Below, piece after piece: positions 1 to 64,000 of a stretch of DNA of 64,000 nt; the stretch's first letter is position 1, and the number at the start of each line of letters is the position of its first letter. Under the pieces are notes generated by a model. The model was not told the DNA's origin. It searched no databases and worked only from the letters and a program-made list of their open reading frames with translations. The DNA is from Pontiella sulfatireligans. Lineage in GTDB: Bacteria > Verrucomicrobiota > Kiritimatiellia > Kiritimatiellales > Pontiellaceae. The stretch spans positions 1,922,001 through 1,986,000 of the forward strand of contig NZ_CAAHFH010000002.1 in assembly GCF_900890705.1 (NCBI RefSeq). Direction: 5' to 3'. Position numbers and translations under genes: made by a program.

Positions 1-8
1 AAACGTAG

Positions 9-27
9 ACGCGGCATCTTGCCGCGT
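9..27. repeat. REP-like hairpin
   Basis: Perfect 8-bp inverted repeat (ACGCGGCA / TGCCGCGT) around a 3-nt loop, preceded by GTAG. The same GTAG-plus-hairpin layout occurs in the larger intergenic repeats further on. There is no T-tract, so it is not a standard terminator. Confidence 0.5.
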
Positions 28-120
28 TATGTTTGAGCGAGAAGAAGGAATCAGAAAATGAGAAATGATGGTAAAAGTATTTTGCCCCCTTTTCCGATCA
101 TTTAGTTAGGGTTCCTGTCT

Positions 121-594
121 ATGAAAATGGATATTAAGCAATGGTTCACGTATACACATCTTGACCTTTATTTATCTCAGATAGACTTCTTTCTGAAAGG
201 TATTCAGGAACGGGTGCTTCCCGCATTTGATGATTTAGACAACGATGCAATGATTTTCGAGCAGAGGGAGTTTGAGCGACTTTCGGAGGTTGTGAATCCA
301 AAAGTAATGAATGAAGCAGATCTTGCTGAAATTGTTCGGAATATGGCAATCAATTACTGTACGTCCTTTCAAAATGTTCTCCAAGGAATGCACAATCTGT
401 TAGCCGTTGGGATGTTTCATCTTTTTGAACAACAAGTTTGTACCTTTAACCAAGCATTCCAATATGGGAGGCCGATCCGCTCATTTGCCCAACCTGCAAT
501 CGAGAAATGCGCATTGTTGCCCTCATCGACGAACGCGCGGTCATCGAACGCATTCTGCGGCACCTCTGCATGTGGGAGAAGGGTGTTCCACTAA
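121..594 (+). pseudogene. Truncated unknown gene fused to transposon remnant
   Basis: The first ~115 codons (to about 470) are AT-rich compared with the surrounding sequence and encode a mostly helical protein with no recognised motif. From about 471 the reading continues out of frame through an IS91-type transposase tail, so the last ~40 residues are not native. The gene therefore looks interrupted at 471 by the transposon remnant. The base composition of the 5' part suggests foreign origin. No clear ribosome binding site is seen. The function is unknown. Confidence 0.5.
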
Positions 595-710
595 AACCGG
601 CCCGTGCGCCACCGGAAGGCGAGGGTACGGTGGAGTTGTTCCCCGGCGATCCCTTTCCCGACTACAGCAGGGATCCTGTGATGGAATACGATGTTTGCGC
701 GAATGGCTGA
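471..710 (+). pseudogene. IS91-family transposase C-terminal remnant
   Basis: Reading from 471 gives ~79 residues beginning ADPLICPTCNREMR and continuing VIERILRHLCMWE. This is the CPxCxxEMR...IxRILxHLxLW signature at the C-terminus of IS91/IS801/IS1294-type rolling-circle transposases. The catalytic HUH and tyrosine part is absent, so this is a relic. It follows the truncated gene without a gap and marks the insertion junction. The family call rests on recalled motif resemblance. Confidence 0.7.
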
Positions 711-769
711 GTGTTCGTGGCAGGGGAGATTTGTCCGAAACAGGTCGTTTTTGTCCATCGGGCCATCGT

Positions 770-805
770 GTCTGCCCGTCCGGGGCACGCCCTGGACGGG
801 CAGAC
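770..805. repeat. 12-bp perfect inverted repeat beyond transposase relic
   Basis: GTCTGCCCGTCC at 770-781 and its exact complement at 794-805 enclose a 12-nt loop. It lies 60 bp after the IS91-type tail. IS91-type elements carry a terminal hairpin, so this may be the element's end. No T-run follows. The rest of 711-953 holds no recognisable gene. Confidence 0.5.
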
Positions 806-953
806 TCCCTCCCTTGACAAAGCCCCCGGCTTCCTCTACATATTCCACCATGAAACCGCTGTCCAGAACGGCCTCTCGGGGCGAGCGCCCCAATCGCCTG
901 AAAAGCGATTTCCTATCAATTAGAGTACAGAGATCTTAATGAAGGAGAATCAA

Positions 954-1409
954 ATGAAGAATTTACAGTTTATTTCCGCCGTTGCCATCATCGCACTCAT
1001 CACGGGGTGCGCGAGCAGCCAGTCCGGCGAGGTGTATACGCGCGATCAAGCCCGTGCCACCCAGAATGTACAACTCGGTGTGGTTGAATTTGTGAAAGAA
1101 GTGCAGGTTGAAGGCAGTCAGTCCGGTCTCGGTACCGTGGCTGGCGGAGCGGCTGGTGGTGTGCTGGGTAGTACCGTGGGTTCGGGCTCGGGGTCTAAGC
1201 TCGCTGCGCTCGGTGGTGCAGCCGTCGGAGCCGTTGCCGGAAATAAGGTCGAAGAAAAACGGACGCAGTACACTGGCCTCGAAATTACCGTCAAACTCGA
1301 TAGCGGCAAAGTGATTGCCGTCGTGCAGGAAGCAGACGTTCAGTTTGCTGTCGGCGACCGCGTTCGCGTGCTGACCGACAACAAAGGCACCACCCGCGTC
1401 CAGAAATAA
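954..1409 (+). CDS. SlyB-like glycine-zipper outer-membrane lipoprotein
   Basis: Predicted 151-residue lipoprotein. Hydrophobic signal with lipobox ITGC places the acylated Cys at residue 19. The middle is a glycine-zipper 2TM region ([10 protein letters not shown], then [11 protein letters not shown]) followed by a small C-terminal beta domain, as in SlyB/Pcp/OsmB-type proteins. These proteins sit in the outer membrane and stabilise the envelope under stress. The start at 954 is chosen over an in-frame ATG at 939 because AAGGAG lies just upstream of 954 and the 954 start gives a clean signal peptide. It is surrounded by gene fragments but is itself intact. Confidence 0.8.
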
Positions 1410-1425
1410 CAAGGCAGAGCCTTGT
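1409..1425. other. Short hairpin after lipoprotein gene
   Basis: ACAAGGC-AGA-GCCTTGT overlaps the stop codon of the lipoprotein gene. There is no following T-tract, so it may act as a 3' mRNA stabiliser rather than a terminator. Confidence 0.3.
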
Positions 1426-1609
1426 GGAGGGCGTACGCAACAGCGTATCAATCGACTGGACGCGCAAGGAAAACGTAAAGGCCAAGATCCGCACTATGGT
1501 AAAGCGCATCCTCCGCAAGTATGGCTATCCTCCCGACCGGGAAGAACAAGCCACCCAGACCGTCCTGCAACAGGCCGAACTGCTGTGTGGGGACTGGGCG
1601 GAAGAGTAG
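1415..1609 (+). pseudogene. Type I restriction HsdR C-terminal fragment
   Basis: The frame ending at the stop at 1607-1609 encodes about 64 residues containing [25 protein letters not shown] and [15 protein letters not shown]. This matches the helical C-terminal end of HsdR, the motor and nuclease subunit of type I restriction systems, whose tail typically reads DWTxRENVRAK...[22 protein letters not shown]. Helicase, nuclease, hsdM and hsdS are all missing. It is a relic of a lost restriction-modification locus. Confidence 0.8.
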
Positions 1610-1684
1610 ACATTGAACTATTGGATTCACCCGTTTTGGGTGGCTGTATGAACAACGCCATAAACATGTTCGTTCAAATACACT

Positions 1685-2338
1685 CTAAGCACGCTCGCTA
1701 TACAAAGAGCAGAAGAGCTTGTTGAGGTGCATGTAGAGCTGGCCTGAGCCTTTCTTTTTCCCTGAACATAAATTGCGGCGAAGGATCATCAGCGGGAACA
1801 CAAGGATGATCAGAGAGGCGCTCATGGGCTCTGGGATGGCCGCGACGCGGAAGCCTAAATAGATCTCCTCACTTACGGGGAAGGCGAGGCCGCGGTGCGA
1901 AGAATTCAGCTGGCTCTCATAAGTGGTGTAGTCATCGCCTCGCATCGCATAATAGTCCTTCAGGAAGCCGTAGTTAGGGCCAAACTTGCTCTCAGTCAAC
2001 TCCCAGACATTGCCCATCATATCGTACGTGCCGTTCTGCTCCTCTGCGCCAAATCCAGTTTCCCATGTGTGGTTCGGCGAATCGTTCACGTAGCCGTCCG
2101 TGACATCGTTATAGTTCCATCCATTGACCGTGCCGCGAGTCAGATCAGCCACATCATCACTCCCGTTCGCGTAGAGAGAATAGCCACTGGCGTCAGGTTT
2201 GAAATAGGCCGCCTTATACCATTCGTCTTCGGTCGGTAACACATAGGCCACGCCCTTGCCGTTTCGGTAGGAGCGGTCGATACCAGTCAGCACACCGCCT
2301 CCATTAAAATTGGAGCAGGGGTCAGTAGCAGGGGTCAT
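1685..2338 (-). pseudogene. N-truncated FGE/SUMF1-like protein with PEP-CTERM tail
   Basis: The 217 residues match the second half of formylglycine-generating-enzyme-like (SUMF1/EgtB/PvdO) proteins: LPTEDEWYKAAYFKPD, GTYDMMGNVWELTES and a late GFRVAA. They are followed by a PEP-CTERM signal (IPEP, hydrophobic stretch, RR) used for exosortase sorting. The N-terminal ~100 residues normal for the family are absent; homology begins abruptly near 2310 and upstream sequence is unrelated repeat DNA. About 25 extra residues follow the RR, where PEP-CTERM proteins normally stop. Most likely a broken gene. Confidence 0.7.
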
Positions 2339-2410
2339 CTATGAAATGATGTTTTCGGGATGATTATTCCGTCGATTGATCGAGTCGATCTACGTGAACT
2401 GATATTTCTT

Positions 2411-2630
2411 CACGCCCAAAACCTTGGCTCATAAAGCCAACACTACAACTTCCGCTCCGGTGTAGCGTCGGCTCTGTGAGCCGAGTTTTCCAGTCGTTGG
2501 AAATGGCCGACTTAACTGTAGCCGAGTTCCTTGAACTCGGTCGCCGTAGCCAAGGCCATGGGCCTCGGCTACAGATTTCAGGGGGAGGGGCAATGTCCTC
2601 GTTGCCCGCGGACGCTGGTTGCTCGCGCAC
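2411..2630. repeat. Composite intergenic hairpin repeat, copy 1
   Basis: Begins with the AACCTTGGCTC block shared with five later copies, then GGCTC-TGT-GAGCC hairpin, the palindrome TTCCAGTCGTTGGAA (2488-2502), a perfect CCGAGTTC-CTT-GAACTCGG hairpin, and a GGCC-ATG-GGCC hairpin closed by a GTAGCC/GGCTAC pair. It then continues with GGGGAGGGGCAATGTCCTCG. No coding capacity. Confidence 0.7.
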
Positions 2631-2662
2631 CCAGTCTCCACCAATCAGCGCTTGTCGGTTAA

Positions 2663-2719
2663 ACCATCCGCAAGGTAATCGTCGTCCCCGGACGGCTCGT
2701 CAACATTGCCGTTTCGTAA
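2663..2719 (+). pseudogene. Orphan leucyl-tRNA synthetase C-terminal tail (1)
   Basis: The 18 codons before the TAA at 2717 read [18 protein letters not shown], the conserved extreme C-terminus of bacterial LeuRS. Nothing of the enzyme precedes it; upstream is repeat DNA. A second, longer copy with nearly the same ending lies 870 bp downstream. A complete leuS is presumably elsewhere. Confidence 0.75.
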
Positions 2720-2883
2720 ATGTAGACGTGATTGCCTCTCCCTTTGGTCGCTGCTTTCTTTCGGAAAGCCTCGCTTCGCGTGCGACAGCAGGCAGCAATC
2801 TATCCAGCTTCGTTTTGGTACAAATGATGAAAAAAGCGTTCCGACCCTTTCGTTCATCAACTAAATGAACCATACTGCGGCCT

Positions 2884-3348
2884 ATGACAGTCAGCAAAGT
2901 CACGTTGAATGGGAAGATCGGCGGATCGTCAATAGCCGCCGCCTGGATCAGGGCTCTGAATGATCCAGGGATCGTCCGGGAAAAAGCCGGATTCCTGTTC
3001 AAAGCCTCGCTGGACGGTGACCACCTGATGCTGGCGGCGGTTCCCTGCCTGATCAACGGGGCACGCAGCCATCACTACGACCAGCACCTTGAAAAAGAGG
3101 ATGCCTTTACGTTGCTTGGTGCCGTCAATGCCGGGGGAGTCTTCACCATAATGGTAAAACCGGACAGCAACGAACAGATCACAGCCCATGCCGCTGAATT
3201 CATTGATGTCTACCGTCAGTTCGCAGCACTCCTCCTGAACCAGGGTTATGCCGGAGAGGGTCTGCTCGATGAGGTCACACAAGGCGTCCTGCAGGCTTTC
3301 GGGTTGAACCCCCTCCCCTCCACGCTCTCCGAACTGGCCATGCAATAG
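2884..3348 (+). CDS. Hypothetical protein between two leuS tails
   Basis: 154-residue protein of unknown function with no signal peptide or membrane segment. It opens with TVSKVTLNGKIGG and has a mixed alpha/beta pattern, with a likely C-terminal helical part (FIDVYRQFAALLLNQGY). GC-rich codon use is like the surrounding genes, which supports a real gene. No clear Shine-Dalgarno sequence precedes the ATG. Its flanks are two orphan LeuRS tails, so it may have arrived with one of the rearrangements that produced them. Confidence 0.5.
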   Translation: MTVSKVTLNGKIGGSSIAAAWIRALNDPGIVREKAGFLFKASLDGDHLMLAAVPCLINGARSHHYDQHLEKEDAFTLLGAVNAGGVFTIMVKPDSNEQITAHAAEFIDVYRQFAALLLNQGYAGEGLLDEVTQGVLQAFGLNPLPSTLSELAMQ

Positions 3349-3459
3349 AGCAATTCAAGGAAAAGCAACAGCTATGGCGTTTCTTGATTTACGCTAAAAG
3401 AATACCAGAAATGCCACAGAGCCCGTAAGCCCCAGAAGCGTCAGGATATACACCGGCTT

Positions 3460-3585
3460 AGAAGCAAAGAAGAAATCGAAGCCACTTCCCTCTCCGCCGA
3501 AAAAATCCAAACCTGGCTCGAAGGCAAAACCGTCCGCAAGGTGATTGTTGTGCCGGGGCGGCTGGTGAACATCGCGGTTTCGTAA
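3460..3585 (+). pseudogene. Orphan leucyl-tRNA synthetase C-terminal tail (2)
   Basis: The frame ending at TAA 3583-3585 reads RSKEEIEA, then [13 protein letters not shown], then [13 protein letters not shown], the last ~40 residues of LeuRS. Sequence upstream of about 3460 does not continue the enzyme. It ends with the same residues as the fragment at 2663, differing by T-I versus T-V and many synonymous changes, so the two are diverged homologues rather than a recent duplication. Confidence 0.8.
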
Positions 3586-3621
3586 ATTATTCTTCAAACG
3601 AATAGCTTTCTTTGGTAATCA

Positions 3622-3642
3622 GTCAGATCAGTCCATTCTGAC
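3622..3642. repeat. Short palindrome in leader, shared with CDS interior
   Basis: GTCAGA ... TCTGAC hairpin just upstream of the four-helix-bundle gene. The core AGATCAGTCCATTCTGAC resembles GGATCAGTCTAATCTGAC at 4023-4040 inside that gene. Confidence 0.45.
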
Positions 3643-3660
3643 TTATTACAGGAGGAAGCA

Positions 3661-4392
3661 ATGGGGAAAATTCGCAAAAGCGGCGGCTACCGCCAGTTGG
3701 CTACGTTCCAGGCTTCGACGATTGTTTATGACGCAACGGTCTGGTTTTGTGAAAAATTTGTAGATCGTCGCTCACGGACAGTGGATCAGATGGTTCAGGC
3801 CGCGCGGAGCGGTAGGCAGAACATTGCCGAGGGGAGTCGGGCAAGCGCCACTTCCAGCCAGACGGAGCTGCGACTCGTGAATTTAGCCCGGGCAAGTCTG
3901 GAAGAGCTCCTGCTCGACTATGAAGATTTTTTGCGGCATCGGGGACTGCCGATGTGGGAACTGAGTTCTCCGGAAGCGTTGGCCGTGCGGAATGTGCCGA
4001 AGCAATTCAGAAATGATCGGTCGGATCAGTCTAATCTGACCGATCTCTCAGATTGCGAGCGCTATGCGCTTTATGCCGAGTGGCTGGAAAACGACGACCC
4101 TGCTATTCGTGCCAATGCGCTCATCTGCCTGATTCACCAAACCAATTATCTGCTGGATCAGCAGATAGCGGCATTGGAGGAGCAGTTTGTTTCCGAGGGC
4201 GGCTACAGCGAGTTGCTTGCTAAGGAACGTCTGAAAGAGCGCCAGAAAAAGAAAACCGCCGACCCGGTTTTGGATTGTCCGAAATGCGGTGAGCCGATGG
4301 TGCTACGAACCGCGAAGACGGGCAAGAACGCTGGCCATCAGTTCTGGGGCTGCTCCGCCTATCCTGACTGCAAAGGGGCGAATGAGATTTAG
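3661..4392 (+). CDS. Four-helix-bundle protein with topoisomerase-type zinc finger
   Basis: 243 residues. Residues ~10-100 match the IVP/S23-type four-helix bundle (VDQMVQAARSGRQNIAEGS, LRLVNLARASLEELLLDYEDFL). A variable spacer DRSDQSNLTDLSD follows at ~121-131, then the suffix domain (RANALICLIHQTNYLLDQQI) and a C-terminal C4 zinc finger CPKCGEPM ... FWGCSAYPDC, as at topoisomerase I C-termini. Bundle proteins of this type were first found in rRNA intervening sequences; their role is unresolved, but the zinc finger suggests nucleic-acid binding. GGAGGAAG precedes the ATG. The spacer is encoded by an imperfect palindrome. Confidence 0.8.
   Translation: MGKIRKSGGYRQLATFQASTIVYDATVWFCEKFVDRRSRTVDQMVQAARSGRQNIAEGSRASATSSQTELRLVNLARASLEELLLDYEDFLRHRGLPMWELSSPEALAVRNVPKQFRNDRSDQSNLTDLSDCERYALYAEWLENDDPAIRANALICLIHQTNYLLDQQIAALEEQFVSEGGYSELLAKERLKERQKKKTADPVLDCPKCGEPMVLRTAKTGKNAGHQFWGCSAYPDCKGANEI
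4015..4045. repeat. Palindromic insert inside four-helix-bundle gene
   Basis: GATCGGTC at 4015-4022 and GACCGATC at 4038-4045, with inner GAT/ATC pairs, form an interrupted 11-bp stem. The segment encodes the low-complexity linker of the protein. Confidence 0.55.
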
Positions 4393-4432
4393 GGCTGATT
4401 TTCTGACGGCCTTCACGAACCCAAAAGTTTCG

Positions 4433-4600
4433 TGCTCAAAACCTTGGCTCTATGAGCCGATTTTTCTAGTCGTTGGGAATGTCCGGCTGACTTGTAGCCG
4501 AGTTCCTTGAACTCGCCCGAGGCCATGGGCCTCGGCTGCATATTTTTGGTGGAGGGGCAACGTCCTCGCTGCCCGTGGACGCTAAGGATTGCATACGCAC
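4433..4600. repeat. Composite intergenic hairpin repeat, copy 2
   Basis: Shares with copy 1 the AAAACCTTGGCTC start, GAGTTC-CTT-GAACTC hairpin, GAGGCC-ATG-GGCCTC hairpin and GGAGGGGCAACGTCCTCG. The internal palindrome is degenerate (TTCTAGTCGTTGGGA at 4464-4478). The remainder of 4393-4722 holds no recognisable gene. Confidence 0.65.
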
Positions 4601-4722
4601 TATGGATTCTGTCTGAAGAGTTTTTCCGGCGCAATTCCGCCCTGAATGTCTGACGAATTGGGATTGTTTAGCTTGGTTCGCGTCAAGCATTGGTTCATGG
4701 ATATGAATAGGGAGAACGAGAC

Positions 4723-7700
4723 ATGAAAAAGAAAGTTCTAAAAACCACCTCCGCCGTGGTGCTGGTGCTGCTGGCGGCGTTGCTGGGCACCTACTTCTAC
4801 GTGAGCTCGGGGCGATTTATCCGGACGCAGGTTTTCCCGCGCGTGGCCGCGGCGCTCGGCACCGAGGTTCAGTCGGGTGACGTGGCCTTTTCGGCCTTCA
4901 ACCACATTGAAATCAAAAATTTACGCGTCGGCAGCGAGGCCGACCCGCTGTTGCTGGCCGGGCATATCCGGATGCGCTACCGCGCACTCTCCATCCTCTC
5001 CGGGAAGGTGGAGGTGAACGAGGTGTTGCTCCGCGACGTGAAGGTTGCGGTCACCCCCGAAAAACTGGAGGCGCTGACCAAGGCGGCGCCACCGGAAAAA
5101 GCTACGCCCAAACCTTCGAAGCCCGCCAAACCGCTGATCATCGCGGTGCGGAATGTGAAGGTGCAAAACCTGAGCCTGAGCTACGTGCAGGCAGGCGGTT
5201 CCGCCGAACGAATGGAGCTGCTGGTGCCGCAACTGGATCTCGACCTGCCCGAACTGGTCTCCGGAAAGGATTTCCGCCTGACGGTGGCCACCCAGGCAAA
5301 AGCCGTTGTGGGGGAGCTGGTCGACGCCGAAGTACGGGACATCTCGGTGGATCTCAAGGGATCGCTCGGGCAGGATCTGATGCCGACCATGCTTAATCTC
5401 ACCGTGAATGTGAAGGGCATGGCCGGAACTGCGGGTTCGGTCGCGCTCGACGGCCGCCGGGTTCAGGCTGCCATGGAACTGGCGGGCGATGGCCCGCAGC
5501 GCTGGATCCTCAAGCATCTAAACCTGGCGGAATACGACCACGAGACAAAGGACGCAGAACTGGTTGTGACGGGCGAGCTGGGGGCCGCGCCGCCGTCCGC
5601 CGCGCTCGACCTGGCCATGGAGATTCCCCCCGGAAGCCTGCTCAACGTGGTCGGCACCCTGGCCGGAGGCCTCGAGTTTGGCCAGACGGCCGTTTCCTAC
5701 AAGGGGCATGTGGATATGCCTTCGCAAGGCAGCCTCGCGTCGCGCGGGGAACTGCACGTTCGCGATCTGACCCTGGCGGTTCCCTCCGCCGGCGTACCGG
5801 CGCTTCGGCCTCTGCAGATTGCCGTAAACTATGATCTGGGCATGGATCTAACCTCGCATACTTTGACGCTGTCGCGGTTGGACGCGACCGTGGCGGATGG
5901 CGGGCGGGATGTGGTGGCCGTCGCCCTCGACCGGGCGGTGGCGCTCGACCTGCAAGATCCCGGCGGCGCCGCGGCCGCCAAGCTCTCGGTGAAGATCGAC
6001 CGCTTCGACCTGACGATGCTCAACGCGCTGCTCGCCAAGCAACAGGACCTGCGCATCGTGAGCGGTGAGCTCAACCGCGACGTGCAGCTGGATATCGAGC
6101 AGGGCGGCCGCCTCGTGGTGCTCCAGATCGGCGGCGGCGGGGTAGAGAAGCTGGTGGTGCGGCAGGGCGGCAAACAGATCGGCCCTCTGCGCATCGACCA
6201 CGAAGCCAGGCTGCAATTGGTGGAATTCAAGACGCTGGACATCGAGCACTTCAAGGTCGGGCTGGTTCCGCTGGCGGCGGGCGCCGCTCCGGCGGCAACG
6301 GTTTTCCTCGGCGGAACGATGGAACTGGCGCCCGAACCCACCGGCCAGCTGACCGCCCGGATCGAGGGAGACGGCGCGAAGTTGATGGAACTGGCCAAGC
6401 CCTTCCTGGGCGAACTGGACTTCGCCATAGGCCAGCCCAAGCTGGCGGGCCGCATAGAACTTGACCTGCGCCAGAGCGTGGCCAACCCGAACGTTGATTT
6501 TAATCTCAGTGTAACCGGGATCGAGGCCGAGAGCTCTTCGCTGGGGCTGGAACGGCCCCTTGCGCTTGATATTGAAACCCATCTGCAAGGGGGCCTGCGC
6601 GATGGCGGACAAGTGCTGCTGGAGCCGGGCTATTTCCGGGTAAACGGATTCGGCCGCGACGGCCTTGTCGAGGTTTCCATCGGGAAGACCAGCTTTGCGC
6701 TGGACGATATGCAAACGGCGCCCGGAAAGGTTGAGGTGCCGCTCACGTTTGCGGTGAACGATCTTGATCTGGCGAAGCTCCTCCCCTTCGTGCCGAATGA
6801 AGCGGGCATCGCAAAGCTGGCTGGAATCGTGAAGCTCAACGGCGCCACGACCATGACCGGCCCGGGTCAGACCGTGCGGCTGGATGCGAAGGCCGCCATC
6901 GAGGGCCTCGATTTTTCCAAACGCGACGGAACAGCGCTGGCCGGACCGTTGTCGCCCTCGCTGGACCTCGCGCTCGACTATGCCGTCGGCGGAGTGGCCC
7001 AGATCAACCGCATGGGTGTCGTATTGCAGCGGACGGGCGAACGGGAACCGCTGCTGCTTCTGGATGTGGCCGGCAGTTTCGACACGGGCATGGATCCGGA
7101 CGTGAAGAACGTCGTCAGCGCATCGACGCGGGGCACGGTCTTGTTGGACGAACTAGAGAAGCTGGTTGTCCGTCCGGAAAGGAAGGAAGCAGCGCCGCAG
7201 GCTCCGGCGCCCCGGCCCGCTCCCGGCGGCGAAAAAGAGGACGCGCCTCCGCCCCCGCCGAACCTGTGGATCGCGATGGGGATTGACGTGGCGCGGGCGA
7301 CGTACCGGCAGATGGTCATCGAAGACTTTACCGTCGAGGCCGAGTATCGCAACGGCAAGCTCGATCTCTCCAAGGGACAGCTCCTGCTCAACGGCGGCCT
7401 GCTTGAAGCCAAGGGAACCGTCGACTTGCGCGATCCGAAGAAACCGGACTACGACGTTGTGGCCAGCGCCACCAATCTCCCGTTCGCACCGATGCTTTCC
7501 TCGTTCATGCCCAAAGCGGGCCGCTTCATGAGCGGGGGCTTGAAGGTGGCCAGCATCGAGCTCAAGGGGGCGGGTTTCGACATGGCGTCGCTGCAGGACA
7601 ACCTTGTTGCGAAAGTGACCGCGCAGCTGGACCGGCTCGTCGTCGAGCAGCTGGAAGGCACGGCCGGGCGGTTGACGGACCTGCTGCTGCTGAGCCTGTT

Positions 7701-8289
7701 CAACATGGGCTGGAGCGATATGAACTTCGTGGGCGGCGGACTGGATCTGGCGGTCGACAAGGCGCAGTTCGGCGACCACGACATCCATCTCCAGCAGCTG
7801 CGCCTGCAAGCGCCCCTGTTCCTGCTCGACGGAAGCGGCTCGCTGCAGTTTGGCGGAGCATGGACGCCGGATCTGGAGATTGAGACCGGGTTCTCGGAAG
7901 GCAAGGCGGCCAGCCTTCGCAGCGGGGGGTTCGACATTGCTATGGACGGCGATGCCTCGGGCTATCACGCTGGGCCGACCATTCCGTTGAAGGGCGACCT
8001 GACCAACCTGCGCAACCAGGCCGGCATTGCGACCGCAGTGCTTGCGAGCGCCGGCAAGATCAGCCGGAAAGACGCGCAGACCGCCGATTTGGCCAACCAG
8101 GTGCTGGGTGTGCTCAAAGGCGACAAGGATGCCGATGCGGGCGCCACCCTCGGCGGCATCCTGAACCGCGTGCTAGATAAGTCGCCGCAACAGGAGAAGA
8201 AGGAAGAAAAGAAGAAGGATGAAAAAAAGAAGGAAGACGAAACTACGAAAGCCATCGGCAACCTGCTCAAGGGCATCTTCGGCGACTGA
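4723..8289 (+). CDS. Large AsmA-family envelope protein
   Basis: 1188 residues. One N-terminal membrane anchor (~residues 7-27) precedes an AsmA-type beginning (SGRFIRTQVFPRVAAALG, VEVNEVLLRDVKV) and a very long run of beta strands typical of the repeating beta-groove (RBG) fold. A proline- and charge-rich linker is near residue 825 and the protein ends in a lysine/glutamate-rich tail (EEKKKDEKKK). AsmA/TamB/YdbH-like proteins are anchored in the inner membrane and bridge the periplasm to move phospholipids to the outer membrane. GGGAG precedes the start. It stands alone between a repeat and a convergent gene. A second AsmA-like protein (YdbH type) lies at 33.5 kb. Confidence 0.8.
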   Translation: MKKKVLKTTSAVVLVLLAALLGTYFYVSSGRFIRTQVFPRVAAALGTEVQSGDVAFSAFNHIEIKNLRVGSEADPLLLAGHIRMRYRALSILSGKVEVNEVLLRDVKVAVTPEKLEALTKAAPPEKATPKPSKPAKPLIIAVRNVKVQNLSLSYVQAGGSAERMELLVPQLDLDLPELVSGKDFRLTVATQAKAVVGELVDAEVRDISVDLKGSLGQDLMPTMLNLTVNVKGMAGTAGSVALDGRRVQAAMELAGDGPQRWILKHLNLAEYDHETKDAELVVTGELGAAPPSAALDLAMEIPPGSLLNVVGTLAGGLEFGQTAVSYKGHVDMPSQGSLASRGELHVRDLTLAVPSAGVPALRPLQIAVNYDLGMDLTSHTLTLSRLDATVADGGRDVVAVALDRAVALDLQDPGGAAAAKLSVKIDRFDLTMLNALLAKQQDLRIVSGELNRDVQLDIEQGGRLVVLQIGGGGVEKLVVRQGGKQIGPLRIDHEARLQLVEFKTLDIEHFKVGLVPLAAGAAPAATVFLGGTMELAPEPTGQLTARIEGDGAKLMELAKPFLGELDFAIGQPKLAGRIELDLRQSVANPNVDFNLSVTGIEAESSSLGLERPLALDIETHLQGGLRDGGQVLLEPGYFRVNGFGRDGLVEVSIGKTSFALDDMQTAPGKVEVPLTFAVNDLDLAKLLPFVPNEAGIAKLAGIVKLNGATTMTGPGQTVRLDAKAAIEGLDFSKRDGTALAGPLSPSLDLALDYAVGGVAQINRMGVVLQRTGEREPLLLLDVAGSFDTGMDPDVKNVVSASTRGTVLLDELEKLVVRPERKEAAPQAPAPRPAPGGEKEDAPPPPPNLWIAMGIDVARATYRQMVIEDFTVEAEYRNGKLDLSKGQLLLNGGLLEAKGTVDLRDPKKPDYDVVASATNLPFAPMLSSFMPKAGRFMSGGLKVASIELKGAGFDMASLQDNLVAKVTAQLDRLVVEQLEGTAGRLTDLLLLSLFNMGWSDMNFVGGGLDLAVDKAQFGDHDIHLQQLRLQAPLFLLDGSGSLQFGGAWTPDLEIETGFSEGKAASLRSGGFDIAMDGDASGYHAGPTIPLKGDLTNLRNQAGIATAVLASAGKISRKDAQTADLANQVLGVLKGDKDADAGATLGGILNRVLDKSPQQEKKEEKKKDEKKKEDETTKAIGNLLKGIFGD

Positions 8290-8358
8290 CCCAGCCCATG
8301 GGAAGGCGTCGTTCGGGGTAGTCCGATCTTTTTGCGATAGGTTTGATGAATGCCAGAG

Positions 8359-9735
8359 CTAAAACCGCCACATGATAATGGCTAGGGCGAGTAGGCTCCA
8401 GTAGGCAAAGGCACCGCAGAATAGGATGGATTTTGTTCCGAGGGCGTACGGTTTAAAAGCGGCGGATTTTTTCAGGATCAAAACGGTTGCCCATAGCGCA
8501 CCCATCGCAAATATCACCCACAGCACATTCACCATGGGCTCTAATACGGCCAGTGCGCTTTTGTCGACCATGGCCGTATTTTCATAGATTTCCGTTGCCG
8601 TCTGAACCCCGTTTGGATCGGAGATGGCCATGCTGATATACGGAACCCGGGAGACCGCTTTGAAGAGTCCTTTCACCATGTGCGTACAGGCGATCGTTGG
8701 CAGGAGGAGCAGTCCAAAGCTATTGGCCAGCGTTATTGCGCGTTCTTTGCTAAAGACCTTGGCGATGCCTACGACCATGAGGAAAAACAGAACCGGAAGC
8801 CCCACAAATAAAACCAGCGCCTCGGTATAATTGGCAACCGCGCCTGAAAGTCCCAGCAAATTCACGATTTGGTCGGGCAGCCACATCAGCAGCTGTTTTG
8901 TGACTTTCCACTCCGGGACAATGTCATAAACGACAAACGCGCTGACCAGCACAATAAAGCCCAGCTCTGCGGTGCTCAGCTTTATGTTCTGGAAAAAATC
9001 CTTAAACGGAGCGCGGGTCGATAACCGGATATTGTCTTCCGGACAATTCTTAAAACATTGCGTACACAGCAGGCATGAACGGTTGTCTGTTAAAGCCGCC
9101 GGCGACTGCGCGCTCGGGCAGGTGCAGGGAATCGGCTGTCCCGCTGCCTGATATTTTTCCCGGCAGGCGTTGCACGTCGACGAAACTTTGGTTCTCCATT
9201 CAAGCGGTGCACAACAGGAATAGAGACGCAGCAAATGGGAAATAGGGCAGAGATAGGAGCAAAACGCGCGCTTCTCAAACAAAAGGCCTGCAAGAACCGC
9301 CATCGTGAACAACAGCAAAAGATAGACCGCCATCCGGAACGGAACCCGATGAATGGCTGAGCAATACATGCCCGCGATCAAAATCAGACCATAGGCAATT
9401 GTGATGAACCACCTGCTTTTCAGCATCGAAGGAACCTTGCGGTTCAGGCCGGTTTTATTTCCCAATGCCGCCACAAGCTCCAGCGGGCAGACCATGCACC
9501 AGACCCGCCCGAACAAAACTGCAAGCAGCATCGCCGGCCACCAATACGACCAGACGAACAGACAGGAAAGGTTGGTGTTTCTGAGAATTTTGGCAAACGC
9601 CAAATCGTGCGTATTTGCCCCCCAGGCCCCCCAGATGATCAGCCCGAACACCAAGAGTGCGATCCATTGAAAAAGCCGCGGAAACCATTTCGCCCCAAAC
9701 AATCGCCGAATAAACCCACCAGATAAAACATCCAT
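8359..9735 (-). CDS. 4Fe-4S polyferredoxin-like membrane protein (NapH type)
   Basis: 458 residues with several membrane segments. Cysteine motifs: GRVWCMVCPLE and KRAFCSYLCPISH at cytoplasm-facing loops, a Cys cluster CNACREKY ... CTCP, and a full ferredoxin site CLLCTQCFKNCP at about residue 227. This architecture matches NapH/NosR/CcoG-type proteins that pass electrons between the quinone pool or ferredoxins and periplasmic acceptors. The start at 9735 is preferred to 9747 because GGGAGA lies at the right distance upstream. No partner reductase is adjacent, so the electron acceptor is unknown. Confidence 0.75.
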   Translation of the reverse strand: MDVLSGGFIRRLFGAKWFPRLFQWIALLVFGLIIWGAWGANTHDLAFAKILRNTNLSCLFVWSYWWPAMLLAVLFGRVWCMVCPLELVAALGNKTGLNRKVPSMLKSRWFITIAYGLILIAGMYCSAIHRVPFRMAVYLLLLFTMAVLAGLLFEKRAFCSYLCPISHLLRLYSCCAPLEWRTKVSSTCNACREKYQAAGQPIPCTCPSAQSPAALTDNRSCLLCTQCFKNCPEDNIRLSTRAPFKDFFQNIKLSTAELGFIVLVSAFVVYDIVPEWKVTKQLLMWLPDQIVNLLGLSGAVANYTEALVLFVGLPVLFFLMVVGIAKVFSKERAITLANSFGLLLLPTIACTHMVKGLFKAVSRVPYISMAISDPNGVQTATEIYENTAMVDKSALAVLEPMVNVLWVIFAMGALWATVLILKKSAAFKPYALGTKSILFCGAFAYWSLLALAIIMWRF

Positions 9736-9854
9736 ACAATCTCCCATAACTCAGCAGAAATAGTAGCAAATGCATACGGGCAAACACAAAACATATAGAG
9801 AGTTATAAGGGTATTTGTGAGGTCTCCCTGGTTTGGCGGTCACTCGGCCTTCGC

Positions 9855-9990
9855 GCGCAAAAGCTTGGCTCATATAGAGCCAGCGCTACAACTTCCGCAC
9901 CGGTGCAGTGTCGGCTCTGTGAGCCGCGTTTTCCCGTCGTTGGAAATGCCCGGCAGTTTCTTGAATTCGTTCCGAGGCCGAGCGGGTCGC
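9855..9990. repeat. Composite intergenic hairpin repeat, copy 3
   Basis: AAGCTTGGCTC start, CTACAACTTCCGCACCGGTG block, GGCTC-TGT-GAGCC hairpin and near-palindrome TTCCCGTCGTTGGAA (9931-9945, one mismatch to consensus), followed by ATGCCCGGC as in other copies. Confidence 0.6.
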
Positions 9991-10008
9991 AAGGGCGGGG
10001 GCATCAAC

Positions 10009-10470
10009 CTAGAGAACCTCGCTTTGGATCCCGATTGAAACGGCGTCGTCGCAAATGATTATGGCCAGGCCTTCTTGCGGCTCCCAGGGGGAGTCGCAGA
10101 GAATCGCGTAGAGGTTGTCTTGCGGGAAGAATACGGTTTTGGGGATCACCATATTAATGAGATCGATATCGGTGATTCTATCTGGTTCGGGAAGTTTTCC
10201 GGGGAAGTCCATTTGCATGATGATAAAGGGATGATTTTCGGAATAGTACGCTCTTAAAGCCTCAAGTGCGGTGGCTGAGAGCGTTTTGATTTCGTTGCAA
10301 AAGCGGGTGTATAGGTTCCGTTGGATATCCGAAATAGGCTGCCCGACCTCGGCCTCGGCCAAGACTTCCACGGTAATCGTTTTCCCGAAGAAGGAGATGT
10401 CTTCTTCTTTGCACCAACCATAGTCGAATTTCATGGCGCCAAAGGCGGAGTCGGTCGTTGTCTTATACAT
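10009..10470 (-). CDS. Hypothetical protein, DUF6985-like
   Basis: 153 residues, cytoplasmic, no membrane segment. The central part (DIQRNLYTRF ... LEALRAYYS) is helical. The end (LYAILCDSPWEPQEGLAIII ... SIGIQS) resembles the closing strands of DUF6985-type proteins, where a W-[DE]-P-E-x-G-[LI] motif recurs; many of these occur as immunity-like or orphan genes. The assignment is by recalled pattern only. The start at 10470 is preferred because AAAAGGA lies just upstream; an in-frame ATG at 10509 has no such site. It stands alone. Confidence 0.6.
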   Translation of the reverse strand: MYKTTTDSAFGAMKFDYGWCKEEDISFFGKTITVEVLAEAEVGQPISDIQRNLYTRFCNEIKTLSATALEALRAYYSENHPFIIMQMDFPGKLPEPDRITDIDLINMVIPKTVFFPQDNLYAILCDSPWEPQEGLAIIICDDAVSIGIQSEVL

Positions 10471-10607
10471 GAGGCATCCTTTTTCTGTGTGGGCGGTGCG
10501 GTTATTCAATCGAAAGCAATCATACGCGCAAGAGCGGGCGATTATCGATGATTATATGAGACAGGAACCGCGCCTGGTTAAGTGAACATTACCGCGGTCG
10601 GCCAATC

Positions 10608-10636
10608 TTGACAACATTCCCGCCCGCCGTTAAATC
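10608..10636 (+). promoter_or_regulatory. Sigma70-like promoter
   Basis: TTGACA at 10608-10613, a 17-nt spacer, and TAAATC at 10631-10636, ~85 bp upstream of the chalcone-isomerase-like gene. Confidence 0.5.
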
Positions 10637-10720
10637 TATTGCTCGTGAAGCCCCACTTTAAAACGGTTTCTTCGGGCGATGTCTGAATCGCGATTTTCTA
10701 TCGGTTACTGCGAGGTTCAT

Positions 10721-11365
10721 ATGAAAAAGCTACTCCTGTCTTTTTTAATTCTAGCATCGCACCATTTGTTTGCCGCTGAGCTTGAAGGGGTTGAATTTGC
10801 AGAGACGTATAAGTTAGGCGACTCCACACTGGTCCTTAACGGGATGGGCATGCGCCTGGCGACATTCGTTAAAGTGAAAGTATATGCTGCCGGTTTGTAC
10901 CTTGAGGCGAAGACGTCGGACGGGGAAAAAATCATCGCCTCCGACACCAAAAAAGTGGTTCGCATGGTTTTCAAAAGGGATGTTGATGCGGATGTCATTC
11001 AAGAATCCTGGACCGAGGGTTTTGAGAAACAATGTAAGAAGAAAGAGCTCAAAACGCTTTTGCCAAGTTTAGCCCAGTTGAATGCATTAATGAGCGATAT
11101 GAAAGACGGCGAAGAGATGCTTTACACGTTTGATCAAGGAACGGTTGAGGTTTTTATTGGCGGCGCTTCCCGGGGCAAGGTTGAGAATAATCGGATGGCT
11201 CAGCTATTGTTGGGGTGCTGGATTGGACCGAAGCCGCCCAATAAGGAGTTGAAGGCCGGAATGTTGGGCAAATGGCTTCTATCTATCTTGGGCATAATCA
11301 ACAGAGCGAGTGGCGGTCTTCGCGAATCAAATTTTTTCCATGCCCATCAAGGCCTTGGCTCATAG
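10721..11365 (+). CDS. Secreted chalcone-isomerase-like protein
   Basis: 214 residues from the ATG at 10721. A Sec signal peptide (KKLLLSFLILASHHLFAA) precedes a bacterial chalcone-isomerase-like domain: LNGMGMRLATFVKVKVYAAGLYLE, VVRMVFKRDVDADVI, then FDQGTVEVFIGG and LLGCWIG. Bacterial members are periplasmic, and most lack proven isomerase activity; some bind fatty acids or haem. The family normally ends near the LLGCWIGPKPP...LL region. Here ~25 extra residues lead into the downstream repeat, whose CTCATAG supplies the stop codon. A promoter-like pair lies upstream. Confidence 0.8.
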   Translation: MKKLLLSFLILASHHLFAAELEGVEFAETYKLGDSTLVLNGMGMRLATFVKVKVYAAGLYLEAKTSDGEKIIASDTKKVVRMVFKRDVDADVIQESWTEGFEKQCKKKELKTLLPSLAQLNALMSDMKDGEEMLYTFDQGTVEVFIGGASRGKVENNRMAQLLLGCWIGPKPPNKELKAGMLGKWLLSILGIINRASGGLRESNFFHAHQGLGS

Positions 11366-11500
11366 AGCCAACACCAACTTCCGCCTTGGTGTAGTGTCGG
11401 CTCTGTGAGCCGAGTTTTCCAGAGACTGGAACGGCGGACGCTCTTTGGAACGGCTCGCTCGGCGATCGAGCCCTGCCTTTTCCAGGCTTTGGAAACGCCC
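11348..11500. repeat. Composite intergenic hairpin repeat, copy 4
   Basis: CCTTGGCTCATAGAGCCAAC start, GGCTC-TGT-GAGCC hairpin, and two exact palindromes: TTCCAGAGACTGGAA (11417-11431) and TTCCAGGCTTTGGAA (11480-11494). Its first bases contain the stop codon of the preceding gene. Confidence 0.65.
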
Positions 11501-11549
11501 CGTATTTTCAGGGCTTCTGGAGCTGCGAGTCTATATAAAGAAACTTCAT

Positions 11550-12695
11550 ATGAGAGGAATAAGAGGAATTGCTCTGGGTTTAAACGCGTTGCTGATTGGG
11601 TCGGTGACGGCATTTGGCGCGACAACCAAAACCGTAAAATTCGATACGCGTAATGCCGGAGAAAGCAAGGCCGTCACAAATTGGGGCGAGGACGCAACCT
11701 GGGTTAATTATTACAATGCCAAAAAGTCTGCTGAATACGCGGGGTCGGAAATCGATTTTGTGCGGATCGGGTTTTATCTGCACGAGCCCTATAACGAGGA
11801 CGGGAGTTTAAGCGCCGGCCAAATCGAGATGCTGGATAGCGCTTTGAAATTTGCAGATATGATCGACGCAAAAATTCCAATTATGCTCAGCCCTAATAAT
11901 GAAAAGGGAATTCTCGATTGGTATAAGAAGTCGAATGGAAGCGCGCGGATTGATCGTTGGTACAACGTGATGCTGAAAAGCAAGGAGTATGTTGAAGCCA
12001 GGGGGCACAAGGTGGTGGCTGTCGAAGCCTTCAAAGAGCCGGATTGGAAGAAATGGAATATGGGAGGCCAGGACGATCTTGATGAGCTTTTGGAGCTTTG
12101 TGAGGATTGGGGCGTTGAGCGCGTTGGCCCCAGCACGTTGAGCACTGGTCAGGCCGAACAATGGTACGAAGAGATCGACTCGAATCTGGATGCCGGAAGC
12201 ACCCACACGCTCGGGGGAACCATGGAGCAGCACATTGATTTCATCGATACCGTGAAAGATGACAAAAAATCTTTCATGAACCCGGAGGTGCATGCACTTG
12301 TGGAGGTGATCGTCGGCGCGGAAGAGGGCATTGATTCAGCATGCTGGTGGGATCAGATCAATAAAGGGCGTGCGACTTTCATGCGGGCCTGCCAGGGCAG
12401 CCGGCTGGCGTATGTGGTGGTTGAAAACAACTGGAGCGCAGCTTGCGTATACAGGGGGCCGGACGGGGTTTTATATGGTTTCGCGAGCACCAATGAGCGC
12501 GATAATGGCATTGCAACCAGCTATAAGTTTGTTTGCGCCAATGCAGATGTTTCGTACTGCCTTGACGGGGATGCCGGCAAAGGTGCTTTCAGGAAAAAAG
12601 GGGAACCCTTTTTGGTTCACGCGAAGATTAAGGGCAAGGGAAAAGAAAGCATAACCCGCTGGTTTACGATCATTCCCAAAAACACGTCAAAATAA
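11550..12695 (+). CDS. Secreted putative glycosidase, TIM-barrel type
   Basis: 381 residues from 11550, with a signal peptide ending near AFGATT. The body has the alternating strand/helix pattern of a clan-A-type glycosidase: IDFVRIGFYLHEPY, IPIMLSPNNEKG, VAVEAFKEPDW (Glu163, candidate acid/base, in place of the usual NEP), STHTLGG, and MNPEVHALVEVIVGAEEG with Glu246 as a possible partner. A C-terminal beta domain (CVYRGPDGVLYGFASTNER) follows. It resembles secreted polysaccharide hydrolases such as agarase-like enzymes, but no GH family is assigned. It stands between two intergenic repeats. An upstream in-frame start at 11445 would be inside repeat DNA and is rejected. Confidence 0.6.
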   Translation: MRGIRGIALGLNALLIGSVTAFGATTKTVKFDTRNAGESKAVTNWGEDATWVNYYNAKKSAEYAGSEIDFVRIGFYLHEPYNEDGSLSAGQIEMLDSALKFADMIDAKIPIMLSPNNEKGILDWYKKSNGSARIDRWYNVMLKSKEYVEARGHKVVAVEAFKEPDWKKWNMGGQDDLDELLELCEDWGVERVGPSTLSTGQAEQWYEEIDSNLDAGSTHTLGGTMEQHIDFIDTVKDDKKSFMNPEVHALVEVIVGAEEGIDSACWWDQINKGRATFMRACQGSRLAYVVVENNWSAACVYRGPDGVLYGFASTNERDNGIATSYKFVCANADVSYCLDGDAGKGAFRKKGEPFLVHAKIKGKGKESITRWFTIIPKNTSK

Positions 12696-12764
12696 GATCG
12701 TTCCGCTCATAGGCAATAAGCCCTGTCATAAATCTCCAAGTGTTGTGAACCAAATTTCTCCGTG

Positions 12765-12830
12765 CTCAAAACCTTGGTTCAAAGAGCTGCAACTTTCGCA
12801 CGGGCGTTTTCGCCGAGCCGGGATGCGTTT
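12765..12830. repeat. Composite intergenic hairpin repeat, copy 5 (short)
   Basis: Begins GTGCTCAAAACCTTGG as copy 2 does, then keeps only a partial AACTTTCGCACGGG block and GCCGAGCCGGG. The palindrome is missing. The rest of 12696-13037 shows a promoter but no gene. Confidence 0.5.
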
Positions 12831-12933
12831 ATTGGTTGGGAATCGAGAGGCAGACTGTTTTAAACACCGCGGTTTAAGCTGCAAATCCACCGGCAATCGA
12901 TTGTATGGTTTAAACCATCTAATTTATGCCGGA

Positions 12934-12962
12934 TTGACAACATAGGCCTGATGGCCTATTTT
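12934..12962 (+). promoter_or_regulatory. Sigma70-like promoter
   Basis: TTGACA at 12934-12939, a 17-nt spacer, and TATTTT at 12957-12962, ~75 bp upstream of the lipoprotein gene. The spacer holds a GGCCTGATGGCC dyad. Confidence 0.5.
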
Positions 12963-13037
12963 CCAACGCATCGTGTGTGGCGCGAGTTGCAGACTAAAAA
13001 CAATAAGTGAAGCTCAATTATACAAGGAGAGATCATC

Positions 13038-13484
13038 ATGAAACAGAGAGTTCAAAATACGATTATGGCGGCATCCCTGCTAGTACTGGCCGGTTGCATG
13101 AGCCCTACCTGGGAAGGCATGTCCGAAGGTGAAATCGCCGCGTGGAAAGATATCGGCTTTGATGCCTCCATTGCCCAGGGCTGGAGAAACGACGGCTTCA
13201 CTCCCGATACGGCGAAAGGATGGGTAACAGCTGAGTTTAGCATTGATGAAGCCAAAGACTGGTCCGGTGAAAGATTTACTCCAGAAGAAGCTGTGGGCTG
13301 GAAGCAGGGTGGTTTTACTCTAAAAAAAGCCATTGATTCCCGCGCCAAAGGATTAACTCCAGTTCAAATGCCGGCAGCGCCCGCGACAACTGAAGAGTCC
13401 GCGGCAGCGCCCGCGACAACTGAAGAGTCCGCGGCAGCGCCCGCGACAACTGAAGAGTCCGCGGCTGCACCGGACGCTGAGTAG
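13038..13484 (+). CDS. Repeat-containing lipoprotein
   Basis: 148 residues. Lipobox LAGC gives an acylated Cys at residue 19. Residues ~30-105 consist of about five short helical repeats of the form A-x-x-W-x-x-x-G-F (AAWKDIGF, QGWRNDGF, KGWVTAEF, VGWKQGGF). The C-terminus holds three identical AAPATTEESA units encoded by a 30-bp perfect tandem repeat. The function is unknown; the W/GF repeats could be a surface protein-binding rod and the Ala/Pro/Thr tail a linker. AAGGAGAG precedes the ATG, a promoter lies upstream and a strong terminator downstream, so it is a monocistronic unit. Confidence 0.7.
   Translation: MKQRVQNTIMAASLLVLAGCMSPTWEGMSEGEIAAWKDIGFDASIAQGWRNDGFTPDTAKGWVTAEFSIDEAKDWSGERFTPEEAVGWKQGGFTLKKAIDSRAKGLTPVQMPAAPATTEESAAAPATTEESAAAPATTEESAAAPDAE
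13374..13463. repeat. 30-bp perfect tandem repeat, 3 copies
   Basis: Three identical 30-bp units (13374-13403, 13404-13433, 13434-13463) at the 3' end of the lipoprotein gene encode AAPATTEESA each. Perfect identity indicates recent expansion or slippage. Confidence 0.9.
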
Positions 13485-13500
13485 CGCCGAAAAAGAATAA

Positions 13501-13529
13501 AGGCCGCAGAATTATTCTGCGGCCTTTTT
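13501..13529 (+). terminator. Rho-independent terminator
   Basis: AGGCCGCAGAA-TTA-TTCTGCGGCCT, an 11-bp perfect stem followed by TTTTT, 16 bp after the lipoprotein stop codon. Confidence 0.9.
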
Positions 13530-13544
13530 CATTCCCTCTGCAAA

Positions 13545-13633
13545 CCTTGACTCACGGCGCCTGCACGACAATTTCTGCACTGGTGCTGCGCCGGCTCTTG
13601 GAGCTGAATGTTCCAATCCTTGGAAACGCCCGG
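13545..13633. repeat. Composite intergenic hairpin repeat, copy 6
   Basis: Diverged AACCTTGACTC start, TTTCTGCACTGGTGC block, CGGCTC-TTG-GAGCTG hairpin and exact palindrome TTCCAATCCTTGGAA (13611-13625), then ACGCCCGGC. Confidence 0.55.
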
Positions 13634-13671
13634 CTGGGGACCCCGCCATGAATGAACTTTTAGACCCCATC

Positions 13672-14472
13672 ATGAAAAGCCCCAGACCATCCATTGCTGC
13701 CTTGCTGGCCACCCTTGGCGCGTTCTTTTGCGCCAGCGTTTCGATGGCTGAAGAAGACAGCACCAAACCGCACATGGACGCTCTCTATGAAGGCAAGTAT
13801 GCCACGGGTGCGCACGCCGCCCTCCATCAGGAGCCTGCGTCGGCAAATCAGCCGGCGGTGGGCTTGGCCGCGCTGTGGGAGAGCAAGTATGTCTCGGAAG
13901 GGCGGAACAATCTCGACGATGGGGGCATCTTTTCGTTCGAAGGCATCGTGGAGTGGAAGGGGATCGCTGCCGGCGCATGGTTTGCGGCCGGAGACGAAGA
14001 AGATTATCAGGAAGTGAATGTGTTTATCGAATATTGCGTTTCAGCCGGCCCTCTGGATGTCCGGGCCGGCTATGCCCGGCTCGAGTTTCTTGAGGACCAT
14101 GAGCACGACAACGAGTACGCGGCTGGAGTGGCGTTGAATGTCATTCCTTTTGTCGTTCCCGCCCTCGACTATGTCTACTCAACAGAAGCGGAGGGCGGTT
14201 TTCTGGAGCTGACGCTGAGCTCTGAGGTCGCGCTATTCGGCGAACGGTTCATGCTTGAGCCCTACGTCCTGCAGGCCTTCGACTTCGGCTATGCCACCGA
14301 CGGACATGACGGCGCCAACAACTTTCAAGTGGGAATCGCCGGCAGTTTGGCGCTGATGGACGGCCTCAATCTTGTGGGATCACTATCGCACAGCTGGGCC
14401 CAGAAAGATGTTGATCGAGAGTGCTTAGGCGACCTTTCGTGGGGCGCAATCGGCCTGGCCGCGGCATTCTAG
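13672..14472 (+). CDS. Outer-membrane beta-barrel protein
   Basis: 266 residues from 13672. A signal peptide (IAALLATLGAFFCASVSMA) precedes a small soluble stretch and then amphipathic alternating strands (FSFEGIVEWKGIAAGAWFA, DVRAGYARLEF, NFQVGIAGSLAL), ending in an aromatic residue (AAAF) as barrel proteins do. The phrase LWESKYVSEGRNNL is typical of a group of uncharacterised exported barrels in this clade. The in-frame ATG at 13648 lies outside the signal peptide and is rejected. Ligand unknown. Confidence 0.6.
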   Translation: MKSPRPSIAALLATLGAFFCASVSMAEEDSTKPHMDALYEGKYATGAHAALHQEPASANQPAVGLAALWESKYVSEGRNNLDDGGIFSFEGIVEWKGIAAGAWFAAGDEEDYQEVNVFIEYCVSAGPLDVRAGYARLEFLEDHEHDNEYAAGVALNVIPFVVPALDYVYSTEAEGGFLELTLSSEVALFGERFMLEPYVLQAFDFGYATDGHDGANNFQVGIAGSLALMDGLNLVGSLSHSWAQKDVDRECLGDLSWGAIGLAAAF

Positions 14473-14498
14473 CCGAGCCGGGCTTCAAGCGCCTGCTT

Positions 14499-14513
14499 TT
14501 CCAAGGTCTGGAA
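14499..14513. repeat. Palindrome TTCCARNNNYTGGAA
   Basis: Exact match (TTCCAAGGTCTGGAA) 27 bp after the barrel gene's stop codon. Confidence 0.8.
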
Positions 14514-14574
14514 ACTATCTGGCGGGGCGCTCAGCGTTTTTGCTGTTCACGGTTTTCCTCAGAAAAGAGCGAAG

Positions 14575-15507
14575 TTACATCCGTATTTTCAAAATCAACC
14601 CAGCGAATGCAGCAGGGTCATAGTCTTCGGAACGCAGTTTATTTCCAGAGCGGTCTTCGACCCGAAGCCTTCCTCCAAAGGAGCTACCGATTATTCCGGA
14701 AAGAGATGTTCCCGGGTATAGCTGATAGGTGATGCTTCCAGTGATTGGAATATTTCGATCTTCCCCCACGCCGCCCGGAGCAAACCGGTTGTTTTTATCA
14801 AGCCGGAAACGTCTTCTTTCGTAACGCGCGCTCAGTTCATAGATCCATTGCTTCGACGCCGTATAGCTCAGGGTCAGCCCCGGCCCAGAGGAGGAAGCGC
14901 CGCCGCTGCCCGTACCTAGGCTGAGCCGCTCGGTGATTTTCCAGTCCAGCAGGAGCACCGGGAAATAGCGCGCATCATCTTCGATCTGCCCGGCCACCGC
15001 AAATCCGGGGCCCAGCGTTAGCCGGTCGCTGAACTTGTAGGATGCGCCGCCGATAAACGCTCCTGTCAGCGTATCATCAAACGAGCTTCCCTTCTCTCCA
15101 TACGAGCGGACGGAAGGGATTGCAAAAAGCGACCACTCCTCATCGAGGGCCCAGCGGGTGAAGCTGCTGACGCGATAGTTTTCGATATTGTTCCACGGCT
15201 GGCGCTCGACTCCTGAAAAGTCATAGTCGTCCAGCCCGTAGCCGACCGACAGCGAGATCATCCGGTCCGCCTTAAAGAGATAGGCCAGGCCGGCATCCAC
15301 AGAGTAGCGGTGCAAAGAAAAGTTGCCGCCCCCATCCATATCCGTTTCGAAATTATACACCGATCCGCCACGCACCGACGTCGACCATCCCAGTGGCGGT
15401 CCGCCTCGGGGCGGGGCGTTTGTTTCAGCGATAGCTGAAAATGCGGTGAGCAGTATAAATCCGGATAGCCAGTGTTTCATCATGACGATGAATGAATGAT
15501 ATTTCAT
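14575..15507 (-). CDS. DUF6268-type outer-membrane beta-barrel protein
   Basis: 310 residues. After a signal peptide (SGFILLTAFSAIAE), the protein is a barrel with regular strands (YSVDAGLAYLFKADRMISLSVGYGL, LTLGPGFAVAGQIED, SYTASKQWIYELSARYERRRF) and ends LILKIRM. The strand plan and the P-x-L-x-x-x-W-x-I-x-x-x-L-x-L signature (FPVLLLDWKITERLSL) match DUF6268 proteins, an uncharacterised outer-membrane family. The start could be 15507 or the inner ATG at 15480; neither has a good ribosome site. Confidence 0.65.
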   Translation of the reverse strand: MKYHSFIVMMKHWLSGFILLTAFSAIAETNAPPRGGPPLGWSTSVRGGSVYNFETDMDGGGNFSLHRYSVDAGLAYLFKADRMISLSVGYGLDDYDFSGVERQPWNNIENYRVSSFTRWALDEEWSLFAIPSVRSYGEKGSSFDDTLTGAFIGGASYKFSDRLTLGPGFAVAGQIEDDARYFPVLLLDWKITERLSLGTGSGGASSSGPGLTLSYTASKQWIYELSARYERRRFRLDKNNRFAPGGVGEDRNIPITGSITYQLYPGTSLSGIIGSSFGGRLRVEDRSGNKLRSEDYDPAAFAGLILKIRM

Positions 15508-15581
15508 GGGTCTGCATAAAGAAGAAACGGCGGGAACTTATCCGCGACGGGAGTTTCAGAAGAGGAGGCTGTCGGGGAAAA

Positions 15582-15803
15582 TCAGAATTTCTTGGCGAAG
15601 TAGACCATGCAGGCGCCGACGGCGGAGGTGACGATGTTGCCGAGGAGGACGGCGCGGAAGATGTCCTGCTTGAACATGCCGGTGTAGTATTCGTTCCAGA
15701 TCAGCCAGCTGCTGGCGCTTGATACGATGAGCAGAATGCAAAAGCCGGCCAGCACCGCGCTGGTTGCCCGCTTCACCTTCCTGTTGAGTTTTTTGCCGTT
15801 CAC
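15582..15803 (-). CDS. Small two-helix membrane protein
   Basis: 73 residues with two hydrophobic helices (VLAGFCILLIVSSASSWLIW and FRAVLLGNIVTSAVGACMVYF) linked by a short charged loop, and a basic N-terminus. The start is GTG at 15803, supported by GGAGG seven bases upstream. Family not recognised. It lies alone between divergent neighbours. Confidence 0.6.
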   Translation of the reverse strand: MNGKKLNRKVKRATSAVLAGFCILLIVSSASSWLIWNEYYTGMFKQDIFRAVLLGNIVTSAVGACMVYFAKKF

Positions 15804-15886
15804 GATTTTCCTCCACGAAGCTACAGCGACAGAATGGGGTGCAGGCGGTTTCCAATCAATCCTGAAAGCCGGAGAGGAAGCAAACC

Positions 15887-17200
15887 TTGACAGTAAACCT
15901 GCCTTCTACTTACCCTTTCTCTGATGAAACCATTCAACTGCACGTTCTTAAGCGATTACTGGTCAATGCCATGAGGCTGCTATCAAGGGCCAGAGGAGCG
16001 TGCAGACGCCTGTTTTACTTTTTTAAGTTATATGGCCAGCATCTGCCACTGGGCATTAAATTGATTTTCAAGATGCCCTGCTCGGTCATCTTGCTGCGCG
16101 GAACCATGAAGGGCAGCGACGATCCGCTGGCCCTTCTGTATGTCGGGCGATACGGGAACTACCACTATTTGCAGAAGAACCTGTTTGAGGAATGCGACGT
16201 TGTGGAAGAGCGGAAGACGACTTTGCTGACCTTCCGAAGGCACATGGATCGGATGGAGGCGGCATCCGATGTGGCGATCGTCGATATCGGCTGGCCATAC
16301 CATGGGTTGATGAACCGCAGCGGCGTGTATCTTGAGATGCCCGACTGGGCGGGGATGGCACTGGAGCTGGGCGAGACGTGGGAAGACACTATTCGCTTGT
16401 TTCGCCATACCACCCGCCGGCAGGATTTACGGCACATCCGTCTGAATGAATACCGATGCGAGCCAACGAACGACCGGGCGGCCATCGAAAAATTCTACGA
16501 TGAAATGTACCTGCCGTTTATCGAAAGCAGGCATGGCCTGGATGCAGTCAAAGCGTCGCGCCGGCATGTGGTTCGCCGCGCCGGCAAGGGCTGTTTGCTG
16601 CAGATCTTCAAAGGCGAGCGGGTCGTGGTGGCGGGCGTTGTTTATCCTGAGGATGGTGCGCTCTATTTCCTATGGCTGGGCATGCCTTCCGACTGCATTG
16701 AAAAACCGCCGCAGGCTGCGATCAGCGCCGTGTATTATTTCGGAATAAAGCATGCTTTGGACCAAGGCCTTTGGGCGGTGGACTTTACGGGGACGCGGAC
16801 CTTTTTGAGCGATGGCGTCTTCCGCTTCAAGCGAAAGTGGGGCGCCTTGGTGGAGGACTCTTTCAGCCCAAGCTCCTTATTGGTCCGGCCGAAGAACGGG
16901 CATCTAAACGCGGCTCGGTTCTGCCAGCGCTTCCCCATGCTAGTGCGGCGAAACGGGGAGCTCGAGGGGCTCTTGCTTTCCGTGGATGCTCCGCTCGATG
17001 ATAAGCGATTAAGCCAGCTGAATGCGTTGTATGGGTGCAATGGCATAAGCCGGATGACCGTGGTCGATCTATCCGGCCATGGCAAAGCTGGTTGCCGGGA
17101 CGTCGCCGTCGGCGATCTTGAATTCCGTCTGATTGGGGCCGGGCTGGACCATTATGCCGACCACTACGCAAAGCATGCCGTCCGTGACTCGGGGTTGTGA
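15887..17200 (+). CDS. FemAB/GNAT-like acyltransferase
   Basis: 437 residues. The central region is a GNAT-fold acyltransferase of the BioF2/FemAB kind: TTRRQDLRHIRLNEYRCEP, FYDEMYLPFIESRHG, VVVAGVVYPEDGALYFLWLGMP, and WAVDFTGTRTFLSDGVFRFKRKWGA. Such enzymes transfer acyl or aminoacyl groups in peptidoglycan or exopolysaccharide biosynthesis; the substrate here is not evident. The start is taken as TTG at 15887 because GGAGAGGAAG sits just upstream; an inner ATG at 15971 is possible. There is no carbohydrate locus around it. Confidence 0.65.
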   Translation: MTVNLPSTYPFSDETIQLHVLKRLLVNAMRLLSRARGACRRLFYFFKLYGQHLPLGIKLIFKMPCSVILLRGTMKGSDDPLALLYVGRYGNYHYLQKNLFEECDVVEERKTTLLTFRRHMDRMEAASDVAIVDIGWPYHGLMNRSGVYLEMPDWAGMALELGETWEDTIRLFRHTTRRQDLRHIRLNEYRCEPTNDRAAIEKFYDEMYLPFIESRHGLDAVKASRRHVVRRAGKGCLLQIFKGERVVVAGVVYPEDGALYFLWLGMPSDCIEKPPQAAISAVYYFGIKHALDQGLWAVDFTGTRTFLSDGVFRFKRKWGALVEDSFSPSSLLVRPKNGHLNAARFCQRFPMLVRRNGELEGLLLSVDAPLDDKRLSQLNALYGCNGISRMTVVDLSGHGKAGCRDVAVGDLEFRLIGAGLDHYADHYAKHAVRDSGL

Positions 17201-17386
17201 ACGGACAGACATCGGAGTCTTGGCCTGCAAAGGCATTCCAGGTTTCGGTGCATGCAAGAGCATCTAAACTGGAGCATTCGCAATCATCCCACAAGTCCTT
17301 GTTCAAGGAGTTTCGAATCGGTATGTGGCTTCAAGCAAGCTGCTTTTAGCTTGACCTATATGAGTTTAAGAACGGAACATGTGTTA

Positions 17387-18253
17387 ATGACTAAGCGACT
17401 CACGATACTGGCCCTTTCGATCGCAACGATCACCTTTGCGACGGAAGTGGAGAGGGATGTGATATACCACCGTCTTGAAGGGGTTGCCCTGACCATGGAT
17501 GTGTTTACCCCCGAGAATCAAAACGGCGCGGCCGTGGTAAAAATCGTAAGCGGCGGGTGGAAATCAAAATACCGCATACTGGATGAAAAATTTGCGAAAC
17601 CCTATACGGACCAAGGCTACACGGTGTTTGCTGTTTTCCATGGCTCCCAGCCTCGGTACAAGGTGCGGGACATCATGGGCTTCATGCATCGAGCCATTCG
17701 GTTTATCCGCTTTAATTCGGATCGATGGGGCATTGATCCCCATAGAATCGGCGTGACCGGCGGCAGCGCGGGCGGGCACCTGAGTTTAATCCTTGCAACA
17801 AAGGGCGGTGAAGGTGATCCAAAGGCAAAGGATCCCGTCGACCGCGCCAGCAGCGCGGTGCAGGCCACGGCCGTTTTTTATCCTCCGACGGACTATCTAA
17901 ACTGGGCGGAGCCCGGCGACGAAGCGGTCGGCATCGGCAAGCAGGAGCGATGGAAGCCGGCCTTCGGCCCGGAAGCGGATACCGCGGAGGGCCGTCAGAT
18001 TCTTGGCCGTGCGATGTCGTCCATCTACCATGTCAGCAAAGACACGCCGCCCGTTTTCATTATCCATGGCGACCAAGATAAAGTGGTTCCGCTCCATCAG
18101 GCCTTGAGTTTTCAGAAAGCCGCTCGAGCAGAGGGTGCTGTGGTCGATGTCGTGATCAAAGAGGGGGGCGGCCACGGCTGGCCCGACCGGGCGACGGATG
18201 AACAGCAGTTCGTGCAGTGGTTCAATACCTATTTGCTTGGTCCTTCAAAATAA
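17387..18253 (+). CDS. Secreted alpha/beta-hydrolase esterase
   Basis: 288 residues from 17387. The signal peptide (LTILALSIATITFA) is followed by an esterase of the BD-FAE/acetyl-xylan-esterase kind: nucleophile motif GGSAGG (Ser127), acid in HGDQDKVVP, and catalytic His in GGGHGWPD. Likely cleaves acyl groups from polysaccharides in the periplasm or outside. A DUF1080 gene starts 30 bp downstream, forming a two-gene operon. Upstream in-frame starts would add a non-signal leader and are rejected. Confidence 0.75.
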   Translation: MTKRLTILALSIATITFATEVERDVIYHRLEGVALTMDVFTPENQNGAAVVKIVSGGWKSKYRILDEKFAKPYTDQGYTVFAVFHGSQPRYKVRDIMGFMHRAIRFIRFNSDRWGIDPHRIGVTGGSAGGHLSLILATKGGEGDPKAKDPVDRASSAVQATAVFYPPTDYLNWAEPGDEAVGIGKQERWKPAFGPEADTAEGRQILGRAMSSIYHVSKDTPPVFIIHGDQDKVVPLHQALSFQKAARAEGAVVDVVIKEGGGHGWPDRATDEQQFVQWFNTYLLGPSK

Positions 18254-18283
18254 TACATATGATTTTTAGATAGAGGAACTGCC

Positions 18284-19288
18284 ATGAATATGAAGCAAAA
18301 ATGTGTTTTTGGACTCTCTGGCCTTATGCTTTTAGCACTTGCATCGACGTTGCATGCCGAGCCGGTTCCGAAGGAGCTGCTGGGCGATTGGTCGCTCGAG
18401 CTTGATTCCGGTTTGCCCGCGTGGATGCGGGTGGCTGAAACCAATGGGCAGCCCTTGGCCTTCCTGCGGCTCTATGTCGGGCCGGCCGGCCCGCACCGCG
18501 ATGCAAAAATTGAAAACGGCCGGCTCAAATTTGAAATCCGGAAGAAAAATAAAAAGAGTAAATCGGTCTCCGTTCAGACGATTGACGTAGGAACAAAAGA
18601 CGGGAAGCTGGACGGAGTGATTGTCCGCTCGTCGCCGAATGGAAGGGGGGAGCGCGAGGCGTTCACCGGAAAGAAGATTCCCCCGATGCCGGCCTCTGCT
18701 CCAAATCTGGCCAAGGTCCGGTTTGGCAAGCCCATCACGCTTTTTAACGGAAAGGATATGACGGGCTGGCGGGTTCACGAGTCGGACAAGGTAAATGGCT
18801 GGGCTGCAGTGGACGGCACATTGAAGAATTCCACGCCGAAAACGGACTTCAGCGCCACTGGAGCGTATGCAAACTTAAGGACCGAAGAGGTTTTCGGCGA
18901 CTTCCGGCTGCACATCGAGTTTCTGATCGGTACCAACCGAAACAGCGGGGTTTATCTGCGGGGCATGTATGAGGCGCAGGTGGTGGATCGCGACAGCCGA
19001 ATGCAGGGGATGCAGGGCGTGGGAGCCATCTTTGGAACCATTGCTCCGTCGCACAACGCCGGCAAAGCCGGTGGTGAGTGGCAGAGCTATGACATTACGT
19101 TGGTCGACCGCCATTTCACGGTGGTGCTGAATGGCGAGAAGGTGATCGATAACCAACCGGTATCCGGACCCACGGCGGGGGCTATTTTCACCAATCCCGC
19201 AGCGCCCGGCCCCATCTATCTGCAGGGCGACCACACCACGGTGGCTTACCGGAACATCTATCTGGAACCCGTTGTTTCCCAGAAGTAA
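18284..19288 (+). CDS. Secreted DUF1080 (3-keto-disaccharide hydrolase-like) protein
   Basis: 334 residues. A signal peptide ends at LHAEP. Residues ~20-130 form a lipocalin-like or beta domain. Residues ~140-330 are a DUF1080 jelly roll: ITLFNGKDMTGWRVHE, FGDFRLHIEFLI, NSGVYLRGMYEAQVVD, GEWQSYDITLVD, GPIYLQGDHTTVAYRNIYL. Some family members hydrolyse 3-keto-glycosides. GAGGAA precedes the start. Co-transcribed with the upstream esterase, so a joint role in degrading acylated glycans is plausible but inferred. Confidence 0.8.
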   Translation: MNMKQKCVFGLSGLMLLALASTLHAEPVPKELLGDWSLELDSGLPAWMRVAETNGQPLAFLRLYVGPAGPHRDAKIENGRLKFEIRKKNKKSKSVSVQTIDVGTKDGKLDGVIVRSSPNGRGEREAFTGKKIPPMPASAPNLAKVRFGKPITLFNGKDMTGWRVHESDKVNGWAAVDGTLKNSTPKTDFSATGAYANLRTEEVFGDFRLHIEFLIGTNRNSGVYLRGMYEAQVVDRDSRMQGMQGVGAIFGTIAPSHNAGKAGGEWQSYDITLVDRHFTVVLNGEKVIDNQPVSGPTAGAIFTNPAAPGPIYLQGDHTTVAYRNIYLEPVVSQK

Positions 19289-19344
19289 ACCGGCTTCCCG
19301 GCAGTTGTTCTGCGGCTGACGGGCGACTTCTTTCGCTCATGTAT

Positions 19345-20739
19345 TCACTTAATGTATGGCATTTCCACTTTCTGCCGCAGCCATTCCCGAACCTGCGGAT
19401 AGCTGGTTTCAGGAAATTTATGCCCTACGCCTTCAAGTACGAGGAAGGTGATGTCGACCCCGGCCTCGCGCGCGGCTTCATCCAGCTTTTCGAAATTAAC
19501 CCGTCGTTTGTCGTTCGCTCCGATAATGGCGAGCATGGGTCGGCCTTTGATGCTCTCCAGCCCGCCCATCGGCCATCCGGCTCCGGCAGGAATGAATGCA
19601 TGGAAATAGTTCTGAAATGCTTCGTTTGAATGGCCCAGCTGATGCATGACCGCCGCCCCTCCCGAGGAATAACCGCCTGCCACCCGCTTTTGAGGATCCG
19701 CGTTCGGAGCCAGTGTTTCCAGTTTTTTGAGCATGGTTTGGTAATACGGCCACGGTGTCTGCCACCCCCCGGCCTCTTCGCCTTTGTCTGTTCGGTAGGG
19801 CAGGGCAATGCAGATATACCCTTTGCCTTCGGTGATGGCCGCCGCTTTTTTCGGATTGTTCGTGCCAGCGCCCCCGCCGAACCAGACCAGCATCGGATAC
19901 GTTTTATCCGGCGAATAATCGGTCGGGAAATAGATGCCTGCTTTGGCTGGCTCATCCTTCCAAGTCTGGCCAAGCTCTGGAAAGTTCACGTAGTAGGTGG
20001 TTCCGGGTTTAATGGGCAAGATTTTTTTATGGCTCATTGCTTCCCAGTCTTCCTGCAGCCATTGGAGAACAGCGTCTTTTACATCGGACGGTGCAATTTT
20101 ATGTCCGCCGGGGTGGGTGAATTTTTGAATGCGGCAATTGCGCTTTTTTAGCGTGGCCGAGTCAATTTCATCCCACTTGTTTGCTCCCTTGTCGTTTACG
20201 CCGTTGATGATTGCGACCGCCATGCTTTCGCGGAAGGGCAACTCCTGATAGTCATCGCCGCCAAGCCATCCGCCGTAGGCAATTACCCCGGCATACGGCT
20301 CCTTCCGCCGGGCGGTAATGCCATAGGCTCGCATGGCTCCTCCCGAGAACCCACTGAGGTAGATGCGCTGGGGATTGTGGGGAATGCGCCGGAAGATGTC
20401 GTCCAGCACCTCGTCTTCCATCTGTGTCTCAAGGGCTTCGTCTTTCATTCCATTCCGGAGTTTATCCACCCCGACCAACAGCCAGCCGGCTTTTTCCGCG
20501 CTGGGTTTAAGCTTGGTCATAATCTGATGCCCTTTGCCGCCGGGGCTGAAGGCGATAATCAGGGGAGGTGGGTTATCCTGCTTGAATGTGGTTGGAACAT
20601 AAACATGGTAGGTGATGCCGGTTTCCCCAGGAGCCGCATTGGATATGGTGGTTGCTGGGGACAACGTCATAAATTCGGCTTCCTGTGCAAAACAGAAGCC
20701 TCCGGTAAAAAAAAGGATGGCTAGATAGAAGGCTTTCAT
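19345..20739 (-). CDS. Tandem double alpha/beta-hydrolase protein
   Basis: 464 residues with a signal peptide (AFYLAILFFTGGFCFAQ). Two alpha/beta-hydrolase units of the LpqC/PHB-depolymerase-like kind lie in series. Unit 1 (~40-235) has GFSGGAMRAYG and a late HPGGHK. Unit 2 (~250-460) has GGYSSGGAAVMH and GVGHKFP. Both nucleophile elbows (G-x-S-x-G type) and both terminal histidines are present, so both may be active. Its start overlaps the stop of the upstream acetyltransferase gene by 4 bp, so they are co-transcribed. Substrate unknown. Confidence 0.7.
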   Translation of the reverse strand: MKAFYLAILFFTGGFCFAQEAEFMTLSPATTISNAAPGETGITYHVYVPTTFKQDNPPPLIIAFSPGGKGHQIMTKLKPSAEKAGWLLVGVDKLRNGMKDEALETQMEDEVLDDIFRRIPHNPQRIYLSGFSGGAMRAYGITARRKEPYAGVIAYGGWLGGDDYQELPFRESMAVAIINGVNDKGANKWDEIDSATLKKRNCRIQKFTHPGGHKIAPSDVKDAVLQWLQEDWEAMSHKKILPIKPGTTYYVNFPELGQTWKDEPAKAGIYFPTDYSPDKTYPMLVWFGGGAGTNNPKKAAAITEGKGYICIALPYRTDKGEEAGGWQTPWPYYQTMLKKLETLAPNADPQKRVAGGYSSGGAAVMHQLGHSNEAFQNYFHAFIPAGAGWPMGGLESIKGRPMLAIIGANDKRRVNFEKLDEAAREAGVDITFLVLEGVGHKFPETSYPQVREWLRQKVEMPYIK

Positions 20740-21212
20740 TCTTCTCCTTTTGTCCCCAGCGTTTTTTCATAATGGATCACTTCGAATGGGGCGATTATTT
20801 TGCGTTCGGTTTCCCTGTAATTGTTCTTCATGTAAAAACGCTGAGCAGTTTCTTGAAGCGTTGTGGTTTCAAGATACAAATTGCGGAGGCCGAGTTGGAG
20901 GGCCGATTCTTCCAGCTGCTCAAGGATCAACTGTCCGAAGTTATTTCGTTGCTGATCCGGGTGCACTCGCATTCGACGGACTTCGGCCTGCCCTTGGCCT
21001 TTGCGTTCAAGTGCGCCCATGGCCACGATGCCGCCGTTCAGGAGTCCAACCAGAAAAACGCCGCCGGTTTCGAGGTAGACTTCGGGGATATGATGCAGGT
21101 CGTTATCCCAATCGCCGTTTCCGGCATGCGCGCCTGTGGGACGCAGGGCAGCGTTGTGCAGATTCCAGACCGCGACCTTGTCCCTGTTTTCATATGGGCG
21201 GATCGTAAACAT
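20736..21212 (-). CDS. GNAT-family N-acetyltransferase
   Basis: 158 residues. Typical GNAT pattern: FTIRPYENRDKVAVWNLH start, GIVAMGALERK strand, acetyl-CoA site VRRMRVHPDQQRNNFGQLILEQLEESA (the Q-R-N-N-F-G loop replaces the usual R/Q-x-x-G-x-G/A), and LYLETTTLQETAQRFYMKNNYRE near the C-terminus. Transfers acetyl from acetyl-CoA to an unknown amine. Overlaps the following hydrolase gene by ATGA. Confidence 0.8.
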   Translation of the reverse strand: MFTIRPYENRDKVAVWNLHNAALRPTGAHAGNGDWDNDLHHIPEVYLETGGVFLVGLLNGGIVAMGALERKGQGQAEVRRMRVHPDQQRNNFGQLILEQLEESALQLGLRNLYLETTTLQETAQRFYMKNNYRETERKIIAPFEVIHYEKTLGTKGEE

Positions 21213-21246
21213 GTTTCAGGTGTAGCACAGCGGTATGATTTGAATA

Positions 21247-21276
21247 AGAAAAAAGGAGGCTCCCGGCACGGGAGCT
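21247..21276 (-). terminator. Minus-strand Rho-independent terminator
   Basis: GCTCCCG-TGC-CGGGAGC on the minus strand followed by a T-rich run, directly after the stop codon of a small open frame. Confidence 0.75.
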
Positions 21277-21417
21277 TCAGTAGCAACAGAGCTTTTTTCC
21301 CTGCACCGGAAGGCCCCTGGCGACATGCCGGGCCATTTTTTGAAGATCTTTGGAAAATGGAATTCGTCCGCAAAAAAAATCCGGATTGAGTTGCCCGCAG
21401 ATATTGGTGTCGCGCAT
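21277..21417 (-). CDS. Candidate 46-residue cysteine-containing small protein
   Basis: A short frame from ATG at 21417 (or TTG at 21453) to TGA at 21277. The product contains NICGQLNPDFFCGRI, a basic middle KDLQKMARHVARG, and ends KKLCCY. Four cysteines in 46 residues could bind metal or form disulfides. Support: a strong terminator begins at its stop codon and a separate terminator isolates it from the upstream gene. Against: no clear Shine-Dalgarno and no recognised family; it could be a fragment of a larger lost gene. Confidence 0.4.
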   Translation of the reverse strand: MRDTNICGQLNPDFFCGRIPFSKDLQKMARHVARGLPVQGKKLCCY

Positions 21418-21477
21418 GCCTATGGATTCAGGATTGTGCTGAAGTAATAACAACTAAATCCATTCTGCGCAAAAAGA

Positions 21478-21512
21478 GGAAGGGCGGCTCATGGAACCGC
21501 CCTTTGCATTTT
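21478..21512. terminator. Hairpin terminator, possibly bidirectional
   Basis: AAGGGCGG ... CCGCCCTT stem with T-rich flanks on both strands (CTCTTTTT on minus, GCATTTTT on plus), 15 bp past the stop of the ureidoglycolate-lyase-like gene. Confidence 0.6.
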
Positions 21513-21527
21513 TAAACTTATACTCCT

Positions 21528-22007
21528 CTAGAATACCAGTTCGCCGGGCTGGTCGATCTTTTCGTATACCGTGTCGTTATCGAGGAAATCCTTTTTGCAG
21601 ATCACCAGCATGATGTTTTCTTCAATGTCTACAGCAAAGGGCGCGGTGTGCCAGCATTTGTCGGCGAGTACAACGAGTTGGTTTTTGGCTACGCGGAAGG
21701 CTTTCATGTCTTCGGCTTTCGGAACAGCATCGCTGGGCGTGGCTACACCGATCGCCCAGTCGCCTGTGAGGGAGATTAGGCCGGTCTGGGTTTCAAAGTG
21801 GTTTTCGAGGTCATCGTAGACCATATCCATTTTCTTAATGTTCAGAACGCCCACTTCGACATCACCGTCGATGGCAAGAAATGCCTGCTGCTTCCAAAAG
21901 TTAACCGTCGGAACGGCAATGGTGGGCTCAGTCTTGATCGGCATTTCAATGACCTGGCCATATTTGCTGAATGCTTCTTTGGTGATCGTTTCGATTTTCG
22001 CTTTCAT
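21528..22007 (-). CDS. Ureidoglycolate lyase (AllA) superfamily protein
   Basis: 159 residues. The start KIETITKEAFSKYGQVIEM matches the AllA-type double-stranded beta-helix family, as does LVVLADKCWHTAPFAVD with its conserved His and the ending beta strands. AllA releases urea from ureidoglycolate in purine breakdown. No other allantoin genes are nearby, and diverged members may act on other carboxylates, so only the superfamily is asserted. Confidence 0.65.
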   Translation of the reverse strand: MKAKIETITKEAFSKYGQVIEMPIKTEPTIAVPTVNFWKQQAFLAIDGDVEVGVLNIKKMDMVYDDLENHFETQTGLISLTGDWAIGVATPSDAVPKAEDMKAFRVAKNQLVVLADKCWHTAPFAVDIEENIMLVICKKDFLDNDTVYEKIDQPGELVF

Positions 22008-22436
22008 GATGAACTCCGGTTAATCTGTTTTATGCTCGCTCCATCTCTTCCGGCACCACCCGTGCGCGGAAGCACCCCCCCCCTGAGACAAAATAGTTAG
22101 CGTAAAACAAGCTCTCGGAAAACATACCCGTTGTCAAAGGTATATCCTCCGACCTCCTTGGGCAGGCAATCCCCTCTCGGAATATGAATATTGTAGGCGA
22201 AGTGCTCTATCTGTTTTTATCCGAGGGGTTTAGCAATGAAGGTGCCGTTGCAAACCCTTCTTGTGCTGGGTTTCCGAGTGCAATACAGGCATAGTTTTTT
22301 GCAGGAATGGCCCAGCTTGCCTTTGGCTTTTTCCGTGATGGGGTCGGGCAATTCACATTATTTACATGTTGTGGCGCTGCTCTTTTAGATATTTACTGTT
22401 TCAGCACATGTTGGGTGCGGATATGGCGGGAGGGAT
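22008..22436. other. Intergenic region without recognised gene
   Basis: 429 bp between divergent genes. It should hold promoters for both sides, but no convincing -35/-10 pair is seen. A 50-codon frame from ATG 22234 with an upstream GAGGGG is too poor in protein character to call. Confidence 0.5.
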
Positions 22437-23108
22437 ATGCTCCATAGGTTAAAAAACAGGATGCGCCTTTGCGGACGATTGGGTTTGGGGGCAATCCTTT
22501 CCGTTGGAAAGCAAAAGGTTTTTTGCATTGGCTTCAACAAGACCGGAACGACATCCCTTGAAACGGCGTTGAAGCGGCTCGGTTATGTGGTGGGCAATCA
22601 GCATCTGGGGGAGCAGATCGCCTTCAAGCATTGGGCGCAGCGTGATTTCCGTACGCTCATCTGGTTTTGCCGCACCGCGCAGGCTTTTCAGGACTTGCCA
22701 TTCAGTTATCCCGACACCTATAAAGCTTTGGATGCCGCCTTCCCGGGCAGCAGGTTTATTTTAACGGTGCGGGATTCCTCCGAGCAATGGTATGAGTCGT
22801 TGGTGCGTTTCCATGCAAAGGTTTGGAGCGATGGCCGCGTTCCTCCGACCAAAGCGGAGCTGGAAAAAGACGGGAGTTGGTACATTCACCGCAATCTTTT
22901 TGACGTTCCCGAAGACAACCCCTATCAAAAGGATGTGCTGATCGGAACCTATGAGCGCCATAATGCAGGGGTGGTCGATCATTTCCGTTCCCGGCCAGAG
23001 AATCTTCTGGTGTTGAATGTGGGGGAAAAGGGAGCCTATGGGAAATTGTGCGGCTTTTTGGATAAACCCTGTAGCCAGAGCGAGTTCCCTTGGGAAAATA
23101 AAACATAA
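22437..23108 (+). CDS. Sulfotransferase family protein
   Basis: 223 residues. The 5'-PSB loop is FCIGFNKTGTTSLETAL at ~29-45, and the 3'-PB region is SRFILTVRDSSEQWYESLVRFH near residue 105. Both are PAPS-binding elements of the sulfotransferase family of the P-loop kinase fold. The protein ends shortly after LLVLNVGEKGAYGKLCGFLD, as expected. It would add sulfate to a glycan or lipid head group; the acceptor is unknown. It has no signal peptide and so is cytoplasmic. Followed after 43 bp by a Gre-like gene on the same strand. Confidence 0.75.
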   Translation: MLHRLKNRMRLCGRLGLGAILSVGKQKVFCIGFNKTGTTSLETALKRLGYVVGNQHLGEQIAFKHWAQRDFRTLIWFCRTAQAFQDLPFSYPDTYKALDAAFPGSRFILTVRDSSEQWYESLVRFHAKVWSDGRVPPTKAELEKDGSWYIHRNLFDVPEDNPYQKDVLIGTYERHNAGVVDHFRSRPENLLVLNVGEKGAYGKLCGFLDKPCSQSEFPWENKT

Positions 23109-23151
23109 CATGCTTTCACGCGGAATTTTAGGAGCCGCAATAACCGCCGCC

Positions 23152-23616
23152 ATGAAACGCATTATTCTAAATACGATCCTTCAAGAGCTGGAACGCGAGC
23201 TGAGCCGGTTGAGCCATGCTAATGAGCAGTCCAACAAGGGCGCGGCCTTCAGTGCGCCGAATGCTGAAAAACAGCGGGACACGACCGGGGTCGAAGCCGC
23301 TTTTCTTGCGCATGGCTATGCCAAGCAGTGCATCACTCTCGCCAAGCAGATTGAGGAGCTCAAGGCGTTGGAAGTCGAGGACTTTACCGGGCAGGAAGTC
23401 GATGTCGGCGCGCTGGTCGAGGTGGAGATGAGCGGCGAAACCGATTGCTACCTGCTGCTCCACTGCGGTGGCGGCGGCGAAGTGACCGTTGACGGGAAGC
23501 GGGTCACCGTCATCACGCCCGAGTCCCCGTTGGGTGCATCGCTGATGGGCAATATCGAAGCCGGATCGTTCTCTTTCCGCGCTGGGGAGGAAGGCATCAT
23601 TTTAGACGTATGCTGA
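23152..23616 (+). CDS. GreA/GreB-like C-terminal-domain protein
   Basis: 154 residues from 23152. An N-terminal helical hairpin (LQELERELSRLSHANEQS ... HGYAKQCITLAKQIEELKAL) precedes a compact FKBP-like beta domain (GALVEVEMSGETDCYLLLHCGGG, VTVITPESPLGASLMG, AGEEGIILDVC). This is the plan of Gre factors, which bind the RNA polymerase secondary channel; the PESPLGxALMG motif is diagnostic. The coiled coil is shorter than in GreA and the acidic tip is not evident, so it may be a regulator rather than a cleavage factor. The start could also be ATG at 23110. Confidence 0.7.
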   Translation: MKRIILNTILQELERELSRLSHANEQSNKGAAFSAPNAEKQRDTTGVEAAFLAHGYAKQCITLAKQIEELKALEVEDFTGQEVDVGALVEVEMSGETDCYLLLHCGGGGEVTVDGKRVTVITPESPLGASLMGNIEAGSFSFRAGEEGIILDVC

Positions 23617-23620
23617 CGGA

Positions 23621-24202
23621 TTAAAAACGGTATCGAACTCCCGCACCCACGGCATTTGAGCCGCCGTCGTCGGCCACGGTGCCGAAACCGTCGGAGCGAT
23701 GGTGCAGCCGCATCAAAACCTCCCAGTTTGATTCGCGTGGGCCAAGGGTCAATTCCCCGTACCAATAGATCAGCCAGCGCTGGCTGTCGTCGTTGGTTTC
23801 AAGCTCGATTTCCGGAACACGTGTGGCGTAGGACGGGCCGATTCCCCAGGCCAGGCTGGTCGCCAGCCGGTGATCCCAGGGAAAGCGGTGCCAGCGGAGT
23901 CCGAGGATGGGCAGGTTGAACTCCCAGTTGTCTTGCTCCCCGAAATATTTTCCAACCCCTGCTTCCACGTCACAGGACAGCTTTCCGTCGAAGAACCGCA
24001 AGGCGGTCCAGGAGGCCGTCGCCGAGACAAGGGTTGCTCCGGTAAAACGAGTATCCGGAGAGATGGTGTGTTCCCATTTTTCCCGGGTCAGCTGTGCGCC
24101 GTAAACGGCCACGGCAAAATCCCTGGTTTGACCGATGCAGGGCGCAATTCCCTGCAGGCAAGCCGCCGCTGCAATCAGGCAAAATTTTCCGCCTCTAGTC
24201 AT
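23621..24202 (-). CDS. Small outer-membrane barrel protein, PagL-like
   Basis: 193 residues. The signal peptide ends near IAPCIGQ. Barrel strands follow (TLVSATASWTALRFF, LSCDVEAGVGKYFG, LATSLAWGIGPSYATR), closing with LHHRSDGFG ... SNAVGAGVRYRF. The H-x-S and terminal R-Y-R-F arrangement resembles PagL-type lipid A deacylases, but the catalytic set cannot be confirmed by eye. Last gene of a four-gene minus-strand operon with a phosphoesterase 31 bp upstream. Confidence 0.6.
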   Translation of the reverse strand: MTRGGKFCLIAAAACLQGIAPCIGQTRDFAVAVYGAQLTREKWEHTISPDTRFTGATLVSATASWTALRFFDGKLSCDVEAGVGKYFGEQDNWEFNLPILGLRWHRFPWDHRLATSLAWGIGPSYATRVPEIELETNDDSQRWLIYWYGELTLGPRESNWEVLMRLHHRSDGFGTVADDGGSNAVGAGVRYRF

Positions 24203-24233
24203 GCTCCGCGATTACCCCCTCTCCGCTAGGCGA

Positions 24234-25160
24234 TTAAGCCGGGGCTTTGTTCATTGTCTGGCAGACGGCCCGGCTGTAGCCGGTGACGGTGATGTTGCCG
24301 CCATGATCCACTTCGACAATCGCGTATGAATTGTTTGCTGCGCCGGTTCCTTCAACCATGGCTTTCAGGGTGTAGTAGTGGATGCCTTCAATGTGCGAGT
24401 AGTTTCCCTTATGAAGGTGGCCCTGAAAAACCGCCAGAACTTTTTTGCTCTCCTGCAATGCTTGCCGAACCTGATCTGCATTCTTGATGAACAGCGTTTC
24501 GTCACGGGGATCAAGCGGCTGATGAATAAATGCAATGGTGGGGGCGGTCGTTTCGGCCAGATCATTTTTGAGCCAAGCCATTTCTTGATCTGGAATGTTG
24601 GTATCCTTCCAGTGGAAGTTGCCGTGGTCGTAGTCGGACCCATCCGCCTTGTAGTTGGGATCAAGCACGATGAAATGAAGCCCCTTTGAATCGAAGGAAT
24701 AGTATTTCGATCCGGGTTCAATTCCTGTGTTCTCGGTGTTCGCTAGAAACTGTTCCTTCGAGATGCTGTCTGCATCATGATTGCCCAAAACATGGTAGCG
24801 CGGGCCCTTGAACCGACCAAAAACGGATTCAATGGCCTTGAGGTTTTCCAAGGAGCTTGCCTCAGAGACGGGTTTGTTCTGGTCTTTGAAGTCGCCGAGC
24901 TCGACTATAAAATCAACCCGTTGCTCATTCATCAGCGCGATGCATTCGGCCATTTTGGCTACGGATTCTCTGTAGTGGCGCGAGCCCTTCGGGGCGGTGT
25001 CGGCATAGTGCGGATCGGTTAGAATCCCGAAGCGCAGCCTTGCTGTGCTCTCCGTTGCGCCGGCCGATCTTAAAGACAGCCCGCAGACGACGGTTCCTGA
25101 AGCTTTCAGGAAATCACATCGGGTAAGGTTCCATCCGTGTTTTACATGATCATCACTCAT
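24234..25160 (-). CDS. Exported calcineurin-like metallophosphoesterase
   Basis: 308 residues. The N-terminus LTRCDFLKASGTVVCGLSL looks like a Tat signal with one arginine changed to Cys. Metal-binding motifs of the family are all present: D-P-H (FGILTDPHY), GDFKD, GNHD (VLGNHDAD), FIHQP and GHLHKG. It should hydrolyse phosphomonoesters or diesters in the periplasm with a di-metal centre. It lies between a lipase-like gene (56 bp upstream) and a barrel gene, suggesting work on lipids or phospholipids; this is inferred. Confidence 0.8.
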   Translation of the reverse strand: MSDDHVKHGWNLTRCDFLKASGTVVCGLSLRSAGATESTARLRFGILTDPHYADTAPKGSRHYRESVAKMAECIALMNEQRVDFIVELGDFKDQNKPVSEASSLENLKAIESVFGRFKGPRYHVLGNHDADSISKEQFLANTENTGIEPGSKYYSFDSKGLHFIVLDPNYKADGSDYDHGNFHWKDTNIPDQEMAWLKNDLAETTAPTIAFIHQPLDPRDETLFIKNADQVRQALQESKKVLAVFQGHLHKGNYSHIEGIHYYTLKAMVEGTGAANNSYAIVEVDHGGNITVTGYSRAVCQTMNKAPA

Positions 25161-25216
25161 ATTCTGTGCCCTTATTTATTCCGGCAGTTTACCGCGGACA
25201 ACCATCCTGTGAAACA

Positions 25217-26809
25217 TCAATCGGTGACGGGATCGACGGGTGTCGCGATGATCTGGAAAAAGCCAGAGAGCGCTTCGCTTTCGAGCAGATATTCGCGGGT
25301 GATATCTGGCTCAGAAGTCGGCGGAATGGTTTCGAGCGGCAGCCATGGCTCGTCCAGCGCCTCGGTGAAGCGCACTGCGTATTGCGTATTCGGATAAGCG
25401 TTCCACGAAAGTGCCGCCGTGCCATCGACCAAGTGCACTTCGATAACCGCGTAGACGGTCAGCGTGCTATCCGCGTCATCGTATGCGGTGCCGAGCAGGA
25501 ATTCCTGATAGTCGTCGAATCCGTCGCCGTCGGAGTCGTGGTCTTCGAGCACGGCGCGCATGATCCAGCGCTTGTTGCGGGCGTTGATCTCCACATGCTC
25601 TTCATTATTGACGGCATAGTGGATTTCGTCGAACGGACTGAGGGCGGTCAGCTCCGCATGGCTGGCGAGGTTGGATTCAATGTTTTCGATGGGAATGCCG
25701 AGCGCGCTGACGGTGGGAATGAAGCAGTGGTTGGTCGAGGCGATGTAGTCGTCGCCGTCAATATAGTCTGGAGGCAGGTTGGTGAAGATTTGGAAGAAGG
25801 TGGTGCGGTAGCCGCCCGGTGCGTTGTCGAGTGAAAGCGGGTGGTAGGTATTGACCGTCTTTTCCGGCCTTCCGAAAAGGAACGCGTCGAAATCGCCATA
25901 GAAAACCGTGGAAGCGGCATTGTCTGATTGGGGCAGGGCATAAATATCCGCATCAATGTTGGGATCCAGAAAACCGCCGCCGTTATATTCCCAGTGAAGC
26001 ATAAGGTCCCCGGGATTGAACGGCAGCTTTTCGCCGTAGCCGGAACCGTTGCTGATGGCGATGGTTTTGCAGTTGGCTGGATATCCCGCTGCGGTCATGG
26101 TGTTCACAAATTCCTGCCGTTCCGGGGCGCTCGCGCCGGCTGGCGCGTCCGGTGAATGGCTGTGGTGAACCAGCAGCATTTGCCGGGCGGCCGGCGTGTC
26201 GAGCGACAGCAGAAACTCGCGTATGGGATCGAACGTCGGAAGATTGACGGTGCTGAAATATTCAAAGAACTCCTGGACGCCTAGCGGCAGGTTGGCGCCC
26301 TCGTGCGGCGCATCGAAGCTGATCCAAGTGTTCACATCGTGGTAGGGCAGACCGACCAGCGCCTTGCGCAGCGTCAAACCGCCGAGGCTGGCGCCAATAG
26401 CGGTAAACTTGTCGGACGGGTTGGAACGGTGGCTGTTGACGTAGTTGACGGCGGCTTCGGTCAAGGCGCTGTTGGCGAGTATATCGGCTGTGGAGTCGCC
26501 AAAATTAAGGACAATCAGGTCCCGCCCGTAGCTTTGCAGGTCGGTCACCAGGTTTTCCTTGTTCAGCAGGTCGTAGAGCTCCGGCCAGTCCATGCTGTTG
26601 CCGATGTCGAAGCCCTCCACCACCAAGACGGGGTTAACCAGCGCCGTCGTGTTGGTGTCGGTCTGCAAGATGAAGAGTTCGCCGGTCGCGCTATAGGGCG
26701 GTGCGGAGGTGGCCCGCACAGTAAACGTCGGTTGGGGGACGGCCTGAGCAATCGCTAGGTTTACCCAAAGGAAGGCGCTCGCCGCCAATATGAATTGAAG
26801 CCTCGTCAT
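25217..26809 (-). CDS. Secreted lipase-like alpha/beta hydrolase with calcium-repeat tail
   Basis: 530 residues, signal peptide (LQFILAASAFLWVNLAIAQ). An alpha/beta hydrolase core has VLVVEGFDIGNS near the N-terminus, nucleophile elbow GASLGG, then SFDAPHEGANLP and a late His (NEEHVEIN region). The C-terminal part carries one acidic loop DSDGDGFDDYQEFLLGT, as in thrombospondin type 3 or dockerin-like calcium repeats, followed by a small beta domain. Probably an extracellular lipase or esterase. The 74-residue gene upstream ends 17 bp before its start. Confidence 0.65.
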   Translation of the reverse strand: MTRLQFILAASAFLWVNLAIAQAVPQPTFTVRATSAPPYSATGELFILQTDTNTTALVNPVLVVEGFDIGNSMDWPELYDLLNKENLVTDLQSYGRDLIVLNFGDSTADILANSALTEAAVNYVNSHRSNPSDKFTAIGASLGGLTLRKALVGLPYHDVNTWISFDAPHEGANLPLGVQEFFEYFSTVNLPTFDPIREFLLSLDTPAARQMLLVHHSHSPDAPAGASAPERQEFVNTMTAAGYPANCKTIAISNGSGYGEKLPFNPGDLMLHWEYNGGGFLDPNIDADIYALPQSDNAASTVFYGDFDAFLFGRPEKTVNTYHPLSLDNAPGGYRTTFFQIFTNLPPDYIDGDDYIASTNHCFIPTVSALGIPIENIESNLASHAELTALSPFDEIHYAVNNEEHVEINARNKRWIMRAVLEDHDSDGDGFDDYQEFLLGTAYDDADSTLTVYAVIEVHLVDGTAALSWNAYPNTQYAVRFTEALDEPWLPLETIPPTSEPDITREYLLESEALSGFFQIIATPVDPVTD

Positions 26810-26826
26810 GCCCTGCCTCCTGACGG

Positions 26827-27051
26827 CTAAAAAAGAATCCCTTTTGACCGGTAGGCCGCAATGCCCTCGGCGAGCAGGGCCGAGGCGGCCGTGCCGGCGG
26901 GGAGCCCCGTCTGTTCGGCGATCTTTTGCACCAACGCTTCGGTATCGGGTGCCAGCTTTACTCTCAGCTCGGCATCCACTTCGCCGGCCTCAAGCCGCCG
27001 CATCGCTTTGATGAAGGATTCAGGCAGATCAAAATCAGGTTCCGTACACAT
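26827..27051 (-). CDS. Small helical protein, CopG/antitoxin-like
   Basis: 74 residues. A short acidic N-terminus is followed by VDAELRVKLAPDTEALVQKIAEQTGLPAGTAASALLAEGI, a strand-helix-helix pattern similar to ribbon-helix-helix proteins. No toxin gene is adjacent, so it may be a regulator of the lipase-phosphoesterase operon it heads. GGAGGAG lies six bases before the ATG. Confidence 0.55.
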   Translation of the reverse strand: MCTEPDFDLPESFIKAMRRLEAGEVDAELRVKLAPDTEALVQKIAEQTGLPAGTAASALLAEGIAAYRSKGILF

Positions 27052-27158
27052 GATGCTCCTCCTGCATATACGTTTTGCTGTTAGACACGAACGAAGCCCA
27101 TAGGGTTCAGGTTAAGCGGCGCCCTATTTCCTGAGCCAGCCAGATCATAAGCGTTTAA

Positions 27159-27187
27159 TTGACTTTCTCTGCGCGGGTTGCTATTGA
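27159..27187 (+). promoter_or_regulatory. Sigma70-like promoter
   Basis: TTGACT at 27159-27164, a 17-nt spacer, and TATTGA at 27182-27187, ~80 bp before the following gene. Confidence 0.4.
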
Positions 27188-27265
27188 TGCAACAAGCTCA
27201 GAGGTTGCAATAAGGCATGGATCTTGCTCTGTTGTAAGCTCTTAAAACAACAAAAGGAGAAAGTT

Positions 27266-28150
27266 ATGCGTACTCTCAAAGCATTGCTAGTGGTTGTTTG
27301 CTGCATGGTCTATGCAGGTCTCGTTGATGCGGCAACCCTGAAGGACAAGCCCCCGACGATCTTTTATCCCGAAGGCCACTACCTCGAAGGCTGGCCGAGG
27401 ACGGTCTGCCGCGACATGTTCGGCTACAACTACCAGACCCACATGTTCAAAGGCTCCTACGCCAATGTCTATTTGGGCGGCGATGGATTCCCGCCTTACA
27501 TGGGCAACACCGAAATGTATTACCTGGCGATGGTCGAATACGGCTACGCTGATACGATTGAGGATGCCGAAGCCATGCTTTCGGAGCTGTGGTACTGGGG
27601 CGCCCGCGACCTTGACCTCTATATGAAATGGAACGATGCCTGGCTGAGCAACCAGGACCGCGGCGACGATTCGCAGGGCACCGAGCCCGACGGCAACCTC
27701 GACCGCCACTACGGCTATGCGAGCTATTTTGATTCCGGCGCGGCGCTGATCAATATTCAGTCCCAAACCTACGAGATTGAGATCGACGGCAAAACCCAGC
27801 TTGTTCGCGAGTACTATTACTTAAAGCTCAAGGCAGTCACGAGCACCGACGTATTGGTTGACGGCATCTGGTACACCGAGGGCGGCGATGAAATCGGTCC
27901 CGAAATCTATGGCGCCTTTGCCATTGTTAAAGAAGAGTTTTACGGCCCCTATCCCGCCGGCAAGCCGGGGCATGGAAAACCGGGACACGGCAAGCCGAAC
28001 CATGGTTGGGGCAAAGGGAATTGCCAGGCCGGGATGCCCGACATGTGCACAACCAAAGAGCATTCTTGGAAGAAACCGGCCAAGAAATCCGGCAAGAAGA
28101 CCGTCAAGCAGAGCGACGGCCAGAATAACCGCAGTCGCGGCCGCCGCTAA
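27266..28150 (+). CDS. Secreted protein of unknown function
   Basis: 294 residues from 27266, with AAAGGAG just upstream. A signal peptide (ALLVVVCCMVYAGLVDA) precedes a tryptophan- and tyrosine-rich domain (LEGWPRTVCRDMFGYNYQTHMF, LAMVEYGYADTIEDAEAML, YWGARDLDLYMKWNDAWLSN) that I do not recognise. The C-terminus has a GKPGHGKPGHGKPNHG low-complexity linker, then a lysine/arginine-rich tail. The strongly basic tail is unusual for a secreted protein and might bind anionic polymer or the cell surface. Confidence 0.65.
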   Translation: MRTLKALLVVVCCMVYAGLVDAATLKDKPPTIFYPEGHYLEGWPRTVCRDMFGYNYQTHMFKGSYANVYLGGDGFPPYMGNTEMYYLAMVEYGYADTIEDAEAMLSELWYWGARDLDLYMKWNDAWLSNQDRGDDSQGTEPDGNLDRHYGYASYFDSGAALINIQSQTYEIEIDGKTQLVREYYYLKLKAVTSTDVLVDGIWYTEGGDEIGPEIYGAFAIVKEEFYGPYPAGKPGHGKPGHGKPNHGWGKGNCQAGMPDMCTTKEHSWKKPAKKSGKKTVKQSDGQNNRSRGRR

Positions 28151-28272
28151 ACCGGCCAATCAGACTGAAGGCTTGCATCGCCAGGAAGAGCGGGTTTCCG
28201 TTCAACTTGGCGATGGTTTTTTTTGCCAGCTCATTGCATCATCTCCGAACTGTTTCTAAATGGAGAACGATA

Positions 28273-28974
28273 TTGAATGCACTGAAAGCTCTATCTCTTG
28301 TTTCGTTGTTTTGCGCTTCCGCCTTCCTGGCACATGCTGAAAACCTCCAGCCGATCTCAAAAGCCACCTTCAAAACGCAGGTTTTCGCGGATGACTTTTC
28401 CGCTCCGGCCCTTTCAAAAAAGTGGAGGCTGTATAAATCGTCGTCGGTCATCCGCGACGGCGCGTTGGTGGGCATCGAGCAAAAAGACGGCGGCCACGCG
28501 GCGGTACACAGCGTTACCCTTGAGCCCTTCAGCGACGTTGAGCTGCGCGTCGACCTCAAGTTCGAAGGATCAAAAGCAACCAACCTCACGTTCAATGAAA
28601 ATGGTTTCAAAGGGTCGCATGCTGGCCATGTCTGCCGGGTGGTCGTGTCTCCGACCAAAGTGACGCTGCGCGACGGCAAAACCGGCGTTTTTGAAAACAA
28701 GATTCACGCCATGCGTCAAGCCAAGACGATGGATGCCGCCACCGCAGAACTGCTGAAGACCAAAGAGGCCGTCTTTCCGGTCAAGCTGAAGCCCGGTCAG
28801 TGGTACTCGGTTTCGGTGCGCATCAAGGGCGACGTCATGCAGGCTTTTATCGACGGGAAGTTGATTGGTTCGCTCCGGTCTGAAGGCATCGCGCATGCGA
28901 CGAAGAATAAAATCGGCCTCGTGACGCCCAAGCAGGAAATGCACTACGATAATGTAGCGATCAAGGTTCCTTAA
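28273..28974 (+). CDS. Secreted LamG/DUF1080-like jelly-roll protein
   Basis: 233 residues from a TTG start at 28273, chosen because GGAG lies 9 bases upstream and the product then begins with a clean signal peptide (ALSLVSLFCASAFLAHA). The body is a beta sandwich: FADDFSAPALSKKWRLY, AAVHSVTLEPFSDVELRVDLKF, VCRVVVSPTKVTLRDG, GQWYSVSVRIKGDVMQAFIDGKLIG, NKIGLVTPKQEMHYDNVAI. This is the pattern of concanavalin-like or DUF1080 sugar-binding domains. Its stop overlaps the stop of the convergent ycaO gene by 4 bp. Confidence 0.65.
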   Translation: MNALKALSLVSLFCASAFLAHAENLQPISKATFKTQVFADDFSAPALSKKWRLYKSSSVIRDGALVGIEQKDGGHAAVHSVTLEPFSDVELRVDLKFEGSKATNLTFNENGFKGSHAGHVCRVVVSPTKVTLRDGKTGVFENKIHAMRQAKTMDAATAELLKTKEAVFPVKLKPGQWYSVSVRIKGDVMQAFIDGKLIGSLRSEGIAHATKNKIGLVTPKQEMHYDNVAIKVP

Positions 28975-30722
28975 GCGGTTTTGAGCGGGCGAAGCCGGTT
29001 GTAGATTGCCATAAAATTTTGATGGGCGGGCGATACGGCCTCCCAGCTTTCGGCGAAGCGGAGCCCGTGAAAGGTTAGTTTCCCTGCGATAATGTTCCGG
29101 GCGTCGGCCAAGGTTTGCTCATCGAAAAACAGGCCGAGGTTAGCATCGTAGACGCCCGGGTTCTCTCCCGTAAGTCCAAAGTTCACCAGCTCGTGAATGG
29201 CGCGGTAGAGGGTTTGCCGCGCGGGCGGCAGGGAATCAAAGTGCTGGCACCAGCTGCACCACTGGGCCGCTTCTTTAAGATTGCCCGTGGCTAGCGACAG
29301 CATCCCTTTCAGCTCGCCAATGCGCAGCGAGTGCCAAGCCGTGCCTTCCTCAAAGATCACCCCAATGGCGTCGGAAAGGGGCTGGACGTCGCTCAGCCCG
29401 AGCTCTTCCAGTTTTTCCGTAAAGCCGTTCAGCTCATCGACGGACATTTGGTTGAGTTTGAGCAGTTCCGGACGCAGGGAGGCGCCCGTGGTCTTGCTGC
29501 TCCAGATCAGATCCTCGGCGGGATAGATGTCCGACATGCCGGGCACAATGATGCGGCAGGTGTAGACGCCGCAGTGCGGGTATTCGGCGCAGTAGGCGCT
29601 GAAGCCGAGACGGTTGATGATGGACATTAAATGCGCGTATTCCTCTGCGGTGGTGCCCTGAAAATCCCAATCGTTGAACGCATGGTCCGGCTGGTTGCCG
29701 AACATTTTCCAGGAAAGCAGCCCCACGGAATCGATGAAATGGCTTTCCAGGTTAAGCCCGTCGGCCACGGCGTCGAGGTCGTGCGAGGGCCGCTCGAAAA
29801 TATCCAGCTGGTCGAGGCCGCGCCCCTGCAGCAGTTCGGTCACGGTGCGTTCGAGCGCCACCTCGAAGCGGCAGCTCGCGCCGAACGAAGCATAGCACCC
29901 GCCGTCTTTGGGATTGATCAGCAGGACGCAGATCACGGGGAACTGGCCGTCTAGCGAGGCGTCTTTGACCATGATCGGAAAGCCGTGCTCGTTGAGCTCG
30001 TCGATGTCGGCCTGAATGCGGGGGAAGCGGTCGAGTACGGATTGCGGCACGTCGGGCAGGCAGATGCCTTCGGCAATGATCTGGTTCTTAACGTAGCGCT
30101 CCATGATTTCGGCCAGCGCCTGCGCCCGGCATTCGGTCGGCGTATTGCCGGCGGCCATGCCGTTGCTGACATAGAGGTTGGTGAGAATGCTGACGGGGAA
30201 GTAGACCGTCTCTTTGGTTTCCATGCACTCGAAGGGCAGCGCGGCAATGCCGCGGTCCGGCTGGTCGGTATTGTTGTCGAGCAGCTGGGACGGGAGCAGT
30301 TCCCCTTCTGGGTTATAGAATGTCCGCAGGGTTTCGTTGAGCAGCTCGGTGCCGTCGGGGTGGTGGGTCGGGATGGCGGCCGGGGCGTCGATGGGAAACC
30401 ATTTCTCGGCCGGGTAAAACACAAAGCTGTTTTCGGGAGCGTTGCCGAGATAGAAGTCGAAGAAAAAGAGGTTGGTGGAGAGCCGCTCGAAAAACTCGAG
30501 AATCGCGCTGGCTTCGCTGGCGAGTTTGGAGCCGCCCTTGCCGTTGGTGTAGATCTGCGGGCATTCCGCCGACCGCAGGTGGACCGACCAGCAGTTGCGC
30601 ACGGGGTTTTTGCTGGAAACCAGATCGACGGGAAAGCCATGAGTGGTCAGCAGGGCCTGCGCCTTTGCGATCGTGTCTTCGAGGGCGGCGTCTTTGCCGA
30701 GAATATGGGTTTTGGCGGTCAT
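28971..30722 (-). CDS. ycaO: YcaO, S12 methylthiolation accessory factor
   Basis: 583 residues, almost exactly the length of E. coli YcaO (~586). The YcaO core includes NGKGGSKLASEASAILEFFERLS, GMAAGNTPTECRAQALAEIMERYVK (ATP and magnesium glutamates) and FGASCRFEVALERTVTELLQGR. A C-terminal TPR-like extension (GMLSLATGNLKEAAQWCSWC) is present, as in E. coli. YcaO proteins use ATP to activate backbone amides; this subgroup assists RimO in methylthiolating ribosomal protein S12. rimO is not in the window. Confidence 0.9.
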   Translation of the reverse strand: MTAKTHILGKDAALEDTIAKAQALLTTHGFPVDLVSSKNPVRNCWSVHLRSAECPQIYTNGKGGSKLASEASAILEFFERLSTNLFFFDFYLGNAPENSFVFYPAEKWFPIDAPAAIPTHHPDGTELLNETLRTFYNPEGELLPSQLLDNNTDQPDRGIAALPFECMETKETVYFPVSILTNLYVSNGMAAGNTPTECRAQALAEIMERYVKNQIIAEGICLPDVPQSVLDRFPRIQADIDELNEHGFPIMVKDASLDGQFPVICVLLINPKDGGCYASFGASCRFEVALERTVTELLQGRGLDQLDIFERPSHDLDAVADGLNLESHFIDSVGLLSWKMFGNQPDHAFNDWDFQGTTAEEYAHLMSIINRLGFSAYCAEYPHCGVYTCRIIVPGMSDIYPAEDLIWSSKTTGASLRPELLKLNQMSVDELNGFTEKLEELGLSDVQPLSDAIGVIFEEGTAWHSLRIGELKGMLSLATGNLKEAAQWCSWCQHFDSLPPARQTLYRAIHELVNFGLTGENPGVYDANLGLFFDEQTLADARNIIAGKLTFHGLRFAESWEAVSPAHQNFMAIYNRLRPLKTA

Positions 30723-30803
30723 CGGTAATCCTTTAAAAACGGGAGGTTTGCGGTTGGGGCACTTATTTCATAATCCCGCGCCGAAAGCAGTGCCCCTCTT
30801 GTG

Positions 30804-31307
30804 CTATATGTCTGGGCCGCTCAATTCCAGCTGCGTCAGATAGAGCCGCATTTCAAACTCGCGTTGGTGGTAGTCGGGCAGCATGTGCTCGCAGAGCTTG
30901 TAGAAGGCCTTGTTGTGGCCTTTTTCCTTCAGATGGGCCAGCTCATGCACCACAATCATGTTTAAAAACGCTTCCGGAGCCTTCTTGAAAACGCTGCCGA
31001 TGCGGATCTCGTTCTTGCTTTTGAGTTTCCCGCCTTGCACCCGGGCCACATAGCTATGCGTTCCGAGGGCGCCATGGATGACGTGGATCTTGTTGTCGTA
31101 GGCCACTTTGCTCAGCGGTGCGGATTTTTTCATAAAGCGGTTTTTGAGCGCGAGGGTGTAGTCGCGCAACGCGGCGTCGCTCCGGATGTTGTGGGTGCCG
31201 GGATGTTTCTTTTGCAGGAATGCGCGCAGCGAGTCCTGTTCGATCATCTGCTGGATCTTTTCCTGCAGCTCCGGGGCATAGCCGGATAAATAGTTCAAGG
31301 TCGCCAT
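30804..31307 (-). CDS. YgjP-like zinc metallopeptidase
   Basis: 167 residues from 31307. The zinc motif is HELAHLKEKGHNKAFYKLCEHMLPDY: HExxH, then a third ligand near the GH, as in the YgjP/SprT-like M48 relatives. The upstream part has AYDNKIHVIHGALGTHSYVARVQGG and a strand IRIGSVFKKAPEAFLNMIVV. Substrate unknown; it is cytoplasmic. It begins 10 bp after the RIO kinase stop, so the two are co-transcribed. A longer in-frame reading into the kinase gene is rejected. Confidence 0.8.
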   Translation of the reverse strand: MATLNYLSGYAPELQEKIQQMIEQDSLRAFLQKKHPGTHNIRSDAALRDYTLALKNRFMKKSAPLSKVAYDNKIHVIHGALGTHSYVARVQGGKLKSKNEIRIGSVFKKAPEAFLNMIVVHELAHLKEKGHNKAFYKLCEHMLPDYHQREFEMRLYLTQLELSGPDI

Positions 31308-31317
31308 GGTTTTTCGG

Positions 31318-32196
31318 TCACTTTTGGCGTTCTTGAGCCTTGGCCAGCAGTTCGCGGACGCGGATCCGGTGCAAGCGCTCTTCATTTTCTTTGGCGGCGA
31401 ATTCGACTTCCCGCAACACGCCTTCCACGTCGGCGGGCTTGGTGCTTTCCCGGAAGAGGCCGGTGAGCTTGGTCTCGGGGGAGAGGGTGCCGGCTTCATA
31501 ATGCGCCCAGATTTCTTTGGCGTGCTTGCTGCCGAGCAGGTCGGAGGCGAAGCGCCCATAGTAGGCGGTCATGTTGTTAACGTCGCGCGCCAGCATCCGC
31601 TGGGCATTGTTGTTGCCGGCGGCGTTGACCGCCTGCGGAAGATCGATAATGACCGGGCCGTTCCCATCGACCAGCACATTGAACTCCGACAAGTCGCCAT
31701 GGACGATCCCGGCGCAGAGCATGCGGATAATCTCTTTCATCACCGTTGCGTGGTCTTTGCGCGCCTGCTCGGGGGGCATGGCAACATCGTTGAGGCGCGG
31801 GGCAACGGCGCCGTTGGCATCGGTGATCAGCTCCATCAGCAGCACGCCGTCGAAGCAGCCGTAGGGCTTGGGAACCCGCACGCCGGCATCAGCCAGCAGA
31901 TAGAGCGCATCGACTTCGGCGTTTTGCCAGACTTCCTCCTGCTCCTTTTTGCCGAACTTGGAGCCCTTTTCCATGGCGCGCCCCCGGCGGGTATTGCGCA
32001 CGGAGCGCCCTTCGCGGTATTGCACGGCCTTCTTAAAGCTGCGCTGGGAGGCGTCTTTGTACACCTTGGCACAACGGATCTTATCGCCGCAGCGGACGAT
32101 ATAAATGGTGGCTTCCTTGCCGCTCATCATCTGGCGCAGGACTTCGTCCACCAGGCCGTCCTCAATCAAGGTTTTTATTTGTTTCGGAACTTTCAT
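31318..32196 (-). CDS. RIO-family serine/threonine kinase
   Basis: 292 residues from 32196. RIO signatures: SGKEATIYIVRCGDKIRCAKVYK (nucleotide loop and lysine), catalytic GIVHGDLSEFNVLVDG, and metal-binding VIIDLPQAVNAAG. The N-terminal KKAVQYREGRSVRNTRRGRAMEKGSKFGKK is basic, as in bacterial RIO1-type proteins. Bacterial RIO kinases are cytoplasmic and their targets are mostly unknown, with a possible ribosome link. Upstream RNase H gene ends 26 bp before it on the same strand. Confidence 0.9.
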   Translation of the reverse strand: MKVPKQIKTLIEDGLVDEVLRQMMSGKEATIYIVRCGDKIRCAKVYKDASQRSFKKAVQYREGRSVRNTRRGRAMEKGSKFGKKEQEEVWQNAEVDALYLLADAGVRVPKPYGCFDGVLLMELITDANGAVAPRLNDVAMPPEQARKDHATVMKEIIRMLCAGIVHGDLSEFNVLVDGNGPVIIDLPQAVNAAGNNNAQRMLARDVNNMTAYYGRFASDLLGSKHAKEIWAHYEAGTLSPETKLTGLFRESTKPADVEGVLREVEFAAKENEERLHRIRVRELLAKAQERQK

Positions 32197-32221
32197 GGCG
32201 CCCCTTATACCTTGCGGACGC

Positions 32222-32701
32222 TTAAATGCAAAGCGGATCGGTCCGGAGGGCTTGGCGCGAAGCACGGTCAACGAGGGTGAAGAACCGGTCGACTGCATCC
32301 TTTTGATCGGAAAGGTGGTGGCCCTTCACTTTCACAAAGGTGCAGCCGAATTGATCGGTTAGTCTATAAAATTCCTGATACAGATCCGCGTGCCTGTGCC
32401 GGGCTCCGCTTTTGGAGCGGTATTCGTGAAGCTCAAAGCGTTCGCGGCGGCCGGGCAGGCCGACCATGTTTTGCGAGTCGGTGTAGACCGTCACTGCCGG
32501 AGCCTGGATTTCGCCGAGCGCCCAGAGGAGCGTTTGTATTTCGAGTTGGGTGGAAGAGGTGAGCTTAAACCGCTTCAATTGAATGCGGTCTTTTAGCGTT
32601 TCCGGATCGGCGGCCGGGTCGGTTACGGCGAGGTAGGCGCCATAACCGGTCCGGGAAGGCGGATGTACACTTCCATCTGTAAAAAGCATGACAGGTTTCA
32701 T
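32222..32701 (-). CDS. RNase H family protein
   Basis: 159 residues from 32701. The acidic set of the RNase H fold is visible: Asp in MLFTDGSV, Glu in SSTQLEIQTLLWAL, Asp in TVYTDSQNM, and a late Asp in KDAVDRFFTLVDRASR. Between the third and fourth lies KVKGHHLSDQKD, which corresponds to the basic or handle segment. It should cleave the RNA strand of RNA-DNA hybrids. It ends 26 bp before the RIO kinase start. Confidence 0.8.
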   Translation of the reverse strand: MKPVMLFTDGSVHPPSRTGYGAYLAVTDPAADPETLKDRIQLKRFKLTSSTQLEIQTLLWALGEIQAPAVTVYTDSQNMVGLPGRRERFELHEYRSKSGARHRHADLYQEFYRLTDQFGCTFVKVKGHHLSDQKDAVDRFFTLVDRASRQALRTDPLCI

Positions 32702-32765
32702 AGCGCGTGAGTGGAGCATGAAGATTTTGCAATGACGAGAATTTTCCGCTTTCCTTCGATCGGTC

Positions 32766-33413
32766 CTATTCGGCCGGGCCCGCACCTTGCAAGACGGCCA
32801 GCTTGTTGAGGACGCGCTCCGCGTGCCCTTGCGGCAGGACTTCCGGGATGTAGTGGCGAATGATCCCTTCCGGATCAATAATCATGGTAACGCGGATCAC
32901 ACGGCCGTAATGCATTTTGCCAAAGGAACTGATGACCCATGCGCCATAGCTTTCCATCACCACATGATCCTCGTCGCTCAGGAGCGAAAGCTCGAGATTA
33001 TGTTTATCGACGAAATCACAATGCGACTGGGCTGAGTCCTCGCTGATTCCGATGACCTCGGCGTTCATCGCGTGAAACCGGGGCAGCAGTTCGGTAAATT
33101 CTTTGGCCTCGATCGTGCATCCCGTTGTGTCATCCTTGGGGTAAAAGTAAAGAACCACCCACTTGCCGCGGAATTCGCTGAGCGTGACCGGCTTGTCGTT
33201 CTGGTCAGGGATGGAAAAGTCAGGCGCGGCCTTGCCGACCACCGGAGAGGTTTCGGCCGCCGCTTCTTCAATCTCCTGCTGCTGCATTTTAACATTGATA
33301 TCGAGCGTCATGTGGACTGGTTCCACTTTAATCGGCTTCATATCCACTCGATGCGCGCAACCTAAAAAAGAACCCGTTGCCAAGACCGCTGCAGTAAAAA
33401 AAACATGTTTCAT
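32766..33413 (-). CDS. YnbE-like lipoprotein fused to Bcp-type peroxiredoxin
   Basis: 215 residues from 33413. The lipobox FLGC gives acylated Cys19. Residues ~20-52 (VEPVHMTLDINVKMQQQEIE) match the short outer-membrane lipoprotein YnbE, whose E. coli form has EPITINMNVKIEHEI. Residues ~59-215 are a complete thiol peroxidase of the PrxQ/Bcp type: APDFSIPDQNDKPVTLSEFRGKWVVLYFYP, peroxidatic Cys99 in KDDTTGCTIEAKEF, and Cys132 (SAQSHCDF) as possible resolving cysteine. It lies 94 bp downstream of ydbH on the same strand, the order seen for ydbH-ynbE. It would place a peroxide-reducing domain at the envelope. Confidence 0.7.
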   Translation of the reverse strand: MKHVFFTAAVLATGSFLGCAHRVDMKPIKVEPVHMTLDINVKMQQQEIEEAAAETSPVVGKAAPDFSIPDQNDKPVTLSEFRGKWVVLYFYPKDDTTGCTIEAKEFTELLPRFHAMNAEVIGISEDSAQSHCDFVDKHNLELSLLSDEDHVVMESYGAWVISSFGKMHYGRVIRVTMIIDPEGIIRHYIPEVLPQGHAERVLNKLAVLQGAGPAE

Positions 33414-33507
33414 GATGCACCTCAATTTGTTTATGGATTCCAGCATGCTCTGATGGGCTGTTCAATCTTATTATGCCTTCAACTGCAGGTTCTTAATGAT
33501 GTTGAGT

Positions 33508-36267
33508 TCAACGTTCCGACGGCTTCGCCATCTGCTTAAAATTCTGGCCGATCGCGGTTTTAATGATCATTAGTTTACGCAGGTTTTCATCAAATCCGGG
33601 AAACTCCAGAATGAGTTCTTCAAACTCCACAGGAACTCGCTGGTTCCTGCTATGGCCCCGTGTGGTTACCCGGGCGAGGATGCCGTCGGCCTGCCGGACA
33701 AAATCAATTTTGAACATGCTGTATTCAAAATTCCGCAATGCGCTGAGTATCTTGTCGTGAACGCCCTCGTCGATAGATTCCGGCAGCATTTTCTCAAATT
33801 GCTGCTCAAGCGCCTGCTGAACGATATTGGCCGTATTATTCTCTTCGAGTTTCCACGACCCTTCCCCGGAGGTTGAATAGAGGAACCCCTCTCCGATGGT
33901 GAAATCAGCCAGGTTCGAGCGGGAAACCCGCGCGGGAATCATCCCGTAGAGCGAGCCTTGGCCGGTTCCCGAAGCTCCAAATGCCAGGCCAAACAGCTGG
34001 CCGATATCCAGCCCGTTTGCGAATAACCTGACATCGAGGATGGGATGGTTTTGGTCGATCCGCAGTGCGCGGCTGTAGACCCGCCCGCCCAGACAGCCCC
34101 ATTCCGCGCGTTCGATGAGAATCGCCGGCGGATCATCTTCGAGGCATAACGCAATAAGCCCGTTATGCAAAAGCAATTTGCCCAGCTTGAGGCTTTTGAT
34201 TCTTATACGCTGGTTTCCCGGGGTGGAGATGGGCGAGAAGCCCGTGAAGGTCACCGACCCGTTGATCCCTTCTGCCTTTGCCCGGTAATGCGTGCTGGAG
34301 AGGGCCGCCCCCGAGGCCGCAAGGGTGATGCGCGGAACGAGGCGGCCTTGCTGCAGCTTCACATTGCCCTTCAGCGAGACGTCGCCGCTCACCGTCAAAC
34401 CGGTTGACTCCGCCAGCCGCTTGACGGCCGCTTGTTCCTCCGCTATCCGGAAGCCCTCGCACGCAACCGAAAAGAATCCTGACGGATTAGTTTCCCCGAG
34501 GGTGATATATCCGTTCGCATGCAGCACGGCGTTTGGTTGAAGGGGCCATTCGAGCGAAACGGCGCCCTTGCGCTGCTTCAGGTTAAACGTGCCGGAAAGC
34601 GGTTTCAGTATCTCTTCATTCAGTGTAAGCAGGGCCTCGGATTGTGCGTTAAGCAGGGTTGCCGCATTCAATGCAAGCGTCGATTCAATGGCCGGGCCAT
34701 CGACGCCGTCCTGATTTAACCGGGCATTCAGCACCGCCCCTTCCAGCGCAAGCAGCAATCCTGAAGAGCCCTCCCGCTGCTCCAGTCGGTCAAGCGCAAG
34801 GGTTCCGGCGGCCTCAACCGTCTCCGGACCTACACGGGTGTCGATGGAGAGTCGAACTCCATCCACTTTTGCCGGTAGGCTTTTCTTGCCTGCCCGCACC
34901 GTTGCGCCGTGGGACACGGCCTCCAGATGAACATGAGTGCTTGGCCCGTTTTCATCGAATACCGACTCAACCACGCTTCGGCCGTTCTTGGTCTGCAAGG
35001 TCATCCGCATGTTTTCAATCGTCAACGCGCCGAACCGGGCGGAACCGAACCCCAGCCAGCTGTCCGGCTGCAGAAAAAAGCTGCTCCGCGCATTCTTGAA
35101 ACTTCCGCTCAGCCGAACCTCGCCCGAAAATTTTCGGAGCACTGCATTCGGTTTTATGCGCAACTTGCCGGGAGCAAACGCCACCAGCAGCTCGGGAACC
35201 TCAAAGTCAGGCACGGTGCTGCCGGGCGCTCGGGATAAATTCGTCAATAAGCGTCCGCTGATGTTCATTGCACCAAGCTGGGAGATGTCCAGCCCGTGGT
35301 CTGAAACCGCCCGCGACACGCTCTCCGGAGGATGGCCCTCAAATTCCCATGCCATGCTTACGAGGCGCTCCCCGGCATTTTTCGGCCATAATCCGGAAAG
35401 TTTTTTCAGCTGCCATTGCTCCCCGGCGGCCGAGCCCTCGAAGGCGAATCCCTCCGCCGTCTTCTCCACGCTGAAATCGAATTCGTCTGCATCGACTGGA
35501 AAACCAGCCAGAGCGGTTTTGAGCTGCCCGTTCCGGGCGGTCAACGCAAAGGCCAGTCCATTGTTTCCGGAGACCGAGCCCTCGAGCTTGAGGTCTGCCC
35601 GGCCGGCAAATCTTGCGGGAAGATCCGGCGCATCGGCCGGCAAAGCCGCCAGCAGCGCCCGCAGATCCACGGCCTTCTTCTCGATGCCGAAGGACAACGC
35701 CTTGTCTTCGCGGAGCATGGCGAATTGCAGCCGCAGTGGAACACCCTGCAGGTTTAGGTTCAGATCTCCTTCCAACCGGCCGGCGCCTGAGTTGACAATG
35801 GAGCCGTCGCAGGGGATATGGATGCGTTTGTTTTTCCATTCAACGGATAATATGCAGGCGTTCAGCTCGATGTGGTCAAATAGGGCTTCACCGCTTCCGG
35901 ATTTCAGCTGTCTCGAACCCCCGAACTCAATCTTTCCATTCCGAACGCGCAACAGCAGCTGACCCCCAATGATCTGGGCTCGCTTCAGCTTTCCCTGCAT
36001 CAGCGATCTGGGCGAATACTGGACGGCCATGGCCCCGATGACACCGCAGCACTCCTTGTCCAGCGTCACATTTGCGATGTCAGCCCCGCGCCAGGAGCAG
36101 CTGTGCACTTCCATCGTCGCATCCGGAAGGCCTATTTCATCTAATTTCGAAAGAATCATGCGCTCCACAATGCGAGGCAATACGACCACCTGGAAAAGCA
36201 GCAGCAGCACGACCAGTACAATGAACCGCAGAAAATGGGAAAGCATTATGACGGGTCGCCGCGTCAT
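33508..36267 (-). CDS. YdbH-family AsmA-like intermembrane protein
   Basis: 919 residues (E. coli YdbH ~880). An inner-membrane anchor (FLRFIVLVVLLLLFQVVVL) precedes long beta-rich repeats and ends with the diagnostic YdbH C-terminal region: GEGFLYSTSGEGSWKL, EKMLPESIDEGVHDKILSALRNFEYSMFKIDF and RNQRVPVEFEELILEFPG. YdbH forms a bridge across the periplasm for phospholipid transport with the outer-membrane lipoprotein YnbE, and a YnbE-like gene follows here. The YdbL partner is not seen. GCGGAAC precedes ATG 36267; an inner ATG at 36246 is possible. Confidence 0.8.
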   Translation of the reverse strand: MTRRPVIMLSHFLRFIVLVVLLLLFQVVVLPRIVERMILSKLDEIGLPDATMEVHSCSWRGADIANVTLDKECCGVIGAMAVQYSPRSLMQGKLKRAQIIGGQLLLRVRNGKIEFGGSRQLKSGSGEALFDHIELNACILSVEWKNKRIHIPCDGSIVNSGAGRLEGDLNLNLQGVPLRLQFAMLREDKALSFGIEKKAVDLRALLAALPADAPDLPARFAGRADLKLEGSVSGNNGLAFALTARNGQLKTALAGFPVDADEFDFSVEKTAEGFAFEGSAAGEQWQLKKLSGLWPKNAGERLVSMAWEFEGHPPESVSRAVSDHGLDISQLGAMNISGRLLTNLSRAPGSTVPDFEVPELLVAFAPGKLRIKPNAVLRKFSGEVRLSGSFKNARSSFFLQPDSWLGFGSARFGALTIENMRMTLQTKNGRSVVESVFDENGPSTHVHLEAVSHGATVRAGKKSLPAKVDGVRLSIDTRVGPETVEAAGTLALDRLEQREGSSGLLLALEGAVLNARLNQDGVDGPAIESTLALNAATLLNAQSEALLTLNEEILKPLSGTFNLKQRKGAVSLEWPLQPNAVLHANGYITLGETNPSGFFSVACEGFRIAEEQAAVKRLAESTGLTVSGDVSLKGNVKLQQGRLVPRITLAASGAALSSTHYRAKAEGINGSVTFTGFSPISTPGNQRIRIKSLKLGKLLLHNGLIALCLEDDPPAILIERAEWGCLGGRVYSRALRIDQNHPILDVRLFANGLDIGQLFGLAFGASGTGQGSLYGMIPARVSRSNLADFTIGEGFLYSTSGEGSWKLEENNTANIVQQALEQQFEKMLPESIDEGVHDKILSALRNFEYSMFKIDFVRQADGILARVTTRGHSRNQRVPVEFEELILEFPGFDENLRKLMIIKTAIGQNFKQMAKPSER

Positions 36268-36603
36268 TGTTCCGCCCGCCCGATTATGCAGGGGTTTGCT
36301 CGCTTTCCAGTGCTTGGAAGCGCAGGCGGTAAAGAACGATTAAAAACGGTTCTATTCAATCTCAACGGATTTGCTCCTTATTCCTTTTATCCGCCCCACC
36401 CTTGGTTTTACATTGTACAGCAGGCCTGCATGAGCGGCGAGGAGTCTTTGCGATACAAATGAGGGAAGTGGACAGGAGTTGGATTCGTTGCTTTACGCTT
36501 CATGGTTGCTAGGGGAATAAAGGGCTGTCATGTTTGACGGCAGTCAACGCTGCCGTGCTTTCGAGGGTTGCGCAACTCGTACGGAAGCCCGGGTGGATAG
36601 AAA
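36268..36603. other. Divergent intergenic region
   Basis: 336 bp between ydbH and prsW. It contains the palindrome TTCCAGTGCTTGGAA at 36305-36319. A 59-codon frame from ATG 36285 runs across the palindrome but shows no recognised motif and is not called. Confidence 0.5.
36305..36319. repeat. Palindrome TTCCARNNNYTGGAA
   Basis: Exact match (TTCCAGTGCTTGGAA), 38 bp upstream of the ydbH start codon; flanks extend the dyad (GC..GC). Confidence 0.8.
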
Positions 36604-38208
36604 ATGATGAACAAAAACAAACTATTTCATCTTACGAGGCAGGCGGGCTTTCTTCGGAAAAGCTCGCTGGCGCTTGCGGTCGTGCTGGTGGTTTTGGGCG
36701 TGGGCGTCAGTTTTCTAAACACGGGCCGGCTGGATGCCTATCAGGATGTATTCGCTCCAGAATATGTGGGTGAATATGATGAAGAGCTGGATGGATTTCT
36801 GCTGGAGGAATCAAATCAGAATGCGGTTGAGGCGGCCGTTGCCGCAATACTCAAGGCCGATGCGCCGTTTCATGAAAAACTGTTGGATATCCAATACCTG
36901 CTCTATTACGCGCCTCCCAGCAACGCCATTGAGATCCCCGCTGCCGGAAGCCTTTCTTCCACTAACCATGCCATTGCCGTGGCGTTCGTCGAAGCCTGCT
37001 CAAAGCCGAAGGATGCCGCCGCCCTCCAGCCCTTGGAGCTGCTGGCCGTCGCCGAGCCGCCTGCGCCCGACGCCAATTTTGCCCTCGCGCTAGCGTTCGA
37101 GAACCGGAAAAACGACCTTGCCGCGATCACGGCGCTGTATCGGGAAATTGATGGTCACGACAGCGCCCACGCCCGCGAGCGGTTGGTCACCACCTATCTG
37201 GATCTCGAAAAGTACGATGCCATTGAGGCGCTTGGGGCAGACCCTAAATATAAGGAATTCATAACGCCCTATGTAGTGCAGGAAATCGCACTCGACCGAA
37301 TGGACTGGCCGGTCATCATTAAAACCCAAATCCCCGCCGCCTACGAAGGAACGAGCATGGCCATGCTGGCGCTCGCGCTGTTTTCGGGGCTGATCTGGGC
37401 CCTGATCCTGTTGCGCTTCAACGGGTCGCTCTCCATCAAGGCTGCCGTGGTGAAGCTGGCTGTTCCTGCGCTGCTGCTTGGAGCGCTGTCCACGCATGGT
37501 ACGTTGCTGGTGATCTACTGGCAGGAACATCAGCTTGGTTTTGTGATGGGCAATGAGATGGCGCAGCAGCTCATCTACTGCATCGGCGGCATCGGCCTGC
37601 GCGAAGAACTGATGAAGCTGCTCTTTTTCGTCCCGCTCATTCCTTTCCTGCTGAAACGCACCGATCTGGAAATCCTGACGATTGCCGGCCTGGTCGGTCT
37701 CGGGTTTGCCATTGAGGAAAACATTAACTATTTCGAACATTCGGCCGGGCTCAGTGCACTGGGCCGTTTCGCGACCGCCAATTTTTTGCATATTGCGCTC
37801 ACGGCCATGTGCGGCCTCACGCTCACCCGCGCTGTTGCGCATAGAGCCGAAAACGTGCTTCAGGCGCTGGTCACCTTTGGCATGGCGGTGATGATTCACG
37901 GGCTGTACGACGCCTTCATCATGGTGCCGGCGCTGGAGGATTATTCGTTTCTGACCTATACCGTGTTCGTGCTGATGGGCTACCAGTATTTCGGATGGCT
38001 CCGGCATTTGCGCGACGAATGGAAAGACCCCGTCAGCATCACCTCGATCTTCACGCTCGGCATCATTCTGCTGACCGGCCTCTCGTTTGGTCTTTTCGCC
38101 TGGCAGGCCGGCCCCGCCAACGCTTTCCAGGCCGTCGGCAACGAAGTCATCGGCGTCGCCATCATTCTGCTTCTCTTCTACCGCGAAATCCCCGAAACCA
38201 TCCAATAA
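36604..38208 (+). CDS. PrsW-family intramembrane protease
   Basis: 534 residues. One N-terminal membrane helix (~22-40) is followed by a ~200-residue periplasmic or cytoplasmic helical domain and then about eight membrane segments. PrsW active-site motifs are clear: GLREELMKLLFF, GFAIEENINYF, ANFLHIALTAM and MIHGLYDAF. These glutamic-type membrane proteases cleave anti-sigma factors or other membrane proteins. The large extra N-terminal domain is longer than in B. subtilis PrsW and may be a sensor. No sigma/anti-sigma pair is near. Confidence 0.85.
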   Translation: MMNKNKLFHLTRQAGFLRKSSLALAVVLVVLGVGVSFLNTGRLDAYQDVFAPEYVGEYDEELDGFLLEESNQNAVEAAVAAILKADAPFHEKLLDIQYLLYYAPPSNAIEIPAAGSLSSTNHAIAVAFVEACSKPKDAAALQPLELLAVAEPPAPDANFALALAFENRKNDLAAITALYREIDGHDSAHARERLVTTYLDLEKYDAIEALGADPKYKEFITPYVVQEIALDRMDWPVIIKTQIPAAYEGTSMAMLALALFSGLIWALILLRFNGSLSIKAAVVKLAVPALLLGALSTHGTLLVIYWQEHQLGFVMGNEMAQQLIYCIGGIGLREELMKLLFFVPLIPFLLKRTDLEILTIAGLVGLGFAIEENINYFEHSAGLSALGRFATANFLHIALTAMCGLTLTRAVAHRAENVLQALVTFGMAVMIHGLYDAFIMVPALEDYSFLTYTVFVLMGYQYFGWLRHLRDEWKDPVSITSIFTLGIILLTGLSFGLFAWQAGPANAFQAVGNEVIGVAIILLLFYREIPETIQ

Positions 38209-38264
38209 GCGGAATGCACGCAAACAGTTGACTTGCTTCCAGCACTTCCCCTATTCATATACCT

Positions 38265-39755
38265 ATGAAAAACGATCATGATTCAGACCCAATTTTGGAA
38301 GCCCCTGATGTTGTCTTGATTGGCGCCGGCATCATGAGTGCAACGCTGGGCATGATGCTTAAGCAGCTGAACCCCGCGCTGACGATTCAGATTATCGAAG
38401 GGCTGCCTCAGGTCGCGCAGGAAAGCTCCAACGCCTGGAATAATGCCGGCACCGGCCACGCGGCGCTCTGCGAACTGAACTATACGCCGGAAGGCGCTGA
38501 CGGTGAAATCGACATTTCCAAGGCGGCAAGAATCAACGAACAGTTCGAAACCTCGAAGCATTTCTGGGGCTATCTGGTGGAGCAGGGAATCATCACGGAA
38601 CCCTCCGCCTTTGTCCGCCCCTGTCCGCACATGAGCTTTGTCTGGGGGGCGGCGAACCAGGATTTTCTTCGCAAACGCCATGCCGCTATGACGAAAAGCC
38701 ACCTGTTCGAAACGATGAAGTTTACGACGGACGCCGCGATCATTGAGCAGTGGGCGCCTCTGCTGACGCAAGGGCGGCCATCCGGCGAAGCGCTGGCCGG
38801 AACGCGTGTCGAAGCCGGTACAGACGTAAACTATGGCGCGCTGACCCGCCATCTCATCGACCATTTGGTTTCGCTTGATGGAGTTCAGCTGGCTCTCGAC
38901 ACTCAGGTCACGAATATCGTTCGGGAAAAGGGCGGTCGTTGGAAGATCGTGTTCGGAGGCCACGAAGCGGTTTCCGCGGGATTTGTATTTATCGGCGGGG
39001 GGGGCGGTGCGCTGCCGTTGCTGCAGAAGTCGGGCATTCCCGAAGGTAAAGGCTTTGGCGGGTTCCCCGTGAGCGGCCAGTTTTTGGTCTGCAAAAATCC
39101 GGAGATTGTGGGAAAGCATGGCGTAAAAGTGTACGGCAAAGCCGCGGTCGGCGCCCCGCCGATGTCGGTGCCGCATCTGGATACGCGCATCATTAACGGG
39201 AATAAATCCCTCCTCTTTGGACCCTATGCCGGCTTTTCCCCAAAATATTTGAAGACCGGATCCAATCTCGACCTATTTAAATCGGTGAAGCCCGACAACC
39301 TGTTGCCGATGCTCGCAGCGGGGCGCGACAACATGCCGCTGACCCAGTACTTGATCAACGAATGCCGCAAGAGCCATGAAGGCCGGTGCAATATGCTCCG
39401 CGAATTTTTTCCGGATGCCAAAGACGAAGACTGGAAGCTCATCACTGCCGGACAGCGGGTGCAGATCATCAAAAAGGATCCGCGGCGAACCGGGGTCTTG
39501 CAGTTCGGCACCGAAGTGGTGGCGTCTGGCGACGGATCGCTCGCCACGGTTTTAGGTGCGTCCCCCGGAGCATCTACGGCGACCTCCATCATTCTCCAGG
39601 TGTTGGAACAATGTTTTCCGGCCGAAATGGCGTCCGAAGATTGGAAAAAACAGCTGGCGGAAATGGTTCCCGCCTTTGGAATCAATCTCGCGGAAGACCC
39701 GGCGGCCTACACCGCGCTCGGCGCCAAGGCCCAGACGCATCTAAAGCTTGGTTAA
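38265..39755 (+). CDS. mqo: Malate:quinone oxidoreductase
   Basis: 496 residues, the usual Mqo length. FAD-binding N-terminus (PDVVLIGAGIMSATLGMMLK), ESSNAWNNAGTGHAALCELNYTP, NQDFLRKRHAAM and the late GASPGASTATSIILQVLEQCFP are characteristic. It oxidises malate to oxaloacetate and passes electrons to the quinone pool at the inner membrane. Its stop codon overlaps the convergent transporter gene's stop (TTAA at 39752-39755). No clear ribosome site precedes ATG 38265; an inner ATG at 38277 is possible. Confidence 0.95.
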   Translation: MKNDHDSDPILEAPDVVLIGAGIMSATLGMMLKQLNPALTIQIIEGLPQVAQESSNAWNNAGTGHAALCELNYTPEGADGEIDISKAARINEQFETSKHFWGYLVEQGIITEPSAFVRPCPHMSFVWGAANQDFLRKRHAAMTKSHLFETMKFTTDAAIIEQWAPLLTQGRPSGEALAGTRVEAGTDVNYGALTRHLIDHLVSLDGVQLALDTQVTNIVREKGGRWKIVFGGHEAVSAGFVFIGGGGGALPLLQKSGIPEGKGFGGFPVSGQFLVCKNPEIVGKHGVKVYGKAAVGAPPMSVPHLDTRIINGNKSLLFGPYAGFSPKYLKTGSNLDLFKSVKPDNLLPMLAAGRDNMPLTQYLINECRKSHEGRCNMLREFFPDAKDEDWKLITAGQRVQIIKKDPRRTGVLQFGTEVVASGDGSLATVLGASPGASTATSIILQVLEQCFPAEMASEDWKKQLAEMVPAFGINLAEDPAAYTALGAKAQTHLKLG

Positions 39756-40462
39756 AGCCCGAGAAACTGGATCGCAAGGCCGGATACGCAGACCGCAAAG
39801 CCGGCAAGCGCGTGGGTGAAGCGTTCTGCGGTTCCAAGCTTTACAAAGCTGACGCCCCAGCTTGAAACCAGCACCACGGCCATCATTGTTCCAATGGTTG
39901 TGAGCGCAAATACGCCCGCCACCACCAGCACGCCTTTGATGCTGTGCTCCGCCGCCGGATACATGATCAGCGGGATGAGCGGTTCGCAGGGGCCGAGCAC
40001 AAAAATGGTGAACAGCACCCACGGCGTGACGCTGCGCGCCTTGACGTTGTGCGGGTGCGCGTGTTCGTTCGAGTGCGAATGCTCATGGGCATGCACCACG
40101 TTGCCGGAATGCAAATGCGCATGGGTGTGCGGCTTGTTCTTGATGGCGCGGTGGATTCCCCAGACGCAGTAGGTGAACCCGAAAACAATCAGCGCCTGCG
40201 CCGCCAGGTTGCCGCGCAACGCCTCGAACGCCTCCAGTCGGCCAACGGCCAGCCCGAGCGCTACGCCGATCAGCCCCAGAACCACCGACCCGAGAACATG
40301 GCCAAGCCCGCACAAGAAAGTGATGCCCATTGTCTTCGCCAGCGACCAGCTTCGCGCCTTGCCCATCACGATGAAGGGCAGATAGTGGTCGGGGCCAAAC
40401 AGCGTGTGGAAAAAGCCGATGGTGGCGGCGGTCGCGGCTAGGATGGCAATGGGTTCGTTCAT
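39752..40462 (-). CDS. TauE/UreH/NicO-like membrane transporter
   Basis: 236 residues, about six membrane helices. The first, TIGFFHTLFGPDHYLPFIVMGKAR, carries an H-x4-PDH pattern typical of UreH/NicO-type proteins. A cytoplasmic histidine-rich loop (HTHAHLHSG ... HAHEHSHSNEHAHPH) probably binds metal. A second conserved FVLGPCEPLIPLIMYP carries a Cys-Glu. Likely a nickel/cobalt or sulfur-oxyanion exporter; the two families cannot be told apart by eye. It is the last gene in the minus-strand run below the ArsR-headed cluster, but 145 bp with a hairpin separate it from the cupin gene. Confidence 0.7.
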   Translation of the reverse strand: MNEPIAILAATAATIGFFHTLFGPDHYLPFIVMGKARSWSLAKTMGITFLCGLGHVLGSVVLGLIGVALGLAVGRLEAFEALRGNLAAQALIVFGFTYCVWGIHRAIKNKPHTHAHLHSGNVVHAHEHSHSNEHAHPHNVKARSVTPWVLFTIFVLGPCEPLIPLIMYPAAEHSIKGVLVVAGVFALTTIGTMMAVVLVSSWGVSFVKLGTAERFTHALAGFAVCVSGLAIQFLGL

Positions 40463-40540
40463 GGACGAGGCTTCAAATTAATGTTGAAAGCTTAGTCCGT
40501 TAAGACGCAAAGTCCATTACAAATTACTGCTACAGAATCT

Positions 40541-40596
40541 TTACCACGGAGCACGGAAAGCCAGAGACTTCTTAATCTCAGTGCTCCGTAGTGGAA
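40541..40596. repeat. CCACGGAGCAC inverted repeat
   Basis: CCACGGAGCAC and GTGCTCCGTAGTGG form a long hairpin of the CACGGAG type common as dispersed intergenic repeats. It lies between the cupin and transporter genes and may limit read-through. Confidence 0.5.
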
Positions 40597-40607
40597 AATC
40601 CGGTGGT

Positions 40608-40937
40608 TTAGGTTTCCGAGCGGATCATGGTCAGCAGCATCTTAAACGGCTGTTCGGCCGCTTGGACGTCATGCGTAATATTGGCAGGCATGATGATCAT
40701 CTCGCCTTCCTTTACGGTCTGCATTGCACCGTCGATGATGAATGCGCCTTCGCCTTCGACCACCTGCACCACGGCGTCGAACGGCGAGGTGTGCTCGCTC
40801 AGCCCTTGGCCGGTGTCGAACGAGAAGAGGGTGATGTTTCCGGTATCCTTTTTGAGCAGGATTTTGCTGATCACCGCGCCGTCGGCGTAGGTGATCTCTT
40901 CTTTAAGGTTCAGGGGTTTGCCTTTGTTGTCGCTCAT
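40608..40937 (-). CDS. Small cupin protein
   Basis: 109 residues, a single cupin barrel: TLFSFDTGQGLSEHTSPFDAVVQVVEGEGAF is motif 1 (with a reduced histidine set, SEHTSP) and GEMIIMPANITHDVQA is motif 2 with its His. Likely metal-binding; it may be a thiol dioxygenase-like or sensor protein. It lies 76 bp after the 4Fe-4S gene and looks like the last member of the ArsR-headed run. Confidence 0.75.
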   Translation of the reverse strand: MSDNKGKPLNLKEEITYADGAVISKILLKKDTGNITLFSFDTGQGLSEHTSPFDAVVQVVEGEGAFIIDGAMQTVKEGEMIIMPANITHDVQAAEQPFKMLLTMIRSET

Positions 40938-41013
40938 GGTTTTTCTCCAGTTAAGAAGGGTTGAAGGGTTAAAAAGGTGGCTCTTAAATTATGCAACTCT
41001 GGAACTTTTCAAC

Positions 41014-41808
41014 TTAGCCTGCCAGTTGCTTGGTGCCGAGCAGTTCGCCATCGAGGCCGATGGTGACTTCTTCAACGATCAGGTCGGTGCGCCCGCTGGC
41101 GTTGTACGCCTGCTGGGTGATGGCGGTCAGGCCGCCGCAGCAGGGCACCGACATGCGGACAATGATCACTTTCGGAATATTGTTCCCCGCCATGATGCCA
41201 GCGAGCTTTTCAACATAGCCTTCGGTTTTGTCGAGTTTCGGGCAAGCGACGACGAGTGAGCGGCCACGGACAAAGCGCCAATGCACATCCGGAGAGGCCA
41301 CGGGCGAGCAGGTGCTCAGCACCACCAGCTCTTTGCCGTCGAAGAACGGCGCGGTCGGCGGAACGAGGTGCAGCTGGATCGGCCACTGGTCGAGGTCGGA
41401 CTTAATGACCTGTCCGGAAGCGGGTTCCGCTGGTGCCTGGTGCCTAGTGCTTGCTGCTTGGTTCCCGAAACGCAGCTGCATACCGGGGCATCCGCCACCC
41501 GCTGGTTTCTGTTTGGCTTCGTGTACTTCCGCCGCATCGAGCATCTTGTTCACCGCTTCTTCTCCGCCGAGATTGCGCACGTGTTCGATGGTGGCTTCTT
41601 CGTTGAAGGCGGCGGCTTCGCGCTCAACAATCTGCAGGGCGCCGGTCGGGCAGGTGCCGATGCAGTCGCCGAATCCGTCGCAGAAATCCTCTTTCACCAT
41701 TTTAGCTTTTCCGTCCACCAGCTGCAGCGCGCCTTCGGCGCAGCCGACGATGCATTCGCCGCATCCGTTGCAAAGCGCTTCGTCAATTTCAATAATCTTC
41801 CGTTTCAT
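41014..41808 (-). CDS. Two-cluster 4Fe-4S ferredoxin-domain protein
   Basis: 264 residues. The N-terminus holds CNGCGECIVGC and CDGFGDCIGTCP; in the second set one cysteine is replaced (the C-DG-x-G-x-C form usual in this family). A helical linker follows, then a 130-residue domain with VVLSTCSPVASPDVHW, LVVACPKLDKTEG and RMSVPCCGGLTAI, whose extra cysteines could bind another cofactor. Such proteins are widespread in anaerobes, often mislabelled ATP-binding, and their electron partner is unknown. It belongs to the ArsR-headed run. Confidence 0.75.
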   Translation of the reverse strand: MKRKIIEIDEALCNGCGECIVGCAEGALQLVDGKAKMVKEDFCDGFGDCIGTCPTGALQIVEREAAAFNEEATIEHVRNLGGEEAVNKMLDAAEVHEAKQKPAGGGCPGMQLRFGNQAASTRHQAPAEPASGQVIKSDLDQWPIQLHLVPPTAPFFDGKELVVLSTCSPVASPDVHWRFVRGRSLVVACPKLDKTEGYVEKLAGIMAGNNIPKVIIVRMSVPCCGGLTAITQQAYNASGRTDLIVEEVTIGLDGELLGTKQLAG

Positions 41809-41943
41809 GGTTGCTCCTTTTCTTAAATTGTTGGACGCAGTATGCCCTAAACGAAAAAGCGTTCCTTGACCGGAGTCAAGAAACGTCTTTTTCGTGCATT
41901 TTTTCGCGAGGAAGAAGTTCCAATAGGCGAAAATAGCGCCGGT

Positions 41944-42768
41944 TTACTCCTGCAGCTGCCGGATGGCCTCGTAGATCGCATGCGGATCCGTGTCGCTCTT
42001 TTCGGCGATTTCTTTCATCGATTCCCCGGAGGAGGCTTCAATGCCGAGGCCTTTTAGGCCGTCACTGATGCTTTGGGCATCGAGCCCGAATTCGGAGCAA
42101 ACGCTCTCCAGCGTCTTGCGGCCGAAGCCCATGCCGGGGCTCATTGCCATTTCTTTCACTTTGCCTTTAACGGGGGCCGGTTTGATGATCATGTACACTT
42201 GCTGCGGGGTCATGGCATTGGCTTTGGAAATTTCGGCCAGCGTGGCTGTGGCGGAAACAGATTGGAGCTTGGCCTTTTCGAGCTTCTTCAGCGCGTCTTT
42301 CAGATCGAGGCCGGTGCGCTGGCAGAACGTTTTCAGCGGAGAGGCTTCGGCGTGGCCATAGGGCGGCTCGCCGTATTCTTCCGCGGCGGCTTCCTTGAGC
42401 GACTCATTGAAGGTTTGCACGGCGTTGATCGGCGGAATTTCAAAAAGCGTGAAGCCCGCGATCACCAGCGTAATGATCAGCGCCACGTTGAAGTCGGCCG
42501 TGAATACCTTGAGCTTCTTGGCTTTGTTTTTCATGTAGGCCACGATCGGCCCCCAGTTGAGGATCGTGTGGATCAGGCCGGCAATGATGAACAGGAAGCC
42601 GAGGTTGGTGTGCAGCGCCCCCCATTGCTCTTTGCCGAGGCCGCCGATTTTCCAGTTGGCCCAAAAGGCGATTTTTCCCTGCGGCGTTATGTACAGGATG
42701 ATGCTGGTGGCCAGCAGCAGAATGAACGAGAGCAGGGTGGTGAGCGATGTGATTTTTCTGAGTTTCAT
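41944..42768 (-). CDS. DUF4405 membrane protein
   Basis: 274 residues. Three membrane helices in the first 115 residues (TTLLSFILLLATSIILYI, WGALHTNLGFLFIIAGLIHTILNW, FNVALIITLVIAGFTLFEI) contain paired histidines (LHTN, IHTI) that could bind haem, as in cytochrome b561-like DUF4405 proteins. The C-terminal half has two copies of a short helical domain (LKTFCQRTGLDLKDALKKLE and LESVCSEFGLDAQSISDGLK), each with a cysteine. Likely quinone-linked electron transfer next to the 4Fe-4S protein; this is inferred. Confidence 0.75.
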   Translation of the reverse strand: MKLRKITSLTTLLSFILLLATSIILYITPQGKIAFWANWKIGGLGKEQWGALHTNLGFLFIIAGLIHTILNWGPIVAYMKNKAKKLKVFTADFNVALIITLVIAGFTLFEIPPINAVQTFNESLKEAAAEEYGEPPYGHAEASPLKTFCQRTGLDLKDALKKLEKAKLQSVSATATLAEISKANAMTPQQVYMIIKPAPVKGKVKEMAMSPGMGFGRKTLESVCSEFGLDAQSISDGLKGLGIEASSGESMKEIAEKSDTDPHAIYEAIRQLQE

Positions 42769-42836
42769 TGAGAGTTCCTTTCAATTGGTTTCTAAGCATA
42801 CAACAGCCGGCGGAATTAGGTCACATCAGGAATGGA

Positions 42837-44153
42837 TTAAAAGCTGCAGCGTACGCCGAGGTTGACGTTGCTGTCGTCTTTGAACTGGCCGAAGAAGGTA
42901 TAATCGTCCTTCCCGACAAAAATATTGGCATTGGCCGTCACCATCCAATGGTCGGAAATCTTATAGGTGGCGACGGGGCGGAAATAGGCATCGTTGTCGC
43001 TTGGCGAATAGAAGGTGAAGAGGCTCAGCGTCAGGTTTTGGTTCAGCAGCATCTGGGTTAGGCGCAGCGTCAGCACGTGGCGCAGCTCGTCGCGCGCGGT
43101 GGAGCGATCGGGCACGCCGTCTTTGTAGCCGTCGTAGTCCATCATCCATTCCACGTAGTACTGCATGCCTGCGGAAAGGTTTTTTGCCACTTCGCGCTCG
43201 TAGCCGGTCAGAAAGCGCGCTTCGGAATTGGGAACCAGCGGGTCGTCGCCGCCGCGGTCTTCGCGCGAGTCGTAGTAGCCGGCTTCGACGTTGAAGAGGC
43301 CGCGGCCGAGCGCGCCCTTTGCACTGGCGCCGTAGACGTTGAGCTGCGGGAAATAATAGTTTGCATCGTCGGCATCGTAGCCTGTTGGGCTTTTCCAGTA
43401 TCCGGAATAGAGGTAGAGCGCGGCTTCATAGCCTTTCACGTCGCGGTAGTAGCGCGCCGCGATTTCGTCGTCCTTGAACCACGCGTCGCGCCGCTCGGCA
43501 TCGATGACGGCATTTTGGCCGGCAATGCTTTGCGTCAGGGGGTTCCAATACGAAATGCGCCGGCCGTCGACGTAGCGGTCGGCATCGAAGCGCGGCGTGT
43601 AGGCGAGGTCGATGTTTCCAAAGCTTGGAAACAGGCTGGCATAGACCGCGTCCGACGGGGCTTTCAGGTATTCCACATCGCGCCCCAGCAGGAACGAGTT
43701 CCAATCCTTGGGAAACAGATCGTTGATAAACAGCAGGTCGCCCGTGCCCCAAGTCAGGATCTGGCGCCCAACTTTCATGTCCGCCCAAGCGACGGGGGTG
43801 AACAGCGCGTTGAGCTCGCGCAGGTCAACAAAGCCGTCGCCGTTTTCCAGATCCACCTTGCCCCGGTCGTCGGCGAGGTCGTCGTAGACAAAATCGCCCC
43901 GAGCGTTGAACTCGCCCCAGTCGAAATAGGTCTTTGAGTCGAGCTGGAGACGCAGCTCCGACAGGCTGCGGTCGTCTTCATGGGGATCGTTCTGCGTCCG
44001 CACCCCCGCGCGGCCGTCCACAAAACCGTGGAGTTCGGTATCAAGGGCGAAACTTGACACGGGCAATAAGCCGATCAATAGAGAGTTAAACACTCGCTTC
44101 GCTAAAGAACACGAAGGGCACGAAGCTGTTCTAACGGACCTTCTTAATTTCAT
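42837..44153 (-). CDS. Outer-membrane porin-like protein
   Basis: Up to 438 residues. A signal segment (NSLLIGLLPVSSFALD) precedes porin-type strands: LSELRLQLDSKTYFDWGEFNARGDF, LNALFTPVAWADMKVGRQILTWGTGDLLFINDLFP, SLFPSFGNIDLAYTPRFDADRY and the terminal VNLGVRCSF ending in Phe. The R-Q-x-x-x-W-G-T-G-D motif is typical of DUF1302/alginate-porin-like barrels often paired with MMPL exporters. The first ~20 residues before the signal come from repeat DNA, so translation may instead begin at GTG 44091. The gene carries one palindrome exactly (43616) and a near copy (43699). Confidence 0.7.
   Translation of the reverse strand: MKLRRSVRTASCPSCSLAKRVFNSLLIGLLPVSSFALDTELHGFVDGRAGVRTQNDPHEDDRSLSELRLQLDSKTYFDWGEFNARGDFVYDDLADDRGKVDLENGDGFVDLRELNALFTPVAWADMKVGRQILTWGTGDLLFINDLFPKDWNSFLLGRDVEYLKAPSDAVYASLFPSFGNIDLAYTPRFDADRYVDGRRISYWNPLTQSIAGQNAVIDAERRDAWFKDDEIAARYYRDVKGYEAALYLYSGYWKSPTGYDADDANYYFPQLNVYGASAKGALGRGLFNVEAGYYDSREDRGGDDPLVPNSEARFLTGYEREVAKNLSAGMQYYVEWMMDYDGYKDGVPDRSTARDELRHVLTLRLTQMLLNQNLTLSLFTFYSPSDNDAYFRPVATYKISDHWMVTANANIFVGKDDYTFFGQFKDDSNVNLGVRCSF
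43616..43630. repeat. Palindrome TTCCARNNNYTGGAA inside porin gene
   Basis: Exact match TTCCAAAGCTTGGAA, within codons for LFPSFGN. A one-mismatch copy lies at 43699-43713. Confidence 0.8.
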
Positions 44154-44203
44154 GGAGAAACCTTTCTTTGTGTTCTTCGTGTCTTAGTGTTTAAATTTCC
44201 GTT
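44095..44203. repeat. CTTCGTG-type intergenic repeat
   Basis: Contains AAAGAACACGAAGGGCACGAAG and, inverted, TTCTTTGTGTTCTTCGTG with TTAGTGTTTAAA. A related block lies at 44995-45075. It supplies the 5' part of the porin reading frame. Confidence 0.6.
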
Positions 44204-44981
44204 AGCGCGTGACTTCACGGGGAGGGCGGCGGAGAAAGCGTTCGGTGAAGATGTTTTCCTTGAGGCCGATGTCGTATTTGACGTTGGTGAAGGTGTTGAC
44301 GGTGGAGCCGCCGGTGTTGAGATCCTTTACGACGGATTCCGTGACGGTCGGGAAGCCTTGGAACGTTTCAATCTGGGTGGCTTCGACGGTGCGGTAGAGC
44401 TTGCCGTTCTTGTCGTAGTATTCCGCCTTGCGCGGCAGGAAGGTGTCTTTGTCGATCCGCACGGTATAGGCCGAAAATTCCACGTCGCCGGGCATTTTCG
44501 GAGTGTTTTTGACGACATATTGGGTGTCGGTGGTTTCAATCAGCTCGTGTGCGTCCTCCTTCAGGCTGCGGCCGGAGACATCTTCGTAGACAAAATCGGA
44601 GCCGACAAACGAGGTGCGCTTGTCGCCCGGGGCGATGCTGCGCTTGAGGTTGAGCGCGGGGAGCCACATCCAGCGGCTGTCCTCCTTGCCTTCATCGACT
44701 TCCTTCCAGACGAGGAAGACCTGCTTGTAGAGGTCGGCGGGCTCTTTGAAGTAGACATAAAACTTTTGGCTGCCGCCGGCGGTGTTCATCCGGAGCAGCG
44801 CAAACTTGCGGGTGCGCGCACTGCCGCTCTTGTCGATAATGCTCATCTCGACTTCGGCGCGTCCGTCGCTTCCGGCGTAGTAGGCCGCTTCGTTGGCCTT
44901 GTTCACGATTTCATCCACAGATAGTTCTGCAAACGCTCCAAACGCACTTGCCGCCAACATTGCTGCAATTAACTTTTTCAT
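44202..44981 (-). CDS. Outer-membrane lipoprotein-sorting-like (LolA-fold) protein
   Basis: 259 residues with a signal peptide (LIAAMLAASAFGAFA). The fold pattern matches the LolA-like proteins encoded beside MMPL exporters: DGRAEVEMSIIDKSGSARTRKFALLRM, KFYVYFKEPADLYKQVFLVW, SRWMWLPALNLKRSIAPGDKRTSFVGSDFVYEDVSGR and GKLYRTVEATQIETFQGFPTVTES. It is a periplasmic carrier for a hydrophobic ligand, presumably handed between the MMPL pump and the outer membrane. It lies 49 bp after the MMPL stop. Confidence 0.8.
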   Translation of the reverse strand: MKKLIAAMLAASAFGAFAELSVDEIVNKANEAAYYAGSDGRAEVEMSIIDKSGSARTRKFALLRMNTAGGSQKFYVYFKEPADLYKQVFLVWKEVDEGKEDSRWMWLPALNLKRSIAPGDKRTSFVGSDFVYEDVSGRSLKEDAHELIETTDTQYVVKNTPKMPGDVEFSAYTVRIDKDTFLPRKAEYYDKNGKLYRTVEATQIETFQGFPTVTESVVKDLNTGGSTVNTFTNVKYDIGLKENIFTERFLRRPPREVTR

Positions 44982-44994
44982 TTTTGGTTCTCCG

Positions 44995-45075
44995 TATTAA
45001 ACACTCGCTTCGCTTAAGGCGCGAAGTCCACTAAGCCTCTTCCTTTGTGCCCTTGGTGCCTTCGTGTTTGAATAA
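44995..45075. repeat. CTTCGTG-type repeat at end of MMPL gene
   Basis: AACACTCGCTTCGCT and TTGTGCCCTTGGTGCCTTCGTGTTTGA are related to 44095-44203. The repeat encodes the last ~10 residues (KHEGTKGTKEEA) of the MMPL protein. Confidence 0.6.
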
Positions 45076-48006
45076 ATATTTTTGAAGTCCAGTGATGAGC
45101 GCCGCGAGGATGAAGAGGGTGCCGAGCCATGAGACGGCCATGATGGTGGCGAGGAAGAAGCCGACGGTCTTGTAGGGCATCAGCGGTGCAAACAACAGCG
45201 GCGTGAAGCCGATGGAAATGATGATCGCATTGCGACTGATCGCCATGGCCGGCTCTTGGAACATGTGCGGAACGGCCTCTTTCCATCCGCCGAATTTCTT
45301 CGTCAGCTCCCGTGCGCGTTCGAGGAAGTGGATGGCAAAATCGACGCTTAAGCCCAGCGTCAGCGACGAGAGGATGGCGACGGGCATGTCGTAGTCCTTG
45401 CCGACCCAGCCGATCAGGCCGTAGATGAAGGTGATCGTGACGCTGAGCGGGATCATGGCGAGCAGGCCGTAGAGGGGCGAGCGGAACAGCACCATCATCA
45501 TGATCAGCACTACCACGAAACTGCTCAGCAGCGAATTCATCATGCCGGCCACCATTTTGTCCTGCCAAACGACGTTGAGGTAGGTCAGTCCCGCCCAGCC
45601 GACATCGAGCTCGGTGGGCGCCGGGTTTTCGGCCATCCAGCCTTCGACTTGATCGACCACGGCCTGCATGTCGGTGTTGTCGCCGCTCTTAAGCTGGATC
45701 CAGAGGTTCACCTCGTTGTAATCCTTGGTGATCAGATGGAACAGGCTGTCCTTTTTCTTCATGCCTTCGAGCTGGGTGAACACCTGAGCGACCGCGGACG
45801 GAGTGGGGGGAATGCTGTAGAACGCGTCGTTCCGCTCCGGCGAGCCTTCGGCGGCAAAGTTAAGCTCGTAGTTGGCTTTTTTCAGCGCGTCGAGCGCCGA
45901 GCTGGTTTTTCCAATGTTTGGAACGCCTGCGAGGAAAGCTTGCAGCCGCTCGACGTAGGCTAGCATTTCCGGCTTCTTGAAGGCGGGGGCTCCGGCATCG
46001 GCGCGGGCTTCGAAGAGGAAGTCGGTGAAGGAGAGCGCCGCATATTCGTCGATGATATCCAGCGCCTGGTTCTGCAGCGCCGCGCCTTCCAGAGATTGGA
46101 ACTCCTGCATGTGTTCGGCGAAGGCGCCGCGGGTTGCTTCGTCGCCGATGCCGGCCATGGCGGCGGCGAGCTTGGCGTAGGTGAGGCCTTCGGGGTCGAG
46201 ATAGTTGATTTCGTCGCCCAGCGCGTTCCATGGGCCGTTGACCATTTCATCGAGCCCCTTTGCCTCTTCGACCAAATCGACAAAACAGCGGTCGATGTCG
46301 GCGTTTTCCAAGGCTTGGAATTGGGTGTTGGCCTCGTCGAGGAGCTGCAGGAAGATTTGCGAGGCCTCCGGCAAGGTGCCGCTGAAGCGCTCAATGGCGG
46401 CGTTGCGCATCATATGGATTCGTTCGGCGCAAGTCGGCGGGCGGATCAGCTCGGGTTTGAGGGTGAGGTAGGCGGTGTAGGTGCCGGCGAAGTGGTCGTT
46501 AAGCACGCGGTCGGCCACGCGGATGCGGTGGTGCTGCGTGAACCATTTGATGGGGTTGTCGTTCACCTTTATTTTCGAGATGCCGACGGCGGAGATGGCG
46601 ACAACGACCATGGTGAAGGCGAGGATCAGCTTCCAGCGGGCATAGGAAAATCCGCCCAGCCATGTGAGCATGTGGTCGAGCCGGGAGGGCTTGGTTTCGC
46701 AGATCTCCTGATCTTGGACCTGGCAGACGCCTTCGAGCGATTTTTTGCGGACAAAGAGCATGATGTAGGCCGGCACGAAGGTCATGGTCAGCAGCCACGC
46801 CAAGGCGACGCCAAAGGCGACGTGCAGGCCGAAGACGCGCACGGGCGGGATCGGCGTGGTGGCGAGCGACGCAAAGCCGGCGATGGTCGTGAGCGAGGTG
46901 TAGAGCATGGGCTTGAAGAGGCGCCCGACCACATGCTTGATGGTTTTCGCTTTGTCTTGGAAGCGGTGGTAGGTGTCGAAAAACTCGCTGAGGATATGCA
47001 CCGAGTCGGCGACGGCGATCGGCATCAGGAAAATGGCAATCATGGAGCTCATGATATGCACATCGAAGCCGAGGCCGATCAGCAGCCCCATGGTGGCGAC
47101 GACGCTGACGATGGCCACGAGCATCGGGGCAATGATCAGCGAGACGCGGCGGAAAAAGAAGAGCAGCAGCAGGAAGATCGCCAGCCCGGCCAGCGGGGCG
47201 GAGGTGGCCATCTGCACGAGCATCTCGACGCCGAAGGTGTCCTGTGCAACAGGCTGGCCGGTAATGTAGACCTGGTCGTCTCCGCTCCAGTCTTCGGTCA
47301 GCTTTTCGACGAGGTTGGCGACGTTGTAGGAGTAGGTTTTTTCGGTGATGGGAATATAGAGGGCGATCGCCTTTCCGTCCTCGGCAACGAGAGTGCCCTT
47401 GTAGAGCGGGTTGTTCATCGCGTCGTTGCGGATCGTCAGCGCCTCCTCGCGGGTGGTCGGCGCGTCCTCCATCAAATATTCAATGGCGAGCTGCCCGTGG
47501 TCGGCCTGCTTGATGTTGTCGACCACGCTCGGGCTGATGATTTCCTGCGCGATGATGGCCGAGTTGCCTTTGTTGTCGAACAGCCAGTTGACATCGTTGC
47601 CGAATACATTCGAGAGCGCGCGGTTCCAGGCGCTGGACGATTCCAGCCCGGGCGCAAAGGGCTGCCCGTCGCGGACGACCTCGGGCAGGCCCGCGGCATT
47701 CTGCCGCAGGCTGATCAGCTCCTTGGTGAGCGCGTCGATGCGCCCGAGCGTTTCGACATTGAAGATGCCGTCTTCGTGCGCCTCGTTCACGATGCCGACG
47801 ATAACGAAGTCGTAGAGGTTGTACTGCGCCTTCACCCGGGTGTGGAAAACGCGCACCTGCTCGTCGTCCGCCAGCATGTTTTCCGGGTCGTTGTCGAAAC
47901 TAACCTTTGGGAACTGCGAACCGAACAGTACCGTGATGACCACGGCCGCGAGGATGATGATCCACGGAAACCGGACGCTGAACGTCGTCATTTTCAAGCG
48001 CTTCAT
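45031..48006 (-). CDS. MMPL/RND-family exporter
   Basis: 991 residues in two halves, each with one leading membrane helix, a large periplasmic domain and five clustered helices: ATSAPLAGLAIFLLLLFFFRR ... LIGLGFDVHIMSSMIAIFLMPIAVADSVHIL, and MMNSLLSSFVVVLIMMMVLFRS ... LTLGLSVDFAIHFLERAREL. The D-S-x-H-I and D-F-x-I-H motifs are proton-relay positions. The family moves lipids and hydrophobic compounds. The adjacent LolA-like and porin genes complete a probable export route. Its last residues derive from an intergenic repeat. It holds three exact palindromes. Confidence 0.9.
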   Translation of the reverse strand: MKRLKMTTFSVRFPWIIILAAVVITVLFGSQFPKVSFDNDPENMLADDEQVRVFHTRVKAQYNLYDFVIVGIVNEAHEDGIFNVETLGRIDALTKELISLRQNAAGLPEVVRDGQPFAPGLESSSAWNRALSNVFGNDVNWLFDNKGNSAIIAQEIISPSVVDNIKQADHGQLAIEYLMEDAPTTREEALTIRNDAMNNPLYKGTLVAEDGKAIALYIPITEKTYSYNVANLVEKLTEDWSGDDQVYITGQPVAQDTFGVEMLVQMATSAPLAGLAIFLLLLFFFRRVSLIIAPMLVAIVSVVATMGLLIGLGFDVHIMSSMIAIFLMPIAVADSVHILSEFFDTYHRFQDKAKTIKHVVGRLFKPMLYTSLTTIAGFASLATTPIPPVRVFGLHVAFGVALAWLLTMTFVPAYIMLFVRKKSLEGVCQVQDQEICETKPSRLDHMLTWLGGFSYARWKLILAFTMVVVAISAVGISKIKVNDNPIKWFTQHHRIRVADRVLNDHFAGTYTAYLTLKPELIRPPTCAERIHMMRNAAIERFSGTLPEASQIFLQLLDEANTQFQALENADIDRCFVDLVEEAKGLDEMVNGPWNALGDEINYLDPEGLTYAKLAAAMAGIGDEATRGAFAEHMQEFQSLEGAALQNQALDIIDEYAALSFTDFLFEARADAGAPAFKKPEMLAYVERLQAFLAGVPNIGKTSSALDALKKANYELNFAAEGSPERNDAFYSIPPTPSAVAQVFTQLEGMKKKDSLFHLITKDYNEVNLWIQLKSGDNTDMQAVVDQVEGWMAENPAPTELDVGWAGLTYLNVVWQDKMVAGMMNSLLSSFVVVLIMMMVLFRSPLYGLLAMIPLSVTITFIYGLIGWVGKDYDMPVAILSSLTLGLSVDFAIHFLERARELTKKFGGWKEAVPHMFQEPAMAISRNAIIISIGFTPLLFAPLMPYKTVGFFLATIMAVSWLGTLFILAALITGLQKYLFKHEGTKGTKEEA
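45909..45923. repeat. Palindrome TTCCARNNNYTGGAA inside MMPL gene (1)
   Basis: Exact match TTCCAATGTTTGGAA, within codons for GVPNIGK. Confidence 0.8.
46087..46101. repeat. Palindrome TTCCARNNNYTGGAA inside MMPL gene (2)
   Basis: Exact match TTCCAGAGATTGGAA, within codons for EFQSLEG. Confidence 0.8.
46306..46320. repeat. Palindrome TTCCARNNNYTGGAA inside MMPL gene (3)
   Basis: Exact match TTCCAAGGCTTGGAA, within codons for QFQALEN. A one-mismatch copy lies at 47624-47638. Confidence 0.8.
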
Positions 48007-48057
48007 AGTCTATTCCTTCCCAGATGTTTTATTTATGTATCCGACGATCCGTTTTGG

Positions 48058-48522
48058 TTATTCAAGAAAAGCAGTAAACGCAGCGGCTTCCCGGGCAACC
48101 GGCCCCGCCATGACTTCGGCAACGGTTCCGCCGAACATGCGGCCCATCATGCCGGCATTCATGGTTGAAACATAGGTCTTCCCGTCTGTCTTGTCGTAGA
48201 CCGCGATCGAGCAGGGCATCATGACGGCAACGAACATGGCGTCGTCGTCGGTCAGAATGGCGGCCGCGTGGTTCGGTTCGCAGATTTTAACCACGGTAAC
48301 GCGCCCGATTTCCTGGCCGAGCTTGGCCAGGCTTTTCTGCATGTTCATGGTTCGCGAGATTTCCCAGCCTCCGTTGGTTACGGCGCTCTCTATTCGTTGG
48401 ACGGTTTCGTCGTGCCCATAGGGGCTGGCCTTTTCAATAAGCATCATTTTAGGCATCGCCGTAAACAGAATGATTCCCAGCAGCATGGCTCCGGCAAAGA
48501 TTCCAATTCCGATTTTCTTCAT
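48058..48522 (-). CDS. DUF302 protein, membrane anchored
   Basis: 154 residues. An N-terminal hydrophobic anchor (IGIFAGAMLLGIILFTAMP) precedes a DUF302 domain: ETVQRIESAVTNGGWEISRTMNMQKSL, VTVVKICEPNHAAAILTDD, and FVAVMMPCSIAVYDKTDGKTYVSTMN. Two conserved cysteines (KICEP, MPCS) may bind metal or a thiol. DUF302 genes commonly accompany sulfur or heavy-metal operons. It starts 25 bp after the arsR stop, so it is co-transcribed. Confidence 0.85.
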   Translation of the reverse strand: MKKIGIGIFAGAMLLGIILFTAMPKMMLIEKASPYGHDETVQRIESAVTNGGWEISRTMNMQKSLAKLGQEIGRVTVVKICEPNHAAAILTDDDAMFVAVMMPCSIAVYDKTDGKTYVSTMNAGMMGRMFGGTVAEVMAGPVAREAAAFTAFLE

Positions 48523-48547
48523 TTTATGTCTCCTGTTTGGTTCCCGT

Positions 48548-48868
48548 TTAAATGTTGCAGCAATGGCAAATACAGTTCAGCAGGGCGATGGGGCGGTTGT
48601 CGGCAACCGAATACCAGACCTTTTTGCCTCGCCGTTCGGTTTTAAGCAGTCCAACCCGCCGCATGTGGTTCAAGTGCTGCGAGGTCGCCGACTGGGCGAT
48701 CTTCAGATACTTGGCGATTTCGCAAACCGGCAGCTCGCCCGCCGTATGGAGTGCATCGATAATCCGCAGCCGATCCGGATGCGCCAGCGTCCGCAGCATT
48801 TCGGCCGCGTGGCTGACGGCTTCCGCCGGCATTTTTTCGAGCGCGCAGTTGAGTTCCTTGGCTTTCAT
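48548..48868 (-). CDS. ArsR-family repressor heading redox/export cluster
   Basis: 106 residues from 48868. Winged helix-turn-helix: SHAAEMLRTLAHPDRLRIIDALHTAGELPVCEIAKYLKIAQSATSQHLNHMRRVGLLKTERRGKKVWYSV. Cysteines at VCEIA and in the C-terminal CICHCC could sense metals or reactive sulfur. A perfect 24-bp dyad begins 8 bp upstream of the start, so self-repression of the whole run is likely. The inner ATG is preferred because upstream in-frame starts lie inside the dyad. Confidence 0.85.
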   Translation of the reverse strand: MKAKELNCALEKMPAEAVSHAAEMLRTLAHPDRLRIIDALHTAGELPVCEIAKYLKIAQSATSQHLNHMRRVGLLKTERRGKKVWYSVADNRPIALLNCICHCCNI

Positions 48869-48876
48869 GGGCATAA

Positions 48877-48900
48877 ACATATTCAAATATATGAATATGT
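48877..48900. promoter_or_regulatory. Perfect dyad, likely ArsR operator
   Basis: ACATATTCA-AATATA-TGAATATGT: two 9-bp arms, 24 bp in all, just before the arsR start codon. The TGAATAT half-site resembles known ArsR/SmtB operators. Confidence 0.8.
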
Positions 48901-48916
48901 CAATGGGTAAAAACAT

Positions 48917-49420
48917 GAAAATGTTCTAATGTGTGGTAGAAGGGAATTCGGGGCGTGGAAAGAAGGGCGTGGTGCGTTTCTCGACTTGGAGGGTGCACTC
49001 CTTTAGAGAAGCACGCGCTTACATGCCCTTTTCAGGCCAAAGCGATCCCCCTCAACATGCCATGCTGAATGATTATCAAGAACGGCTACCAAGAAAATAA
49101 AACCCGTTTTTATGAGCAATACGCATCAGGTAACTGTTTTTTTTGGGCGGTAACTATTTTTTCAGGGCGAGAACGGTTTGTGGCCGTGTCGTCAGCCAAA
49201 TGATTTGACCAGCTTAATGGAGAACCACCCAGACCATTCAAAGAGAGTGTTCTTGCTGTCAAAATTTAGACACAAAAGAGGTATATACCCTGTAAATACG
49301 GGGATTTCGTAAGAAGCCCCTGGATTAGGGGAGCTTAATCGAAAATCCATTATTTATCCCACACGCCCGTCCGTAATTGTTTTTTTTGGCGCATAATCAT
49401 TTTTTGGCAGTAGGGAACTA
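48917..49420. other. Non-coding leader region with duplicated motif
   Basis: No gene seen. Two related ~45-bp segments, at 49131-49175 and 49372-49416, each read GTAA-Y-TGTTTTTTTTGG, then GTAACTATTTTTT or ATAATCATTTTTTGG, then GGGAAC or GAGAAC. A hairpin AAGCCCCT ... AGGGGAGCTT lies at 49314-49336. The second segment leads directly into the tandem array. Confidence 0.55.
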
Positions 49421-50065
49421 TTTGGGAGAGATCCTTCAACTGGGCCAAGCGACACCCCCCGGAACCGCCTAAATTAGGCAGTTTTCTTGGCTCTCCGTTA
49501 ATTTTTATGGAGAACGTAGGTTTTCGACCGGATAACAGGATCATCGGGATGACTCTACTATGAAGGCCGCTCTATCCTGTCGACCTTCCAGTTCCCCCTT
49601 CAATCCCTCCTGGCGATACGGGCAAGTCATTGTAAGGAAACACATTAAAAGCCATTCTCCTGCTGATATACAGGATTTGATCCGGTTCATCCTGTTATCC
49701 CGTCAAAAAGATTTCTCCGATTTCTCCACCACAAAATTCCACGAAGAACCGTTTTCTTGGGAGAGATCCTAAAATTGAGCCAAGTAATACGGTATGACTA
49801 ACAATGTTAGCCCGAGTTGCTCTTGGGAGAGAACCTAAAATTGAGCCAAGCAACACGTAGAGTTACAAATGTAACCTTGCATCGGCCTTGGGAGAGATCC
49901 TAAAATTGAGCCAAGCAACACGGAGGTAACAAATGTTACCCGCCCGCCCCGGCTTGGGAGAGATCCTTAAACTGAACCAAGCAACACGATGCGCATGGGC
50001 TTTGTGTAAATTACACAACGTAGGGAGAGATCCTTGAACTGCCGAAATACCGATGCGCCAAAACG
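49421..50065 (+). repeat. Six-unit structured tandem array upstream of Fic gene
   Basis: Units start at 49421, 49756, 49822, 49887, 49953 and ~50020, period 65-67 bp once an insertion is removed. Each has a conserved core, CTTGGGAGAGATCC then TAAAATTGAGCCAAG then CAACACG, in which CTTGG pairs with CCAAG. A dyad follows that differs in each unit yet stays self-complementary: GCCTAA-A-TTAGGC, CTAAC-AAT-GTTAG, GTTAC-AAAT-GTAAC, GGTAAC-AAAT-GTTACC, TGTGTAA-A-TTACACA. The last unit is degenerate. No open frame follows the period. It could be repeated operators or repeated RNA structures. Confidence 0.85.
49491..49750. mobile_element. 260-bp MITE-like insertion with 10-bp target duplication
   Basis: Interrupts the second array unit right after CTTGG. 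GTTTTCTTGG flanks it at 49481-49490 and 49751-49760. Internal inverted repeats: GGATAACAGGAT (49530-49541) with ATCCTGTTATCC (49689-49700), and TGGAGAA (49508) with TTCTCCA (49722). No transposase is encoded, so it would need one in trans. Confidence 0.7.
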
Positions 50066-50128
50066 AATAATAATATTTTGACAAACTGGGTAAAATATAA
50101 CAGTTTTTGCAGAACGAGGGCTGGTTAA

Positions 50129-51625
50129 ATGAACAATAATTCACAACATGTTGGTTATAAAAGGATTATGGAATGTCTAGGGGTCGGGGATCTTCCTTGC
50201 CACTGTACCTCGCATATTTTGGAATCTGGATCCAGAAAGACGGTGGAGCATGCCGGGAAGACCGAAGAATACTACACCAAATCCTATGCGCCGGGCGATT
50301 CGATCTTTGACCAGATGGTTTTTGCCCTGAAGTATGAAGGCATCAACCTGCTGATACTTAAAAAGGCGTTTGAGAAGACAAATGCTTGGACTTTAACCGA
50401 TTTTATCCAATCCACCCCAACCGGCAGGTACCATCGAAAATTGTGGTATCTCTACGAAAACCTGACGGGAAAGCAGTTGGATTTGCCGGATTTGACCAAG
50501 GGGAACTACATCGATCTGATCGATCCAAAGAAGTTCTTCGTGGCAAAACCGACTCAAGTCCAAAGGCAGCGCATCAATGACAATCTTCTCGGCGACTTTG
50601 CGTTCAGCCCAACGGTGCGCCGGACACCTAAGATGGAACAATATCTGGAAGCTGATTTCGGGAGCAAATGCAAAGAGATCATAGATGGCTATCCACCCGA
50701 ACTCATTCGCGATGCCTTGGCCTATCTGTATACGCAAGAAACCCGAAGTTCCTACCGGATTGAGCAGGAATCGCTGTCCGGGAACAAGCAGGAGCGGTTT
50801 ATGCAGCTCTTGCGTGAAGCGGATTCCCGCGACTATCTGAGCAAGCCGGGACTGATTGAGTTGCAGAAAAAAGTCATCACGGATCCGCGGTACCACAGGG
50901 AGGACTACCGGGATTCGCAGGAATATGTCGGCTCATCCGCGCTAACCGGAGATGTTGTTCATTTGGTTCCTCCAAAACCGTTGGATTTGGACGAACTGAT
51001 GGAGGGCTTGTTCAATGCGGCGCATCGGATGATGGATTCAGATCTCAATCCGGTGGTGATTGCCGCGATCATTGCGTTCGGATTTGTCTATATCCATCCA
51101 TTCAAAGACGGCAATGGTCGCATCCACCGGTTCCTTATACACCACATCCTTTCCCGGATGGGATTCACGCCCCAGGATTTTGTTTTCCCGGTATCGGCCG
51201 TTATGTACCAGAATGCCCGGGAGTATCAGGATACCTTGAACCTGTTCTCGGAACCCTTGCTTCAATTGGTTGACTATTCGCTGGATCATGAAGGCGCAAT
51301 GACCGTGCGCGGCGACACGGTTGACTACTATCGTTATTTCGATGCAACCGGCATTGTTGAAAACCTGTTTTCATTCATAAGTGATACGATTGATAGCGAA
51401 TACCTCAAAGAACTAGATTTTCTAAAACGGTTTGCCGATGCCAAAAACGCGGTCGAGCAGATCGTGGACGGCATGTCTCAGCGGGAAGCCCGGATCTTTG
51501 TCGAGAATTGCAAAGCCAATGGCTACAAGCTCAGCAAAGCCAAGCGCGAAAAGTTTTTCAACATGCTGGCCGACGATGAAATCTGCACGCTAGAGCTAGC
51601 TGTTCAGGAGGCATTCGAAGAATGA
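50129..51625 (+). CDS. Fic-domain AMPylase-like protein
   Basis: 498 residues. The Fic catalytic motif HPFKDGNGRIHRF is complete at 323-335. An upstream helix SSYRIEQE (S208...E212) matches the S-x-x-x-E inhibitory motif of class II Fic proteins, but with Gln in place of the usual Gly/Asn after Glu. The N-terminal ~180 residues (ALKYEGINLLILKKAFEKT) form a helical domain typical of large Fic proteins, and the C-terminal ~100 residues look like a winged helix. Fic enzymes transfer AMP or other groups to target proteins. It stands alone downstream of the structured array; GAGGG lies ~9 bp before the ATG. Confidence 0.85.
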   Translation: MNNNSQHVGYKRIMECLGVGDLPCHCTSHILESGSRKTVEHAGKTEEYYTKSYAPGDSIFDQMVFALKYEGINLLILKKAFEKTNAWTLTDFIQSTPTGRYHRKLWYLYENLTGKQLDLPDLTKGNYIDLIDPKKFFVAKPTQVQRQRINDNLLGDFAFSPTVRRTPKMEQYLEADFGSKCKEIIDGYPPELIRDALAYLYTQETRSSYRIEQESLSGNKQERFMQLLREADSRDYLSKPGLIELQKKVITDPRYHREDYRDSQEYVGSSALTGDVVHLVPPKPLDLDELMEGLFNAAHRMMDSDLNPVVIAAIIAFGFVYIHPFKDGNGRIHRFLIHHILSRMGFTPQDFVFPVSAVMYQNAREYQDTLNLFSEPLLQLVDYSLDHEGAMTVRGDTVDYYRYFDATGIVENLFSFISDTIDSEYLKELDFLKRFADAKNAVEQIVDGMSQREARIFVENCKANGYKLSKAKREKFFNMLADDEICTLELAVQEAFEE

Positions 51626-51646
51626 TTTCAGGAAAGTGCTCTTCGC

Positions 51647-51829
51647 TCAATTTCGAAAGGAAAGACTAAACAACGCACCCATCACGGCGCCATAAATAGC
51701 GCCGCGCCAAGGCGTGGCGGTCAACGGACAGGCACCCGAACTGCATTTGCCGAAATACCCCGTAATTGCCCCGAGGATGATGCCAACCCCTATGCAGGTG
51801 CACAAATTAATGATCGCGGCCTTGTCCAT
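51647..51829 (-). CDS. DUF6132-type small membrane protein
   Basis: 60 residues, two hydrophobic helices joined by GKCSSGACPLTATPWRGAIYGA. The C-x-S-G-x-C-P-L-T pattern is the signature of DUF6132, small proteins found with sulfur-transfer and rhodanese genes. It begins 14 bp after the stop of the CoA-disulfide reductase gene, same strand, so it is part of the second ArsR unit. Confidence 0.75.
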   Translation of the reverse strand: MDKAAIINLCTCIGVGIILGAITGYFGKCSSGACPLTATPWRGAIYGAVMGALFSLSFRN

Positions 51830-51843
51830 AGCTATTCCTGTTT

Positions 51844-54306
51844 CTAGATGAAGAGGTTGGCGTTGTTGCCGAGGTGGTCGATGTACATTGCCACGCCGCC
51901 TTCTTCCAGCCCGTCGATCAGCTCTTCGCTTTTAATGCCCATCAAGTCCATCGTCATGGTGCAGGCGACCATTTTCACCCCGTTGGCTTGAGCGGCCTTA
52001 ATCAGCTCCGGCAGGGTGGAGACGTTTTTCTTTTTCATGACGTCCTTCATCATCGCCGTGCCCATGCCGGCCATATGCAGCTGCGAGAGCGAAAGTTTGT
52101 CGGGCCCCTGCGGCATCATCCGGCCAAACATTTTTTCGATCATCGTTTTTTTCAAGGTCATCGGACCGTTTTTCCGAAGAATGTTCAGCCCCCAGAAGGT
52201 GAAGAACAGGGTGACTTCATAGCCCATCGTCGCGGCGCCGTTGGCAATGATGAACGAGGCGAGCGCACGGTCGAGATCGTTGCTGAAGACCACGTTGGTG
52301 AAGCGCTTCGTTTCCTGCGGAATCATGGAGCAGACTGCACCGCCCTGACGTTTGGTGATAGTGGCTTCGTAGCCGCCGCCGGCCGCCGGCGCAACATTGT
52401 CGAGCTGGTTGCCGGTGGAGTTGCACCACGCCGGAATGTCTGCGGCAAAGCCGTGGTCGGTCGAGAGGATCGTGAGCGCTTCGCCGGGCTGCAGTTCGTC
52501 GAGCGCCGTCTTCAGGCTCATGATCGGGCCGGGGCATTGCAGGCCGCTGGTGTCGATATGCTTGACCACTTTTCCGGCGGCCGATTCTTTTTCGGTCATA
52601 TTAATGGTCTCCGCGCCCGGATCGTCCGTGCTCTGGTCGTTTTCCGGCACGTCGGGCAGGTGTTGGGCGGTCGTCATGGAATAGGTTTTGTACCCGCCGG
52701 TCAGGTTGCGGCACTTGAAGCCGTTCTGTGTCATAATACGGCAGGCGAGGTAGCCGCGCAGGCCGACTTGGCAGAGGATCAGGTACTCGCGGTCTTTCGA
52801 GAGCTCGTCCAGCTTGCCGCGCAGCTGCCCGAGCGGAATGTTTTTTGCGCCGGGGACGGTGCCGCCCTCCACTTCTTCCGGATTGCGGACATCAACCACC
52901 ATTTGGTTTTCGGTTGGATTGCACACGTCTTCAACGTGGCAGAGCTTGGCGTCGCCGCGCAGCACATTCGAAGCAACGAAGCCGGCATAGTTGACCGCAT
53001 CCTTGGCCGAACCGTAGGGCGGGGCATAGGTGAGTTCCATCTCTTCCAAGTCGTAGACCGTCAGGCCGGCGCGAATGGCGACGGCCAGCACGTCGATGCG
53101 TTTGTCCACGCCGTCGGCGCCGACCGCCTGGGCCCCGAGGACTTTTCCAGAGGCTGGATCAAACAGCAGTTTGAGCGAGATCGGGTGGGAGCCGGGATAG
53201 TAGGAGGCATGGCTGGCCGGATGCACATAGACCTTTTCATAGGAAATGTTCTGCCGTTTCGCCATCTTTTCGCTGAGGCCGGTCATGCCGATGGCCAGAT
53301 TGAAGACTTTGCAGATGGCGGTGCCCTGCGTGTTCTTGTAGGAGCTGTCGCCTCCGAAAATATTGTCGGCCGCAATGCGGCCCTGGCGGTTGGCGGGGCC
53401 CGCCAGCGGAATCAGGGCGGGCTGGCCGGTCGTGAAGTCGGTCACTTCCACAGCGTCGCCAACGGCATAGATGGCTGGATCGGAGGTGAGCATGTGGTCG
53501 TTCACCTTGATGCCGCCCGTTGTGCCGAGCTCCAGGCCTGCATCGACCGCCAGCGTTGCTTCCGGCTTTACGCCGATCGCGAGGATTGCCAGATCGACAT
53601 GCAGCCGCTCGCCGTCGCTCAGGATCAGGTCCACTCCGTCGCCGGCTTCTTCGAAGGCGGTTACGGAGGTTTCGAGTTTGAGGTTTACGCCAAAGAGTCG
53701 CAGTTCCTGATGCAGGACGCTCGCCATCTCGGGATCGGCCGGGCCCATCACCTGCGGCGCCAGCTCGATTAGCGTGGTGTCCATCTTGATTTCGCGCAGG
53801 GCTTCGGCCATTTCGAGGCCGATGTAGCCGCCGCCGATGACGGCCGCGCTTTTTTTGTTTGCCAGCGATTGGATAATCAGATCCATGTCTTCGAGGTTGC
53901 GCAGCGTCAGCACGTTCGGGTTATCAATGCCGGGAATCGGCGGGCGTATCGGCGCGGCGCCGGGGCTGAGGACCAGCGCGTCGTATGCTTCGGTGTATTC
54001 CTCGCCGGTCTTCAGGTTTTTAACGGCAATTTCCTTTTTTTCGCGGTCGATGGAAACCACTTCGCTGAGGGTACGGACGTCAATATTGAATTTTGAGGTC
54101 ATCATTTGAGGAGTGGTGACCAGCAATTTTTCACGGTCGGCGATGGTTCCGCCGATATGGTAGGGCAGGCCGCAGTTTGCAAACGAAATATCCGGACCGC
54201 GTTCGAACAGAATGATTTCCGCATTTTCGTCCAGACGGCGGGCACGCGCAGCGGCGCTGGCGCCTCCGGCGACGCCTCCAATGATGAGCAGTTTTTTCAT
54301 ATTCAT
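51844..54306 (-). CDS. CoA-disulfide/polysulfide reductase with rhodanese, TusA and DsrE domains
   Basis: 820 residues, four modules. (1) FAD/NAD-dependent CoA-disulfide reductase, ~1-450: GGVAGGASAAARARR, redox cysteine in SFANCGLPYH (Cys45), and GGGYIGLEMAEALR. (2) Rhodanese, ~470-550: VVDVRNPEEVEGG with active LCQVGLRGY. (3) TusA, ~585-655: GLQCPGPIMSLKTALDEL. (4) DsrE-like, ~670-820: FIIANGAATMGYEVTLFFTFWGLN and ACTMTMDLMG. It reduces persulfides or CoA disulfides and passes sulfane sulfur among its own domains. Comparable multi-domain forms are known in anaerobes. An ArsR gene lies 68 bp upstream. Confidence 0.9.
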   Translation of the reverse strand: MNMKKLLIIGGVAGGASAAARARRLDENAEIILFERGPDISFANCGLPYHIGGTIADREKLLVTTPQMMTSKFNIDVRTLSEVVSIDREKKEIAVKNLKTGEEYTEAYDALVLSPGAAPIRPPIPGIDNPNVLTLRNLEDMDLIIQSLANKKSAAVIGGGYIGLEMAEALREIKMDTTLIELAPQVMGPADPEMASVLHQELRLFGVNLKLETSVTAFEEAGDGVDLILSDGERLHVDLAILAIGVKPEATLAVDAGLELGTTGGIKVNDHMLTSDPAIYAVGDAVEVTDFTTGQPALIPLAGPANRQGRIAADNIFGGDSSYKNTQGTAICKVFNLAIGMTGLSEKMAKRQNISYEKVYVHPASHASYYPGSHPISLKLLFDPASGKVLGAQAVGADGVDKRIDVLAVAIRAGLTVYDLEEMELTYAPPYGSAKDAVNYAGFVASNVLRGDAKLCHVEDVCNPTENQMVVDVRNPEEVEGGTVPGAKNIPLGQLRGKLDELSKDREYLILCQVGLRGYLACRIMTQNGFKCRNLTGGYKTYSMTTAQHLPDVPENDQSTDDPGAETINMTEKESAAGKVVKHIDTSGLQCPGPIMSLKTALDELQPGEALTILSTDHGFAADIPAWCNSTGNQLDNVAPAAGGGYEATITKRQGGAVCSMIPQETKRFTNVVFSNDLDRALASFIIANGAATMGYEVTLFFTFWGLNILRKNGPMTLKKTMIEKMFGRMMPQGPDKLSLSQLHMAGMGTAMMKDVMKKKNVSTLPELIKAAQANGVKMVACTMTMDLMGIKSEELIDGLEEGGVAMYIDHLGNNANLFI

Positions 54307-54374
54307 AAGATGACCTTTATTGTCATGTATTATTAGTAGGTAATAAATTAATGTATGGGGTAAAAAGACAGGAC

Positions 54375-54674
54375 TTAGTCCTGAAAGTTCAAAAATTCAC
54401 GCAGATGTTTGTGCATGCAGCCGAAAAGCTTCAAAAAATCGCGGTTGCACAGGCTGCAGTATTTCTGCGTTCCATCCTTGCGGATTTCAACTAGTTTCTG
54501 TTGGCAGAGGATCTTTAGTTGCTGCGACATCATCGATTGGCTGCACCCCAGTTCTTCGTAAAGCTGGGTGACCGTTTTTTCGTCCTTTGCCAAAACCTCG
54601 ATAACGCCCAGTCGAACAGGGTGGGCCATCGCCTTCAAAACGTCCGATGCAACATTTCGTTCTTCTTGAGTCAT
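54375..54674 (-). CDS. ArsR-family repressor, possible sulfur sensor
   Basis: 99 residues. HTH core: VLKAMAHPVRLGVIEVLAKDEKTVTQLYEELGCSQSMMSQQLKILCQQKLVEIRKDGTQKYCSL. Cysteines fall in the recognition region (LGCSQ), at ILCQQ, and as CSLC ... GCMHKH near the C-terminus, compatible with a persulfide- or metal-sensing role as in SqrR/BigR-type regulators. It immediately precedes the CoA-disulfide reductase gene and an AT-rich imperfect dyad lies upstream of its start. Confidence 0.85.
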   Translation of the reverse strand: MTQEERNVASDVLKAMAHPVRLGVIEVLAKDEKTVTQLYEELGCSQSMMSQQLKILCQQKLVEIRKDGTQKYCSLCNRDFLKLFGCMHKHLREFLNFQD

Positions 54675-54701
54675 GCTTCTCTCCTAAATCTAGCTCGCTA
54701 A

Positions 54702-54723
54702 GAATTATAATATTTTTATATTC
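54702..54723. promoter_or_regulatory. AT-rich imperfect dyad, possible ArsR operator
   Basis: GAATTATAA-TATTT-TTATATTC, one base out of perfect symmetry, ~28 bp before the second arsR gene. The GAATATAA half-site is like the TGAATATGT arm at 48877-48900. Confidence 0.45.
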
Positions 54724-54941
54724 AGCTCAATTAAAATGTGCTGCTATTTTAATATACGGGTTGGAGGCCAGTGTTTAGATCTTGTTTTTTGACGGGGTTA
54801 AAGGCGTACATAATTATCTCATAATAAAGGAATAGCATATTCTAATATTGAAATATTGTGCTTGTGATTTTCTGCTGGAAATGGTGTATTTATTTCATAC
54901 GTGCATAGTCAGCACGCCATTAACCAACTAGGAGCTAGGGG

Positions 54942-56126
54942 ATGAATAAACGCCTGATTACCACCGCAGTAGCCGCCGCGGCCATAACCACCCAGATTTT
55001 TGCCACGGAAGGCATCAACCTGATCGGCATTGGTCCGATTCAGCAAGGAACCGCAGGAGCCGGTGTGGCCTCTGCAAAAGATTCCACCTGGCTCATTCTC
55101 AACCCGGCCGGCCTTGTCGATCTTGAGCCCGGCATCGATTCCTCGCTGCAGGTTTTCGCGCCGCACCGGACCATCGATTCAAACGCTAGTTTTGGCGCAG
55201 GCGAAAAGACCGATACTTCGGCATTCGTTATTCCTTCCATCAGCGGAACCTTTGGCTGCTGCCAAGGTGAAAACGGCTTTGTTGGTTTGGGTGTATACGG
55301 CACCAGCGGCATGGGTGTGGATTACGATAAGGGCCGCATAGGGGATTTTGGTACAGGCCAGCCGCAAGGCAAAGGCGATAAAATGACCGAGCTTTCGATC
55401 GCTAAAATGACGGCCACCTATGCCTATAGGGCGAGTGACAGTGGATTCAGCGTTGGCGCAGGCCCTATTTTTGTTATCTCCCGCTTCAAGACCGACATGT
55501 TGAACCCTGACACATTCGCTTACATGGACGGTGACTGGGAAACATCATATGGCATCGGCGCGATCGTTGGCGTTAATCAAAGGCTCGGCAGGCTGTCTCT
55601 GGGTGCAAGCTATATGTCCGAACAGTATATGACCACCTATGATGATTATGATGACCTCCTCGGCGATTCGTTAAATCTGCCGCAACAGTTAACGGTTGGT
55701 GCCGCCTTCAACGTGCTCGACAACGTTGAACTGGTGCTCGACTACCGTTGGGTTGGTTGGGGCGAGCTCGATACATTGGGCGATAAATTTGGCTGGGATA
55801 ACCAGAACATTGTCAAGGCCGGGGTTACCTGGGGCGTGAATGAAGCCCTGACCCTGCGCACCGGCGTCTCCTACGGAAAATCCCCGATCGACAGCGACAC
55901 CGCTTTCGGCAATGCGCTCTTCCCGGCCATCACGGAAACGCATGTTTCCTGCGGCGCCTCCTATGCATGGGAAAAAATTACGGCGCACGTCGCTTACACC
56001 CACGCATTCGAGAATAGTATCACGGCAAACGGCAAAGATGCTGACGCTCTTGAGCCTCTGGCCAAGGGCACAAAAATCAGCATGTACCAGAATTCGTTGA
56101 CGGCGGGTCTCTCCTATAAGTTTTAA
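54942..56126 (+). CDS. FadL/OmpP1-type outer-membrane transporter
   Basis: 394 residues. Signal peptide (ITTAVAAAAITTQIFA) followed by the FadL-type N-terminal plug GTAGAGVASAKDSTWLILNPAGL with its conserved N-P-A-G. Barrel strands follow (DYRWVGWGEL, TLRTGVSYGKSPI, THVSCGASYAWEKITAHVAYTHAFE) and the closing SYKF. FadL-family channels admit long-chain fatty acids and other hydrophobic compounds. AGGAG lies upstream; a strong terminator lies downstream. It is divergent from the ArsR gene and could share its operator region. Confidence 0.85.
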   Translation: MNKRLITTAVAAAAITTQIFATEGINLIGIGPIQQGTAGAGVASAKDSTWLILNPAGLVDLEPGIDSSLQVFAPHRTIDSNASFGAGEKTDTSAFVIPSISGTFGCCQGENGFVGLGVYGTSGMGVDYDKGRIGDFGTGQPQGKGDKMTELSIAKMTATYAYRASDSGFSVGAGPIFVISRFKTDMLNPDTFAYMDGDWETSYGIGAIVGVNQRLGRLSLGASYMSEQYMTTYDDYDDLLGDSLNLPQQLTVGAAFNVLDNVELVLDYRWVGWGELDTLGDKFGWDNQNIVKAGVTWGVNEALTLRTGVSYGKSPIDSDTAFGNALFPAITETHVSCGASYAWEKITAHVAYTHAFENSITANGKDADALEPLAKGTKISMYQNSLTAGLSYKF

Positions 56127-56130
56127 AGGT

Positions 56131-56145
56131 TTCCAGTCATTGGAA
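56131..56145. repeat. Palindrome TTCCARNNNYTGGAA
   Basis: Exact match TTCCAGTCATTGGAA between the FadL stop codon and its terminator. Confidence 0.8.
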
Positions 56146-56150
56146 CGGAC

Positions 56151-56177
56151 AAGGCCCCGGAAACGGGGCCTTTTTTT
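56151..56177 (+). terminator. Rho-independent terminator
   Basis: AAGGCCCCG-GAAA-CGGGGCCTT with a run of seven T, after the FadL-type gene. Confidence 0.9.
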
Positions 56178-56355
56178 GTGTTTAAGCGCGGCTTTGCATA
56201 AACGCTTTCCCCGTTGGGGTGAAGCGTGTGCTACACCATCGTCACCTGTGTAGCCCCGCTTCACCTGAGCGAAACGAAGGAAAGCGGCCAATACCGAATA
56301 GAAACAATTTTCCCCTGATACGGCCAATCGCTCGATCGCATTGCCAAGCCTGGCC

Positions 56356-56606
56356 GAACCGGATTCTGATAAGCATAATCCCACCAAGGGGTTCGTTAAA
56401 ACAAACCGTTGGCATCCGCCGCTGGTCATGAACTGGTTCAAAGCCAATCAAGCCTATTCCTCCGCCGTTGCGAGGGCTTGACCCGCAAAATGAATCTGGC
56501 AACGAAAAGAGCATTTGGTTTTCGAATTTACGAAGCGCTCAAAATCGCTCTGTTTCAAACCATGGGCGAACTCCTCGAGCCGGAACTAACTCACAGATCT
56601 TGCTAA
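56356..56606 (+). pseudogene. ISL3-type transposase C-terminal relic, frameshifted
   Basis: Frame 1 (56356-56481) gives NRWHPPLVMNWFKANQAYSSAVAR. Shifting frame near 56472 continues EGLTRKMNLATKRAFGFRIYEA, then LKIALFQTMGELLEPELTHR and stop at 56604. Together these match the C-terminal end of ISL3/IS204-type transposases (NWFKAKG..SSGxVEGxNxKxK...RxxFGFRTYExxxIALYHTLGxLPEPxxTH). Catalytic residues upstream are gone. The rest of 56178-56742 shows no gene. Confidence 0.65.
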
Positions 56607-56742
56607 AGAGAAAAAAAACAAGGGAATACAGAGACATTAGCATGCAAGTATAAGTCATATGGCGTATGTTAAATTAGCTCAAGAAAGAGTAGTAATAGCG
56701 CATAATTAGGAAGGTTTTCATATATCATTTGGAGAAGGGAGC

Positions 56743-57876
56743 ATGGGTTCAAGGCAGATAACCAGTAAAATGATTTCGGAGCTATTGTTGGAGCTCTATA
56801 CTTTTCCGGTATCCGGTGATTTCTTTGAACATGTCCTGTCGGTGCTGGATTCCCGGATTCCATCATCCCTATCGGGCTGTTGGTTTAACGATCTGGATGC
56901 CCGCATTCTAAAATGTAAGACGATGAACAACCATAATGACGGAATGCGTCAGGATAGGGATGAACTTACAACGCTCCTGCAGTCGCATCCTTTCATGGAA
57001 TATTTCTATTCCAACAGCGCGGGACCGGTATTGTGTACCACGGATATCATGTCGGAGAAGGAGTGGAAAGAAACCTCCGTGTACAACGAAGTCAATCGGA
57101 CGTTGGGGATTGTTCACGATACCAATGTCCGGTTTTATTCTGGTGCGCTCTGCGTGAGTTTTTCTTTCTCGGATTCCCAGGCAATGGATGAGGGAAGCCA
57201 CAGGCTGTTGAATCTGGTTGCTCCCCATCTTGGCGCGGCATACAGGATGTATAATATCCAGCAAAAGGGGTGGCTGAGCAATCTGCCTGACCATATGATT
57301 CCGCTTTGCGCCGATGGTCGAATGATGGATTGTCCAGCATGGGCCCGGGCACTCCTTGACCAATATTTCCCCCACCAGAAATGGAATTCGGCATGGAACC
57401 TGCCGGAAGATGTCCAACGCTGGATTGCACTCGAAATCCAGAGGGCTCCGGTGGTGGAAGGAAGTCACAAGATCGCCCGCAAGTTAATGGTTGAAGCCCG
57501 CGACTCCACGCTCTGCCTGGATCTTATTCGGTGTGCCTTCGGATTCCTCATCATACTCGAAGAGGTGGAATCTCTCGGGGAGATTGATGTGTTGAAAAAA
57601 CTGGGTTTGACTCAACGGGAAGCCGAGGTGCTTTTGTGGGTGGCGCAGGGCAAGCAAAACAGCGATATTGCAACCATTTTGAATATTCACACGCCAACCG
57701 TCCGCAAGCACCTGGAGCATATCTTTCAGAAGTTGAGATGCGAAACACGCGGTGCCGCCGAGAGAGAAGCCTTGCAGGCCATCAACGCGCAAAGGTTGAA
57801 CTGCATACAGGTTAAATGCCCGACCGGCACTCGGCCCATCTGCATCGCCTGCCGAGAAACACCTGTGTCCAGCTAA
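56743..57876 (+). CDS. LuxR-type transcriptional regulator
   Basis: 377 residues. The C-terminal ~70 residues form a LuxR HTH: KLGLTQREAEVLLWVAQGKQNSDIATILNIHTPTVRKHLEHIFQKLRCETR. The N-terminal ~270 residues are an uncharacterised sensor part (IPSSLSGCWFNDL, FMEYFYSNSAGPVL, ETSVYNEVNRTLGIVHD, HRLLNLVAPHLGAAYRMY) of the kind found in orphan GAF-like LuxR proteins. No receiver domain. GGAGAAGGGAG precedes the start. It lies just upstream of the two beta-helix genes and may control them; this is by position only. Confidence 0.8.
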   Translation: MGSRQITSKMISELLLELYTFPVSGDFFEHVLSVLDSRIPSSLSGCWFNDLDARILKCKTMNNHNDGMRQDRDELTTLLQSHPFMEYFYSNSAGPVLCTTDIMSEKEWKETSVYNEVNRTLGIVHDTNVRFYSGALCVSFSFSDSQAMDEGSHRLLNLVAPHLGAAYRMYNIQQKGWLSNLPDHMIPLCADGRMMDCPAWARALLDQYFPHQKWNSAWNLPEDVQRWIALEIQRAPVVEGSHKIARKLMVEARDSTLCLDLIRCAFGFLIILEEVESLGEIDVLKKLGLTQREAEVLLWVAQGKQNSDIATILNIHTPTVRKHLEHIFQKLRCETRGAAEREALQAINAQRLNCIQVKCPTGTRPICIACRETPVSS

Positions 57877-58043
57877 TCTTTATTGAAATCCTCTCCTGAT
57901 ATTTTTTGCTACGCGCTATGGCTAATTGCCAAGAATGTGCATATTGGGCTTATCTCCTGCTTTTCAGACAAAAGGTGCGTACGCAACTTGCGGGTCGAGT
58001 CGCAACGGCGCCTAACCGAGTGAAGCGATAATGGAGATAGGGA

Positions 58044-61000
58044 ATGAAGAACTGGATCAATAAAATTATCACAGCGGCAGCCGCCATATTGCTGACTGCA
58101 TCGGCCGCTCAATCAGCGGAGTTGACGGTAGACACAGCCTACGGGGACACGACATCTGGCTGGGGGGCGACAGCCTTCGCCACCATCCAAGCTGCGGTTA
58201 CCGCCGCAGATGACGGTGATACAATTAACGTTGCGGCAGGGACGTACACCGAGCAACTGTCGGTGGACAAGAGCATCGCTCTTGTCGGTGTAGGGTCAGA
58301 CTCAACCCTCATCCAGCCTGCGGCGGGCCTCAACGCCATCGACCTGACCACCAGCGGATCGGCCGGGAATGTATGCGCCTTGACGCTCGACGGCGTCGGC
58401 TTGATCGTCTCGGGAGCTGGCAAGGGCATCAACGCGGGTAACCTTAGCTACGTCTCCATCACGTTGGATGATAGCGTTATCAACTATGGCGAGGCCAGCA
58501 TCGGCATCCTCCTCGGCACGCCGGGCTCGGGAGGGAGCGGCAGCCACAACGCCATCGCCTTGGCGAACTCGCGCATCGAGTGCGTGGCGACCAGCGCCAG
58601 CAGCTACAGCAAGGGCATCGGGTGGTACTACTCGTCGGAATCGACGCTGGACGTCACCGACTCGACCATCACGTCGGGACACTACGCCATCCGGCTCGAT
58701 TGCCCGGGCTTGGTCGCCAACATCCACGGCTCGACCCTCACCGGATACGCCGCCTTTAACCTTAACAACACCGATTCCACGATCAACATCGACGAATGCA
58801 CGCTCACCGGCAGGACCTTCTGGCCGTCGTCTGACGGTAATAACGACTACGGCACGCTGGTAATGCAAGACGGAGCGGTACGCACCACCGTCAACGTTAC
58901 GCACTCAACGATTGCCAACGAGTTCGTCGGGGCCGGGGCCACAAGCTACGAGACCCTGATCCTCTCCACGGCAACGGGTAGCCAGCCGGCGGGAGACAGG
59001 AACAACAAGGTCTACCTGGATGCCGCGACCGTGCTCACGAACGCCAACAGAACTTACGCGCCGTCCGACGTTCAGCTCTGCGGTATCGGTGATCACTGGT
59101 ACATCGACGGCGTCGAGCAGGCCAATCCACTGTCCCCCGGCCAGACCATTCTCTATGTCAGCACCACCGGCAGCGACGCCAACGACGGGCTCATGCCGAC
59201 CACGGCCAAGCTGACCATCCAAGCGGCCGTCACCGCAGCCCCAGTCGGTTATACCATTCAGATCGCCCCGGGGACGTACACGGCTGCAGTCACATCCGTT
59301 CCTCGGACCGTGACCCTCGTGGGCGCAGGACCTGCCGAGACCATCCTCCTCCCAGCCGCTGGCAGCAACGCTATTACGATGGACACCAGCGGATCCTCCG
59401 GCGATGTTCTCGGGCTCACGCTCAAGGACATTGGACTGACGGTCTCCGGCGCAGGTCGAGGGATTCAGATGGGCGACCTCAGCTACACTTCCTTGGTCCT
59501 AGACAACACGACCGTGAATTACGGGGAGATCGGTAGAGGCATATCATTTGGATTCGCTGATTCCGGCAACTCGAACAACGTCATCTCGCTGCTTAATTCC
59601 CGGCTCCTTTGCGCCGCAACGGGTTCAAGCAGCATGGCGAACCGAGGCATCTCGTTTTACCACTCCGCCAACTCGATTCTGAACATCACGGACTCGACAG
59701 TGACGGCAGGGCACTACGCCTTGACGCTGAACAGCCCGGGCCTGGTGGCCAACATCGACGGCTCTACCTTGACGGGCTTCGCCGCGTTGAACCTCCACAA
59801 CACGGGGTCGACGATCAACGTCGTAAATTCCACTCTTACAGGCAGGACTTTCTGGAGCCCGATTTCCAATAACTACGGCGCGGTGGCTTTTGATTCGGCC
59901 ATAAACACGAGAGTCAACCTGACCGGGTCGACCCTCGTTAACGAGTGGGCTGGAACGGGCACAAGCTATGAGTCCCTGATTCAGGACTGCTGCAACTCCG
60001 GAAACACGGCGTACCTCGACAGCACAACGGTGCTGAACAACACCAACCGGGACTATGCGCCGTATAGCGTGCGTGGCAACCTCAAGTGGTACATCGACGG
60101 CGTTGAGCAGTCCATCGCCACGAATCCCGACAAGTACGTCAACGACAGCATCGGAGATGACTCCAACTCGGGCGACTATCCGGCATTGGCCAAGAAGACC
60201 ATCAAGGCCGCGATTAATGCCGCTGTGCCAGGCGATACGATTAAGGTCGCGGCTGGAACCTATGCCGAAGTCGGCCAGATTGTGATTGACAAGGATCTGA
60301 CCATTGCCGGTGCCGGCATGGCCAGCACGATTTTCAATGCTACCGGCGATACCGCCTCCAGCGGGGATCTCCGTGGGTGGTGGTTTGTTCAGGCGGGGGT
60401 CAATCTAGAGCTAAGTGGCATGACCTTGGACGGTAACGGTTATCTGATTTTCCAAGGGATCCGACACCTAGGTCTAGGATCGATCGATGACGTGGCCTTT
60501 GCGAACATTCTGTACGGTGATTACGGCGGTTTTGCTGTCGGAGCTGGCAATGGCGGCATAGGCGATTTGGACATAACAAACTCATCGTTTACCAACATCG
60601 GGCGTGTCGGTGTGTTGTATTATGGCACGGGAGGGCTATTCAGCGGAAATACCTACACGGGCAAGGGAGTAGGCGACTGGCTTGATTATGCTCTCGACAT
60701 CGGTGCCGGAGCAAATGTCGTGGTGAGCGATAACTTGATTACCGGATGCTCGGGGATCGCTTCGAGTGATGATTCCGTTTCTTGCGGCGTGTTGGTGTCG
60801 GATCTGTATGGCTCCGGTACGGCTGCAGAAATTACCGGTAATACCATTACCGGGAACCTCAATGGTATTATGGTCGGATATAATGACACGGACGCATCAA
60901 TTGCAAATGCATCCATGAATGACCTGTCGGGCAACGGAACGGCTTTTTCTTCGAAACCCGCTACGATAGTGGACGGTTCGTTGAACTGGTTTGGTGCGGA

Positions 61001-63020
61001 AGACCCGGACTTTGTTGCACTGGTTGACGGTCCGGTTGAAGTCAGCCCTTGGTGGGCCGACGAAGCGATGACGCTGTTGAAATATGCTGATGATTCAACC
61101 ATTGCTGAAGACATGACGGTTGATCCGGGTGAGACGGTGATCGTTGGCGGAACCATGAGTGTTTCCAACGGCGCGACAGTGACGGTCAATAATGGAACCT
61201 TGTGTGCTGATTCCCTGGATCTGGTTGCCGGCGCTGCACTGGTCGTGATCAATGGAGAGCTCGAGCTGACCGGAGCGAACGGACAGCCGGCCATCCTCGC
61301 CGGGAGCTTTACGATCTTCGACAGCTGGGGCAGCATCTACTTTGATGCGAATGCCGAGCTGGAAGGCGACACCATCGCACTGGTTTCCCACCTCGTCTTT
61401 GCTGACGGCGTGGAGCTGGCCGTGTCCGGCGGGTTGACCCTCGACGGTTGCGTACTGGAAGCCGAAGAGAACGGCAGCTACTCCGTAGTGGTTTCCAACT
61501 CCGCCTCGTTGACCATGGTCCGCAACGAAGTGCTTGACTGTAGCAGCTTTGCGGTCGCCACCGGCGACGCGCTGATCAAAGACAACCTCTTTGAGAACGG
61601 CCTGATCGTTACGGAGGAAGCCGACGGTGCGGAAGTTTTCCACAACATCTTCACTGATGAGGCGGATCTCACCGACAACGGCGCAAACACCGTGCTGGCT
61701 TCCGATGGATGGGACAACCTGTCCGCTGGCGAGGTCACGACGAATAACCTCGGCCTGACTCTCGCGGACGCCGATGCCGAAGGCAATGTCTACATTCAGC
61801 CCGGCGATGCCTTGGCGGTTTCGCTCGACCTGAGCGACCTGAATGTGCCGGTCAGTGGCGTGGATGCCCTGATGGGCTTCGACACGCTCTTCCTTGGCGA
61901 TACCGGCACCGTGACCGTCACCGACGGAGCTGCATGGACGTTTGATATCTACGAGTCACTTGGCCTCGGCGATGCCACCTACGGCCAGATCGACAAGTCG
62001 ATCGGTGTGGATGTGATTTCGATCGAAGGCACAACCGACGACTCGACGGTGTTGGGCCTCGACTTCACTACCACCGATGAAGAAGGCGTTACCAAAGTGT
62101 TCTTCCGCGTTGGTGCAGATGGTGATGTACCGGCCGATACCCGCCTGACCTCCGCGCCTGACGGGAATCCGGTCTATGTTTCGCCGTTCACGATGAATTC
62201 GGGCTACGTCACTATTGACGGTACTGCACCGGTCTCCTCCCTGTTTATGGGTTTCCAGGATCAGGGCAGCGGTGATGTGGATGTATTTGATCCAGCGGTT
62301 CTGACCCAGCAAGGTATCGTTTATATCACGATCGATGCAACCGACGAGCTCTCCGGACTGGCAGGCTCCACCTTGACTTTGGTGAATCAGGGTCCGGACG
62401 CGAATATATTGTTGCCGACACTGACCTCCAGCCATACGGAGGGAGAGCTGGATGCCAGCTACAGCTGGGCATTGGTTGTGGACGCCGCGACGCCAAACGG
62501 CATCTATGATGTCGAGCTGGTTGTTTCCGACCGCTCCGGTAACACAACCACCAACACGGCGACGATCGAGGTCAACAAGACTCAGGTCGCGCTGAACGTC
62601 GAATTGACTGGGGCCATAGCGGGGACATTTTCCCGTGATGTGACCCTGGTCATGACCGATGCCGGCAGTGCCGTGATGGGAATCCGTGTTGAGACCCTGG
62701 AATTCATCGGTGGTGTGGCCACGCTCTCGATGTTGCAGGTTCCGGCAGGGGTCGCGGCGATCAGTGCGGACACGGATTGGACGCTGCGCAGTAGGCAGAC
62801 TTTGGTCTACGATGGCGACGGACAGACCTCGGCGGCCTTGGTGTTGACCGGTGGCGACCTCAACAACGACAACATTGTCGACATGCTCGACTTTGCCCGC
62901 CTGCGCTACTTCTACAACTTGGAAACTCCCGAGGCCGATATTGATGGCGATGGTTGGGTAAACATGACCGATTACGGTTTGCTTCAGTACAACTGGTATC
63001 TGTCAGGTGATGCTGAGTAA
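58044..63020 (+). CDS. Giant secreted beta-helix protein with dockerin-like tail
   Basis: 1658 residues. Signal peptide (ITAAAAILLTASAAQSAE). Two long homologous beta-helix repeats at ~30-360 and ~370-700 share GLVANIxGSTLTG, STLTGRTFW and YETLI/YESLI. A third beta-helix unit (VNDSIGDDSNSG, KKTIKAAINAAVPGDTIKVAAGTY) runs from ~700 to 1000 with DUF1565-like starts. Ig-like and cohesin-like stretches follow. The C-terminus GGDLNNDNIVDMLDFARLRYFY ... DIDGDGWVNMTDYGLLQYNW is a type I dockerin-like calcium pair. Probably a surface or secreted polysaccharide-binding or -degrading protein. A paralogue starts 14 bp later. Confidence 0.8.
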   Translation: MKNWINKIITAAAAILLTASAAQSAELTVDTAYGDTTSGWGATAFATIQAAVTAADDGDTINVAAGTYTEQLSVDKSIALVGVGSDSTLIQPAAGLNAIDLTTSGSAGNVCALTLDGVGLIVSGAGKGINAGNLSYVSITLDDSVINYGEASIGILLGTPGSGGSGSHNAIALANSRIECVATSASSYSKGIGWYYSSESTLDVTDSTITSGHYAIRLDCPGLVANIHGSTLTGYAAFNLNNTDSTINIDECTLTGRTFWPSSDGNNDYGTLVMQDGAVRTTVNVTHSTIANEFVGAGATSYETLILSTATGSQPAGDRNNKVYLDAATVLTNANRTYAPSDVQLCGIGDHWYIDGVEQANPLSPGQTILYVSTTGSDANDGLMPTTAKLTIQAAVTAAPVGYTIQIAPGTYTAAVTSVPRTVTLVGAGPAETILLPAAGSNAITMDTSGSSGDVLGLTLKDIGLTVSGAGRGIQMGDLSYTSLVLDNTTVNYGEIGRGISFGFADSGNSNNVISLLNSRLLCAATGSSSMANRGISFYHSANSILNITDSTVTAGHYALTLNSPGLVANIDGSTLTGFAALNLHNTGSTINVVNSTLTGRTFWSPISNNYGAVAFDSAINTRVNLTGSTLVNEWAGTGTSYESLIQDCCNSGNTAYLDSTTVLNNTNRDYAPYSVRGNLKWYIDGVEQSIATNPDKYVNDSIGDDSNSGDYPALAKKTIKAAINAAVPGDTIKVAAGTYAEVGQIVIDKDLTIAGAGMASTIFNATGDTASSGDLRGWWFVQAGVNLELSGMTLDGNGYLIFQGIRHLGLGSIDDVAFANILYGDYGGFAVGAGNGGIGDLDITNSSFTNIGRVGVLYYGTGGLFSGNTYTGKGVGDWLDYALDIGAGANVVVSDNLITGCSGIASSDDSVSCGVLVSDLYGSGTAAEITGNTITGNLNGIMVGYNDTDASIANASMNDLSGNGTAFSSKPATIVDGSLNWFGAEDPDFVALVDGPVEVSPWWADEAMTLLKYADDSTIAEDMTVDPGETVIVGGTMSVSNGATVTVNNGTLCADSLDLVAGAALVVINGELELTGANGQPAILAGSFTIFDSWGSIYFDANAELEGDTIALVSHLVFADGVELAVSGGLTLDGCVLEAEENGSYSVVVSNSASLTMVRNEVLDCSSFAVATGDALIKDNLFENGLIVTEEADGAEVFHNIFTDEADLTDNGANTVLASDGWDNLSAGEVTTNNLGLTLADADAEGNVYIQPGDALAVSLDLSDLNVPVSGVDALMGFDTLFLGDTGTVTVTDGAAWTFDIYESLGLGDATYGQIDKSIGVDVISIEGTTDDSTVLGLDFTTTDEEGVTKVFFRVGADGDVPADTRLTSAPDGNPVYVSPFTMNSGYVTIDGTAPVSSLFMGFQDQGSGDVDVFDPAVLTQQGIVYITIDATDELSGLAGSTLTLVNQGPDANILLPTLTSSHTEGELDASYSWALVVDAATPNGIYDVELVVSDRSGNTTTNTATIEVNKTQVALNVELTGAIAGTFSRDVTLVMTDAGSAVMGIRVETLEFIGGVATLSMLQVPAGVAAISADTDWTLRSRQTLVYDGDGQTSAALVLTGGDLNNDNIVDMLDFARLRYFYNLETPEADIDGDGWVNMTDYGLLQYNWYLSGDAE

Positions 63021-63033
63021 GTTCGGGACATGA

Positions 63034-64000
63034 ATGAAGCATAGTGTATGGATAAGAAAGGCGGCACTGTTGCTCCCGCTCATCTGGGCGGGGTGGACAG
63101 TGTCGGCGGAGGCCAGCCTGCCGGAGTGCGATTGCGCAGCTCCGGCTGGTTGCTATTACGTGGACGGGTCATATACCCCATCCTCCGAAGGGTGGGGTGT
63201 TTCGCGCTTTTCATCGGTGGAGGATGCCGTCTTGGCCATGGTTGATGGAGGAACGATCCATGTTGCCTCTGGAATATTCACGATACCCCCGATGGAGGTG
63301 GAACAAGATATTGAAGTGGTTGGTGCAGGGGCTTCTTTTACCGTCTTCCAGCCCTTGGAACCGGTAACCTCGAACGGATGGTGGCGGGTACAGGGAGGTG
63401 GACTGACGCTTCGGGATTGCATGTTGTCGGTGGCCAGCAACCAGTGCGAGGCGGCGGCGGTGGCAATAAAGTCCGTAGGAATGTTTGGCATGCACCAATG
63501 TGCGCTGTCCTTGCCCGCCGGATGCCGGGCGATCAGCACGGAGCAATCGGTTGAGGCCGACCATAATCATTGGGGCGGCCCACTACCCGAATTTGGCCTG
63601 TTGATCGATACAAATCAGGTGTTCTTTGAACCTTGGTTCGAAGATTCCGCATTGACCAAGCTGGCGTTTTCGGATGGAATTGCTGATTTGAGAAGCAGCT
63701 TTGCGGTCTCTGGAGGTGAGACTCTGGGAGTTAATACTCTGATCTTGGACGAAGGGATCACGCTGGATGTCCAAGGCGGCTCATTGCGGATGGCGGAGCT
63801 GGCTATGGCCGCATCGGCCAGCATTGTGGTTACTGGCGGCGAAGTGGTTTTCCAAACCTCGGAAGGGGAAACAACGGTGGCCGGCTCGTTTACGCTGTAC
63901 GATTCGATGGGATCCATGTTCATCGAAAACGATACGGAGTTTTCCGGCGATACCTTGGCGCTGGTCTCGCACATCGTTGTGTCTGATGGCGTGACGCTTC
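63034..64000 (+). CDS. Second secreted beta-helix protein, cut by window end
   Basis: Open from ATG 63034 to the window end (322 codons, no stop). Signal peptide (RKAALLLPLIWAGWTVSAEA), a Cys-rich start (ECDCAAPAGCYY), then beta-helix: FSSVEDAVLAMVDGGTIHVASGIF, VVGAGASFTVFQPLEPV, DHNHWGGPLPEFG. From residue ~210 it parallels residues ~1030-1140 of the upstream protein (AGSFTLYDSMGSMFIEND, GDTLALVSHIVVSDGV versus AGSFTIFDSWGSIYFDAN, GDTIALVSHLVFADGV). Tandem paralogues in one transcript. The palindrome at 63346 lies inside. Confidence 0.8.
   Translation, partial: MKHSVWIRKAALLLPLIWAGWTVSAEASLPECDCAAPAGCYYVDGSYTPSSEGWGVSRFSSVEDAVLAMVDGGTIHVASGIFTIPPMEVEQDIEVVGAGASFTVFQPLEPVTSNGWWRVQGGGLTLRDCMLSVASNQCEAAAVAIKSVGMFGMHQCALSLPAGCRAISTEQSVEADHNHWGGPLPEFGLLIDTNQVFFEPWFEDSALTKLAFSDGIADLRSSFAVSGGETLGVNTLILDEGITLDVQGGSLRMAELAMAASASIVVTGGEVVFQTSEGETTVAGSFTLYDSMGSMFIENDTEFSGDTLALVSHIVVSDGVTL
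63346..63360. repeat. Palindrome TTCCARNNNYTGGAA inside beta-helix gene
   Basis: Exact match TTCCAGCCCTTGGAA, within codons for VFQPLEP. A one-mismatch copy lies at 63850-63864. Confidence 0.8.

Follow-up and report, generated by a model that had tools for sequence, protein, structure and literature searches.

The locus analysed here raises the question of what a tandem array of 66-bp units is doing directly upstream of a gene coding for a Fic protein. The array and the gene, a member of the PDC-S24 family, lie in a stretch of 64,000 nucleotides referred to as the window. An earlier note on this DNA had proposed that the array is a repeat-RNA antitoxin resembling those of type III toxin-antitoxin systems or, alternatively, a multi-copy operator of the gene. 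Elsewhere in the window there are a perfect tandem repeat of a 30-bp unit at 13372-13465 (3.1 copies, 100% identical) and, at 51844-54306, a large fusion protein in which a pyridine-nucleotide-disulphide oxidoreductase is joined to rhodanese, TusA and DsrE-like domains. The features on which our answer is based are collected in Table 1.

Table 1. Features of the fic locus in window coordinates; bit scores of boxes refer to the family matrix.
Feature	Position	Strand	Description
Triplet T1, operator-like	49101-49165	+	boxes at 49101 (AACCCGTTTT), 49131 (TAACTGTTTT; 16.2 bits) and 49151 (TAACTATTTT; 16.3 bits); spacing 30, 20
Triplet T2, distal, operator-like	49344-49408	+	boxes at 49344 (weak), 49374 (TAATTGTTTT; 17.5 bits) and 49394 (TAATCATTTT; 14.7 bits); spacing 30, 20
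Array unit U0	49421-49488	+	3' end is the MITE target site
U0 dyad	49467-49479	.	GCCTAAATTAGGC; dyad analysis
MITE target duplication	49481-49488 and 49751-49758	.	GTTTTCTT; 8-bp direct repeat
MITE-like element	49489-49750	.	262 bp, between U0 and U1; 3 genome copies, 98-100% identity
Array unit U1	49756-49821	+	repeat search, TRF
U1 dyad	49798-49810		CTAACAATGTTAG; dyad analysis
Array unit U2	49822-49886	+	repeat search, TRF
U2 dyad	49862-49875		GTTACAAATGTAAC; dyad analysis
Array unit U3	49887-49952	+	repeat search, TRF
U3 dyad	49925-49940		GGTAACAAATGTTACC; dyad analysis
Array unit U4	49953-50019	+	repeat search, TRF
U4 dyad	50002-50018		TTGTGTAAATTACACAA; dyad analysis
Partial array unit U5	50020-50045	+	repeat search; core model, 15.2 bits (positions 4-22)
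Triplet T3, proximal, operator-like	50068-50128	+	boxes at 50068 (TAATAATATTTTGACA; 7.4 bits), 50098 (TAACAGTTTTTGCAG; TAACAGTTTT, 17.3 bits) and 50118 (weak); spacing 30, 20
Candidate -35, TTGACA	50078-50083	+	within first box of T3; from sequence; same overlap in 20/60 relatives
fic gene, PDC-S24	50129-51625	+	498 aa; PADLOC E 5.8e-168; Pfam Fic E 2e-15

A tandem array interrupted by a MITE-like element

A repeat search of the window found six copies of a 34-nt core at positions 49422-50054, with start spacings of 335, 66, 65, 66 and 67 bp, and TRF reported 3.6 copies of period 66 at 49756-49988 (score 251). Units U1 to U5 are contiguous, and U0 is set apart from them because a MITE-like element separates it from U1; once this element is taken out, the cores follow each other with periods of 65, 66, 65, 66 and 67 bp. 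The inserted segment has the features by which MITEs are recognized, namely, it is short and non-coding, it ends in imperfect terminal inverted repeats (GGCTCTCCGTTAATTTT/GGTTCTTCGTGGAATTTT), and it occurs in several copies with target duplications, those of the other two genome copies being their own 8-bp sequences (GTGAATAT and AATTTTTT). Short pieces elsewhere in the genome resemble parts of the element too, namely, positions 181-226 and the first 24 bases of the segment searched.

The six units of 65-67 bp described in the earlier note are therefore present as six cores, but not as one uninterrupted series, and the sixth unit is a fragment of 26 nt that lacks the CCAAG end. The array stops 83 bp 5' of the fic ATG. 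Core identity is 91% among five units, and the pairing of the core ends as CTTGG/CCAAG, also noted earlier, holds for U1 to U4, whereas U0 has TTTGG and U5 lacks the partner; in predicted RNA folds this pairing competes with the hairpin UUGGGA-GAGA-UCCUAA. A self-complementary dyad, said to be in every unit, was recovered in U0 to U4. These dyads share an AAT or AAAT centre of 3-4 nt, flanked by arms of 5-7 bp whose bases are specific to each unit, with only 0-4 of 5 bases in common between units, and their distance from the core drifts from about 45 to 57 nt. The claim that the array contains no coding frame was borne out to the extent that no plausible one was seen, only short overlapping ORFs being present.

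Compared with shuffled spacers, the dyads of U0 to U4 gave p values of 0.036, 0.045, 0.046, 0.011 and 0.003, which are modest individually but combine to a Fisher p of 2e-5, and the dyads are thus probably beyond chance. They nevertheless fall short of a strongly structured RNA. When nested folds were computed for the units one at a time, U1 reached a z of -3.0 against shuffles and the other units +0.2 to -1.6; U1 to U5 folded together gave -2.0 as RNA and -1.9 as DNA. An Rfam scan of the array region returned nothing of note. Dyads that drift and yet remain complementary can result from selection on a hairpin or from template switching within palindromes, and their self-complementarity hints at one of two things, some selection on the array or such a copying mechanism.

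Three other identities were considered and rejected. First, a CRISPR-like array, with a 36-bp repeat and a spacer of about 30 bp, did not fit on inspection, as the spacers are all dyads around a common AAT centre; no cas-like genes were noted among the neighbouring genes examined. Second, the RYYYAAC/GTTRRRY frame of integron attC sites is absent, as judged by eye. Third, a coding repeat was dismissed because the periods of 65-67 bp are not all multiples of three.

A solitary Fic gene found in many phyla

The product of the fic gene matches the PADLOC profile of PDC-S24 over its full length (residues 5-497 on profile positions 4-490 of 497). PADLOC-DB lists PDC-S24 as a phage-defence candidate, and no study of it was found in the literature searched. 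The active-site motif, HPFKDGNGRIHR, fits HxFx[DE]GNGRxxR, with core residues that are invariant or nearly so in two alignments (A1 and A2). In class II Fic proteins, an inhibitory helix precedes the Fic motif. When residues S208-E212 are compared with the inhibitory motif [ST]xxxE[GN], S208 and E212 are conserved, the latter being invariant, like the active-site motif, in 18 and 59 homologues, and the final position is not restricted to G or N but is occupied by Q, K, H, N or R. Judging from its sequence, the protein is predicted to be an active AMP-transferase, class II-like, with an inhibitory helix motif of its own.

Fold matches of the whole protein in the PDB are Fic proteins, not endoribonucleases of the ToxN, CptN or TenpN fold. 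The AlphaFold model has a pLDDT of 93.4 over the full length and of 94.5 over residues 1-167. For the N-terminal domain no PDB fold match was significant, the first being Rv2827c (E 0.18), with AbiEi of S. agalactiae lower in the ranking (E 0.72), both of them antitoxins of the AbiEi type; nor did this domain match any Pfam family convincingly.

Relatives of the protein occur in more than 20 phyla, on plasmids (257 records, each covered to 80% or more) and on some viral contigs; a single-sequence search with the Fic protein found none on viral contigs, and an alignment-based search found four close PDC-S24 members. No gene was common to the neighbourhoods of 96 PDC-S24 loci, and therefore the family has no conserved partner antitoxin. 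In L232, a locus on a Deinococcus plasmid, the gene is flanked by hsdS and hsdR as part of a type I restriction-modification operon, and in Bosea a cytosine methyltransferase is found two genes away from it.

The array is known from one genome

The core was not found elsewhere in the source genome or in 28 genomes of its family (3 mismatches allowed), nor, by profile search, in 42 further genomes of the order or at any other locus of the PDC-S24 relatives (94 sources including the window). Plasmids searched with blastn gave zero matches, as did GTDB species contigs and IMG/VR viral contigs scanned for the exact pattern, a type of scan that may overlook diverged copies. The search of the core upstream of other fic genes, one of the checks that the earlier note had suggested, was thus negative. 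At present sampling the array is a feature of one lineage, known from one genome, and since nothing else shares it, passive expansion is the simplest reading.

Triplets of direct boxes are a family-wide feature

The upstream regions of PDC-S24 relatives were read first, and short repeats on one strand were noticed. These boxes are direct repeats, often TAAYNRTTTTTCT, and PDC-S24 genes of more than 20 phyla have them as triplets with spacings of exactly 30 and 20 bp. To our knowledge, neither the triplets nor the array has been described previously. The evidence is as follows. First, in the 250-bp regions upstream of 102 PDC-S24 genes, TAANNNTTTT occurs 177 times on the same strand and 7 times on the reverse, compared with a shuffle expectation of 13.4 (maximum 24 in 200 shuffle sets); most matches are less than 200 bp from the start codon, and box-to-box distances peak at 50 (31), 20 (24) and 30 bp (18), any other distance being seen at most 7 times. 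Second, a scan independent of box sequence, in which three 14-mers were scored at every spacing from 14 to 45, ranked (30,20) top of 1024 pairs, with a mean of 27.95 over a background of 18.99 (sd 0.81, z 11). Taken individually, 86/99 loci scored higher for this geometry than 59 or all of their 60 shuffles. Third, eight plasmid loci fetched later, as an out-of-sample test, again had (30,20) as the best of 961 pairs (z 6.8). The loci are not independent, yet many phyla are represented among them, and the geometry was repeated out of sample. As a control, 66 loci of other Fic families showed 5 forward and 5 reverse boxes and no geometry (rank 31 of 450). Therefore, the geometry of the boxes is specific to the PDC-S24 family.

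Box sequences vary within this geometry. Loci without TAANNNTTTT have the same spacing with other boxes, namely, GCGCGTTTTTCTTG (L039), ATGCTTTTT (L062) and TATGTATAAAAAAG (L140), and the second PDC-S24 gene of the source genome (L056, contig C4) has TTTCGACGA. Many loci, for instance L039, L060, L065 and L110, have two triplets, the gap between the distal and the proximal one being roughly 30-65 bp in relatives. The proximal triplet starts at a median of -76.5, relative to start codons that were set automatically and may be wrong in a few cases, and covers the -35, the -10 and the RBS. A TTGAC-like -35 lies at the end of the first box in 20/60 loci with a proximal triplet, and in most of these 20 the second box bears a -10-like hexamer.

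A de novo motif search succeeded in most loci; no upstream triplet was seen in L111, L115, L133 and L137. Downstream triplets, whose first box begins with the fic stop codon TAA, occur in L044, L046, L111 and L131, and in L111 the triplet is only behind fic. Further upstream in L233 the box copies look inverted (GCAAAATGCTCAG), the proximal boxes being direct, and L038, the closest relative, has a perfect palindrome of 20 bp (TTTCCTTACATGTAAGGAAA) upstream of fic, with distal sequence on one side of it and the promoter on the other.

The array lies between operator-like triplets

The window has its own triplets. T1 is the top (30,20) triplet upstream of its fic gene, with a score that 0/60 shuffles reach, and T3 is placed relative to the ATG much as in relatives. 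The candidate -35 in the first box of T3 is missing from the list of a default promoter scan. The last box of T2 is 674 bp away from the first box of T3, or about 404 bp once the MITE-like element and one target copy are subtracted, and this gap is filled by the array and the element. When scored with the family matrix, the array units yielded no convincing match to the family-type box. Hence the array interrupts a conserved control region and is not that region. An operator-like feature does exist, as the earlier note had suspected, and it is family-wide; it consists, however, not of the array but of the triplets of TAANNNTTTT type that flank it. A striking repeat array can thus be a lineage-specific accident within a conserved control region.

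It may still be asked whether the 66-bp units do something in cis, as sites of a second regulator or as a DNA bend or hairpin, tuning fic or aiding the interaction of the triplets. Their high core identity, the complementarity kept by the dyads and their location between distal and proximal triplets make this a possibility to be taken seriously, but one that we regard as unlikely. The arms vary in a manner unlike the sites of one protein, no convincing family-type box is found inside the units, a young tandem repeat preserves its core through descent alone, and template switching at palindromes can maintain complementary arms without selection.

The Fic protein as the likely binder of the boxes

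Sequence distances between boxes correlate with distances between Fic proteins (Mantel r 0.43, p 0.001; 0.42 with GC controlled), and residues 59-165 alone keep a partial correlation with the boxes, albeit a weak one (r 0.13, p 0.04). Because boxes follow the Fic phylogeny, and because the two paralogues of the source genome differ in their boxes, Fic itself is the likely binder.

With some reserve, we consider it probable that the array is a lineage-specific expansion between operator triplets through which Fic represses its own promoter. According to this model, the PDC-S24 gene is mobile and solitary, and the tandem repeat would have expanded within its control region, between the distal triplet and the proximal one, where the MITE-like element would later have struck it; we infer that the array is a passive spacer. 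The working, conserved part would be the triplets, with their three boxes on the same strand, rather than the array. The Fic protein, probably by means of its N-terminal helical domain, would bind the boxes cooperatively, and the bound protein would repress its own promoter, so that a potentially toxic AMP-transferase is kept scarce. The distal triplet may provide extra sites or allow looping.

A factor encoded by the host, such as a nucleoid protein or a general regulator, may instead bind the triplets, since the boxes are AT-rich and overlap promoters and since fold and Pfam searches demonstrated no DNA-binding domain in Fic. We find this improbable: a single geometry is kept on plasmids as well as across more than 20 phyla, despite different box sequences, the box sequence tracks that of Fic, and other Fic families lack the boxes. 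A single host regulator is made unlikely, in particular, by L056, which combines different boxes with the same geometry.

Autorepression through the triplets, taken as plain repression of a promoter, leaves the triplets located at the stop codon in four loci unexplained. It is tempting to speculate that PDC-S24 is a toxin module of one gene whose antitoxin is DNA, the protein being inactive or scarce while it sits on its own triplets; this is a doubtful proposition, which would also account for triplets behind the stop codon, out of direct reach of the promoter.

The same downstream triplets, the inverted-looking copies in L233, the unrelated neighbourhoods of fic and the ORFs near L044 and L048, which by eye we take to be IstA/IstB-like, would also suit recognition sites (subterminal repeats) of a mobile element carrying fic, rather than operators. 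This seems to us very unlikely, as no transposase or other gene is common to the loci, and the boxes are direct instead of inverted, keep a fixed distance from the start codon and overlap the -35 and -10. Some boxes resemble the ends of IS21 elements, and repeats of that kind were rejected as an overall account because boxes occur without any shared transposase gene.

Comparison with known systems

The closest parallel to autorepression by Fic is CccR of Yersinia pseudotuberculosis, a Fic toxin that contains a DNA-binding domain and represses its own promoter near the -35/-10 (PMC9755527). Like CccR, PDC-S24 is a Fic protein of the AMP-transferase type, with a predicted inhibitory S/E motif, and its genes have repeated boxes on the -35/-10 of their own promoter. 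Negative autoregulation has been demonstrated for CccR, and for PDC-S24 autorepression is the likely counterpart. The two also differ: CccR has a C-terminal HTH and a single inverted pair of AGATAATCAT boxes 26 bp apart, whereas PDC-S24 belongs to another Fic family, has no demonstrated HTH and has direct triplets spaced 30/20 bp, usually two of them.

The AbiEi and Rv2827c antitoxins, autoregulators of defence loci whose binding sites are multiple repeats (PMC7319586), are among the best, non-significant fold matches of the PDC-S24 N-terminal domain. They are, however, separate antitoxin proteins acting on inverted repeats, and no sequence similarity to PDC-S24 was detected, so that this model-based resemblance may serve as a lead only.

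Type III systems (ToxIN, CptIN and TenpIN) resemble the locus in that a possible toxin gene is preceded by a tandem array, but their unit is of about 35 nt, rather than 66 nt, their toxin is an endoribonuclease, rather than a Fic protein, and a Rho-independent terminator separates array and toxin gene (PMC5086642). In such systems the repeat RNA forms a pseudoknot and is processed by the toxin. A type III-like pair, in which structured RNAs of about 66 nt would be cut from a transcript of the array and restrain Fic, draws on the position of the array, its conserved core with covarying dyads and the folding of the whole array as RNA (z -2.0), but we regard it as scarcely credible: the array precedes no other PDC-S24 gene examined and is not conserved with the gene, a terminator scan found no terminator-like site between 50045 and 50129, the sole such site being that at 49467-49479 inside U0, four of the five units fold near shuffle level (z +0.2 to -3.0 over all units), no Rfam match of note was obtained, and Fic has its own predicted inhibitory helix and is without a nuclease domain for processing repeats.

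Implications for the PDC-S24 family

The idea that Fic has an RNA antitoxin, tempting as it is, lacks support and can be set aside, and the results reveal that a solitary Fic gene of more than 20 phyla, so far just a defence candidate, has a rigid operator-like code. If DNA were indeed the antitoxin, the loss or occupation of the sites, for example during phage takeover or degradation of the host DNA, would free an active AMP-transferase. The boxes may offer a direct and cheap handle on the control of a toxic AMP-transferase that lacks a separate antitoxin gene.
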